This document shows, piece by piece, positions 1-38,561 of a DNA stretch of 38,561 nt. The translations under genes were made by a program, and so were the position numbers. Below the pieces are notes generated by a model that saw only the letters and a program-made list of their open reading frames with translations, had not been told where the DNA came from and searched no databases. The stretch comes from Chloroflexota bacterium (GTDB taxonomy: Bacteria; Chloroflexota; Dehalococcoidia; UBA2247; RBG-13-53-26). The stretch covers positions 1-38,561 of the forward strand of contig JAPLHP010000071.1 in the NCBI GenBank assembly GCA_026389585.1. Reading direction: 5' to 3'. Each line of letters opens with the position of its first letter. The stretch's first letter is position 1.

Positions 1-18
1 TCTCTCTTTGGCACTCAT
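1..18 (-). CDS. Start of a probable IS transposase gene, cut by the window edge
   Basis: An ATG at 16-18 on the minus strand opens a frame reading MSAKER before the window ends. A strong ribosome binding site (GGAAGGAGG) lies about ten bases upstream, so this is a credible gene start. From memory, transposases of the ISNCY group often begin with a similar MSxKER peptide. The tandem repeats just upstream, at 88-136, look like an IS end. Six residues cannot prove a family, so the transposase call is inference from position and context. Confidence 0.4.
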
Positions 19-87
19 CGTGATCAGTCCTCCTTCCAATGAGGCACCTCCTTATCAGGATTGCCTCTGTTTTACTCCCTTTTGCGA

Positions 88-136
88 AAGAGGACATTTC
101 TATCGAGTTATTAAGAGGACATTATCATAGAGTTAC
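88..136. repeat. Two tandem 24-base repeats at the IS end
   Basis: Copies at 88-111 and 113-136 share AAGAGGACATT and end in GAGTTA; the start-to-start distance is 25 bases. They lie exactly where homology to the interrupted epimerase stops, and probably serve as transposase binding sites. Confidence 0.6.
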
Positions 137-712
137 AACACTCTGCTCTTCTCGTATCATGTGGAAGGAGTCCAAATGCACCTTCACATTGCCGGTTCCC
201 ACGTCTCTGCAATACTTCACGGCATCTTCCGCCACATTCAGGAAATGGGTCTCGAACCGATTGACAGGCTCCACAGCAATGATGATGTCACTTTTACTCT
301 TGGCATAGTTAGCCACCTCACGCATAGCCTCTACTGACCAGCTCCACTCATCTCCTGTCCTCGGTTTGCCGCTGAGATAACCCCAGGCGGCGTAGTTCAC
401 CCCGCCCAGAATGCTTGAACCTATTTCTATATTGATATCAACCAGCTTCTTCAGCGTTTCGATTCCGTGTCGTCTTGTCTCGGGATTTGGGTCGATCAGG
501 TTGGAGTCCACGGGAAGGCCAATAGTGGTCACGACTTCAATGCCCACCTCTCGCACCTTTTCTCTGGCCGCTTCCGTGGGGAACCTCTCGGGGTGAGCTA
601 CATTGATGTCAAGCACTTCAAACCCCAGCGCTTTCGCTTTCTCGATGAGCGGCAAGTCCTTTACCCCAAAGTCCTCCGTCCATATCAGCGAATCTACACC
701 AAACTTGAACAT
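125..712 (-). pseudogene. Sugar 3-epimerase (D-psicose/D-tagatose family), truncated by an IS
   Basis: This 195-residue TIM-barrel protein matches, from memory, the first two thirds of the D-psicose/D-tagatose 3-epimerase family, whose members have about 280-290 residues. The metal ligand Glu148 (VEPVNRFE) and Asp181 with His184 (LDSFHM) are present. The later ligand His and the second catalytic Glu, expected near 207 and 242, are missing. Similarity stops after REEQS at about 140, and the frame runs into IS sequence and a TGA at 125-127. The start at 712 has a good ribosome binding site (GAAGGAG). It lies 93 bases downstream of the dehydrogenase gene on the same strand, so the two were probably co-transcribed. 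It should be inactive. Confidence 0.75.
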
Positions 713-805
713 ACACGCTCCTTCATACGATTGGTTGGCCCTCAGACCACCCTCATTTCAGTACCAGAACCAGCAGATTCCCTTATCACTGCAAATGCCG
801 CGCGC

Positions 806-1834
806 CTACAGCTCAATGACAGTCTTGACGCTCGATGGTCTCGGATTTGCTGCATATTCAAAAGCCTGAATGCTTTCTTCAAATTTATACCTGTCGGTCA
901 CCAGTGGCTTCAAACTGACCTTACCGGATTCCATCAGCAGGAGTGCCCTGGGATAAACATGAGCGTATCTGAATATGGTCTCGACACGCGCTTCCTTTAC
1001 CTGGGCTGAGACGATGTCAACTGGCACTGGACGCGTCGGCATGCCGATGAATACAACCCGTCCACCTGGGCACAAAGGCTCAAACACCTTTGATACCGCC
1101 GCTTCGCTTCCGCTGGCTTCAAAGACGACATCAGCGCCCCATCCATCGGTAGCGTTGCCAACAGTCTCATTCAAGTCTTCTCGTGTTACATTCACGGTTA
1201 TCATACCAAAAGATGAGGCCAGATCCAGCTTCTCCTGAACGACGTCGGCGACAATGACTTTGCTGCATCCCCCCACTAATGCTGCCATCGCCGTGACCAT
1301 CCCGATCGTTCCGGCGCCAATAACCAGGGCTACGTCACCTGGTTTGATCTGCGCCTTTCGGGCTGCGTGCAGCCCAACCGCAAAAGGCTCTACCAGCGCT
1401 CCCTCATCGAAACCAACATTCTCAGGCAGCTTGAATACAAACATCCCTGGATGAACTAACGTTTCCCTCAAACAACCGTGCACTGGTGGGGTTGCCCAGA
1501 AGCGAACGGCCGGATCGAGATTGTACATTCCCAACCTGGTTGTTTTGCCATTTGGGTCAGGAATGCCTGGCTCCATACAGACTCTGTCACCCACCTTCAG
1601 GTGTTTCACTCCCTTCCCCACCTCGATAACGATACCTGACGCCTCATGGCCCAAAACCATAGGCTGCTTCACTATAAAAGGCCCAATCGCACCGTGCTGA
1701 TAGTAATGCACGTCACTGCCGCAGATCCCTACGGTATGTATTTTGATACGGACATCACCTGTCCGAAGATGCTCCTCTATGTGAATATCACGAAGCGTGA
1801 GCTGCTTTGCTTTTTCCAGTACAAGTGCTTTCAT
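806..1834 (-). CDS. Zinc-dependent MDR dehydrogenase, xylitol/sorbitol dehydrogenase-like
   Basis: A 342-residue medium-chain dehydrogenase predicted to oxidise a polyol or secondary alcohol with NAD(P). Catalytic zinc ligands are visible: Cys38 in GICGSD, His63-Glu64 in GHEASG and Glu149 in VEPFAV. A Rossmann motif (GAGTIG) follows near 173. The lobe that normally carries four structural-zinc cysteines (about 90-108) contains none; it reads [10 protein letters not shown] followed by LGMYN. I recall this form in bacterial xylitol dehydrogenases. The start at 1834 has GGAGGAAGC just upstream. The neighbouring epimerase, sugar isomerase and rhamnosidase suggest a role in plant-sugar catabolism. 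The substrate cannot be read from sequence. Confidence 0.85.
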
Positions 1835-2105
1835 GCTTCCTCCTTGCGCTCTAGTATCGGTGCCTCAGTAGTTTATGCCAGTCTGGTTCTGCTATCAACC
1901 GTTCTTCACTTTTCAAGGTAAGCCATATGTGCAAAAACTGATTGATCAAGCCGACCCGGCATGAATAGGTATTTGATAGTATATCCCAGCCGCTATTTTG
2001 ACTAAACTCCGCATCACGAGTTCTATTGCGTTAAGATGGAGTATTCGGACATATTTGCTATAATCCTGCTAAGAAATAACGCCATTAGGAGAAGAGGGTA
2101 GAAAG
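1835..2105. other. Divergent intergenic region of the sugar locus
   Basis: The 271 bases between two divergent sugar genes contain no credible ORF. The only clear element is the extended -10 promoter facing the isomerase, at 2056-2064. Any operator for a sugar-responsive regulator should lie here, but I see no strong palindrome. Confidence 0.5.
2056..2064 (+). promoter_or_regulatory. Extended -10 promoter (TGC-TATAAT) for the sugar isomerase
   Basis: TGCTATAAT is a perfect extended -10 element, 41 bases before the ATG at 2106. No good -35 is visible, as expected for this promoter class. Confidence 0.55.
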
Positions 2106-3221
2106 ATGAAAGTGGCACAGGAAGGGCTAGAAAGGCTAGAGAGTGAGTACGGTGGCTATCTAGAGGGGGAAATACTGGACAAGTTCTGTGAAGAGTTCGG
2201 GATAAGGATCGCCGCTGGCCATTGGGCAGCAGGTGGTTTTGCCGACCGTTTTGCGCCAGGTGGATACGATCCCGGTCTGGATGGCAGCATTGTTGCTCAG
2301 ATTGAGCGGGTGGCAAAAGCAGGTATCAAGGGGGTGGAATTTCACGAAGCCTGCTTCATTGACGAGAACTACAAGAAGGATAGAAGCAAAGTTGCCGAAG
2401 TGAAGAAGGCGTTGACTGGGTACAAAGTGGAGCCCACAAACATGAACATCAACCTCTTCTCAGATCCGAAGTGGAGACTTGGGGGTATAACCAATGCCAA
2501 TAGATCCATTCGGGAACAGGCACTTGCCATTGCTCTACAGAGCGCAGATATTGCGAAAGAAGTAGGCTGCAAGAGCGTTGCATTGTGGCCTGGTTCTGAT
2601 GGTTGGGACTACAATTTTGAAGTAAACTATGGCCAATTGCTCGACCGGTTCATTGAAGGTTGTATCGCGATAAACAAGAAGGCGAAATCACTAGGCCTCA
2701 GGTTTGGAATAGAAGCGAAGCTTCACGAACCACGAGAAGGCAATATGATCATTCCTACCACCCACATGGCAATACTGCTGGCGAAGACCGTCAATGGAGA
2801 ATGCGGTGGGGAGAACATGGGTGTTGCCATTGATTATGGCCACGAACAGATGTATGCAGTAGAACCAGCATCTATGCTCTACGTCGCCAGGAGGTTCGGC
2901 GTGCCTGTGGTCAATTTCCATTTGAACAATGCCAAACTGCATTCCAATGATGAAGATAGGATTGCCGGAACGGGAGATATCTGGCGGCTGGCCGATTTCT
3001 GTTACGCTGCGATCGATACCGGTTACGACGGCTGGTTTGGAGAGGATCAGTTCACTTACCGCACCGACCCGGTTAAGTCAATGGCATTATCCAAGGAACT
3101 ATTTGGCAACGTAATGAAAAAAGCCCTACTGATCTATGCAGCCAGAGAAGAACTCGAGAAAGCGCAATCGACAGGTGATGCGGTTGCCACCATCGAAGTC
3201 ACCAAGAGATACATACTCTGA
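2106..3221 (+). CDS. Sugar isomerase, xylose-isomerase-like TIM barrel
   Basis: A 371-residue protein of the xylose isomerase/AP-endonuclease-2 barrel superfamily, probably interconverting an aldose and a ketose. Likely metal ligands occur in order: Glu near 203 (GIEAKLHEP), Asp near 243 with His near 246 (IDYGHE), His near 272 (VNFHLNN), then a DED cluster and GEDQF near the C-terminus. The layout resembles Pseudomonas-type L-rhamnose isomerase, and the rhamnosidase gene begins 108 bases downstream on the same strand, so L-rhamnose is an attractive but unproven substrate. The start has a purine-rich leader (AGGAGAAGAGGG) and an extended -10 promoter upstream. Confidence 0.75.
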   Translation: MKVAQEGLERLESEYGGYLEGEILDKFCEEFGIRIAAGHWAAGGFADRFAPGGYDPGLDGSIVAQIERVAKAGIKGVEFHEACFIDENYKKDRSKVAEVKKALTGYKVEPTNMNINLFSDPKWRLGGITNANRSIREQALAIALQSADIAKEVGCKSVALWPGSDGWDYNFEVNYGQLLDRFIEGCIAINKKAKSLGLRFGIEAKLHEPREGNMIIPTTHMAILLAKTVNGECGGENMGVAIDYGHEQMYAVEPASMLYVARRFGVPVVNFHLNNAKLHSNDEDRIAGTGDIWRLADFCYAAIDTGYDGWFGEDQFTYRTDPVKSMALSKELFGNVMKKALLIYAAREELEKAQSTGDAVATIEVTKRYIL

Positions 3222-3328
3222 CAAAGAACAGTCAACCTACTTCAGGTCGTGGGTCGCCCTGCAAGTGTGGTATGAAGAGAGAACAGGACCGTGGGCTTCG
3301 CGGCGCTCTTGCTTGAGAGGCATACCAT

Positions 3329-4813
3329 ATGAGCTTGGCCGTGGACAGACTGCGCTGTGAATACAGGGAGAGTTCCCTGGGCATTGATGCCGTCAAGCCA
3401 AGGTTCAACTGGATTCTGCTTTCGGACCGCAGGAACACGACACAGGCCGCCTATCACATCCAGGTAGCAGCGAGCAAAGAGGCGCTGACGGAAGCTTCCA
3501 AGCTCGTCTGGGATTCCGGAGTGGTGGAAGGCGATTCCTCTATTTGGGTTGGTTATGACGGAGACAAGCTCGTCTCGTATCAGCGCTACTGGTGGCGGGT
3601 CAAGGTCCGGGGCAACCACAGAGAAGAGTCAGATTGGAGCCAGCCTGCCTGGTGGGAGATGAGCATATTGAGCCCTTCGGAGTGGACAGCAGAGTGGATA
3701 TCCCCTGATCTCGAGGAGAAGGATGAGGACAATCCCTGCCCTATGCTGAGAAAGGAGTTCTACCTTAAGGGAAAGGTCAATTCCGCCAGGGCCTATGTGA
3801 CGTCCCTTGGCCTGTATGAGATGGAAATCAACGGCAGGCGGGTGGGCGATGCGCGGTTCACTCCCGGCTTTTCAAGTTTCCACAAACGCCTCCAGTACCA
3901 GACATATGATGTCACAGACTACCTGCGGGAAGGCCAGAACGCCGCGGGCGTGTTCCTGGGGGACGGCTGGTACAGGGGCCACCTCTGGATTAAGGCGATA
4001 CCAAATGTCTTCGGCAAAGAACTGGCCCTTCTGGCGCAAATCCGTGTCGAATACAAGGACGGGACAATCGAGACGATAGGAACGGATAGCTCCTGGCATT
4101 GTACGACAGGTCCGATCCTCAGTTCTGACCTGTATTATGGCGAAGTCTATGACGCGCGCAAGGAGATCCCCGGCTGGTCGGAGCCCCGCTGCAGGTATGA
4201 CAAGTGGCGAGAGGTGAGGCGACTCGAATACAGCAAGGCGCACCTAGTTTGCTCACCCGGTGGGACGGCAAAGGTCAAGGAGGAAATGCAGCCCCGGAGG
4301 CTTCTCAGGACGCCCAAAGGCGAGATGGTAGTCGATCTGGGGCAGAACATCGCGGGTATTGTCCGGCTTCAAGTTGAAGGAGAAAGCGGGAGAGAGGTCA
4401 CGCTGAGCTACTGCGAGGAGCTGACGCCCGAAGGCAACTTCAATCCTGAACAGCTTGACCTTCTGGGCCACCAGAGAAGGGCGGGGCGCTTCTATCAGAT
4501 CGACCGGTATGTTCTGAAGGGTGGACCGGAGGTGATCGAACCGCGCTTCACTTTCCACGGATTCAGATATGTGAAGATAGAAGGCTACCCGGGAGAACTG
4601 GATCCGGGCAACATCAGAGGCCTGGTCATATACTCCGATCTGCCGGTTACGGGAGAGTTTTCCTGCTCCAATCCTCTCATCAATCAACTGCAGCACAACA
4701 TCCTCTGGTCTCAGAAGGGCAACTTCCTGGATGTCCCCAGCGATTGCCCCCAGGGGAGAAGATGGGCTGGACGGGGGACATTCAGATATACGCTCCGACA
4801 GCCTGTTTTCTAA
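3329..4813 (+). CDS. Alpha-L-rhamnosidase GH78, N-terminal part (frameshifted)
   Basis: This frame encodes the N-terminal beta-sandwich domains of a GH78 alpha-L-rhamnosidase, an enzyme releasing terminal rhamnose from glycosides and polysaccharides. It opens with the family-like LRCEY and KPRFNW pattern and reaches the start of the catalytic barrel at DVPSDCPQ, whose Asp is the expected general acid. After that the frame is lost: residues 477-494 are out-of-frame read-through. The correct continuation is the ORF from 4744. With one extra base in the G run at 4753-4756 the join would read DCPQGEKMGWTGD, the normal family motif. The whole repaired protein would have about 900 residues, normal for the family. 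The ATG at 3329 has GAGAGG upstream. No signal peptide is evident. Confidence 0.8.
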   Translation: MSLAVDRLRCEYRESSLGIDAVKPRFNWILLSDRRNTTQAAYHIQVAASKEALTEASKLVWDSGVVEGDSSIWVGYDGDKLVSYQRYWWRVKVRGNHREESDWSQPAWWEMSILSPSEWTAEWISPDLEEKDEDNPCPMLRKEFYLKGKVNSARAYVTSLGLYEMEINGRRVGDARFTPGFSSFHKRLQYQTYDVTDYLREGQNAAGVFLGDGWYRGHLWIKAIPNVFGKELALLAQIRVEYKDGTIETIGTDSSWHCTTGPILSSDLYYGEVYDARKEIPGWSEPRCRYDKWREVRRLEYSKAHLVCSPGGTAKVKEEMQPRRLLRTPKGEMVVDLGQNIAGIVRLQVEGESGREVTLSYCEELTPEGNFNPEQLDLLGHQRRAGRFYQIDRYVLKGGPEVIEPRFTFHGFRYVKIEGYPGELDPGNIRGLVIYSDLPVTGEFSCSNPLINQLQHNILWSQKGNFLDVPSDCPQGRRWAGRGTFRYTLRQPVF

Positions 4814-6030
4814 TGGGCTGCTCGGGATTCCTGGCGAAGTGGCTACAAGACCTGAAGGCAGATCAGAGGGATGATGGTCTGGTCCCACACATCATACCCT
4901 GGCTGCCCGACTATCCAGTTTATGGCCCCCTTGGCATTGGCGGCTCTTCTGGCTGGGGCGACGCCTGCATCACTGTCCCCTGGACTCTATACCTCTACTA
5001 CGGGGATATGAGAATCCTCCATGAGATGTATGGCACCATGAAGAAATGGATTGGCTTCATCCAGCGGCGCTCCAGGGGGTATATCTGGAGCAAAGGCATG
5101 CACTGGGGCGACTGGCTGGAGCCGGGTAGAAAGATCTACCATTACTTCCTGCCATGGGCTCCGAAAGGCTACGTGGCGACCCCCTCATTTGCCTATTCAT
5201 GTCACATGCTTTCCAGGATCGCCAAGTTGCTGGGGAAACACAATGACGCCGAGTATTACAGGGGACTCTCTGAGAGAGTAAGAGCAGCCTACCTGAAGAG
5301 ATACGTGAAGGACAATGGGCGTATCAGGCCTTCAAGGCAAGGCGCCTACGTTCTGGCGTTGGCCTATGACATGGTTCCCGAAGAGATCAGGCCGAGGCTG
5401 GCTGCCCATCTGGCCAAGATGGTCAAAGACAACGGCAACCACCTTGATACGGGATTCCTCTCTACTCCGCACCTCTGTCAGGCTCTTTGTGACAGCGGGT
5501 ACGAGGAGTTGGCTTTCCAAGTCCTGAATCAAGACACCATTCCCTCTTGGTTATACGAAGTCACGAAGGGAGCCACGTCAGTCTGGGAAACCTGGGACTG
5601 CATCAAGGCCGACGGCATGCTTCGCAAGGGGATGTCCTTCAACCACTATGCTTTTGGCGCCATCGGCGCATGGCTCTACTGCTACATAGCCGGGATTGGA
5701 CTGGATGAAGAGAATCCGGGTGGTAAGCACACCATTCTCTCGCCCCACCCCGGCGGCGGGCTGACGGAGGCCCGGGCTACATATCAGTCACCTCACGGAG
5801 AGGTCAAGTCGGCGTGGAAGCTTGTCGAAGGCCGGATGACCTACAGTGTCACCATCCCTTCCAACAGTACAGCGACTGTCCGTCTGCCCAAAGCCATTGG
5901 GGCCGAGGTCAGCGAAGGCGATGGACCTCTCGAGGCAGCAGAGGGAGTCTCTAGGGTCAGCCACGAGACTGGTGGAGTCACGTTGCAGATAGGTAGTGGT
6001 TCTTACAACTTCCGCTACAGATACACATAG
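4744..6030 (+). CDS. Alpha-L-rhamnosidase GH78, C-terminal catalytic part
   Basis: This frame carries the (alpha/alpha)6 catalytic barrel and C-terminal beta domain of GH78. It begins usefully at GEKMGWTGD, then shows ACFLMGCSGFLAKWL, the typical first barrel helices. GATSVWETWD near 284-293 holds the probable catalytic base Glu. The C-terminal beta domain includes PHGEVKSAW and VTIPSNSTATV. The apparent TTG start at 4744 is an artefact of the frameshift and has no plausible ribosome binding site. Unless the frameshift is an assembly error, no complete enzyme can be made. This is the last gene of the plus-strand sugar cluster. Confidence 0.8.
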   Translation: MPPGEKMGWTGDIQIYAPTACFLMGCSGFLAKWLQDLKADQRDDGLVPHIIPWLPDYPVYGPLGIGGSSGWGDACITVPWTLYLYYGDMRILHEMYGTMKKWIGFIQRRSRGYIWSKGMHWGDWLEPGRKIYHYFLPWAPKGYVATPSFAYSCHMLSRIAKLLGKHNDAEYYRGLSERVRAAYLKRYVKDNGRIRPSRQGAYVLALAYDMVPEEIRPRLAAHLAKMVKDNGNHLDTGFLSTPHLCQALCDSGYEELAFQVLNQDTIPSWLYEVTKGATSVWETWDCIKADGMLRKGMSFNHYAFGAIGAWLYCYIAGIGLDEENPGGKHTILSPHPGGGLTEARATYQSPHGEVKSAWKLVEGRMTYSVTIPSNSTATVRLPKAIGAEVSEGDGPLEAAEGVSRVSHETGGVTLQIGSGSYNFRYRYT

Positions 6031-6266
6031 AAGGTTCTTCCTCTGCAACCTCGTCGCCAAAGCTCCGCGGCTGATCTCTCTTGGCGAATTCCGCAGGCAG
6101 CGGTCAGCGGCACTGGAGTTGAGCCATTGACCTTCTGAATATGCGTTAGAAGGTCTACCTGTCAAGCGTGGACTCGGACCCGCCAAGCGTGGATTCTTCC
6201 CTGGTGACCTTCTGAGTCGTCGAAAAATCGGCCCAAAAACGCGACCCGTAGGATCGATTTTGAGAT
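6031..6266. other. Gene-free stretch between rhamnosidase and tRNA-Ala
   Basis: No credible ORF, promoter or terminator is visible. There is a weak inverted repeat around CGCCAAAG/CTCTTGGCG near 6055-6086 without a T tract, and a short imperfect direct repeat (AAGCGTGGA) near 6162-6192. Confidence 0.4.
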
Positions 6267-6341
6267 TGGTGGAGCTGGGGGGACTCGAACCCCCGACCTT
6301 CTGACTGCCAGTCAGACGCTCTCCCTCTGAGCCACAGCCCC
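6267..6341 (-). tRNA. tRNA-Ala (anticodon GGC)
   Basis: The minus strand folds as a complete cloverleaf: acceptor GGGGCTG/CAGCTCC including the alanine identity pair G3-U70, D stem GCTC/GAGC, anticodon stem TCTGA/TCAGA with loop CTGGCAG (anticodon GGC, reading GCC), T arm GGGGG-TTCGAGT-CCCCC, discriminator A73 and an encoded CCA. Length is 75 bases with CCA. It sits at one side of the restriction region; tRNA genes are common integration sites, but I found no duplicated 3' end nearby. Confidence 0.95.
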
Positions 6342-6572
6342 AAGTGCTAGATAGTTTACCAGAGTGTGCCCGTCTACTCAAGACGGACGGCAGTTACTTC
6401 ATACCTTGACGCTCTTTTGGCTTTGGATTTTAACTTAACGCATCTCCTGTGACCTTTCCCTACTTCTTTCTCTTTGACTTCCTCTTCCTCTCATAGTCTA
6501 GGCTGAGAACTACCCAGTCCCGGCCAAATCTCTCGCCAATCATAACCATTGAAACATAGGCTTTGATTCAAC
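6342..6572. other. Gene-free stretch upstream of tRNA-Ala
   Basis: This AT- and T-rich stretch separates the tRNA from the membrane-protein gene on the same strand. No ORF, clear promoter or hairpin terminator is seen. Confidence 0.4.
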
Positions 6573-7157
6573 CTATTTGTGTACTGACCTTCTGGTCTTC
6601 TCTTCCTTCTTGACGGACACCAGAGGCTGGGTCTCTGCTAGCCTCTCCCGTGGCCACAGGAAGAGACGATAGAAACCAAGCGTAGCGACAAGTATCATAA
6701 TGAGGGTCATAGCCGTGACCCATACTTCGGTAACCCTTGTTATGGTGAGGAGTGCTGCCCAACCTGCCATGCCAAAGCAATAAAACAACACAAAGCCACT
6801 GTGAAGGCTCCATAGAGTCTCCCAGGCTACTTCCATGCCCTTTTTCTCCTCCTCTCCTTCGACAAACCTGTGGTAGTCTCCCAAACCCAACTCGGCATCC
6901 ATCAACGTGCTGGCTACTCTGGAATAGCGCACGGACAGCACCCTCAGGGAGTGGTTTACGAAGAAACCAAAAAGGGACAACGACAACCCGAAGGCAGCTA
7001 GATACCAGTGCACCAGCCCTGTCCAGGCTATGATGCCCAGGAGTATTGCGAATATGCCAGCAGTGACGATGGTCAGCCACATCCGTGCGTTCTCATGGTG
7101 GCTTGCTTGTAGCCAGTATTGTCCAAAGGCCACGTAGGCGCTTTCCTCACGATTCAT
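6573..7157 (-). CDS. Uncharacterised four-helix membrane protein
   Basis: I do not recognise this 194-residue protein. Hydrophobic segments lie near residues 25-44, 48-67, 120-140 and 142-165, giving two helical hairpins. The soluble stretch between them is charged (GEEEKKG near 100-106), and the tail is basic (VKKEEKTRRSVHK). The start is well supported by AAGGAGATAAGAA before ATG. Two-hairpin membrane proteins of this size occur among possible effectors of bacterial defence systems (for example SLATT-type proteins), and the gene sits between a tRNA and a restriction gene pair, but nothing in the sequence proves such a role. Its shadow frame at 6568-7080 is not a gene. Confidence 0.65.
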   Translation of the reverse strand: MNREESAYVAFGQYWLQASHHENARMWLTIVTAGIFAILLGIIAWTGLVHWYLAAFGLSLSLFGFFVNHSLRVLSVRYSRVASTLMDAELGLGDYHRFVEGEEEKKGMEVAWETLWSLHSGFVLFYCFGMAGWAALLTITRVTEVWVTAMTLIMILVATLGFYRLFLWPRERLAETQPLVSVKKEEKTRRSVHK

Positions 7158-7352
7158 TTCTTATCTCCTTGTTAATGACTGGTGTACTGCCGAACCATTT
7201 CCGGTGATGTCTGTCCAGCCCCTTCCGGCTTGATTACTGTGATGCTGTAGATGAAGTCAATCTGCTCCCTCCGGAGTCAGCAAAGGCATTTTATAGAGGG
7301 TGATAGCCCCCGTCTGTTCTTGGAACGGCTTATGGCTTGTATGCCAGGATGC

Positions 7353-7664
7353 TCATTTGCGTTGATCTGGCTTCTCAGAGACTAGAGCAATCAGGCGTTC
7401 ATTATTCTTTGCAAGCAGGTAAGCAACTGCATGAGCACTGGCCTCCTGTAATACAAGGAGATCACGGATGACTTTCTTGACATCTTTTTCCTTTCTCATC
7501 ATTAGCCGTAGCTTGGCAAATTCCTTCCCCTCATCAGGAGTCTCGACATGTTGCCCTTCCTCCAAGAGTCTCTGTTCTATCTTATATTCGTTAATAGTTG
7601 CTTGCTGTAACTCAAGAAAAAGGTGATTGTGATCCAGAAGTTGTTTAGTTCTGGCGTCTGTCAT
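7353..7664 (-). CDS. Small charged helical protein of unknown function
   Basis: The chosen ATG at 7664 follows GAGGAGGGAAAAT, an excellent ribosome binding site; a TTG five codons upstream lies inside that site and is unlikely. The 103-residue product is hydrophilic and probably all helical, rich in Glu, Lys, Leu and Gln (for example LRLMMRKEKDVKKVIRDLL), without cysteines, membrane segments or a recognisable motif. It lies 195 bases upstream of the membrane-protein gene on the same strand. Function unknown. Confidence 0.6.
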   Translation of the reverse strand: MTDARTKQLLDHNHLFLELQQATINEYKIEQRLLEEGQHVETPDEGKEFAKLRLMMRKEKDVKKVIRDLLVLQEASAHAVAYLLAKNNERLIALVSEKPDQRK

Positions 7665-7680
7665 ATTTTCCCTCCTCAAA

Positions 7681-7881
7681 TCAAATCTGCCACACTATAA
7701 CACGTTGCACCGCTGGCGTGCCATCCCTGGAGCCTGGAAACACCGCCCACACGGGAGTGGCATCAGGCCGCTGATAGACAACTCCGTCTGGAGGAAGCCC
7801 TGGGAGGTACTCCCTTTGTATCCAGGCTGAGGTCAAGGTGCCTCTGAGAAGGTCGTGGGAATGCTGATGGACTATGAGCAA
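7681..7881 (-). CDS. Possible small ORF or gene fragment upstream of the helical protein
   Basis: A 66-codon frame with a TTG start and no clear ribosome binding site. Its TGA overlaps the ribosome binding site of the next gene, an arrangement seen in real operons. However, its first third overlaps a partial copy of a repeated promoter-like element (7815-7840), and the amino-acid sequence matches nothing I recognise. It may be a remnant of a longer gene or chance. Confidence 0.25.
   Translation of the reverse strand: MLIVHQHSHDLLRGTLTSAWIQREYLPGLPPDGVVYQRPDATPVWAVFPGSRDGTPAVQRVIVWQI
7815..7840 (+). repeat. Partial copy of the extended -10 promoter cassette
   Basis: TTTGTATCCAGGCTGAGGT resembles the left half of the elements at 9041-9080 and 38301-38341 but lacks the TATAAT half. 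It is probably a decayed copy. Confidence 0.5.
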
Positions 7882-7999
7882 GAGTGAGGGGCTAGGAGAA
7901 GGTAATCTAACTGCCCCTCAGTCGAAGTTGACATCATACAACCAAACTCACCGGCGACAATGCAACGCAGCGGAAAAGCGGTCACGGTGCAGCCCCATG

Positions 8000-8929
8000 C
8001 TAGATGCTTTCTTCGAAATAGTCCGCGTCTATCTTTTTTACTGGATAGAGCGAAACCGTCGATACACCGACGTCATGGTCGATCATTAGCTGGGATAACT
8101 GGTCGCCGTCAATCAAGACAATCTTACTTCCGATTTGAGAAACGTAGTTTCGGGAATCATCCGTGAATCTGGAGGTCGTGATGAAGATGCCTTTCGTAGC
8201 CTTTTGTGCCTGCAATGCGCCGGCAAACTGCATGACGTCAGGTCTGCCGACAGCATTGGTGTCCCAGCGTTTCGCCTGAATATAAATGACATCGAGACCA
8301 AGCTTGTCTTCTTTGATTATTCCATCGATGCCTTCGTCCCCTGTCCGTCCTATAGCCTTTCCTGCATCAGCACGCGAGCCGCCGTAGCCCATCTTCACGA
8401 GCAACTCGACAACGATCTGTTCGAAGAATGGCGGGGACGACTTCTTGAGCTTGGCAAGCAGTTCATCGACCAGCTCTTCGCGGAGATTCTCATAGGCAGT
8501 CTCAAGTGCCTCGGAGGGCGTAGCGGTTGACATGTCAGGGGGTTCCCTTGAAGCTTTCATCTTCTCACCACGGCGCGTTCCCTTGAGTTGCTGGAACACC
8601 TGGAATTCGGGATACCGCTTCAGCAGCTTAACGTTGATCTTCGCAGGGTTTGTCTTAAGGAGGTCTTGACCCCCCGGTGTGATTCGGAAGTAACCCCTGC
8701 GGGTGGGTTCAAGCAATCCAGCCTTCTTCATGTACGTCGTGGCCCATCCAACACGGTTAACGAACGTGCGTTGGACACCGCTCGGAAGCATTTCCTCTAG
8801 GTCCGCTTCGGTAAGACCCAGTTGGGTAGAAAGCGCATCAACTGCCTCATACGTTGAAATTTCCTCGTTTCGTGCTTCCGCGAATTGAAGCAACGGCAGC
8901 ATCAGACTCTGGTAGTCAGGGATCGCCAT
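8000..8929 (-). CDS. mrr: Mrr-type restriction endonuclease
   Basis: A 309-residue protein with the two-part layout of Mrr. An N-terminal winged-helix region spans about 1-95 (the Mrr_N pattern, with VGWATTYMKKAGLLEPTRRG). A C-terminal PD-(D/E)xK nuclease domain spans about 150-300, with the active-site pattern GIDGII near 199-205 and IQAKRW near 217-222 (D...QxK, typical of Mrr). Mrr proteins cut DNA carrying foreign methylation, so this is probably a type IV restriction enzyme. The start has AGAGAGGA upstream. The gene is divergent from an EVE-like/HNH nuclease 174 bases away, which suggests a shared defence role. No methyltransferase is present, as expected for type IV. Confidence 0.85.
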   Translation of the reverse strand: MAIPDYQSLMLPLLQFAEARNEEISTYEAVDALSTQLGLTEADLEEMLPSGVQRTFVNRVGWATTYMKKAGLLEPTRRGYFRITPGGQDLLKTNPAKINVKLLKRYPEFQVFQQLKGTRRGEKMKASREPPDMSTATPSEALETAYENLREELVDELLAKLKKSSPPFFEQIVVELLVKMGYGGSRADAGKAIGRTGDEGIDGIIKEDKLGLDVIYIQAKRWDTNAVGRPDVMQFAGALQAQKATKGIFITTSRFTDDSRNYVSQIGSKIVLIDGDQLSQLMIDHDVGVSTVSLYPVKKIDADYFEESI

Positions 8930-9040
8930 AGATCGTCCTCTCTTGTATCTTCTACTCTCTCTTATGCTACTGCACTAGCTGTGGGCATTCTAGCTCAGGC
9001 GATCCAAACAAGTCAACAAGAGCATCGTGCCGCTGCCCCC

Positions 9041-9080
9041 TCTGTATCCAAGCTGAGGTTGGGCTGGTATAATGTCGCAG
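9041..9080 (+). promoter_or_regulatory. Repeated cassette with extended -10 promoter (TGG-TATAAT)
   Basis: TGGTATAAT at 9065-9073 is an extended -10 element 30 bases before the HNH gene start. The surrounding 40 bases recur at 38301-38341 with about six differences, including one gap, again upstream of a gene start. The TGnTATAAT core is kept in both copies. Confidence 0.65.
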
Positions 9081-9103
9081 CAGAGAGATAGTGGAAGCAG
9101 TAG

Positions 9104-9901
9104 ATGAACACCTTCCTTTTCACATGGAATCCCGATAAGTGGCAATGGGATGACTTGCCTCAAGCTGTGTATGAGGCGAACGCAGAGGGTCGCTACCACG
9201 ATACTTGGAGTTGTGGGGCAACACGACACATCTCTCCTGGAGATCGAGCCTTCCTCATGCGTCTTGGTGTTCCCCCAAAGGGCATCATGGGTTCAGGGGT
9301 TATTGTGTCGGAGCCCTTTGAAGGTGTTCATTGGGATTCGAGGAGAGCAGAACGTGGAGACACTGCCCATCGTGTTGAGATTATTTTCGACGTCTTGAGT
9401 GATCTCCCAATACTAGATGAGAAAGCCTTGTCATCAGATGCGCTGGGCCAGCACAACTGGTACCCGCAAGCATCAGCTACTCGTATCCCCGAAAGTACTG
9501 CAGTGCAACTCGAGTCCATTTGGTCACGGGCAACCGGTCTAACCTTCAAGCCACCTGAGAGTGCTGGACTTCCCGGCTTGCGTCTTGAAGGCACAAAACG
9601 CAGCCAGATCATCACGACATACGAACGCAACCATGAGGCACGTGAAGAATGTCTCAGGCGCCATGGCAGAAGATGCCAAGTATGTAGCCTTGCGTTTGAG
9701 GAACGCTATGGCGCCATTGGGAAAGGATTCATTCACGTACATCACGTCGTCCCTGTTTCCGGAATTGGACAGGAGTATGAGGTAGATCCCGTCAATGATC
9801 TGAGCCCAGTGTGCCCGAATTGCCATGCAATGCTACACAAGCGAACGCCACCGTTGTCAATTCATGAACTGAAGAGAATGATCCAAGCCTCTGACGTTTA
9901 G
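9104..9901 (+). CDS. EVE-like/HNH modification-dependent endonuclease
   Basis: A 265-residue two-domain protein. The N-terminal region (about 1-150) starts MNTFLFTWNPDKW and resembles the EVE/PUA fold used to read modified bases. The C-terminal region is an HNH nuclease: Cys191 and Cys194 (CQVC), the HVHH motif at about 211-214 and CPNCHAMLH at about 237-245, a zinc-bound beta-beta-alpha-metal active site. EVE-HNH proteins are known as restriction enzymes against modified phage DNA. The gene is driven by its own extended -10 promoter and is divergent from mrr, forming a two-nuclease unit. The start ATG follows GTGGAAGCAGTAG, a weak ribosome binding site. The nuclease call is firm; the EVE assignment is by pattern only. 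Confidence 0.8.
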   Translation: MNTFLFTWNPDKWQWDDLPQAVYEANAEGRYHDTWSCGATRHISPGDRAFLMRLGVPPKGIMGSGVIVSEPFEGVHWDSRRAERGDTAHRVEIIFDVLSDLPILDEKALSSDALGQHNWYPQASATRIPESTAVQLESIWSRATGLTFKPPESAGLPGLRLEGTKRSQIITTYERNHEAREECLRRHGRRCQVCSLAFEERYGAIGKGFIHVHHVVPVSGIGQEYEVDPVNDLSPVCPNCHAMLHKRTPPLSIHELKRMIQASDV

Positions 9902-10137
9902 GTTGAGCGGATGGGGTCCCACCTCTTGAATGCTTGCTCCACCAGCGCCTTGCAGACCTTCAGACTATCCTCGACTGTCACCGAGCGCGTGTACCTCTGC
10001 ACCATCTCCAAGCTTTCCCATCCCCCAAATCCTTGATGGTCATAATGATCTGTATACCCCCTGAAGTTGACTCTCCAGACATTGGTTCCCTTCGGTTGGA
10101 ATTTGGCCAGCCACGCTCCGAGATACTGTGCTGACAT
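9898..10137 (-). pseudogene. C-terminal remnant of a tyrosine recombinase (integrase)
   Basis: This 79-codon frame contains GWESLEMVQRYTRSV, typical of the end of tyrosine recombinases, where the W of the final helix motif and the catalytic Tyr are conserved, followed by the usual EDSLK tail. The Arg, Lys and HxxR parts of the active site, normally about 100-150 residues earlier, are missing, so it cannot be active. The upstream 40 residues are not recognisable. It overlaps the end of the HNH gene by four bases, and suggests the restriction pair arrived on an integrating element. Confidence 0.65.
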
Positions 10138-10182
10138 AGCACCAAAGGGTGCACAAGCCGTTTATCTGCATGGTTCTTGATC

Positions 10183-10191
10183 TGTTATAAT
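10183..10191 (+). promoter_or_regulatory. Extended -10 promoter (TGT-TATAAT) for sppA
   Basis: TGTTATAAT ends 24 bases before the sppA ATG; a ribosome binding site (AGGAGA) lies between. No clear -35 is seen. Confidence 0.5.
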
Positions 10192-10215
10192 TGTGGTCAG
10201 GAGAGTTGATAGACG

Positions 10216-11004
10216 ATGAATATGCCACTAGGGACAGGGATCGGTGTCTGGGAATTATTCGGCCCTATAAGCGGTACCGGCAGGTTGAGGGATTACACGA
10301 ATGCGATCGAAGGTTTGAAGAATAGCCGCAGGATCAAGTCGGTTATCATCAATGTAGATTCGCCGGGGGGGCTGGCTACGGCTTCTAATGGCCTCTACTG
10401 CGCCGTTTCGAGGCTGTCGGCCAAGAAGCCGGTTGTGGCCTTCGTCAGCGGGACCTGCGCCTCGGGTTCCTACATGGCAAGCTGTGCTGCCACCAAGATT
10501 GTAGCCCTCCCCACAGCGGTGGTGGGGTCAATAGGCGTCCTCTCTGTCAGGCCCATATTGCAGGACTTGCTGAACAAGGTGGGTATCCACGTTGATGTCA
10601 CCAAGAGCGGCCGCCTGAAGGATATGGGTGGTTTCTACCGGGAGCCGACTGAAGAGGAGAAGAGGAAGGAAGAGGAGCTCATCACTGGCTTTTACAACTA
10701 TTTTGTCTCGGTTGTGGCTAAAGGCCGGAAGATGGATGAGGGTAAAGTGAAGGAACTGGCCACGGGAGAGGTTTTCCTGGGAGAGAAGGCCAAATCTCTG
10801 GGGCTTATTGATGAAGTGGGTGATTTTGACGTGGCCGTTGACCTGGCTGCTGATTTAGGCAAGGTGGCGCGCCACCTTATTCCGGTCAGACGGCGGTCCA
10901 GCTTGTCTGAAAGGCTTTTCTTGAGGTTTGCCGGTACTGCGCCTGAGGATTTCATAACTGCAGCTGAGTCTTTGCTCAGCCGCCGCATCTATTATCGCTC
11001 CTGA
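10216..11004 (+). CDS. sppA: S49 family serine peptidase, SppA-like (short form)
   Basis: A 262-residue signal-peptide-peptidase A homologue with a Ser-Lys dyad. Ser83 lies in CASGSY and Lys135 in GRLKDMG; the 52-residue spacing matches that recalled for Bacillus SppA. DSPGGLA near 50-56 and VGSIGVL near 110-116 are typical oligomer and substrate-groove segments. Unlike many SppA proteins it has no N-terminal membrane helix, so it may be cytoplasmic or peripherally bound. The ATG is preceded by AGGAGA and an extended -10 promoter. It converges on the B-box gene and is probably a single-gene unit. Confidence 0.85.
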   Translation: MNMPLGTGIGVWELFGPISGTGRLRDYTNAIEGLKNSRRIKSVIINVDSPGGLATASNGLYCAVSRLSAKKPVVAFVSGTCASGSYMASCAATKIVALPTAVVGSIGVLSVRPILQDLLNKVGIHVDVTKSGRLKDMGGFYREPTEEEKRKEEELITGFYNYFVSVVAKGRKMDEGKVKELATGEVFLGEKAKSLGLIDEVGDFDVAVDLAADLGKVARHLIPVRRRSSLSERLFLRFAGTAPEDFITAAESLLSRRIYYRS

Positions 11005-11513
11005 GAGCATGGGACTCTGTCTAGCGCAGGCGGACGACAGCTACCATGATACCTACTGCTATCGTACAGGCTGATGTAGGTAAAGAAGGTCAGGGCATCT
11101 CCCGAGAAGCCCACGTTGCTCACGACGTAGCTCAAGGCGACGCCAACGCCGGCGATAACCTGTAGGGCTGTGCCACGCTTGCGGTTCACGGAGCGACTGA
11201 GCACCTCTCCTATCGAATAACCTGCACCGGCGGCCAACGCAATGCTGAGGAGAAGACTGGCGGAGAACAGGGGTATCAGGTCGCGGAGCCATGCCCACGC
11301 TATGCCAATGGCGATAGCCAGGACTAACCCCAGGCCGGCAGCCTTGAGGTATTGGAGAGGCGTGATCTGGTAGGTGGGCAGACGCTTGACCCCGGCGCAG
11401 TCTCTGCACCGGGCACCTACAGGGGTCTGGACCAGGCACTTGGGACAGATGGGGATGCCGCATTTTCCGCAGGCCAGGTTGGTCTCTACATTAGGATGGG
11501 CGGCGCATTTCAT
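10992..11513 (-). CDS. B-box zinc-finger membrane protein, probable C-terminal frameshift
   Basis: The N-terminus is a B-box-like zinc finger (CAAHPNVETNLACGKCG, CPKCL, CRDC within residues 3-40). At least three hydrophobic segments follow near 55-76, 80-100 and 115-135. From about residue 158 the sequence becomes hydrophilic and unlike the family (SSRYHG..., overlapping sppA by 13 bases). In another frame from about 11060-11065 the DNA encodes IAVGIMVAVVRLR and stops at 11021, which restores a fourth membrane segment and removes the overlap. I infer an indel near 11060, true or assembly error. It is the last gene of the rny-ymdB-PHP group. Function is unknown beyond membrane attachment. Confidence 0.65.
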   Translation of the reverse strand: MKCAAHPNVETNLACGKCGIPICPKCLVQTPVGARCRDCAGVKRLPTYQITPLQYLKAAGLGLVLAIAIGIAWAWLRDLIPLFSASLLLSIALAAGAGYSIGEVLSRSVNRKRGTALQVIAGVGVALSYVVSNVGFSGDALTFFTYISLYDSSRYHGSCRPPALDRVPCSQER

Positions 11514-11533
11514 TCACATATCGTTTTAGATGG

Positions 11534-12367
11534 CTAAGTGGCCCTTTTTCGGCTGAGAGCGAAGAGGCGCTTGATGCACTCGGGAGGTACTTTAACCCCC
11601 CCTATGGGGGTCTCAGTCGTGTTGTCGAAGCCATGGTAATCACTGCCTCCAGTGGCGATCAGCCCATGCTTGTGGGCTATGGAGGCCAATTGCTGGATTG
11701 ACCTGGGATTATAGTTACTGTAATAGACCTCCAGGCCGATCAGCCCCACCCTCTGGAGCCGTGGAATGAGATCCTCCAGATTTTCCATGTCGGCCGGATG
11801 GGCCAGGACTGGAAGCCCACCCACCCTCACCACCAGTTCCACCACCTCCTCAGGTGTCATCTTCTCCCGCTCCGCATAGGCCGGCCCTTCCCTGCCGATG
11901 TATTTGACGAAGGCTTCCTTGGAAGATTGGACATAGCCTTTCTCCATAATAGCCTGGGCAATGTGGGGCCGCCCTACGGAACCGCTCCCGGCTATCTCCT
12001 GCACCCTCTCCCACTCGATGTGGATTCCCAGATTGGCCAGCTTGGCGATCATCTTCTGTGCCCGTATCTTCCGTGAACCACGCAGTTCTACCAGTTTCTT
12101 TATCAATTCCGCGTCAGCGCAATCTATGAAATAACCCAGAACATGAACCTCACCGTGGGGGACGTCAGTGCTGACCTCTACACCGGGGATGACCTTGAGG
12201 GTGGGGAATGCCTGCGCCGCTTTCAGGGCAGGGGCAATTCCCTCTACAGAGTCGTGGTCGGTAATGGCGATGACCTCCAGCCCCAAGGTGGCTGCTGTGT
12301 TTACCAGCTCTTCAGGACTGTAGCGCCCGTCCGAGGCGGTACTGTGGAGATGCAGGTCGAACTTCAT
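11534..12367 (-). CDS. PHP-domain phosphoesterase (YciV/TrpH-like)
   Basis: A 277-residue PHP-family metal-dependent phosphoesterase. Motifs in order: DLHLHSTASDG at 4-14, ITDHDSVEG near 36-44, PGVEVS near 61-66, VLGYFID near 74-80, LAHPADM near 190 and GGSDYHG near 240, supplying the usual His/Asp/Glu metal cluster. Close relatives hydrolyse nucleotides such as 3',5'-bisphosphates or act as 5'-3' exonuclease on short RNA (RNase AM). The gene follows ymdB by three bases and lies downstream of rny, consistent with a nucleotide or RNA turnover role. Exact substrate not determinable. Confidence 0.85.
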   Translation of the reverse strand: MKFDLHLHSTASDGRYSPEELVNTAATLGLEVIAITDHDSVEGIAPALKAAQAFPTLKVIPGVEVSTDVPHGEVHVLGYFIDCADAELIKKLVELRGSRKIRAQKMIAKLANLGIHIEWERVQEIAGSGSVGRPHIAQAIMEKGYVQSSKEAFVKYIGREGPAYAEREKMTPEEVVELVVRVGGLPVLAHPADMENLEDLIPRLQRVGLIGLEVYYSNYNPRSIQQLASIAHKHGLIATGGSDYHGFDNTTETPIGGVKVPPECIKRLFALSRKRAT

Positions 12368-12370
12368 GGA

Positions 12371-13138
12371 CTACACTGCTTCTCTATCAACGCGGATGAT
12401 GCTGGTGGCCCGTCCTGTGCCTAGTTCTACCTCCACCAGCACCGAATTGAAAATGTTGGCTCCCTTCCCCACTGATAGTCGACTGGGCATGTGTGTCAGG
12501 AAGCGCTTGATTACCTCGTCAACGTCGTCACCAATGATGGAGTCGGCGGGACCCACCATGCCTATGTCAGTGACATAGGCTGTTCCTTTTGGCAGAATGC
12601 GTGTATCAATGGTTCCCACGTGCGTGTGTGTTCCCACCACAGCGCTGACCCTCCCGTCGAGATACCGTCCCATGGCATTCTTCTCCGAGGTTGCCTCAGC
12701 GTGGAAGTCGATCACAATGGCATCAGGCTTGGTTTCAAGTTTCTGCAGCAGATGGTTCATTGCCCTGAAGGGGCAGTCGGCGTCGCCCATGAAGGTGCGC
12801 CCTGCCAGGCTGACTACCAGGACGGTTTGCCACCATAAATACCCGCGGCCTGGGACCCCTGGGGCGTAGTTGAGCGGACGGAGAATGGGCATCTCAGTGT
12901 CAAGAAGGGGGAGGATCTCCCTCTGCGCCCAGATGTGATTACCGGAAGTGAGGACATCGACGCCACTCTGGAGAAGCTCTTCAGCGGTTTCCGGGGTCAG
13001 CCCTTTCCCGCCAGCGGCATTCTCAGCGTTAGCGACAACCAGATCAAGCTGCAAATCACGACGCAGGCCTGGCATCAGGTTACGGACGGCTCTTCTGCCA
13101 GGCCTGCCGATGATGTCACCGACTAGTAGTATCCGCAA
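12371..13138 (-). CDS. ymdB: YmdB-type metallophosphoesterase
   Basis: A 255-residue calcineurin-like phosphoesterase of the TIGR00282/YmdB family, known in Bacillus as a 2',3'-cyclic nucleotide phosphodiesterase. Metal-site motifs are present in order: GDIIGRPG at 7-14, NAENAAGGKG near 37-46, SGNHIW near 65-70, DFHAEATSEK near 144-153 and GTHTHVGT near 169-176. Length is normal (264 in Bacillus). It starts 16 bases after rny, and the rny-ymdB pair is conserved in many Gram-positive bacteria. Confidence 0.93.
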   Translation of the reverse strand: MRILLVGDIIGRPGRRAVRNLMPGLRRDLQLDLVVANAENAAGGKGLTPETAEELLQSGVDVLTSGNHIWAQREILPLLDTEMPILRPLNYAPGVPGRGYLWWQTVLVVSLAGRTFMGDADCPFRAMNHLLQKLETKPDAIVIDFHAEATSEKNAMGRYLDGRVSAVVGTHTHVGTIDTRILPKGTAYVTDIGMVGPADSIIGDDVDEVIKRFLTHMPSRLSVGKGANIFNSVLVEVELGTGRATSIIRVDREAV

Positions 13139-13154
13139 TGGTTTCTAGTCACCT

Positions 13155-14693
13155 CTATTTGGCGTAGTCTACCGCCCTGGTTTCCCTGATTACAGTAATC
13201 TTTATTTGACCTGGATAGTTCAAACTTTCTTCTACTTTCTTTACAATGTCACGTGCGAGTCTCATTGACCCTATGTCGTCAATCTCCTCAGGCTTTACCA
13301 TGATGCGGATTTCTCTGCCGGCCTGTATTGCGTAGGACCTTTCAACCCCGGCAAAGCTGTTGGCTATGCTCTCCAAGGCTTCTAGGTGCTTCAAGTATTG
13401 TTCCAGCGCTGAACGTCTTGCGCCAGGCCTTGCCCCACTGATAGCGTCTGCAGCAGAGACAATGAAACTCTCAGCAGTGCTCATCTCCACCTCTCCATGG
13501 TGCGCTGCGATAGCCAGCACCACGTCAGGGGATTTCTCCCATTGCTTTACAATGTCGGCCCCTATCTGAGCATGGGGCCCTGCTGTTTCAAAGTCCACTG
13601 CCTTTCCAAGGTCATGAAGCAAACCTGCCCTTTTGGAGATTTCGATGTTGGCCTTTGCTTCGGTAGCTATCATACCGGCGAGTATAGCGACCTCAACACT
13701 ATGTGTCAGGACATTCTGCCCATAACTGAAGCGGTATTTCAGCCTACCAAGCATTTTGATAAGCTCAATGGGTACCCCCTGCACCCCCGCTCTATTGGCT
13801 GCCTGCTCTCCTTCAGTGCGGATGGTTGTCTCAACCTCGTTCCTTGCCTTTTGCACCATTTCCTCAATTCGGGCCGGATGGATTCGGCCGTCGAGGATGA
13901 GCCTTTCCAGCGCAATACGGGCGATCTCCCGACGCACCGGGTCGAAGCAAGAGAGGGTGACTGTCCCCGGGGTGTCATCTATGATCAGATCCACTCCGGT
14001 GGCATGTTCCAGCGCTCTGATGTTTCGTCCCTCGCGTCCGATGAGGCGACCCTTCATGTCATCCCCTGGCAGGGGAACAACTGAGACAGTGCTCTCTGCC
14101 ACCACATCGCTGGCGCAGCGCTGAATAGCTTGAGACAGGATATCTCGAGCTCTTTTGTCGCTTTCCTCTTTGACCGCTGTTTCCATCTCGCGCACCCGTC
14201 GGGATGCTTCGTCCCGAATCTCGTTATCCACCCGCTGGAGCAGGAATTCCTTTGCCTCGGCAGAAGACATACAGGCTACCATTTCCAGTTGTTGCTGCTG
14301 CTTTTGCCGCAGCTCTTCCACTCGAGCCCGCGTTCTGTCGCTCTCTCTTTCCTTGGCCGTGATATTGTGGTCACGGCGCTGAAGAGCCTCGTCCCTGTGT
14401 TCCAGGTTCTCTTCTTTCTGAGTGAGACGTCTCTCCACTTTCTGCAGCTCAGTGCGGGTCTCACGGTAGCTGGCTTCTGCCTCGGCCTTCATGTTGATGG
14501 CTGCTTCTTTAGCCTCGAGGAGGATGGCCTTTTGTTTCTCCTGCGCTTCGGCAACAAGCTTTTGGGCCTCCTCAGCCGCTGTGCGAGCTCTGCGGCTGGC
14601 TATCATCTGCCTGGCTAGGAATACAACTGCACCTCCAACGACGAAGCAAGCCAAGCCAACAGGTACCACTATTAAGTTGGAAGCCACCTTCAC
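13155..14693 (-). CDS. rny: Ribonuclease Y
   Basis: A 512-residue RNase Y, the membrane-anchored endoribonuclease that starts mRNA decay in bacteria lacking RNase E. One membrane helix lies at about 5-27, followed by a long coiled coil (about 30-200), a KH RNA-binding domain with [12 protein letters not shown] near 215-226, and an HD domain with LLHDLGKA near 352-359. The start is GTG at 14693, behind AAAGGCAG. A promoter lies 54-84 bases upstream. It heads a probable four-gene operon (rny, ymdB, PHP, B-box). Confidence 0.97.
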
Positions 14694-14748
14694 CTGCCTT
14701 TCTATACTGAAGCTTCCAGGCTGGGGGGTAGACTACTACGATGCGTAT

Positions 14749-14777
14749 ATTAAACGCCTTATGTCACTTGGTGTCAA
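14749..14777 (-). promoter_or_regulatory. rny: Promoter for rny operon (TTGACA-17-TTTAAT)
   Basis: On the minus strand TTGACA (14777-14772) is followed after 17 bases by TTTAAT (14754-14749); a TAATAT two bases later is an alternative. The leader contains an imperfect palindrome, CTGAAGCTTCCAG, at 14707-14719. Confidence 0.6.
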
Positions 14778-14845
14778 GCAATGGCTTCGGTGTGTGGATG
14801 ATCAACGTTTAAGATAGCATCATATGGGAAATAGGAGAGTAGAGA

Positions 14846-16015
14846 CTAACTTACCAGCACCAGGTTATTTCGGTGCATTACCTCGGCGCCATATTCGTAG
14901 CCCAGAAGGGGCATGATCCGCTCGGAATGGACACCTTTGATAGACTGGATGTCAGAGGAACTGTAGTTTGATATCCCGCAGGCTATGTGGTTGCCCTGCA
15001 GATCAACGATATCGACGAGGTCGCCGCGGTGGAATTCTCTTTCCGTGTCCTTGATCCCGGCGGGCAGCAAGCTGCCCTTTCCTTTTTTGAGAGCCGTTGC
15101 TGCCCCGTCATCGACAATAATCCTCCCCCGTGAAGACAGCCTGCTGACCATCCACCTCTTTCTGCTCTCCAGTTTGGTCGTTGTGGGTAGGAAAAGGGTG
15201 CCGATGGATTCTCCCTCAGCCAGCTTGGTGATGACGTCAGGCAGGCTGCCATCCGCAATGGCTACAGCTATGGCTGAACTGGTAGCTACCTTAGCCGCCG
15301 CGATCTTGGTGGCCATCCCGCCGGTGCCGCGGCTCGTGCCAGCGCCGCCAGCTATGCGCTCAATATCGGCATCGATCCTCTTCACTGCGGGAATGAGTCT
15401 GGCTTTGGAATCAAGGCGGGGGTCCGCTGTATAGAGCCCGGCAACATCGCTGAGCAGTATCAGGAGATTGGCATCCACCAGGTTGGCCACCATGGCAGAA
15501 AGGTTATCGTTGTCCCCGAATTTGGCCTCTTTGATCTCGTCGGTGGCTACTACATCGTTTTCATTGATGATGGGCACTACCCTTAAGTCAAGCAAGGATA
15601 GAAGGGTGTTGCGGGCATTAAGATAGCCGGCACGGTCCGAGAGGTCGGCTTTGGTGAGCAAAGCCTGGGCGACAACGATGCCGTGTTTGTCGAAGAGTTG
15701 CTCATAGGTGTGCATCAGGCAACCCTGGCCTACTGCAGCCAGTACCTGTCTGAAGGGGATGTCCTTGCGGTCCCGTTTGAGGCTCAACTTGTCTCTGCCG
15801 GCAGCAATGGCGCCGGAGGAAACAAGGATTATCTCATGACCCTGCTGATGCAGCTTGGCTACCTGGCCCACCAGGTCTGTCATCGTGTCAGGATCAAGGC
15901 GTCCGGTACCACCGGTGAGCAGATTGGTGCCAAGTTTGATTACCAAACGGTGGTAATGAGGAGCCTTCGACGATGTGCCGTGTTCTTTAGGTTTTGTCCG
16001 TTTCGTCTTGTCCAT
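14846..16015 (-). CDS. proB: Glutamate 5-kinase
   Basis: A 389-residue ProB catalysing ATP-dependent phosphorylation of glutamate, the first step of proline synthesis. The amino-acid-kinase domain (about 20-275) shows VIKLGTNLLTGG, VSSGAIAAG, INENDVVATDE, FGDNDNLSAMVA and GTGGMATKIAAA. A C-terminal PUA domain (about 295-375) is present, as in E. coli. About 20 lysine-rich residues precede the domain. proA is not next to it, so the pathway is split. It has its own strong promoter and is divergent from the Smr gene. Confidence 0.96.
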   Translation of the reverse strand: MDKTKRTKPKEHGTSSKAPHYHRLVIKLGTNLLTGGTGRLDPDTMTDLVGQVAKLHQQGHEIILVSSGAIAAGRDKLSLKRDRKDIPFRQVLAAVGQGCLMHTYEQLFDKHGIVVAQALLTKADLSDRAGYLNARNTLLSLLDLRVVPIINENDVVATDEIKEAKFGDNDNLSAMVANLVDANLLILLSDVAGLYTADPRLDSKARLIPAVKRIDADIERIAGGAGTSRGTGGMATKIAAAKVATSSAIAVAIADGSLPDVITKLAEGESIGTLFLPTTTKLESRKRWMVSRLSSRGRIIVDDGAATALKKGKGSLLPAGIKDTEREFHRGDLVDIVDLQGNHIACGISNYSSSDIQSIKGVHSERIMPLLGYEYGAEVMHRNNLVLVS

Positions 16016-16044
16016 TGTTGGAGTTCCGCTGCAAACCAGCCTAG

Positions 16045-16073
16045 ATTATATAACTGCACCTGGGCCTTCACAA
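16045..16073 (-). promoter_or_regulatory. proB: Promoter for proB (TTGTGA-17-TATAAT)
   Basis: On the minus strand TTGTGA (16073-16068) and a perfect TATAAT (16050-16045) are separated by 17 bases. The predicted transcript starts about 20-25 bases before the proB ATG. Confidence 0.7.
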
Positions 16074-16203
16074 GCATGAGTTGAGAAACACCTTAATCTG
16101 TGGGCTCTGTCGTATCTTTGTCACCCCCCATTGCTGTAGGGGCTACGCTACCCTGTTATTGTTATTGTCACAAGGCTACCAGGCTAAATTTCACCCCTTG
16201 ACT

Positions 16204-16232
16204 TTGACTGACGTCAGGCAGCCCTGTAGAAT
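16204..16232 (+). promoter_or_regulatory. Promoter for the Smr gene (TTGACT-17-TAGAAT)
   Basis: TTGACT at 16204-16209 and TAGAAT at 16227-16232 are 17 bases apart. A second overlapping TTGACT lies six bases upstream. This promoter places the transcript start near 16239, which excludes the upstream ATG at 16081 as the real start. Confidence 0.65.
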
Positions 16233-16275
16233 TAGCCCGCTCAGGGGAATTGAGTCTGGAGTGATTGGGAAGGAC

Positions 16276-16539
16276 ATGAGTCCATCGGCGTCGTCATATC
16301 CCGAGTTGGATTTGCACCGCTTCACTACCGACGAGGCTATAGTGAAGCTGGAGCAGTTCCTGTATGAAACTTATTGCGCTGGTGTGCCTGTTGTCCGGAT
16401 AGTTCATGGTAAGGGGACCGGGGCTTTAAGGAGCAAGATTCGAGCGTGGTTGCCAAAACAGAGCTTGGTCAGATCCTTCCGATCAGGCTGGTCGTGGGAG
16501 GGCGGTGACGGTGTTACCATCGTGGAGATGGGAGACTAG
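16276..16539 (+). CDS. Stand-alone Smr-domain protein
   Basis: An 87-residue protein that is essentially one Smr (small MutS-related) domain. The LDLHRFTTDEA motif is near 9-19 and VRIVHGKGTGALR near 37-49, both hallmarks of the Smr nuclease fold that cuts DNA or RNA. A longer reading from 16081 adds 65 residues with no domain and starts upstream of the promoter, so I chose the ATG at 16276, preceded by GGGAAGG. There is no MutS2 portion. It converges with mutM, with only 13 bases between their stops. Confidence 0.8.
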   Translation: MSPSASSYPELDLHRFTTDEAIVKLEQFLYETYCAGVPVVRIVHGKGTGALRSKIRAWLPKQSLVRSFRSGWSWEGGDGVTIVEMGD

Positions 16540-16552
16540 CTATACCAGCTGA

Positions 16553-17368
16553 TCAGATCACCTGGCATTTAGGGCAGAAATAGGCACCCCGCCCGCGTAA
16601 AGAGATCCGCTCGATTGGAGTGTCACAGTTGTAACATCGTTCCCCGCGGCGGTGGGCGACTTTGAAAAAGAGGTGGGCAAATCCCGGCTCGCCGTTGGGC
16701 TGTTGATAGGTGTTGACGCTGGCGCCGCAGCGAGCGATGGCTTCAATCAATACGTGGCCAATAGCCCTGTACAGGCGCTCGTTTTCCCCCGTAGATATAT
16801 CCTTCGCTTTCTTCAGCGGATGGATCCGGGCTTCGAAGAGGGCTTCGTCGGCATACATGTTGCCGATCCCGGCGATGACAGTCTGGTCGCAGAGTAAAAC
16901 CTTTATAGGGGTATTATGTTGTGACAGGGCTTTGCGCAGAGCCCATGTAGTGAAGCGGCGGTCCAGGGGCTCGGGACCGAGCGTGCCAGTGACTTCCTTT
17001 TCGTCTGCCACCAGCCACATGGCCCCGAACTTACGCTGGTCGAGGAAGTGAAGGTCAGTGTCATTGTCCAGGTGCAATATGACCCGGGTATGGGATTCAG
17101 GGGTGGCAGGAGAGGGCTGAAGCAGCAGGCAGCCGGTCATTTTGAGATGCAGGATCAACTTGTTGTCATTGGTCAGGTCAAAGAGCAGATATTTCCCTCT
17201 GCGGCGAATATCCTTTACCGTCTGGCCGGTGAGCCGTTGGCGAAACTTTTCGGGCGATGGCTGGCGGACCAGATCCGGCCAGAGCAGGGTGATATTGTTA
17301 AAACGACGACCCACTACATCGGGAATAAGGGCATTCTTTATGGTCTCTACTTCTGGTAGTTCAGGCAT
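16553..17368 (-). CDS. mutM: Formamidopyrimidine-DNA glycosylase
   Basis: A 271-residue Fpg/MutM removing 8-oxoguanine and related lesions. The N-terminal MPELPEVE supplies catalytic Pro2 and Glu3. The conserved Lys lies in RRRGKYLLF near 58. The H2TH region includes GIGNMYADEALF near 167-178. The C-terminal zinc finger has CYNC and CPKC at about 243-268, with the DNA-contacting Arg in GRGAYFC. Length is normal. It is the last gene of the long minus-strand run, 24 bases after purB. Confidence 0.96.
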   Translation of the reverse strand: MPELPEVETIKNALIPDVVGRRFNNITLLWPDLVRQPSPEKFRQRLTGQTVKDIRRRGKYLLFDLTNDNKLILHLKMTGCLLLQPSPATPESHTRVILHLDNDTDLHFLDQRKFGAMWLVADEKEVTGTLGPEPLDRRFTTWALRKALSQHNTPIKVLLCDQTVIAGIGNMYADEALFEARIHPLKKAKDISTGENERLYRAIGHVLIEAIARCGASVNTYQQPNGEPGFAHLFFKVAHRRGERCYNCDTPIERISLRGRGAYFCPKCQVI

Positions 17369-17392
17369 CTTTCTCTAACATCCTTCTTTAGG

Positions 17393-18688
17393 CTATTTCC
17401 CCAGTTCCAGTCGCTGGAAGATCTGATCTATGTGCTTCAGGTAGTAGTCATAATCGAAGAGTGACTCCAGCTCCGCCGCTGGTAGGTGGATGATGACGTC
17501 AGCGTCATTCTTGAGAAGCTGCAGAAAATCACATCTTTCCTTCCAGGCCTTCATGGCATTGCGCTGCACCAGTTCGTAGGCCTTCTGGCGGGTCAGTCCT
17601 TTTTCAATGAGAGCCAGCAGCAGTCGCTGAGAGAAGATCAGCCCACCGGTGAGATCGAGGTTCTCTTTCATGCGTTGAGGATAGACCTGAAGGCCGCTCA
17701 TGATTTTGATAAAGAGGCTCAGGATGTAGTCCAGCGCCAGGCAGGAGTCGGGCAGGATGATGCGCTCGGTGGAGGAGTGGCTGATGTCGCGCTCATGCCA
17801 CAGGGGGATGTTCTCCATTGAGATGAGGGCATAGCCCCGCAGGAGTCGGGCCAGGCCGCAGATGCGCTCGCAAAGCTCTGGATTGCGCTTATGCGGCATG
17901 GCGGAGCTGCCTGTTTGCCCGGGTTCGAAGGGCTCCTCTGCCTCAAGAACTTCGGTCTTTTGAAGTGCCCGGATTTCGGTGGCGAATTTCTCCAGGGAGC
18001 CGGCGATTATGGCCAGAGTGGTGACAAACTGAGCGTGGCGGTCCCGTTGGAGAACCTGACTGGAGACGGGAGCCGGCTCAAGTCCCAGTTTGATGCAGGC
18101 TATCTGTTCCACCTCTGGCCGCACTGTGGCATAGGTGCCTACGGCTCCGGAGATTTTGCCCACCCCGATAACCTCTCTGGCTTCAGCCAGGCGGTGAGCA
18201 TTCCGCTTCATCTCTTCCACCCAGATCGCCAGTTTGAGCCCGAAGGTGATGGGCTCCGCATGGACGCCGTGGGTGCGCCCTATCATGATGGTATGTTTGT
18301 GTTCAATGGCCCTTCTTCGCAGGACAGTCGTGAGTTCGGCGATATCCTGCGACAGGATGTCGGCAGCCTCCAGCAACTGGAGGCTGAGGGCGGTGTCCAT
18401 GATATCGGAGGAGGTGAGCCCCAGATGGATAAAACGGCTTTCCTCACCGAGGCTCTCGGCCACTGTGTTGAGGAAGGCCGTCACATCGTGATGGGTCACC
18501 TTGAGGGTTTCATCGAAGCGCTTCTGGTCGAAGCGGACCTTCTTTATCTTTGGTATCTCTTCTTTGGGGATAACTCCCAGCTCTGCCCAAGCCTCGCAGA
18601 CGGCGATCTCTATCTGAAGCCATTTATGGAATTTGCTCTCGTCTGACCAGACCTTTTTCATCGCCGGTCTGGAATACCGCTCAATCAT
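17393..18688 (-). CDS. purB: Adenylosuccinate lyase
   Basis: A 431-residue member of the fumarase/aspartase superfamily that acts twice in purine synthesis (SAICAR to AICAR, adenylosuccinate to AMP). It shows TSSDIMDTA near 91-99, GRTHGVHAEP near 138-147 with the catalytic His, and the signature SSAMPHKRNP near 258-267. It starts MIERYSRPAM, typical of the short bacterial form. It follows purE by about 50 bases on the same strand. Confidence 0.96.
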   Translation of the reverse strand: MIERYSRPAMKKVWSDESKFHKWLQIEIAVCEAWAELGVIPKEEIPKIKKVRFDQKRFDETLKVTHHDVTAFLNTVAESLGEESRFIHLGLTSSDIMDTALSLQLLEAADILSQDIAELTTVLRRRAIEHKHTIMIGRTHGVHAEPITFGLKLAIWVEEMKRNAHRLAEAREVIGVGKISGAVGTYATVRPEVEQIACIKLGLEPAPVSSQVLQRDRHAQFVTTLAIIAGSLEKFATEIRALQKTEVLEAEEPFEPGQTGSSAMPHKRNPELCERICGLARLLRGYALISMENIPLWHERDISHSSTERIILPDSCLALDYILSLFIKIMSGLQVYPQRMKENLDLTGGLIFSQRLLLALIEKGLTRQKAYELVQRNAMKAWKERCDFLQLLKNDADVIIHLPAAELESLFDYDYYLKHIDQIFQRLELGK

Positions 18689-18736
18689 CTCTCACTCCCG
18701 TTCTGATTGCAGTCAGAGTCAAAATAGATTTCCGGA

Positions 18737-19219
18737 TCAACTCCCTTGCGCCAACTTTCTCCGATATGCTGCATAGGCTTCCCTTATCCCGTCGTGCTTC
18801 AGCCCCAGTATCTGGGCGGCGAAGAGAGCGGCGTTCTTGGCTCCGGCGGAACCGATGGCTACGCAGGCTACGGGAACTCCGCCCGGCATCTGAATGATGG
18901 AAAGCAGGCTATCGACGCCCTTCAGGTCGCTGGTGGGCAGAGGGACGCCGATAACAGGAAGGGTAGTCCAACTGGCGAGCACGCCGGGGAGATGGGCGGC
19001 TGCCCCGGCGCCGGCAATGATGACCTCCAGCCCTCTCTCCTGGGCCTTGAGACCGTATTCGCGGGTCTTCTCAGGTGTGCGGTGGGCGGAGATGACCCGA
19101 ACCTCGTAGGGAATCCCCAGTTCCTCCAGCATGTCCAATGTTGGCTTCATTAGAGGTTCGTCAGACCGGCTGCCCATTACCACCCCGACGATAGGCATGG
19201 CTTGTTTAGGATTTGTCAT
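18737..19219 (-). CDS. purE: N5-carboxyaminoimidazole ribonucleotide mutase
   Basis: A 160-residue class I PurE, which moves the carboxyl group of N5-CAIR to C4 in purine synthesis. [30 protein letters not shown], and the [20 protein letters not shown] stretch are all present. The ATG at 19219 (MTNPK) follows AGGTGAGG and is preferred over a GTG four codons upstream that lies inside the ribosome binding site. No purK is adjacent. Confidence 0.95.
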
Positions 19220-19235
19220 TTCTAACCTCACCTGC

Positions 19236-20390
19236 TCATATACTTAATAAGTCCAGGAGGCCTTCAAAAGGCTCAACTCTCTCCTTGATGGTGAGGTAGG
19301 ATTCCTCACCCCGCAGCACGCGGCAGCAAGCCCCCCAGAGGCGGTCGCTTCGCTCCACGAGACCGAAATACAACCAGGGGGACCAGGTGAAGAGCCGTGT
19401 GAAGGCCCGGGCGGCTTTCAACTCGGGCATTATCTCTCTGTTCACCGCATCCTCATAGTCTCTCAGATTCGTGGCATCAGTCTGCAAACATCGGCTGATA
19501 GCCGGGGCGGCAATTTGAGCGCTCTTGATGGCATGATAGAGACCCTCACCGGTCAGTGGGTCCACCAGGCCGGCGGCATCCCCGAGCAACAGGACTCTTT
19601 TCGACTGGATCGCCATTCCCTTCTTGCGCACCGGCAGATAGTGGCTCCTTAACCTGGTGACCGATTGATTTTCCAGATCGTATGACTTCAACACTGCCTG
19701 GTATCCAGGCCTGAGTCTTTTCACTTGGCGGAGCGGGCCTCCTGCCCCCACTGATAGATGATCCTTCTTGGGGAAGACCCAACCATACCCACCCCGAATG
19801 TACCCCAGGTGCAATCCCACCAGAGAGTCCCATTGTAGCAATTTTTCAGCTGGAACTGAAATCTCTGCTTCCATGCCAATGCCAAAGTCTATATTCTGCA
19901 TCAGGCCGGCACCGGCAGCAACCACGCTCCTTGCGCCATCTGCGCCAGCGAGAACCTGTGCCGTAAAGGTATGGTTCGTGGTTGTGACCTTGGCTCCCTG
20001 ACTGTTTGCCTCTATCTGGCAGACCTTTTCATTTTCCATTATCACCGCCCCTGCCTCCCTGGCTCTCTGGACGAGGAGGTGATCGAAGTCACTGCGCATC
20101 ACCATGTAAATCAGGGGTTTGTCATACCATTTGGTGAAGGCTCTGCTATTCTTGTAAACTACCCTGGCCCCGTGCACTGTATCCCGCACTACCGGACTGA
20201 AGTCGAAGCCAAGCAGCTTGGCTGTCTTGACGGTGATCCCTCCGGCGCAGGGTTTATATCGAGGCAGGCTCTCTTTCTCCAGGATGAGCACGTCTATCCC
20301 CTTCCTGGCCAGCTCGTAGCCCAGGGTGGACCCGGCTGGTCCTGCGCCGATGATAACGACGTCATAGGAGTGGTTGAAGGAATGTGCCAT
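19236..20390 (-). CDS. FAD-dependent reductase of the geranylgeranyl reductase family
   Basis: A 384-residue flavoprotein with an N-terminal FAD-binding motif ([11 protein letters not shown] at 11-21), the [10 protein letters not shown] segment near 45-54 (Cys in the family active-site region) and [14 protein letters not shown] near 272-285. Members reduce isoprenoid double bonds in lipids, quinones or chlorophyll precursors, or act on related hydrophobic substrates. The C-terminal region has an aromatic stretch ([10 protein letters not shown]) that may contact membrane. It sits between sua5 and purE in the housekeeping run. Substrate unknown. Confidence 0.85.
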
Positions 20391-20455
20391 GCGCAGGATC
20401 CTCTAGTTCTCCAGCTCTGTCGCTAAGTTCGGGAGTCTGCCGGACTGCAAAGCGT

Positions 20456-21466
20456 TCAACGTGAAGCTGCTCTTCTCAGGCGGTCCATTATAGCGACCCC
20501 CATTCCCTTTTCTTCCACTTTCTCTATTATTATCTCGTCCACGCCCAGTTCATCCAGTTCGCGCATTATGGCGAACATCTGTCTGGCGTATGCCTTGAGC
20601 TCCTGTGGCATCAACCTCACGACTACTCTGTTATTCTGAGGGGAAGGTGCGTGGTGGGCGACTACTCCTACCTTGTTCCCTTTCCTGGTGCGTTGCTCAA
20701 CCAACCGCGTCATTGCTTCCGGGTTGGCCTCTTCCACCAGAGTGACTCGTGCCCTGGGACTGTAGTGTCGATAACTGGTGCCTGGAGAGCGTCCTGGAGT
20801 CTTTTCCCCCGTACCCATAATCACTTCGCCAATGAGGGGCTCCAATTCCTCCGGCGTTATTGCCCCGGGCCTCAGTATGACCGGAGGCCGACGTGAGATG
20901 TCCAGCACGGTAGATTCCAACCCTACCTCGACGGGGCCGCCGTCAAGAATCAGATCGATCTTCCCGTCCAGGTCCTGTAAAACATGTCTGCCGGTAGTGG
21001 TGCTGGGGCGCCCCGACAGGTTGGCGCTGGGGGCGGCAATGGGATGGCCGAGGGCTCTGATCAGAGCGAGAGCGATATTGTTCCTCGGCATCCTGACGGC
21101 TACCGTGTCCTGCCCGCCCGTCACAGGGGCGGGCACCCTGCCGGACTTCTTGAAGATCAGTGTTAAGGGCCCGGGCCAGTATCGCTTCATCAGCGGAATT
21201 GACCCGGGTAAAACGTCATCCGTGAGGACACCCAGATCTTCCAATGCGGCGACATGGACTATTATGGGGTTGTCCAGAGGTCTTCCTTTGGCGACGAATA
21301 TTTTTTTCACTGCCTCGGGATTCAGGGCGTCTGCTCCCAGCCCGTAGACTGTTTCGGTGGGAAAGGCCACCAGCCCTCCCCTCCTTAATACCTCGGCTGC
21401 TCTGCTGATAACCTCATTATCAGGGGCTGCGGGGTTGATCTCTATCATCAGGGTTTGGTGATTCAT
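20456..21466 (-). CDS. tsaC: Threonylcarbamoyl-AMP synthase (Sua5/TsaC type)
   Basis: A 336-residue two-domain Sua5 protein. The YrdC domain (about 10-200) shows FPTETVYGLGADA, RPLDNPIIVHV and SANLSGRPST. A C-terminal Sua5 domain (about 215-330) follows PGTSYRHYSP. It makes threonylcarbamoyl-AMP from threonine, bicarbonate and ATP, the first step of tRNA t6A37 synthesis. Its start overlaps the tsaD stop by four bases, suggesting translational coupling. The long Sua5 form (also called YwlC) is the version used here. Confidence 0.95.
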   Translation of the reverse strand: MNHQTLMIEINPAAPDNEVISRAAEVLRRGGLVAFPTETVYGLGADALNPEAVKKIFVAKGRPLDNPIIVHVAALEDLGVLTDDVLPGSIPLMKRYWPGPLTLIFKKSGRVPAPVTGGQDTVAVRMPRNNIALALIRALGHPIAAPSANLSGRPSTTTGRHVLQDLDGKIDLILDGGPVEVGLESTVLDISRRPPVILRPGAITPEELEPLIGEVIMGTGEKTPGRSPGTSYRHYSPRARVTLVEEANPEAMTRLVEQRTRKGNKVGVVAHHAPSPQNNRVVVRLMPQELKAYARQMFAIMRELDELGVDEIIIEKVEEKGMGVAIMDRLRRAASR

Positions 21467-22467
21467 TTGGCACTCTCGAGAGGAGCGCTGGGGATGGCGT
21501 TGAGATCAAGACCGGACACTTCTCCGTATTTCAACCTGGCAGCGCCGGCGGCAGCTACCATAGCTGCATTGTCCGTACACAGGTCAAGCTGTGGGAAGAA
21601 AACCCGGAGACCTTCACGGCGGCAGGCGTCTGAGAACGATTCCCTCAGTCGTCTGTTGATGGATACCCCTCCGGTAACACTGACGGCAGGTACCCCTTTG
21701 TACCGGGCGGCCTGGAGGGTCTTGGACACCAGAACATCTACGACGGCTTCCTGAAAACTGGCGGCAATGTCCGGCAGGGGGAGTGTTTCCCTGCCCTTAT
21801 CTTTAAACATATTGACCACGGCGGTCTTTAAGCCGCTGAAGCTGAAATCGAAGGATCGGCTGCGCCCCAACGGCCTGGGAAGGGCGAAGGCCGATTTGTT
21901 TCCCTGAACTGAGAGCTTCTCTATGACAGGTCCACCGGGGAAACTGAGCCCGAGGAATTTGGCGACCTTGTCGAAGGCCTCACCGGCGGCGTCATCCAGT
22001 GTGTTGCCCATCACCTCATATTGGCACACATCATTGACATAAACAAGCATGGTGTGACCCCCGGAGACGGTCAGGCAAACATGTGGCAGCGGCATCTCCG
22101 GGTGGCTCAGGATGTTGGCAAAGATATGCCCTTCGATGTGATGTATGCCTACCAGTGGTACCTTGAGGGCATAGGCCAGGGATTTGGCGGCTGACACCCC
22201 TACAATGAGGGAACCGATCAGGCCATGCCTTGAAGTGACAGCGATGGCCTCTATTTCTGGGAGCGTTTTCCCGGCTGAATCGATGGCTTCCCTGGTGACA
22301 TAGCCTATGGCCTCCACATGTTTTCTGGAGGCCACCTCCGGGACCACACCGCCGAATCTGGCATGCAGGTCTATCTGTGAGGCGATGACATTGGAAAGGA
22401 TAGTGCCATCGGCGACCAGAGCCGCCGATGTCTCGTCACAGGATGTTTCAATACCTAGAATCAACAT
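21463..22467 (-). CDS. tsaD: tRNA N6-threonylcarbamoyltransferase catalytic subunit
   Basis: A TsaD (Kae1/Gcp) protein of about 334 residues that transfers the threonylcarbamoyl group to A37. It begins LGIETSCDETSAAL, contains the metal-binding HHIEGHIFAN near 105-114, SGGHTMLV near 128-135 and GGVSINRRLRE near 267-277. The ATG at 22467 matches the usual family start; a GTG five codons upstream (22482) is an alternative, and neither has a strong ribosome binding site. It lies between tsaB and sua5 in the same operon. Confidence 0.95.
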   Translation of the reverse strand: MLILGIETSCDETSAALVADGTILSNVIASQIDLHARFGGVVPEVASRKHVEAIGYVTREAIDSAGKTLPEIEAIAVTSRHGLIGSLIVGVSAAKSLAYALKVPLVGIHHIEGHIFANILSHPEMPLPHVCLTVSGGHTMLVYVNDVCQYEVMGNTLDDAAGEAFDKVAKFLGLSFPGGPVIEKLSVQGNKSAFALPRPLGRSRSFDFSFSGLKTAVVNMFKDKGRETLPLPDIAASFQEAVVDVLVSKTLQAARYKGVPAVSVTGGVSINRRLRESFSDACRREGLRVFFPQLDLCTDNAAMVAAAGAARLKYGEVSGLDLNAIPSAPLESAK

Positions 22468-22503
22468 GTTAATCTGTACCACTCAAGACGCAGGAGATTT
22501 ACT

Positions 22504-23199
22504 TCATGGTTCCTGTTGCCGTTTGAGCAGCAATGCCTGGGCTAGAGATTCCTTTAAGTATAAGGGCACCAGAGAGGGAGCATCATCGGTATTACCTCTT
22601 TCGAAGCGGGGCAGAGACAGCCAGGCGAACACGCACCCGCTCGGGGAATCTGATGGACTGCCGAAGTTTGCCAGAGAGCCCAGTTCCCTGGCTATGATCT
22701 GGCGATACAGGTGCGCTGGCTTACCCAGGAAGAGGGTGGGTTCCTTGATGGTCTTGGTTAGTTCTTTTATGCTGCCCACATAATACTCGCCTTTTCTGGC
22801 AAGGGTTTCCCCCATGGAACGGTAGAAAGCGGCATAAATATTCTCTTTGCCGGCATCGATAAGCGGACATAGAAGGCCGGGTGCACTTCTGGCTTGATAT
22901 GCCAGGGCCTCCAGGGATGATATGCCGCAGACAGGTCTATTGGCTGCATAAGCCAGGGTCTTGGCTACCGTTATCCCTACTCTCAGCCCGGTCCATGACC
23001 CGGGTCCTATGCCTACCGCCAGCCCATCGACCTCTGCCAGAGTGAGCCCGCCGCGTTTCAGCACCAGGTCGATATTAAGGATTATCCTCTGAAGCGAGTT
23101 GTCCCTGGCCTCCCAGGAGAGGTCTGCCAGCACCCGATCGCCATCGATCAAGCCGACGGTGTTGGAGGGACTTGAAGTATCAAACCCCAGTATTCTCAT
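22504..23199 (-). CDS. tsaB: t6A synthesis protein TsaB
   Basis: A 231-residue TsaB, an inactive TsaD paralogue that forms the scaffold with TsaD. It begins ILGFDTSSPSNTVGL and carries GIGPGSWTGLRVG near 62-74 and CGISSLEALAYQA near 94-106. The C-terminal third is shorter and less conserved, as usual. Its start overlaps the tsaE stop by four bases (ATGA). Confidence 0.93.
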   Translation of the reverse strand: MRILGFDTSSPSNTVGLIDGDRVLADLSWEARDNSLQRIILNIDLVLKRGGLTLAEVDGLAVGIGPGSWTGLRVGITVAKTLAYAANRPVCGISSLEALAYQARSAPGLLCPLIDAGKENIYAAFYRSMGETLARKGEYYVGSIKELTKTIKEPTLFLGKPAHLYRQIIARELGSLANFGSPSDSPSGCVFAWLSLPRFERGNTDDAPSLVPLYLKESLAQALLLKRQQEP

Positions 23200-23708
23200 A
23201 GGTTGCCCAGTTCATCAAGCAGTTTGCCAAAGCCCTCGCCAAAGGCGGTGAGCACTATCTCGCGCTTTTTGGGAGAAAGGACGGAGAACTCCACCGCCAG
23301 GTGATTATCAGGGAGGAGCGGAAGTATTTTATCTGCCCACTCTATTATGGCCACCCCTGATGCTGCCCTGCTCAAATAGTCCAATATTCCCACGTCAAGA
23401 CCCATGGCCGCATTTTCCAGCCGGTACAGGTCCAGGTGGAACACAGGGAGCCTGCCTTCATATTCATTGACGAAAGCGAACGTGGGGCTGTTCACACACC
23501 GTTTGGGAATGCCGAGTCCGGCGCACAGGCCTTTCGTAAAACACGTCTTCCCGCAGCCGAGTTCCCCTATCAGGGCGATGATGCTGCCGGTGCTAATCTT
23601 TTTACCTATTCTCCTGCCTAGCTCCTGTGTGGCCGAAGGGCTGCTTGTCAGACACAGGCGTTTCCTCATCTTGATCCTGGAATTTCTCTTGAGCGTTGTT
23701 CCGGACAC
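23196..23708 (-). CDS. tsaE: t6A synthesis ATPase TsaE
   Basis: A P-loop ATPase that drives turnover of the TsaD-TsaB complex. Walker A is GELGCGKT at 48-55 of the long form, SPTFAFVNEY follows, then HLDLYRLE near 96-103 and IIEWADK, all family hallmarks. The longest reading starts at a GTG (23708, 170 residues); an ATG 13 codons later (23669) has AGGA upstream and would give 157 residues, closer to the usual 150. Either could be the real start. It lies 70 bases after purD. Confidence 0.93.
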   Translation of the reverse strand: MSGTTLKRNSRIKMRKRLCLTSSPSATQELGRRIGKKISTGSIIALIGELGCGKTCFTKGLCAGLGIPKRCVNSPTFAFVNEYEGRLPVFHLDLYRLENAAMGLDVGILDYLSRAASGVAIIEWADKILPLLPDNHLAVEFSVLSPKKREIVLTAFGEGFGKLLDELGNL

Positions 23709-23778
23709 TGTTGACTGTTCCTCTGAACGAAAATAAGTCTCTGGGAGTACTTAGCCTTGATATTCTGCAACTAGATTA

Positions 23779-25038
23779 TCATGCCGCCTCCCTGGCGGCG
23801 ATGTCTCTTCGGTAGTGGCAGCCTTCGAAATGGATGCGTGGTATGTTGGCATAGACCCTGGCTCGCGCATCGGTCAATGTCTTGCCCTTGGCTACCACTG
23901 TCAGCACCCTGCCTCCGTTGGTGACCGCACCCTCTTTGACAGTTGTTCCGGCATGAAAGACAAGGATATCCCTGTCCAGCTTATCCAGTCCCGTGATGGG
24001 GAAACCGGTCTTATATTTTCCCGGATAACCCCCCGAAGCCATCACCACTCCAACGCAGGCCTCGTTGCTCCATTCGATCTTTATCTTGTTCAGCTTCCTC
24101 TCAATTACAGCCAGCATTATATCCACCAGGTCAGTATCGAGTCGGGGAATTATGGCTTGAGTCTCCGGATCACCGAACCTGGCGTTGAACTCCAGCACCT
24201 TGATGCCATCCGGGGTGACCATCAGCCCGGCGTAGAGGACGCCTTTGTAAGGCATACCTTCGCTGGCCATGGCTTGCACCGCTGGCTCCAGAACAGTGCG
24301 CTGTGCCTCTTCGACTTGAGATTGATCGAAGAAGCCGGTTGGGCTGTAGCTTCCCATACCACCGGTGTTCGGCCCCTGGTCATAATCGAATACCCTCTTA
24401 TAGTCGCAGGCGGGAACAAGAGGACAGACAGTCTTGCCATCGGTAAAGGCGAGCAGGCTTACCTCTTTGCCACTGAGGCATTCCTCAATGATGACCCTGT
24501 CGCCGGCATTGCCCAGGGACTTCCTTTCCATGACGTCGGACAATGCCTCCAGGGCTTGTTTCTTTGAAGTGGCTACGACGACCCCCTTGCCTGCTGCCAA
24601 GCCATCTGCTTTTATGACCAGGGGGGCTGGCTGAGATTGGACGTAGTCCCTGGCCTCTGAATATGACGAGAAGATCATGCCCTGAGCGCAGGGTATGCCA
24701 TATTTCTGCATCAGGTTTTTGGAGAATACCTTGCTGGATTCGATCTGTGCTGCAGCCTTTGTGGGACCGAAGACAGGCAGGCGGAGCTTCTGAAACAGAT
24801 CAACAACGCCTGAGGCTAGAGGGGCTTCAGGTCCTACCACGGTCAGGTCAATTTGATACTTTTGCGCTGCTTTGGCCAGGGCTTCGATATCCCCGGCAGG
24901 GATATCCACATTTTCGGCAATTGCCGCAGTTCCGGCGTTCCCCGGAGCAACATAAATCTTACCCGCCTTTGGGCTTTGTTTGAGCTTCCACACCAGGGCA
25001 TGCTCCCGAGCGCCATTCCCGATGACCATTACGTTCAC
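23779..25038 (-). CDS. purD: Phosphoribosylamine-glycine ligase
   Basis: A 419-residue ATP-grasp enzyme making GAR from phosphoribosylamine and glycine. The N-terminal VIGNGAREHALVW, the GPEAPLASGVVD segment near 70, VIKADGLAAGKGVVVA near 140-155 (ATP-grasp), and EFNARFGDPETQ near 286-297 (metal binding) are all present. The start is a GTG at 25038 overlapping the TGA of a 45-codon ORF upstream, suggesting coupling. It is the first well-known gene of the run leading into the tsa genes. Confidence 0.96.
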   Translation of the reverse strand: MNVMVIGNGAREHALVWKLKQSPKAGKIYVAPGNAGTAAIAENVDIPAGDIEALAKAAQKYQIDLTVVGPEAPLASGVVDLFQKLRLPVFGPTKAAAQIESSKVFSKNLMQKYGIPCAQGMIFSSYSEARDYVQSQPAPLVIKADGLAAGKGVVVATSKKQALEALSDVMERKSLGNAGDRVIIEECLSGKEVSLLAFTDGKTVCPLVPACDYKRVFDYDQGPNTGGMGSYSPTGFFDQSQVEEAQRTVLEPAVQAMASEGMPYKGVLYAGLMVTPDGIKVLEFNARFGDPETQAIIPRLDTDLVDIMLAVIERKLNKIKIEWSNEACVGVVMASGGYPGKYKTGFPITGLDKLDRDILVFHAGTTVKEGAVTNGGRVLTVVAKGKTLTDARARVYANIPRIHFEGCHYRRDIAAREAA

Positions 25039-25172
25039 AGTTCTACCTCCAGGAGTTCACCAGCCTTTGTCTTTGATATGCGAATACTTAAAAGCTCTGT
25101 AAAGAGCATTTCTATAGCAGTGTCGCCGTCTGGATACGTGGCGAATCCCATGGCTCCCAGGCTTCGGTTCAT
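25035..25172 (-). CDS. Small ORF coupled to purD (45 residues, unknown)
   Basis: The minus strand encodes MNRSLGAMGF followed by a soluble acidic sequence ending GELLEVEL. The TGA overlaps the purD GTG (GTGA), the same coupling geometry used in the tsa genes. A perfect TATAAT lies 42 bases upstream of the ATG. The start has no convincing ribosome binding site; a second ATG at codon 8 follows GGGAG closely. The frame stays open 20 codons upstream of the ATG, to a TGA just before the -10. I do not recognise a family. It could be a small purine-linked protein, a leader peptide, or the remnant of a longer gene. Confidence 0.45.
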   Translation of the reverse strand: MNRSLGAMGFATYPDGDTAIEMLFTELLSIRISKTKAGELLEVEL

Positions 25173-25214
25173 CGCTAGCGTTGAAGGGTATTTGCGTGAT
25201 ATCGGCCGCAGAAT

Positions 25215-25220
25215 ATTATA
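25215..25220 (-). promoter_or_regulatory. -10 element (TATAAT) upstream of the purD operon
   Basis: A perfect TATAAT on the minus strand 42 bases before the small ORF. No good -35 at 16-18 bases is visible, so support is limited. The remaining stretch to 25344 shows no ORF or hairpin. Confidence 0.4.
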
Positions 25221-25344
25221 GATGCCGCTTCATTGACACCTGATAGTGGACGCCAATGGGAAAGCCCTACCCCTCTTTTAATCTTGAAGTCATGACGAGA
25301 TCTGCCTGTTTCGTGATGTCTTCATATGGCGAGATAATTCGGGA

Positions 25345-25602
25345 TCAGAGGCCTTCCTTCTTGAACTTGGCTGCCTGAGTAGAATCGAGCTTCTGGATCA
25401 GCTTGGTGAGCTCGGCAAAGTGCTCCTTCTCGTCGTCGCGGATGTGCTCCAGGATATGCCTGGCCTCTTCGTTATCCAGCGTATCAATATGGTCCTGGTA
25501 TTGATTGATGGCCTGCAGTTCGCCTATAAGGTCCTCTCGGAGCATTTCCAGGTCTATTTCCTTTTCATCGAACTCGCCCATTTCCTCGTCACAGCAATGC
25601 AT
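25345..25602 (-). CDS. Small ferritin-like protein, encapsulated-ferritin type
   Basis: An 85-residue protein predicted as two helices, half of a four-helix ferritin bundle, so it must dimerise to form an iron site. Glu28, Tyr35, Glu58 and His61 (GELQAINQY and DDEKEH) have the same spacing as the recalled ferroxidase residues Glu32, Tyr39, Glu62 and His65 of encapsulated ferritin. A second-site Trp is replaced by Gln34. It lacks the C-terminal targeting peptide of encapsulin cargo, and no encapsulin shell gene is in the window. The start has AAGGAGGAAGAG. It follows guaA by 15 bases and is probably co-transcribed. Iron handling or protection from oxidation is inferred. Confidence 0.7.
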   Translation of the reverse strand: MHCCDEEMGEFDEKEIDLEMLREDLIGELQAINQYQDHIDTLDNEEARHILEHIRDDEKEHFAELTKLIQKLDSTQAAKFKKEGL

Positions 25603-25617
25603 CGCTCTTCCTCCTTC

Positions 25618-27327
25618 TCATTCCCATTCAATTGTGGCTGGCGGCTTGGATGATATATCATACACCACCCGGTTTACACTGGGGACTTCGTTAACAATAC
25701 GGTTGGAGATCTGCGCCAGCAGCTCCGGGGGAAGGTGGGCCCAGTCAGCGGTCATGGCATCTTCGCTGGTCACTGCTCTAATGGCGACCAGATAGCCGTA
25801 GGTTCTATGGTCGCCCATTACCCCGACGCTCCTGATGTTAGTGAGCACGGCAAAGCTCTGCCATAGCTGGCGGTAAAGGTTGGCCTTCTTGATTTCATTC
25901 ATGACAATCCAATCGGCTGCTCTCAGCACCTCCAGCCGCTCCCGGGTAACCTCACCGATAATGCGCACTGACAACCCCGGACCCGGGAAGGGTTGTCGCC
26001 AGATGACATCTTCAGGCAGGCCCAGTGCCAGTCCCACCTTTCTTACCTCGTCTTTAAAGAGGTAGCGCAGGGGTTCAAGCAGCTTGAGGGCCATCTTGGC
26101 AGGCAGTCCCCCCACATTGTGATGGGACTTTATTCTGGCTGAAGCCTTCAGATCAGGAGTGGTGCTCTCAATGACATCAGGGTAAAGGGTTCCCTGGGCC
26201 AGGAAGTCCACCTTGCCTATCTTGGTGGCTTCCTCCTCGAAGACACGGATGAATTCCTCCCCCACTACATGGCGCTTTTGTTCAGGATCGGTCACCCCCT
26301 TCAGATGCTCCAGGAATCTATCTGTGGCATCCACATAAACGATGTTCATCTTCAGGTTCTTTCGAAAGGCGTTGATAGTCCGCTCCGCCTCTTCCCTGCG
26401 CAACAGGCCATTGTTGACAAAGATGCAGGTCAACTGGTCGCCTACTGCGTGGTGAATCAGGGTGGCGGCAACGGCGGAATCAACTCCTCCGGAGAGAGCG
26501 CAGATGACTTTCCCTGTGCCTACCTGTTGGGTGATCTTTTCGATACTTTCGGTGATGAAGCTCCTTGCTGTCCAGTTGCCCTGGCAGCCACAGACATTGT
26601 AGAGGAAGTTCTTCAAGACGGTTTTCCCATCTGGTGTATGGGCTACCTCGGGGTGAAATTGCAAACCAAAGAACCCCTGATCGTTGCCCATGATAGCAAC
26701 AGGACAGTTGTCCGTGTAGGCGAGGGCAGTGAAGCCAGGTGGCATCTCCACGACCTGGTCGCCATGGCTCATCCATACCGGCATTGAGAAGGGTAGATAA
26801 GCGAGGAGGGGTGAATCTGCGCCCTGGTGCATGGTGGCGTGTCCATATTCCCGCTTTGTCTGCTGAACTACCTTCCCTCCCAGTTGCTGAGCCATAGCCT
26901 GCATGCCGTAGCAGATGCCCAGCACCGGCACCCCGCTCTCATAGACGTAGGATGGAGCCAGGGGCCCCCCTGGCTCATAGACACTCGCCGGGCCGCCGGA
27001 GAGGATGAAACCTTTGGGGTTCAGATGGGCGATGTTCTTCCAGGGTGTGTCATAGGGCACGATCTCGCAGTATACCTGGCACTCGCGGACGCGACGGGCA
27101 ATGAGCATGCTGTACTGGGAACCGAAATCGAAGATGACCACAGCCTCGCGTTCGCCACCAGGGGCCGGGGCTTTCTGGGGGATGGGCTGTTCCCCCCCCT
27201 TCTTCTTGGCTATTTCGAGGTAGGTGGATACCTCAACATCGTCACTGGTAGCTACTCTATGGTCGACTGACATGTCTTTAGACCCGGGGATTTCTGAAGG
27301 GCTTCTCGAAGATCCTGCAGTGGTCAC
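25618..27327 (-). CDS. guaA: GMP synthase (glutamine-hydrolysing)
   Basis: A GuaA converting XMP to GMP. The class I glutaminase domain (about 62-255) has the nucleophile Cys139 in GICYGMQ and FHPEVAH near 231. The ATP-PPase domain has SGGVDSAV near 287-294, and the dimerisation domain ends PPATIEWE. The longest reading (569 residues) has about 60 extra N-terminal residues starting at a GTG at 27327, which is also the predicted transcript start. Alternatives are ATG 27273 and GTG 27141; the last would give the standard length. None has a strong ribosome binding site, so the start is uncertain. Confidence 0.95.
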
Positions 27328-27335
27328 TTCGCTAG

Positions 27336-27364
27336 ATTATACTAGGAGTACCTTGTCACCACAA
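27336..27364 (-). promoter_or_regulatory. guaA: Promoter for guaA (TTGTGG-17-TATAAT)
   Basis: On the minus strand TTGTGG (27364-27359) and TATAAT (27341-27336) are 17 bases apart. The expected transcript start is near 27327-27330, on or just before the farthest upstream GTG of guaA. Confidence 0.65.
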
Positions 27365-27431
27365 CCATCGTGGTCGGGATTGTTTAGTAACTGGGGAGTG
27401 CAGAGGGGCAGGGGCCCCTTTACTGGGGGCT

Positions 27432-27474
27432 TGGGGGTGTCCCCCACCTTCAAAAGTCCCCCAATAATGGGGGA
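27432..27474. repeat. Two G5/C5 hairpins between guaA and the exporter
   Basis: TGGGGGTGTCCCCCA at 27432-27446 and TCCCCC-AATAAT-GGGGGA at 27457-27474 are perfect inverted repeats. They lie in the 272-base divergent region with no ORF. There is no T tract, so they are more likely a dispersed palindromic element than terminators. A further GGGG/CCCC palindrome lies near 27409-27418. Confidence 0.55.
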
Positions 27475-27529
27475 TATAGGGGGTTGAAAGATTTAATAAA
27501 CAACCTCTCATAGTCTCTTCCATTTTGGT

Positions 27530-27558
27530 TTGCCGCAGCGTCTGGCCTGAAGTATACT
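27530..27558 (+). promoter_or_regulatory. Promoter for the DHA2 exporter (TTGCCG-17-TATACT)
   Basis: TTGCCG at 27530-27535 and TATACT at 27553-27558 are 17 bases apart. Between it and the ATG lies GGCCGGCACAGGCCGG, a direct repeat of GGCCGG that might be a regulator site. Confidence 0.5.
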
Positions 27559-27610
27559 GCTGTATTGTTTCCTTTAGTCTGGTTCGGCCGGCACAGGCCG
27601 GTCATCATCC

Positions 27611-29275
27611 ATGAAAGAGAAAAACAATCCTCCGGTTGATGCTGAGAAGCAACCCCCCGCGGGACCTCCTGTAAGCGTGGCGGCCGAATCCGAAGGTTTT
27701 CATAATCTGAAAGGCTCGCAGGTATTCGTCACCCTGGGCGGGGTAATGCTGGCCATGTTTTTGAGCAGCCTGGACTCGACCATAGTGAGCACGGCCATGC
27801 CCCGCATCATAGCCGACCTGAAAGGCTTTGAACACTATACGTGGGTGAGCACAGCCTACCTGTTGACTTACACCGCGGTGATGCCCATTGTGGGCCGGCT
27901 CACGGACATGTACGGCCGGAAATGGTTCTACATCATAGGGATCATCATCTTCCTTCTGGGCTCGGCCCTCTGCGGCCTCAGCCATAGCATGACCCATCTG
28001 ATCATCTGCCGCGGCTTTCAGGGGATTGGCGCCGGTGTCATGATGGCCAATGCTGCTATTGTTATTGGTGACCTGTTCCCCCCAAGTGAGCGCGGCAAGT
28101 ACCAGGGATTAACTATGGCCGTCTTTGGGCTCGCAGCCATTGTCGGCCCCCTCCTGGGTGGCTTCATCACAGACCGTTTTTCCTGGCACTGGATCTTCTA
28201 TATCAACCTTCCCCTGGGTATTCCAGTGATCGTTGCGTTCATCCGATTCTTCCCTAATATCCAGCCGGTGCGAGTTAAACATCAGCTTGACTACCTGGGG
28301 ATGGCAGCGCTGGTACTCTGTGTTGCCCCACTTATCCTGGGGCTGTCCTGGGCGGGAGTGGAGTATGGATGGGTCTCGCCGCAGATTATTGGAATGCTGG
28401 CTATGTCAGCGGTGATGGTCGTCGTCTTTATAGTGGTAGAGTCCCGTGCTGCAGAACCCATCATGCCCCTGGGCGTGTTCCGCAACCGGGTGGTCAGCGT
28501 GTCGGTCATTGCCAGCTTTTGCATCGGCATGGGGCTGTTTGGCACGATCTTCCTTGTCCCCCTCTTCTTCCAGGGTGTCCTGGGCCAGTCGGCAACAAAC
28601 AGTGGCATTATTCTAATGCCGATGATGCTGGGCTGGGTTGTAGCCAGCACCATATCGGGCCAGGCCCTCTCGCGTCTTGGGGGGCATTATCGCGTTCAAG
28701 CCCTCGTCGGGTTGGCCGTCATGGCGGTGGGGATGTTTCTGCTCTCTCGCATGACGGCAGATAGCAGCAGTGGCCAAGCCGTATTTGACATCGTCGTCAT
28801 GGGCTTGGGGCTGGGCATTGCTCTGCCCTTATTAGTGATCGCGGTGCAGAACGCTGTGCCTTACCGCATCATGGGGGCTGCCACGGCTTCGGTGCAGTTC
28901 TTTCGATCTATTGGGCAGACTGTTGGTCTGGCCATCTTCGGCTCCATCATGGCCAGCCACTTCGCCTCCAATGTGGTACGGCTGACACAGAGTGATATTA
29001 AGGGAGTAATTGGCCCTGATGCACTTACTCGGTTGACCAGTCACCCTGAGGCTCTGATGGACTCCAACGCCATGACACAGCTTCGAGATATGTTCGGCCA
29101 GCAGGGTGCTGATATGGCCGAACGATTCGTACACGTGCTTAAAGAGTCCCTGGCAATGGCAATCAGCGATGTCTTTGTCGTTGGCACAGCAGCGCTGGCC
29201 GTAGCCTTTGCGGTGACGCTGTTTCTAAAAGAGGTTCCGCTGAGGCGTTCTCACAAGCCCGAGGAGCTGGGCTGA
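27611..29275 (+). CDS. MFS drug exporter, DHA2 family (14 membrane helices)
   Basis: A 554-residue major facilitator protein of the EmrB/QacA group, expected to export drugs or small organic compounds by proton antiport. After about 33 hydrophilic residues the first helix carries LSSLDSTIVSTAMPRI (motif D1 of DHA2). Motif A follows as GRLTDMYGRKW near 97-107, and motif C as FGLAAIVGPLLGG near 171-183. Fourteen hydrophobic segments fit the length. The region near 440-500 is a longer soluble loop. There is no weak-acid or TetR regulator next door. The ribosome binding site is poor. Confidence 0.88.
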   Translation: MKEKNNPPVDAEKQPPAGPPVSVAAESEGFHNLKGSQVFVTLGGVMLAMFLSSLDSTIVSTAMPRIIADLKGFEHYTWVSTAYLLTYTAVMPIVGRLTDMYGRKWFYIIGIIIFLLGSALCGLSHSMTHLIICRGFQGIGAGVMMANAAIVIGDLFPPSERGKYQGLTMAVFGLAAIVGPLLGGFITDRFSWHWIFYINLPLGIPVIVAFIRFFPNIQPVRVKHQLDYLGMAALVLCVAPLILGLSWAGVEYGWVSPQIIGMLAMSAVMVVVFIVVESRAAEPIMPLGVFRNRVVSVSVIASFCIGMGLFGTIFLVPLFFQGVLGQSATNSGIILMPMMLGWVVASTISGQALSRLGGHYRVQALVGLAVMAVGMFLLSRMTADSSSGQAVFDIVVMGLGLGIALPLLVIAVQNAVPYRIMGAATASVQFFRSIGQTVGLAIFGSIMASHFASNVVRLTQSDIKGVIGPDALTRLTSHPEALMDSNAMTQLRDMFGQQGADMAERFVHVLKESLAMAISDVFVVGTAALAVAFAVTLFLKEVPLRRSHKPEELG

Positions 29276-29319
29276 GGCTGTTTCCATGAATCCTTCACTC
29301 AGGCGATTATAGATACCCA

Positions 29320-30105
29320 ATGAAAGTACTGTGTTTTCAGCCGCACAATGATGACTGCGCCATCGCTATTGGCGGCATAATGCAGAAAGTTTTGAAGCAT
29401 GCAGGGGAGGTAACCTATGTTTACATTACCGACGGCCGCCATGGCAGCGATGTTATAACGCCCCAGGAATTGGTTGAAGTGAGAAGGGCAGAGGCGGGGG
29501 AGGAGAGGAGCTTGCTTGGTATTCAGCACTGCTTCGAACTGGGCGTGGAGGATGGATCAGTTGGCAGGTTACGTGGCGTGCGCCTGGAGTCCTTGAAGCA
29601 GGAGGTAGCGTCGATTCTTGCTGATAGCAAAGCCGATCTGATCTTTGTGCCGACAAAAAGCGATATGCATCCCGATCACAGGGCAACCCATGACCTGGTT
29701 CTGGAAGTGGTGGAGAGGATGCAGCCCAGTCCCATGGTGGCCAGGTATTTCGTGTGGCTATTCCCTGACTTTTACAGCAAGTTACCGGATGTTGCCGATC
29801 GGGTTCTTATGGTTGGCATCGACCATGAGATGGCTGCTAAGATGGCCGCCATCAGGGTGCACCAGTCGCAGGTCACCAGGGGTGCCTTTGATTCAATGGT
29901 GCAGATGCTCAATGCCTACCTCGCCTATGCCTTTAGAGCACCTGCCACCATAGGCTCTCGCTATGTAGAAATAGTGGGCTTGTTCGGCTCCAGTAAATAT
30001 CCCCGTGTGACTGGGGAGCTTCTCCAGGTTCTCGATCCCTGTGCCGACATCACCAACATCCTGCATGGCAGGCCTTCTCAAGATATCAGGGCTCAGCTTC
30101 AGTGA
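29320..30105 (+). CDS. PIG-L family deacetylase (LmbE-like)
   Basis: A 261-residue zinc hydrolase of the PIG-L/LmbE superfamily, members of which deacetylate N-acetylglucosamine-type sugars. The metal motif is QPHNDD at 7-12, a variant of the usual AHPDD with Asn in place of the first Asp; the second half, MHPDHRATHD, is near 109-118. TDGRHGSD near 38-45 is also typical. It lies 44 bases after the exporter on the same strand. No glycosyltransferase or thiol-synthesis gene is nearby to indicate the substrate. Confidence 0.8.
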   Translation: MKVLCFQPHNDDCAIAIGGIMQKVLKHAGEVTYVYITDGRHGSDVITPQELVEVRRAEAGEERSLLGIQHCFELGVEDGSVGRLRGVRLESLKQEVASILADSKADLIFVPTKSDMHPDHRATHDLVLEVVERMQPSPMVARYFVWLFPDFYSKLPDVADRVLMVGIDHEMAAKMAAIRVHQSQVTRGAFDSMVQMLNAYLAYAFRAPATIGSRYVEIVGLFGSSKYPRVTGELLQVLDPCADITNILHGRPSQDIRAQLQ

Positions 30106-30152
30106 CATCCCCTGATTTTTGTATCGACAGGATTTGTTGCCATGAGATGGAC

Positions 30153-30158
30153 TATAAT
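30153..30158 (+). promoter_or_regulatory. -10 element (TATAAT) upstream of archease-rtcB
   Basis: A perfect TATAAT 103 bases before the proposed archease start; the -35 is weak. Suggests that archease-rtcB has its own promoter. Confidence 0.35.
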
Positions 30159-30255
30159 GTATTTTCATGGCGTTTGGACGACTTCATGGTCGACGTTTTG
30201 GGAGTAACTATGAAGAACCATGAAGGCAAACTGGGGAAGAATTGGAAAGACAATA

Positions 30256-30672
30256 GTGAAAAGGTTTGACATCATTGACCACACTGCGGATACCGGCATT
30301 GTGGCCTACGGGACGGATCTGAAGGAAGCCTTTGCCAATGCAGCCTATGCCATGTTTTCACTGATAGCCGACCTGGAGTGTGTAAAGGAGGAGACCTGCC
30401 GGACGATAGCGGTGGAGGCCACGGATCGTGAAAGCCTGGTGGTAGCATGGCTGAATGAGCTCCTTTACCTGTTTGATGTAGAGAGGATTGTCTTCAAAAG
30501 GTTCGATATTACGGAACTGGCTGACACCAGTCTCAAGGCCGGGGGCTATGGTGAGGAGATAGATGCATCGCGCCATGGCTTAGGGGTGGGGGTGAAGGCG
30601 GCCACCTATCATATGCTCAGAGTGACGAAGGGCAGTGGTTACTACAGTATTCGGGTGATTTTTGACGTGTAG
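30256..30672 (+). CDS. Archease, RtcB-activating protein
   Basis: A 138-residue archease. VKRFDIIDHTADTGI at the N-terminus contains the conserved Asp of DHTAD, and the C-terminal stretch ends GSGYYSIRVIFDV, as in the family, where the final Asp binds metal. Archease speeds guanylylation and turnover of the RNA ligase RtcB, and rtcB follows almost directly. I chose the GTG at 30256 because the family starts at this residue; an ATG at 30220 would add 12 residues. The best ribosome binding site nearby (GGGAG) serves a separate 19-codon frame at 30210-30269 that overlaps this start. Function is firm; the start is not. Confidence 0.9.
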   Translation: MKRFDIIDHTADTGIVAYGTDLKEAFANAAYAMFSLIADLECVKEETCRTIAVEATDRESLVVAWLNELLYLFDVERIVFKRFDITELADTSLKAGGYGEEIDASRHGLGVGVKAATYHMLRVTKGSGYYSIRVIFDV

Positions 30673-30684
30673 AAGGTGAAGGCT

Positions 30685-32142
30685 ATGGCACGCTGGGATG
30701 GACCGTTAAACAGGATCGACGACTACCGCTGGGAGATTCCGAAGAACTACAAACCGGGGATGCGGGTCCCCGGGCTGATCTATGCCAGCGAAGAGATGCT
30801 GGAAAGCATTCGGGAGGAGCAGGCTGCGGAGCAGGTGGTCAATGTGGCTTTCCTGCCTGGTATTGTGGGGCACTCACTGGCAATGCCTGACATCCACTGG
30901 GGCTATGGCTTCCCTATCGGCGGTGTGGCGGCTACCAGGGTGGAGGATGGGGTGGTCTCCCCCGGCGGCGTTGGATATGACATCAACTGTGGGGTGAGGC
31001 TCTTGCGCACCAACCTGAGTGAATCAGAGGTACGGCCCAAGATGGAGAAACTGCTTTTGGAGCTTTTTCATGACATCCCTTCGGGGCTTGGCTCCACAGG
31101 CAAAGTAAAGGTCGGCAAGAAGGAACTGGATGAAATTTTGACCGGGGGCGCTCGCTGGGCGGTGAAGCGGGGATTCGGTACGCAGGAAGACCTGGAGGTG
31201 AGTGAAGAAGGGGGCTGTCTCAAGGGTGCAGATCCGGACAAGGTCAGCAGCAAGGCCAAGGAGCGTGGTTTGCCTCAATCAGGGACTCTCGGCTCTGGAA
31301 ACCATTTCCTCGAAGTCCAGGTGGTGGGCGAGATATATGAGCCAGCTACGGCTCGCGGCATGGGTATTGAGGAAGCAGGGCAGGTTCTGTTTCTGGTGCA
31401 TACAGGAAGCCGTGGGCTTGGGCATCAGGTCTGCGGTGATTACGTGAGCATTCTGCGGGAAGCGATGCAAAGGTATGACATTGACGTTCCCGATCGAGAG
31501 CTGGCCTGTGCTCCGGTGAAGTCGGCCGAGGGACGGGATTATCTGGCAGCTATGGCATGTGCTGCCAATTATGCCTGGGCTAACCGGCAGTGCATTACTC
31601 ACTGGGCCAGAGAGTGTTTTATGAAGGTATTTAGCAAAAGCCCGCGGCAGATCGGACTGGAGATGGTCTATGACGTGGCACATAATATCGCCAAGATCGA
31701 AAGCTATGAGGTGGAGGGGAAGAAGCTCAGCCTCTGTGTACATCGCAAAGGGGCTACCAGGGCTTTCCCACCCGGCCACCTTGGCATTCCTGCCAGGTAT
31801 AAAGAGATAGGACAGCCGGTGCTTATTCCCGGGGATATGGGCCGCTACTCCTTTGTGGCTGTAGGAGCTCCGGGTGCGATAAAAGACTCCTTTGGCTCTG
31901 TCTGCCATGGTGCGGGGAGGACAATGAGCCGCCATGCTGCCAGGAAGGGTGTGCGGGATGCGGATGTGGCTAGAGAGATGGCTGCAAGAGGGATTCTGGT
32001 CATGGCAGCGAGCAGGGGGGGGTTGGCAGAGGAAGCCTCAGAAGCATATAAGGATGTAGCCGGGGTGGTAGAAATATGCCACCGGGCGGGGCTATGCCGA
32101 AAAGTGGCCAAAACGTACCCTATAGGAGTGGTTAAGGGCTAG
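30685..32142 (+). CDS. rtcB: RNA-splicing ligase RtcB
   Basis: A 485-residue RtcB that joins RNA 2',3'-cyclic phosphate or 3'-phosphate ends to 5'-OH ends with GTP and Mn. Cys102 in GYDINCGVRLL and His207 in GSGNHFLEVQ are metal ligands. His408 in CHGAGRTMSRH is the residue that takes GMP, at a position comparable to the archaeal enzyme. The ATG at 30685 is behind GAAGGTGAAGG; a GTG three codons upstream is possible. The 3-to-12-base gap after archease shows one operon. No rtcA or rtcR is present. Confidence 0.96.
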   Translation: MARWDGPLNRIDDYRWEIPKNYKPGMRVPGLIYASEEMLESIREEQAAEQVVNVAFLPGIVGHSLAMPDIHWGYGFPIGGVAATRVEDGVVSPGGVGYDINCGVRLLRTNLSESEVRPKMEKLLLELFHDIPSGLGSTGKVKVGKKELDEILTGGARWAVKRGFGTQEDLEVSEEGGCLKGADPDKVSSKAKERGLPQSGTLGSGNHFLEVQVVGEIYEPATARGMGIEEAGQVLFLVHTGSRGLGHQVCGDYVSILREAMQRYDIDVPDRELACAPVKSAEGRDYLAAMACAANYAWANRQCITHWARECFMKVFSKSPRQIGLEMVYDVAHNIAKIESYEVEGKKLSLCVHRKGATRAFPPGHLGIPARYKEIGQPVLIPGDMGRYSFVAVGAPGAIKDSFGSVCHGAGRTMSRHAARKGVRDADVAREMAARGILVMAASRGGLAEEASEAYKDVAGVVEICHRAGLCRKVAKTYPIGVVKG

Positions 32143-32320
32143 CCCTCTATCCTGAAAGCAGATAATACCTGAGCCTGCACTGCCAGGAGTCACGTTTCTC
32201 AGGCAATGCGACTATTCGAGTGGCCTGGAGGCTTGGTCACTCGCAGAGGCACTGAGCCTCTTTTGTCCTCCAATGAGTTAAGGGAACAGTCTTTAGCTAC
32301 AGAGTGGCTGTTTCTTCAGG

Positions 32321-32626
32321 CTACTGTCGATTGCTCTGACGAACCTTGGTGTAGCACTCGTTGCAATAGACTGGTCTCTCTGATCGAGGTTGGAAGGGCA
32401 CCTGGGTTTCCTTCCCACACTGGGCGCATACTGCGGGAAACATCTGCCTGGGCCCGCCGTAATTGCCATCTCCCTGACGCTGCGATTTCCTTGCCTGACG
32501 GCAGGTTGGGCAACGCTTCGGTTCGTTGGTGTACCCCTTCGATTCGTAGAACTCCTGTTCGGATGCGGTGAAGGAGAAGTTAGCGCTGCATTCCGCACAC
32601 TGAAGTTGCTTGTCTACGTAACCCAT
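32321..32626 (-). CDS. Small double zinc-ribbon protein
   Basis: A 101-residue protein with two zinc-binding units. The first (CAEC near 10-13 and CPTC near 39-42) sits in DKQLQCAECSANF and KGYTNEPKRCPTC, the pattern of the zf-trcl zinc-ribbon family. The second has CAQC near 67-70 and CNEC near 88-91, separated by KPVPF-like and RPVYC sequence. Between them is a Gly- and Arg-rich linker. Such proteins are widespread in bacteria and are probably nucleic-acid binding, but no role is established. The start has GAGGAGG six to seven bases upstream. Confidence 0.8.
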   Translation of the reverse strand: MGYVDKQLQCAECSANFSFTASEQEFYESKGYTNEPKRCPTCRQARKSQRQGDGNYGGPRQMFPAVCAQCGKETQVPFQPRSERPVYCNECYTKVRQSNRQ

Positions 32627-32820
32627 TAGATGGCCTCCTCTTGAATAGTATCCCGGCTAGAGTTCGGTCATCCAATGCCGTTAGTGAATCCTGAAAGATA
32701 TTCGACATAAGCCTGATAACCTGAACTTCAACCTTGGTTGGGAATATACAGCAAAAGGGTAACCGTTTGCAACTGGTGGTTTGGATGGTAGGATAGGCTA
32801 CTCAGGCCCTGATTGAAATG

Positions 32821-32849
32821 TTGATTTTCTCGGGAAAGCAGGATATAAA
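32821..32849 (+). promoter_or_regulatory. Promoter for the VUT transporter (TTGATT-17-TATAAA)
   Basis: TTGATT at 32821-32826 and TATAAA at 32844-32849 are 17 bases apart. The transcript would begin near 32856, just before the perfect palindrome at 32864-32880. Confidence 0.55.
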
Positions 32850-32863
32850 CATTCCTTATATTT

Positions 32864-32880
32864 GAACCAACTGTTGGTTC
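32864..32880. promoter_or_regulatory. Perfect palindrome GAACCAAC-T-GTTGGTTC, possible operator
   Basis: An eight-base inverted repeat with one central base lies about 8-24 bases after the predicted transcript start and 36 bases before the transporter ATG. It may bind a repressor or form a leader hairpin. Confidence 0.5.
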
Positions 32881-32915
32881 CGTTTATGGTTTCAGCAGAG
32901 GGGAGTTATTGACAC

Positions 32916-33617
32916 ATGCTGGAGTTGATATTATGGGTGATTGGGATAACGAGCTTCACCCTTTTCGGGTCCTGGTATGCCAGGAAATTTGAGAGGCCCG
33001 ATGCACTTATAGCCCTTTATGTAGTATTCGTTGCTGTCAGCCAGATCACTGCTGCCAAGATAGCCCAGTATGACCTCGGATTCATCACTGTTGAAGCCCC
33101 CGCTGCGGTACTGGTTTACTCTGTCACCTATCTCTTTACTGATATTGTGAATGAGAGGTTTGGCCGCAAGGAAGTCCATAAGATGATCATCATCGCCTTT
33201 GTCACCCAGGTAGCCATGGTCTTCTTCCTCTGGCTGGCCACCAGGTTGGCACCAGCACCTTTCTGGGATAAACAGCAGGACTGGGAGGCGATAGTAAGCC
33301 TGATCCCCCGGATCACCATGGCATCGTGGGTGGCTTTCCTGGTGAGCGAGAATCTTGACGCCTGGATATACGACGTATTCAGAAAGATGACCAAAGGCAA
33401 GCATCTCTGGATGCGGAATGCCTTCAGCTCAATCCCTGCCCTGACGGTGGATACGTTTCTCTTTATTACTTTGGCCTTCGCCGGAACAATGCCCCTCTTG
33501 GTTTTGATAAAGGGGCAACTCCTTACCAAGTGGCTGGTCGGTCTGATAAATATACCGTTTATGTATCTCAACAGGTGGCTGATCTTCGGGCCTTCCCGAC
33601 GGGATGCTCCTCGGTGA
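32916..33617 (+). CDS. Queuosine precursor transporter, YhhQ/VUT family
   Basis: A 233-residue integral membrane protein with six or seven hydrophobic segments. It has the family pattern: SQITAAKIAQ near 42-51, a VYSVTYLFTDIVNERFGRKE segment at about 68-87 (TDIxxExxGxxx), and SENLDAWIYDVFRK near 144-157. YhhQ members import preQ0 or preQ1 for queuosine synthesis. No queuosine synthesis gene is close, and no preQ1 riboswitch is evident in the 289-base leader. The start follows GAGGGGAG at somewhat long spacing. Confidence 0.85.
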   Translation: MLELILWVIGITSFTLFGSWYARKFERPDALIALYVVFVAVSQITAAKIAQYDLGFITVEAPAAVLVYSVTYLFTDIVNERFGRKEVHKMIIIAFVTQVAMVFFLWLATRLAPAPFWDKQQDWEAIVSLIPRITMASWVAFLVSENLDAWIYDVFRKMTKGKHLWMRNAFSSIPALTVDTFLFITLAFAGTMPLLVLIKGQLLTKWLVGLINIPFMYLNRWLIFGPSRRDAPR

Positions 33618-33776
33618 GGGGTGCGCTGGCTGTCTGGCCGTGGGGTGGCGAGTTTGGATATTATCCACAGTTTCCCTTACAATTATAGTTTAATGTATTT
33701 TTTGGCGGTCATGTTCCGATCTCGTCCATCATCCCAGTGCAAACTGATAGAGTGATTGTTGTAGGTGTAGTTAAGA

Positions 33777-35510
33777 ATGGGTATATTGATCACCGATACC
33801 ACGCTTCGTGATGCGCACCAGTCGCTGATAGCTACGCGAATGCGCACCAGGGATATGCTTCCCATAGCCGAGAAGCTCGATAAGGTGGGCTTCTTCTCCC
33901 TCGAGGTATGGGGCGGGGCTACATTTGATTCCTGCATCAGGTTCCTGAATGAAGACCCCTGGGAGCGCCTGAGAGCGTTACGGGCAGCGATAAAGAATAC
34001 ACGCCTGCAGATGCTGCTTCGGGGGCAGAACCTTGTTGGCTACCGCCATTACCCTGATGATGTGGTACGGGAGTTCGTTCGCCTCTCAGTGAAAAATGGC
34101 ATTGATGTCTTCCGCGTATTTGATGCCCTCAACGACATAAGGAATCTGGAATTTGCCATAAAAGTGGCGAAAGAGTATAAGGCGCATGTTCAGGGCACTA
34201 TCTGCTATACCATCAGCCCGGTGCACACTGTGAAAGGCTTTGCCGATATGGCAGAAAAGCTGGAGCACCTGGGTTGTGACTCCATCTGCATAAAGGATAT
34301 GGCCGGGCTGATTGCGCCGGCGGCGTCTGGCGAGCTGGTCAGGGCCATCAAGACCCGAGTGAAGGTTCCTGTTGACCTCCACTCGCACTGCTCCAGTGGG
34401 ATGGCGCCTCTGAGTTACCATGCTGCGGCCCTGGCCGGTGTTGATATTTTGGATACTGCTTTCTCCGCTTTCGGCTGGGGAACGTCTCAACCAACCACCG
34501 AAAGTGTGGTCGCTGCTCTCAAAGATACTCCTTATGACACCGGGTTGGACCTCGGTTTACTCTACGATATAGGTGAGTATTTCGCTGCCGTAGGCGCAAA
34601 GTACAAGGCTTTGTTTACCGGTGAGGCAACTCGTCCCAATCTCAACGTCCTCCTCCATCAAATACCGGGAGGAATGCTTTCCAGCCTGGTGAGCCAGCTC
34701 AGTGAGCAGAACGCTCTGGACAGATTCGATGATGTCCTGAAAGAGGTTCCGCATGTGCGGGCCGATCTTGGTTACCCCCCGCTGGTAACCCCCACAAGCC
34801 AACTGGTGGGGATACAGGCGGTATTGAATGTGCTGGCAGGTCGGCGCTACAGTAAAGTGACTCAGGAGGTCAAGAATTATCTCCTCGGCCAATATGGCAG
34901 ACCGCCAGGTAAGGTGAATGCTGAGGTGAGGAAAGCGGTCACAGGTGATGAGAAGCCCATCAGTGTTCGCCCTGCCGACCTCCTGGAGCCTGAGTTGGAG
35001 AAGTTGCAGCAGGAGGGGCGCAAGCTGGGTATCCTCAGGCAGGAGGAGGATCTGGTTACCTATGCCCTCTATCCTCAGGTAGCGGTCAAGTTCCTGCGCG
35101 GTGAACTAAGTGAGGAGACGTTGCTGACTGTGCCTGCGCGAAGCAAGGTTCCGAACGTTCTGGACATTCCTTCGGAGTTCAGTGTGGAGGTGGATGGCGA
35201 GACCTTCACCGTCAGGATAACCCCTGTGCTCAATGGTAATGGTGGGGTACGGGTGGGGAAGGCAGAACCATCACAAAGACCGTCTCGGGATGCTGTGATC
35301 TGCCCAATGCCTGGGATGATAGTCGCCGTGAAGGTCAAGGTCGGGGATAAGGTGAGAGAGGGTGATGTGGTAGCGGTGCTTGAAGCCATGAAAATGCAGA
35401 ATGAGATACATTGCCCTCACAGCGGGGTGGTGAAGCAGGTTATGGTTCATGATGGTGATCTGGTGAAATTCAACGCTGTTCTGATGGTAGTGGAGAGGGA
35501 TGGGAAATAA
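33777..35510 (+). CDS. Carboxyltransferase-biotin carrier subunit (PycB/OadA-like)
   Basis: A 577-residue protein with three parts. A DRE-TIM carboxyltransferase barrel (about 3-265) shows DTTLRDAHQS, the catalytic Lys in CIKDMAG and metal ligands in HSHCSSG. A conserved PYC/OADA domain follows (about 285-440). A biotinyl domain (about 505-574) has EAMKM with biotinyl-Lys539. It moves carboxyl groups from biotin to pyruvate, or the reverse. No sodium-pump membrane subunits (oadB, oadG) are near; instead a biotin carboxylase gene overlaps its end, so a two-subunit pyruvate carboxylase is the best reading, supplying oxaloacetate. Weak ribosome binding site GTAGGTG. Confidence 0.9.
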   Translation: MGILITDTTLRDAHQSLIATRMRTRDMLPIAEKLDKVGFFSLEVWGGATFDSCIRFLNEDPWERLRALRAAIKNTRLQMLLRGQNLVGYRHYPDDVVREFVRLSVKNGIDVFRVFDALNDIRNLEFAIKVAKEYKAHVQGTICYTISPVHTVKGFADMAEKLEHLGCDSICIKDMAGLIAPAASGELVRAIKTRVKVPVDLHSHCSSGMAPLSYHAAALAGVDILDTAFSAFGWGTSQPTTESVVAALKDTPYDTGLDLGLLYDIGEYFAAVGAKYKALFTGEATRPNLNVLLHQIPGGMLSSLVSQLSEQNALDRFDDVLKEVPHVRADLGYPPLVTPTSQLVGIQAVLNVLAGRRYSKVTQEVKNYLLGQYGRPPGKVNAEVRKAVTGDEKPISVRPADLLEPELEKLQQEGRKLGILRQEEDLVTYALYPQVAVKFLRGELSEETLLTVPARSKVPNVLDIPSEFSVEVDGETFTVRITPVLNGNGGVRVGKAEPSQRPSRDAVICPMPGMIVAVKVKVGDKVREGDVVAVLEAMKMQNEIHCPHSGVVKQVMVHDGDLVKFNAVLMVVERDGK

Positions 35511-36990
35511 GGTTCTGGTAGCCAATCGTGGTGAGATAGCCATTCGTGTGATGCGCGCTTGCCGCGAGTTGGGTATCAGGTCGGTTGCCGTGTACTCTGC
35601 AGCGGACAGCGAGGCACTCTTTGCCAAGTATGCCGACGAGGCGTATCCCTTAGGTGCAGCTCCGGCGACGCAGAGCTACCTCAATATTGAGAAGATCATT
35701 GAAGTGGCCAAACAATGTGGTGCTGATGCCATTCACCCTGGCTATGGATTCCTGGCTGAGAACCCTCGCTTTGCCGCTGCCTGTGAGAGGGAGGGGATAA
35801 AGTTCATTGGGCCGTCGAGTAAGGTGATTGAACTTATGGGCGATAAGGTGGCGGCGCGGCGGGAGATGCGAAGGGCTGGTATACCTGTAGTGCCGGGTAT
35901 TGATGAGAACATCTCTGACCCTGACGAGGCGGGAGCGGCAGCAAAGGAGCTTGGCTACCCCATATTAGTCAAGCCGTCTGGTGGTGGAGGCGGAATCGGG
36001 ATGATTATTGCCAATAACGAAGAAGAGCTTCATGGAGCGCTGGAATCAGCCCGGAGGATTGCCGCCAATACGTTCGGTATAGCCAGCGTTTACATGGAGA
36101 GATACATACCGCATGCCCGTCACATAGAGGTTCAGATATTGGGAGACTCCCAGGGCAATATCATACATCTGGGTGAAAGAGAGTGCTCGATACAGCGGCG
36201 GCATCAGAAGCTGATCGAAGAATCCCCTTCACCGGCGCTGACCCCTCAACTGCGTCGAAAGATGACTGCGACGGCGGTGAAAGCCGCCAGGTGGGTCAAC
36301 TATGAGGGTGCCGGAACTATCGAGTTCATTTTCTCTAATGGGAAGTACTACTTCCTGGAGGCCAATACCAGAATTCAGGTGGAGCACGCTGTGACCGAGA
36401 TGGTGACTGGCATTGATATTGTGAAAGAGCAGGTTAAGATAGGGTTGGGATCACCCCTGAGCATCAACCAGAAGGATGTTCGTGCCAATGGGTGGGCTAT
36501 AGAGTGCCGTATCAATGCTGAGGACCCCTTCAACAACTTCGCCCCGACTCCGAGTAAGCTGAGGGGATACCGCTCTCCTGGTGGCATCGGAGTCCGTGTG
36601 GACAGCGGAGTCCATACCGGCTATGAGATACCTCCTTTTTACGATCCGATGATATCGAAGCTGATCGTGTGGGGCAGGACCCGCGAGGAAGCTATTCTCA
36701 GAATGCGGCGGGCGCTCTATGAGTACATTATCGTCGGCCCGAAAACGAACATACCCTTCCATAAAGCAGTGATGGAGAACCCACGTTTTGTAAAGGGCGA
36801 ATTGGAGACGCGTTTCATTGATCTGGAGACTGACCTGATTGACGATATGAAGAAGATTGCGGATCGCGAGCGGCCTCTGGTCGAAAAGCTATCCCAGGTA
36901 TTTGACGAGAGGAAGAAGGCGGCGGTGGCCGGCGCCCTGGCCGTCGTGACGCAGATGATCCAAAATTCTATTGAGAAGCAGCGGCAGTAA
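35500..36990 (+). CDS. Biotin carboxylase subunit (PycA/AccC type)
   Basis: A 496-residue ATP-grasp enzyme that carboxylates biotin on the partner protein. It opens KVLVANRGEIAIRVMRACRELG, then GYGFLAENPRFA near 86-97, the ATP-binding loop KPSGGGGGIGM near 158-168, ECSIQRRHQK near 228-237 and EANTRIQVEHAVTEM near 287-301. It starts 11 bases inside the end of the carboxyltransferase gene, so the two are co-translated, as in two-subunit pyruvate carboxylases. No separate biotin carrier is needed because the partner carries one. A role in acetyl-CoA carboxylation is possible but less likely. Confidence 0.92.
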   Translation: MGNKVLVANRGEIAIRVMRACRELGIRSVAVYSAADSEALFAKYADEAYPLGAAPATQSYLNIEKIIEVAKQCGADAIHPGYGFLAENPRFAAACEREGIKFIGPSSKVIELMGDKVAARREMRRAGIPVVPGIDENISDPDEAGAAAKELGYPILVKPSGGGGGIGMIIANNEEELHGALESARRIAANTFGIASVYMERYIPHARHIEVQILGDSQGNIIHLGERECSIQRRHQKLIEESPSPALTPQLRRKMTATAVKAARWVNYEGAGTIEFIFSNGKYYFLEANTRIQVEHAVTEMVTGIDIVKEQVKIGLGSPLSINQKDVRANGWAIECRINAEDPFNNFAPTPSKLRGYRSPGGIGVRVDSGVHTGYEIPPFYDPMISKLIVWGRTREEAILRMRRALYEYIIVGPKTNIPFHKAVMENPRFVKGELETRFIDLETDLIDDMKKIADRERPLVEKLSQVFDERKKAAVAGALAVVTQMIQNSIEKQRQ

Positions 36991-37112
36991 TCCCCGGGTG
37001 TTGCATCCCTCCAGTATGCAAGCTCCTCCGTACCTCATGGCATTGTCACGAAAATACCGAAAATTTTCATCCTCATTGGTGCCGATAGCAATCGACATGG
37101 GAGATTCCCAAT

Positions 37113-37158
37113 GTCATTCCCGCGCAAGCGGGAATCCAGGACCCACTCCGCTGTGGGT
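37113..37158. repeat. REP-like palindromes, first group
   Basis: ATTCCCGC-GCAA-GCGGGAAT at 37116-37135, within GTCATTCCCG...ATCCAGG, matches a palindromic repeat common in many bacterial genomes. ACCCAC-TCCGCT-GTGGGT follows at 37141-37158. Confidence 0.65.
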
Positions 37159-37186
37159 GATATGTTACCATGACATTTATGCGGCT

Positions 37187-37249
37187 TGTCACCCTGAGCG
37201 AAGGCGAAGGGTCTCCTCACACTGTAGGGATAGGTCTTTAGACCTGTCC
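37187..37249. repeat. REP-like palindromes, second group
   Basis: GTCACCCTGAGCG...AAGGGTCTC at 37188-37214 is a second widespread repeat type with CCCT/AGGG arms. GGATAGGTCTTTAGACCTGTCC at 37228-37249 is a near-perfect inverted repeat. Confidence 0.6.
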
Positions 37250-37353
37250 GTTACTTTTGCAGGAAGTTGACGTAGTCCACTGGCACTGAGTATGCTTGTT
37301 ATCGTTTGATCGTGGCATTGCAGCTAATAGCGAATCGAAGGAGGTAGCCACAA

Positions 37354-38151
37354 GTGCAGTACAAGAACATCGTCCTGGAGAAAGAAAAACATGTTGTCAC
37401 CCTGATGTTCAATCGCCCTGAGAAAATGAACACCATTTCGATGGAGATGAGGGAAGAGATAGTCGAGGCGTTCAATGAGGTGAATGCGGATGATGATGCC
37501 CGCGTGTTCGTTCTCACCGGTGCCGGAGAGCGCGCCTTCTGTGCTGGTGTCGATGTCGGGGTGATGTCGGCCCGCATTGCTGGGCAGGTGGAGGAGACGA
37601 ACCGCCGTAAGCTCACCCAGCGAATAGGGTGGCACATACCGCGGTTGAGGGAGATGCGAACGCCGACCATAGCGGCTGTCAATGGTGTGGCTGCAGGCAT
37701 GGGCGTATCTTTCATAACGGCGTGCGACATCAGGATAGCCTCGGACAAATCCCGGTTTACCTGTGCCTGGGTGAACAGAGGGTTGGTTCCTGACGGCGGG
37801 GTGACCTATCTTCTGCCTCAGATAGTGGGCATAGAGAAGGCCCTGGAGCTCTTCTATACCGGGGACATTATTGATGCCCCGGAAGCCCTGCGAATTGGCC
37901 TGGTGGGCCGTGTTGTTCCTCAGGCTGATCTGATGAAGGTGGTCAAAGAGCTGGCTGAAAGGATAGCTGCCGGGCCGCCCATTGCCCATGAAATGGCGAA
38001 GTACGGAGTGTATAGAGGACTGGAGAGTGACATTAAAGGTACCCTCGACTTTGAAAGCTATGCCGTGAAGGTGTGTACGGCCACCGAAGATTTCAAAGAG
38101 GGAGTGAAGTCCTTCGTCGAGAAGCGAAAGCCTGAGTTCAAAGGACGCTAG
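37354..38151 (+). CDS. Crotonase-family enoyl-CoA hydratase/isomerase-like protein
   Basis: A 265-residue crotonase fold protein acting on acyl-CoA thioesters. The oxyanion-hole segments are FCAGVDVGVM near 62-71 and GVAAGMGVSF near 111-120; NRGLVPDGGVTYLLP near 141-155 is the family active-site loop. The two glutamates that hydrate enoyl-CoA in classical hydratases appear replaced (Ser119 and Val140 at the expected places), while an Asp in VPDGG is kept, so isomerase or another crotonase chemistry is more likely than hydration. The start is GTG behind GAAGGAGG, an excellent site. It stands alone, ended by a strong terminator. Confidence 0.85.
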   Translation: MQYKNIVLEKEKHVVTLMFNRPEKMNTISMEMREEIVEAFNEVNADDDARVFVLTGAGERAFCAGVDVGVMSARIAGQVEETNRRKLTQRIGWHIPRLREMRTPTIAAVNGVAAGMGVSFITACDIRIASDKSRFTCAWVNRGLVPDGGVTYLLPQIVGIEKALELFYTGDIIDAPEALRIGLVGRVVPQADLMKVVKELAERIAAGPPIAHEMAKYGVYRGLESDIKGTLDFESYAVKVCTATEDFKEGVKSFVEKRKPEFKGR

Positions 38152-38177
38152 CCAGAGTACTGCGCTGGATATTCATT

Positions 38178-38218
38178 AAGAGTGGCGGGATGTATTCCCG
38201 CCACTCTTTGTTATTTTC
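38178..38218 (+). terminator. Rho-independent terminator after the crotonase gene
   Basis: A perfect 13-bp stem (AAGAGTGGCGGGA/TCCCGCCACTCTT) with a TGTAT loop at 38178-38208 is followed by a T-rich tract (TTGTTATTTT). The left arm is A-rich at its base, so it may work in both directions. Confidence 0.9.
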
Positions 38219-38300
38219 AGCTAACCAGCTAACCAAGGATTAGAACTACTCCGGTTTGCCTGAGTAGGAGTCTTCCAGGGCACGTTGAAAGATCAAGCCC

Positions 38301-38341
38301 TTTGTATCCAAGTTGAGGTTGGGGTTGATATAATGTCGCAG
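38301..38341 (+). promoter_or_regulatory. Repeated cassette with extended -10 promoter (TGA-TATAAT)
   Basis: This is the second full copy of the element at 9041-9080. The TGATATAAT core at 38326-38334 stands 51 bases before the gene starting at 38386 and just downstream of a terminator, so it is well placed to drive that gene. Confidence 0.65.
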
Positions 38342-38385
38342 AGGATTCTGACTCGGTGGTGGCCAGGGAAGGCGAAGGAGGAATT

Positions 38386-38561
38386 ATGCGGGACTACGTC
38401 AAACAGTGCATGACAGACTACCTGGAATCGGGCTGGAGAAATGCTATGCGGTACGAACGAGACAAGAAGGCTGTGCGACGTGGGACAAAAGCCTTGCTCG
38501 AACTGACTACTGAAAAGGGGTGTGGAGCCTGGGTCTCTGGCAAAGAGATCAGGGCTCGGGC
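38386..38561 (+). CDS. Unknown gene, 5' part only (runs off the window)
   Basis: The ATG at 38386 follows GAAGGAGGAATT, an excellent ribosome binding site, and the frame stays open for 58 codons to the window end. It begins MRDYVKQCMTDYLESGW and continues hydrophilic with many Arg, Lys and Glu. I recognise no family. It is preceded by the repeated extended -10 cassette also found before the HNH nuclease gene, so it may be another accessory gene. Confidence 0.6.
   Translation, partial: MRDYVKQCMTDYLESGWRNAMRYERDKKAVRRGTKALLELTTEKGCGAWVSGKEIRAR

Follow-up and report, generated by a model that had tools for sequence, protein, structure and literature searches.

We found that a repeat in the window, the whole 38,561-nucleotide stretch that we analysed (contig C71 of a 1.93-Mb genome in 103 contigs), is probably a recombination-site joint between small mobile gene units that are exchanged site-specifically in the genomic islands of one bacterial family. 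We read it as a joint between mobile units that carry a promoter, and not as the operator of a regulon, because its copies lie head to tail, because their flanks are shared on one side, and because a 0.47-kb unit recurs. In this model, a unit would begin with the TTGR behind one core (the invariant part of the repeat), contain a promoter and, as a rule, one or a few accessory genes, and finish with the next core; this terminal core would often be preceded by the tail of a recombinase gene. Site-specific recombination would swap units at the right edge of the core or immediately after it, between GCTGAGG and TTG. A joined gene would either bring its promoter or land right behind one, and would thus be expressible where it lands, with transcription of the incoming gene from the promoter at the joint.

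The sequence CCCTCTGTATCCAAGCTGAGGTTGGGCTGGTATAATGTCGCAG occupies positions 9038-9080 of the window and has a second copy at 38298-38339, with about six differences including one indel. These are the two copies of a roughly 40-base repeat that a sequence-only reading had placed at 9041-9080 and 38301-38341, and the repetition of the left half, reported at 7815-7840, was likewise borne out, at 7812-7837. No match to the repeat appeared in 100 dinucleotide shuffles of the window. The extended -10 elements described before gene starts are present as well, 30 bases from the ATG at 9104 and 51 bases from the ATG at 38386. The 40-base element is thus a real repeat, but it has two components, a 25-base core that is invariant and a segment to its right that varies independently and is a class 1 promoter, a class 2 promoter, or neither.

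Features of the window that bear on the repeat and its two loci
Feature	Positions	Strand	Remarks
tRNA-Ala(GGC), intact	6267..6341	-	far end of the inserted island
Core, left part conserved	7810..7833	+	right side degenerate, promoter absent
Mrr-type (type IV, methyl-directed) restriction enzyme gene	8000..8929	-	cargo gene between two cores
Core, full copy	9036..9061	+	CCCCTCTGTATCCAAGCTGAGG-TTG; exchange presumed to the right of GAGG, at 9058/9059
Extended -10 promoter, class 1	9065..9073	+	TGgTATAAT, upstream of the HNH gene
HNH endonuclease gene	9104..9901	+	cargo gene; Pfam PF01844, residues 191-247
Relic of family-1 tyrosine-recombinase gene	9935..10161	-	...GGWESLEMVQRYTRSVTVEDSLKVCKALVE
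S49 peptidase gene	10216..11004	+	conserved right neighbour of the island
Enoyl-CoA hydratase gene	37354..38151	+	conserved; adjoins the second full copy on its left
Core, second full copy	38296..38321	+	after a terminator-like hairpin 3' of the enoyl-CoA hydratase gene
Extended -10 promoter, class 1	38326..38334	+	TGaTATAAT
Unknown cargo gene, start	38386..38561	+	cut by the contig end

Further copies are plentiful. The genome of the window holds roughly 50 copies of the 25-base sequence. A genome-wide search with its 21-base pattern gave 42 matches at three mismatches or fewer, and the reversed pattern, used as a control, gave none. Among 100 relatives, we found the core in G008 (45 copies), G006 (9), G001 (5), G002 (5), and G009 (1), and it was absent from G003, G004, G005, and G007. 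Within this set it is almost confined to the same Dehalococcoidia family; one distant member of the class has a single match with 2 mismatches. A scan of 393 genomes of the class found the core in five, all from this family, and none of the 383 genomes outside the family carried it at 2 mismatches in that scan. Exact core matches in named records come from Dehalococcoidia and Chloroflexi bins (for example, RBG_13_53_26), and one contig of a viral collection carries the core. We considered a wide host range and rejected it: exact 19-base matches in Chromatiales and Aphanothece bins come without the flanking consensus, and by our own estimate their number is about the chance expectation in 257 Gb. 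A search of the open literature returned no description of the sequence or the system.

A weight-matrix scan of loci fetched from six genomes gave 109 sites, compared with a single match in shuffled sequence, which barely exceeded a more permissive cut-off of 10. The genomes are all draft metagenome bins, with open reading frames called by simple rules. Because the loci were picked around core copies and recombinase genes, the counts of tails and neighbors given below are not genome-wide. In contigs C4, C23, C55, C70, C71, and C75, several ends lie about 200-240 bases from a core, possibly because units are repeated or because the population varies at these joints.

Across the 109 aligned sites, the invariant part is CCCCTTTGTATCCAAGCTGAGG-TTGR and has sharp edges: conservation is high from CCCTTTGTATCC through GAGGTTG and drops steeply on both sides. 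The core contains CCAA-GCTGAGG-TTGG, in which two inverted arms enclose seven bases, a layout that would fit an exchange site of a tyrosine recombinase. Behind the core, about 40 sites (class 1) have TGnTAnAAT, in most cases at a distance of 8-10 bases from GAGG and frequently in the form TGGTATAATGTCGCA. Another 23 sites (class 2) have GTTGACA, which includes TTGACA, and a -10-like sequence frequently follows some 17 bases later; the remaining sites have neither. The first right-hand gene shares the strand of the site at 31 of 39 class 1 sites, 15 of 22 class 2 sites, and 20 of 41 others; promoter-bearing sites differ in this from the rest (46/61 versus 20/41, Fisher p ~ 0.01). A promoter behind the repeat that reads into the next gene, as a mobile promoter would have it, is thus a feature of classes 1 and 2 and not of the remaining sites, about half of which face a gene on the opposite strand. 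Same-strand genes start a median of 71 bases from the site, and the right-hand promoters mostly read into accessory genes of unrelated families.

This last result bears on the proposal of a shared regulon site, in which the core dyad CCAAGCTGAGGTTGG would be the operator of one regulator and its conservation would be regulatory. The dyad is conserved and overlaps promoters, and the class 1 spacing is nearly fixed, as such a site would have it. However, the genes downstream do not form one family, the cargo has no common function, many cores have neither a promoter nor a gene in the right direction, and the core travels with the upstream unit. We consider a regulon highly improbable.

Two arrangements beside the cores are worth recording. 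In L135 (C65:16358-16444), the core is fused to a copy of tRNA-Gly(CCC) that lacks its first seven bases, and the tRNA D-arm TGGTACAAT occupies the place usually taken by the class 1 promoter. To the left of three cores (window 8990-9025, L041 at about 8395-8425, and L144 at about 3610-3640) is a motif, CAGGCGATCCAA...GTCAACAA, which on the other strand reads TTGAC-N18-TAnnAT, a likely divergent promoter (that of the Mrr gene in the case of the window). Apart from tRNA pieces, no Rfam family was found at the sites.

The flanks also point to mobile units. Comparing the 300 bases to the left and right of all sites, we found 50 site pairs that share the left flank, 30 that share the right flank, and 1 that shares both. 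The segments C52:3694-4166 and G006 C16:13803-14269 are one 0.47-kb two-site unit, 85-88% identical at both ends, which sits between different neighbors in the two genomes; G006 belongs to another genus. Three patterns place the core within this arrangement. C24:14239 and C35:10185 agree in their left flank and carry the same rare core variant, and their right sides differ. C52:4166 and G006 C16:14269 have a common variant (AAGATGAGG) and show the left-flank pattern of the C24/C35 pair. Finally, the right sides of C4:8414 and C55:241 are 98% identical, and their cores are no better matched than those of random pairs. From these patterns we conclude that the core is part of the left unit and that exchange occurs at or just behind its right edge, a crossover position that is approximate and not base-exact because the informative pairs are few and the bases behind GAGG vary. 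Since core variants follow the left unit and flank sharing breaks at the core, the core marks where one mobile unit closes and the following one opens, and the promoter would belong mostly to the latter. Homologous recombination between short repeats, or illegitimate recombination, is a possible alternative to site-specific exchange.

The order and content of the units fit this arrangement. Adjacent sites within 6 kb of each other point in the same direction in 50 of 56 cases (binomial p ~ 1e-9), that is, head to tail, and are separated by a median of 1.18 kb. The 77 cargo proteins match 85 Pfam families, none of which occurs in more than 4 proteins, and include nitroreductases, dehydrogenases, a D12 methyltransferase, and the Mrr enzyme of the window. 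In these draft metagenome bins, we saw no circles, no excision, and no base-exact empty joint.

Both loci of the window can be compared with relatives. In G006, where the locus is uninterrupted, 140 bases separate the S49 gene from tRNA-Ala, compared with about 3.8 kb in the window. The island, roughly 6388-10184, contains two cores, the Mrr and HNH enzymes, and the recombinase relic, which includes a 3' tail (about 9938-9968) that recurs elsewhere at unit ends. At the same place, G001 has an intact family-1 recombinase gene, one further gene, and a core. At the other locus, the enoyl-CoA hydratase gene has clear orthologs (66-88%) in 8 of 9 relatives, none of the nine has the DNA after the second full copy, and the relatives with a readable flank have other genes after the hydratase. 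Judged by these sequence comparisons, both window loci are strain-specific insertions.

These results can be set against the idea of a mobile promoter, according to which a core with its class 1 promoter, together about 42 bases, would hop before genes and switch them on while carrying no genes itself. Part of that claim of the sequence-only reading stands: many copies lie before unrelated accessory genes, and promoter-like sequence, as in the core with TGGTATAATGTCGCA, follows many of them at nearly fixed spacing. Yet the repeat is not mainly a promoter that hops before genes. Rare core variants follow the left unit, one right-hand unit is found behind different cores and behind bare tails, and only about 40% of cores have a class 1 promoter. 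Moreover, the window genes behind cores are themselves new to their locus. In a comparison that was systematic for the two window loci, where the genes are absent from relatives, we met no conserved gene that has the element upstream in one genome and lacks it in another. We regard a mobile promoter as quite unlikely.

The left side of the cores points to the recombinases. Many cores have on their left CACCAGCGCCTTGTAGAACTTCAGGCTGTC, whose reverse complement forms the 3' terminus of a tyrosine-recombinase gene (family 1), the protein of which ends in ...RYTRSVTFEDSLKFYKAPLG. This family-1 tail, a 36-base antisense copy of the gene 3' end, is found left of 37 of 108 sites, compared with 0 of 540 shuffles; about two thirds of the sites are without it. 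The tail is a dispersed repeat, in which some copies are followed within a few bases by a core and some by the body of a recombinase gene, and about 30 copies adjoin neither and have sharp edges on both sides. The same gene start lies behind a core in one place and behind a bare tail in the other (G008 C123:881 and C66:3444). A second recombinase family, with the protein end TDAPCDHLGLKG, leaves similar tails. Its genes occur only in the two genomes with the most cores, and family-1 genes occur in 6 of 6 genomes with cores and in 1 of 4 without. We rejected the possibility that a third recombinase gene has its 3' end in the core, as no recombinase in the fetched loci ends there.

The family-1 protein has an N-terminal HTH and a phage-integrase domain. 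Several of its genes start directly behind or inside tRNA genes, as in tRNA-targeting tyrosine-recombinase islands; one splits a tRNA-Ala at the anticodon loop, and a recombinase gene adjoins a tRNA at six loci. The repeated joint differs from such islands in that it is not a tRNA fragment and occurs both inside and outside tRNA islands. Accordingly, a tRNA-adjacent gene and an uninterrupted locus in a relative are found for the recombinase genes but not for every core. We infer that the exchange of units is site-specific and enzymatic, and infer its enzyme and chemistry in the same way. The likeliest enzyme would be a tyrosine recombinase, of either the tRNA-linked family 1 or family 2, because copies of the 3' end of either gene are found, in antisense, where units end and because genes or relics lie beside the sites, including in the window. 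By association, we put the chance that one of these two acts on the units at about even.

The tails also invite a further model, which we hold to be doubtful: the units would be integron-independent cassettes, each with its own promoter and ending in the recombinase-gene 3' end and the core, such that the 3' end of the recombinase gene is the insertion point and each cassette restores the C-terminus. Insertion at this 3' end with the C-terminus restored by the incoming tail is an attractive but unproven extension. The family-1 gene beside the site in G001 ends in its own tail variant (SDAMKFYKGPLG) and not in the variant found at unit ends, which counts against restoration of the C-terminus. 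Alternatively, the tails and cores could be scars of whole islands that arrived one after another, left by repeated insertions at the 3' end of a recombinase gene that each unit once had, or by deletions, with no exchange of small cassettes today. It is consistent with scars that tails outnumber intact recombinase genes, that recombinase genes are broken in this genome, and that intact genes in G004 and G006 have a second, displaced 3' end next to them, even where cores are absent. Random decay, however, would not be expected to end the tails sharply about 36 bases from the stop codon, and a recombinase-free unit is common to genomes in which its neighbors differ. We judge scars to be unlikely. 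A tail with its core may be a composite that formed once, or the outcome of several insertions at one position.

Integrons are the standard example of collecting single genes into arrays. The units described here resemble integron cassettes, and arrays of these without an integrase (CALIN), in that they are small, lie head to tail, contain one or a few diverse genes, and have a site at the 3' end with GTT at the presumed crossover. In a CALIN the repeat would be the 3' half of attC, and at tail-bearing sites AACTTCAG can indeed pair with CTGAGGTT. Nevertheless, IntI was not found: in ten draft family genomes, the best TIGR02249 score was 88 bits against a cut-off of 265, from ordinary Xer-like genes, although this absence is not absolute because the genomes are drafts. 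Folding of attC arms was not supported either, as untailed sites have no complementary left arm (z = +0.16, n = 71), complementarity is weak at tailed sites (z = -0.48, n = 37), and arm covariation is absent (p ~ 0.5). The left arm, where present, is instead the 3' end of another gene, that of the tRNA-linked recombinase. Units here also start with promoters, and many sites are single or in short runs at many loci. Because two tested defining features fail, we do not class the system as an integron despite its integron-array-like working, and we find a CALIN very unlikely.

We consider the ssrA islands of Dehalococcoides to be the nearest described relatives in style. These islands contain tandem accessory modules with short direct repeats, some modules having no integrase, and the 3' end of the integrase gene overlaps the attachment site; they have a CcrB-like serine recombinase, target the tmRNA gene, contain 20-base repeats of its 3' end, and have a multi-gene integration set (PMC3146451). 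Shared with the present system are the bacterial class, the tandem modules, the short repeats, and the integrase 3' end at the attachment site. The present system differs in having tyrosine recombinases, tRNA loci, a 25-base core, 36-base tails, and much smaller units at many loci, and Rfam gave no tmRNA match in the window or in five array loci. SEs likewise move by tyrosine recombinases outside integrons and ICEs, but they are several kb in size and have four common coding sequences, two of them recombinases, a set that we did not see in the units here. The XerC/D pdif modules of Acinetobacter are found on plasmids and have 28-base dif-like sites, often in alternating orientation. They too are small gene modules bounded by short recombinase sites, but the sites here lie in loci of chromosomal bins, point in one direction, and have a different consensus. 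If our model is true, a second such system in Dehalococcoidia, without an integron integrase or folded attC, would mean that array-style gene gain evolved more than once. It would also show how these mostly uncultured bacteria come by genes for defence and metabolism that have a promoter in front of them on arrival. With the joint sequence, such units can be located in metagenomes of the Dehalococcoidia group.

Several loci show recombinase remnants in other arrangements. Family-2 genes are broken in the genome of the window at L050 (C12:16558-17480) and L053 (C11:35161-35445), and an intact copy is present in G008 C123. Displaced recombinase 3' ends lie just behind intact family-1 genes in G004 (C69:10560-10650, L248), a genome without any core, and in G006 (C112:920-1000, L192). 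At L141 (C26:14300-17990), five tails in the same orientation lie within 3 kb and one core at the end, forming an array delimited by tails. At L145 (C11, about 34824-34885), tails of both families are stacked and directly adjoin the left part of a core behind them, as though successive events had struck one point. Finally, in G002 (C207:1611, - strand, L187), a core lies 24 bases behind the 3' half of a tRNA, as if at the end of an island.
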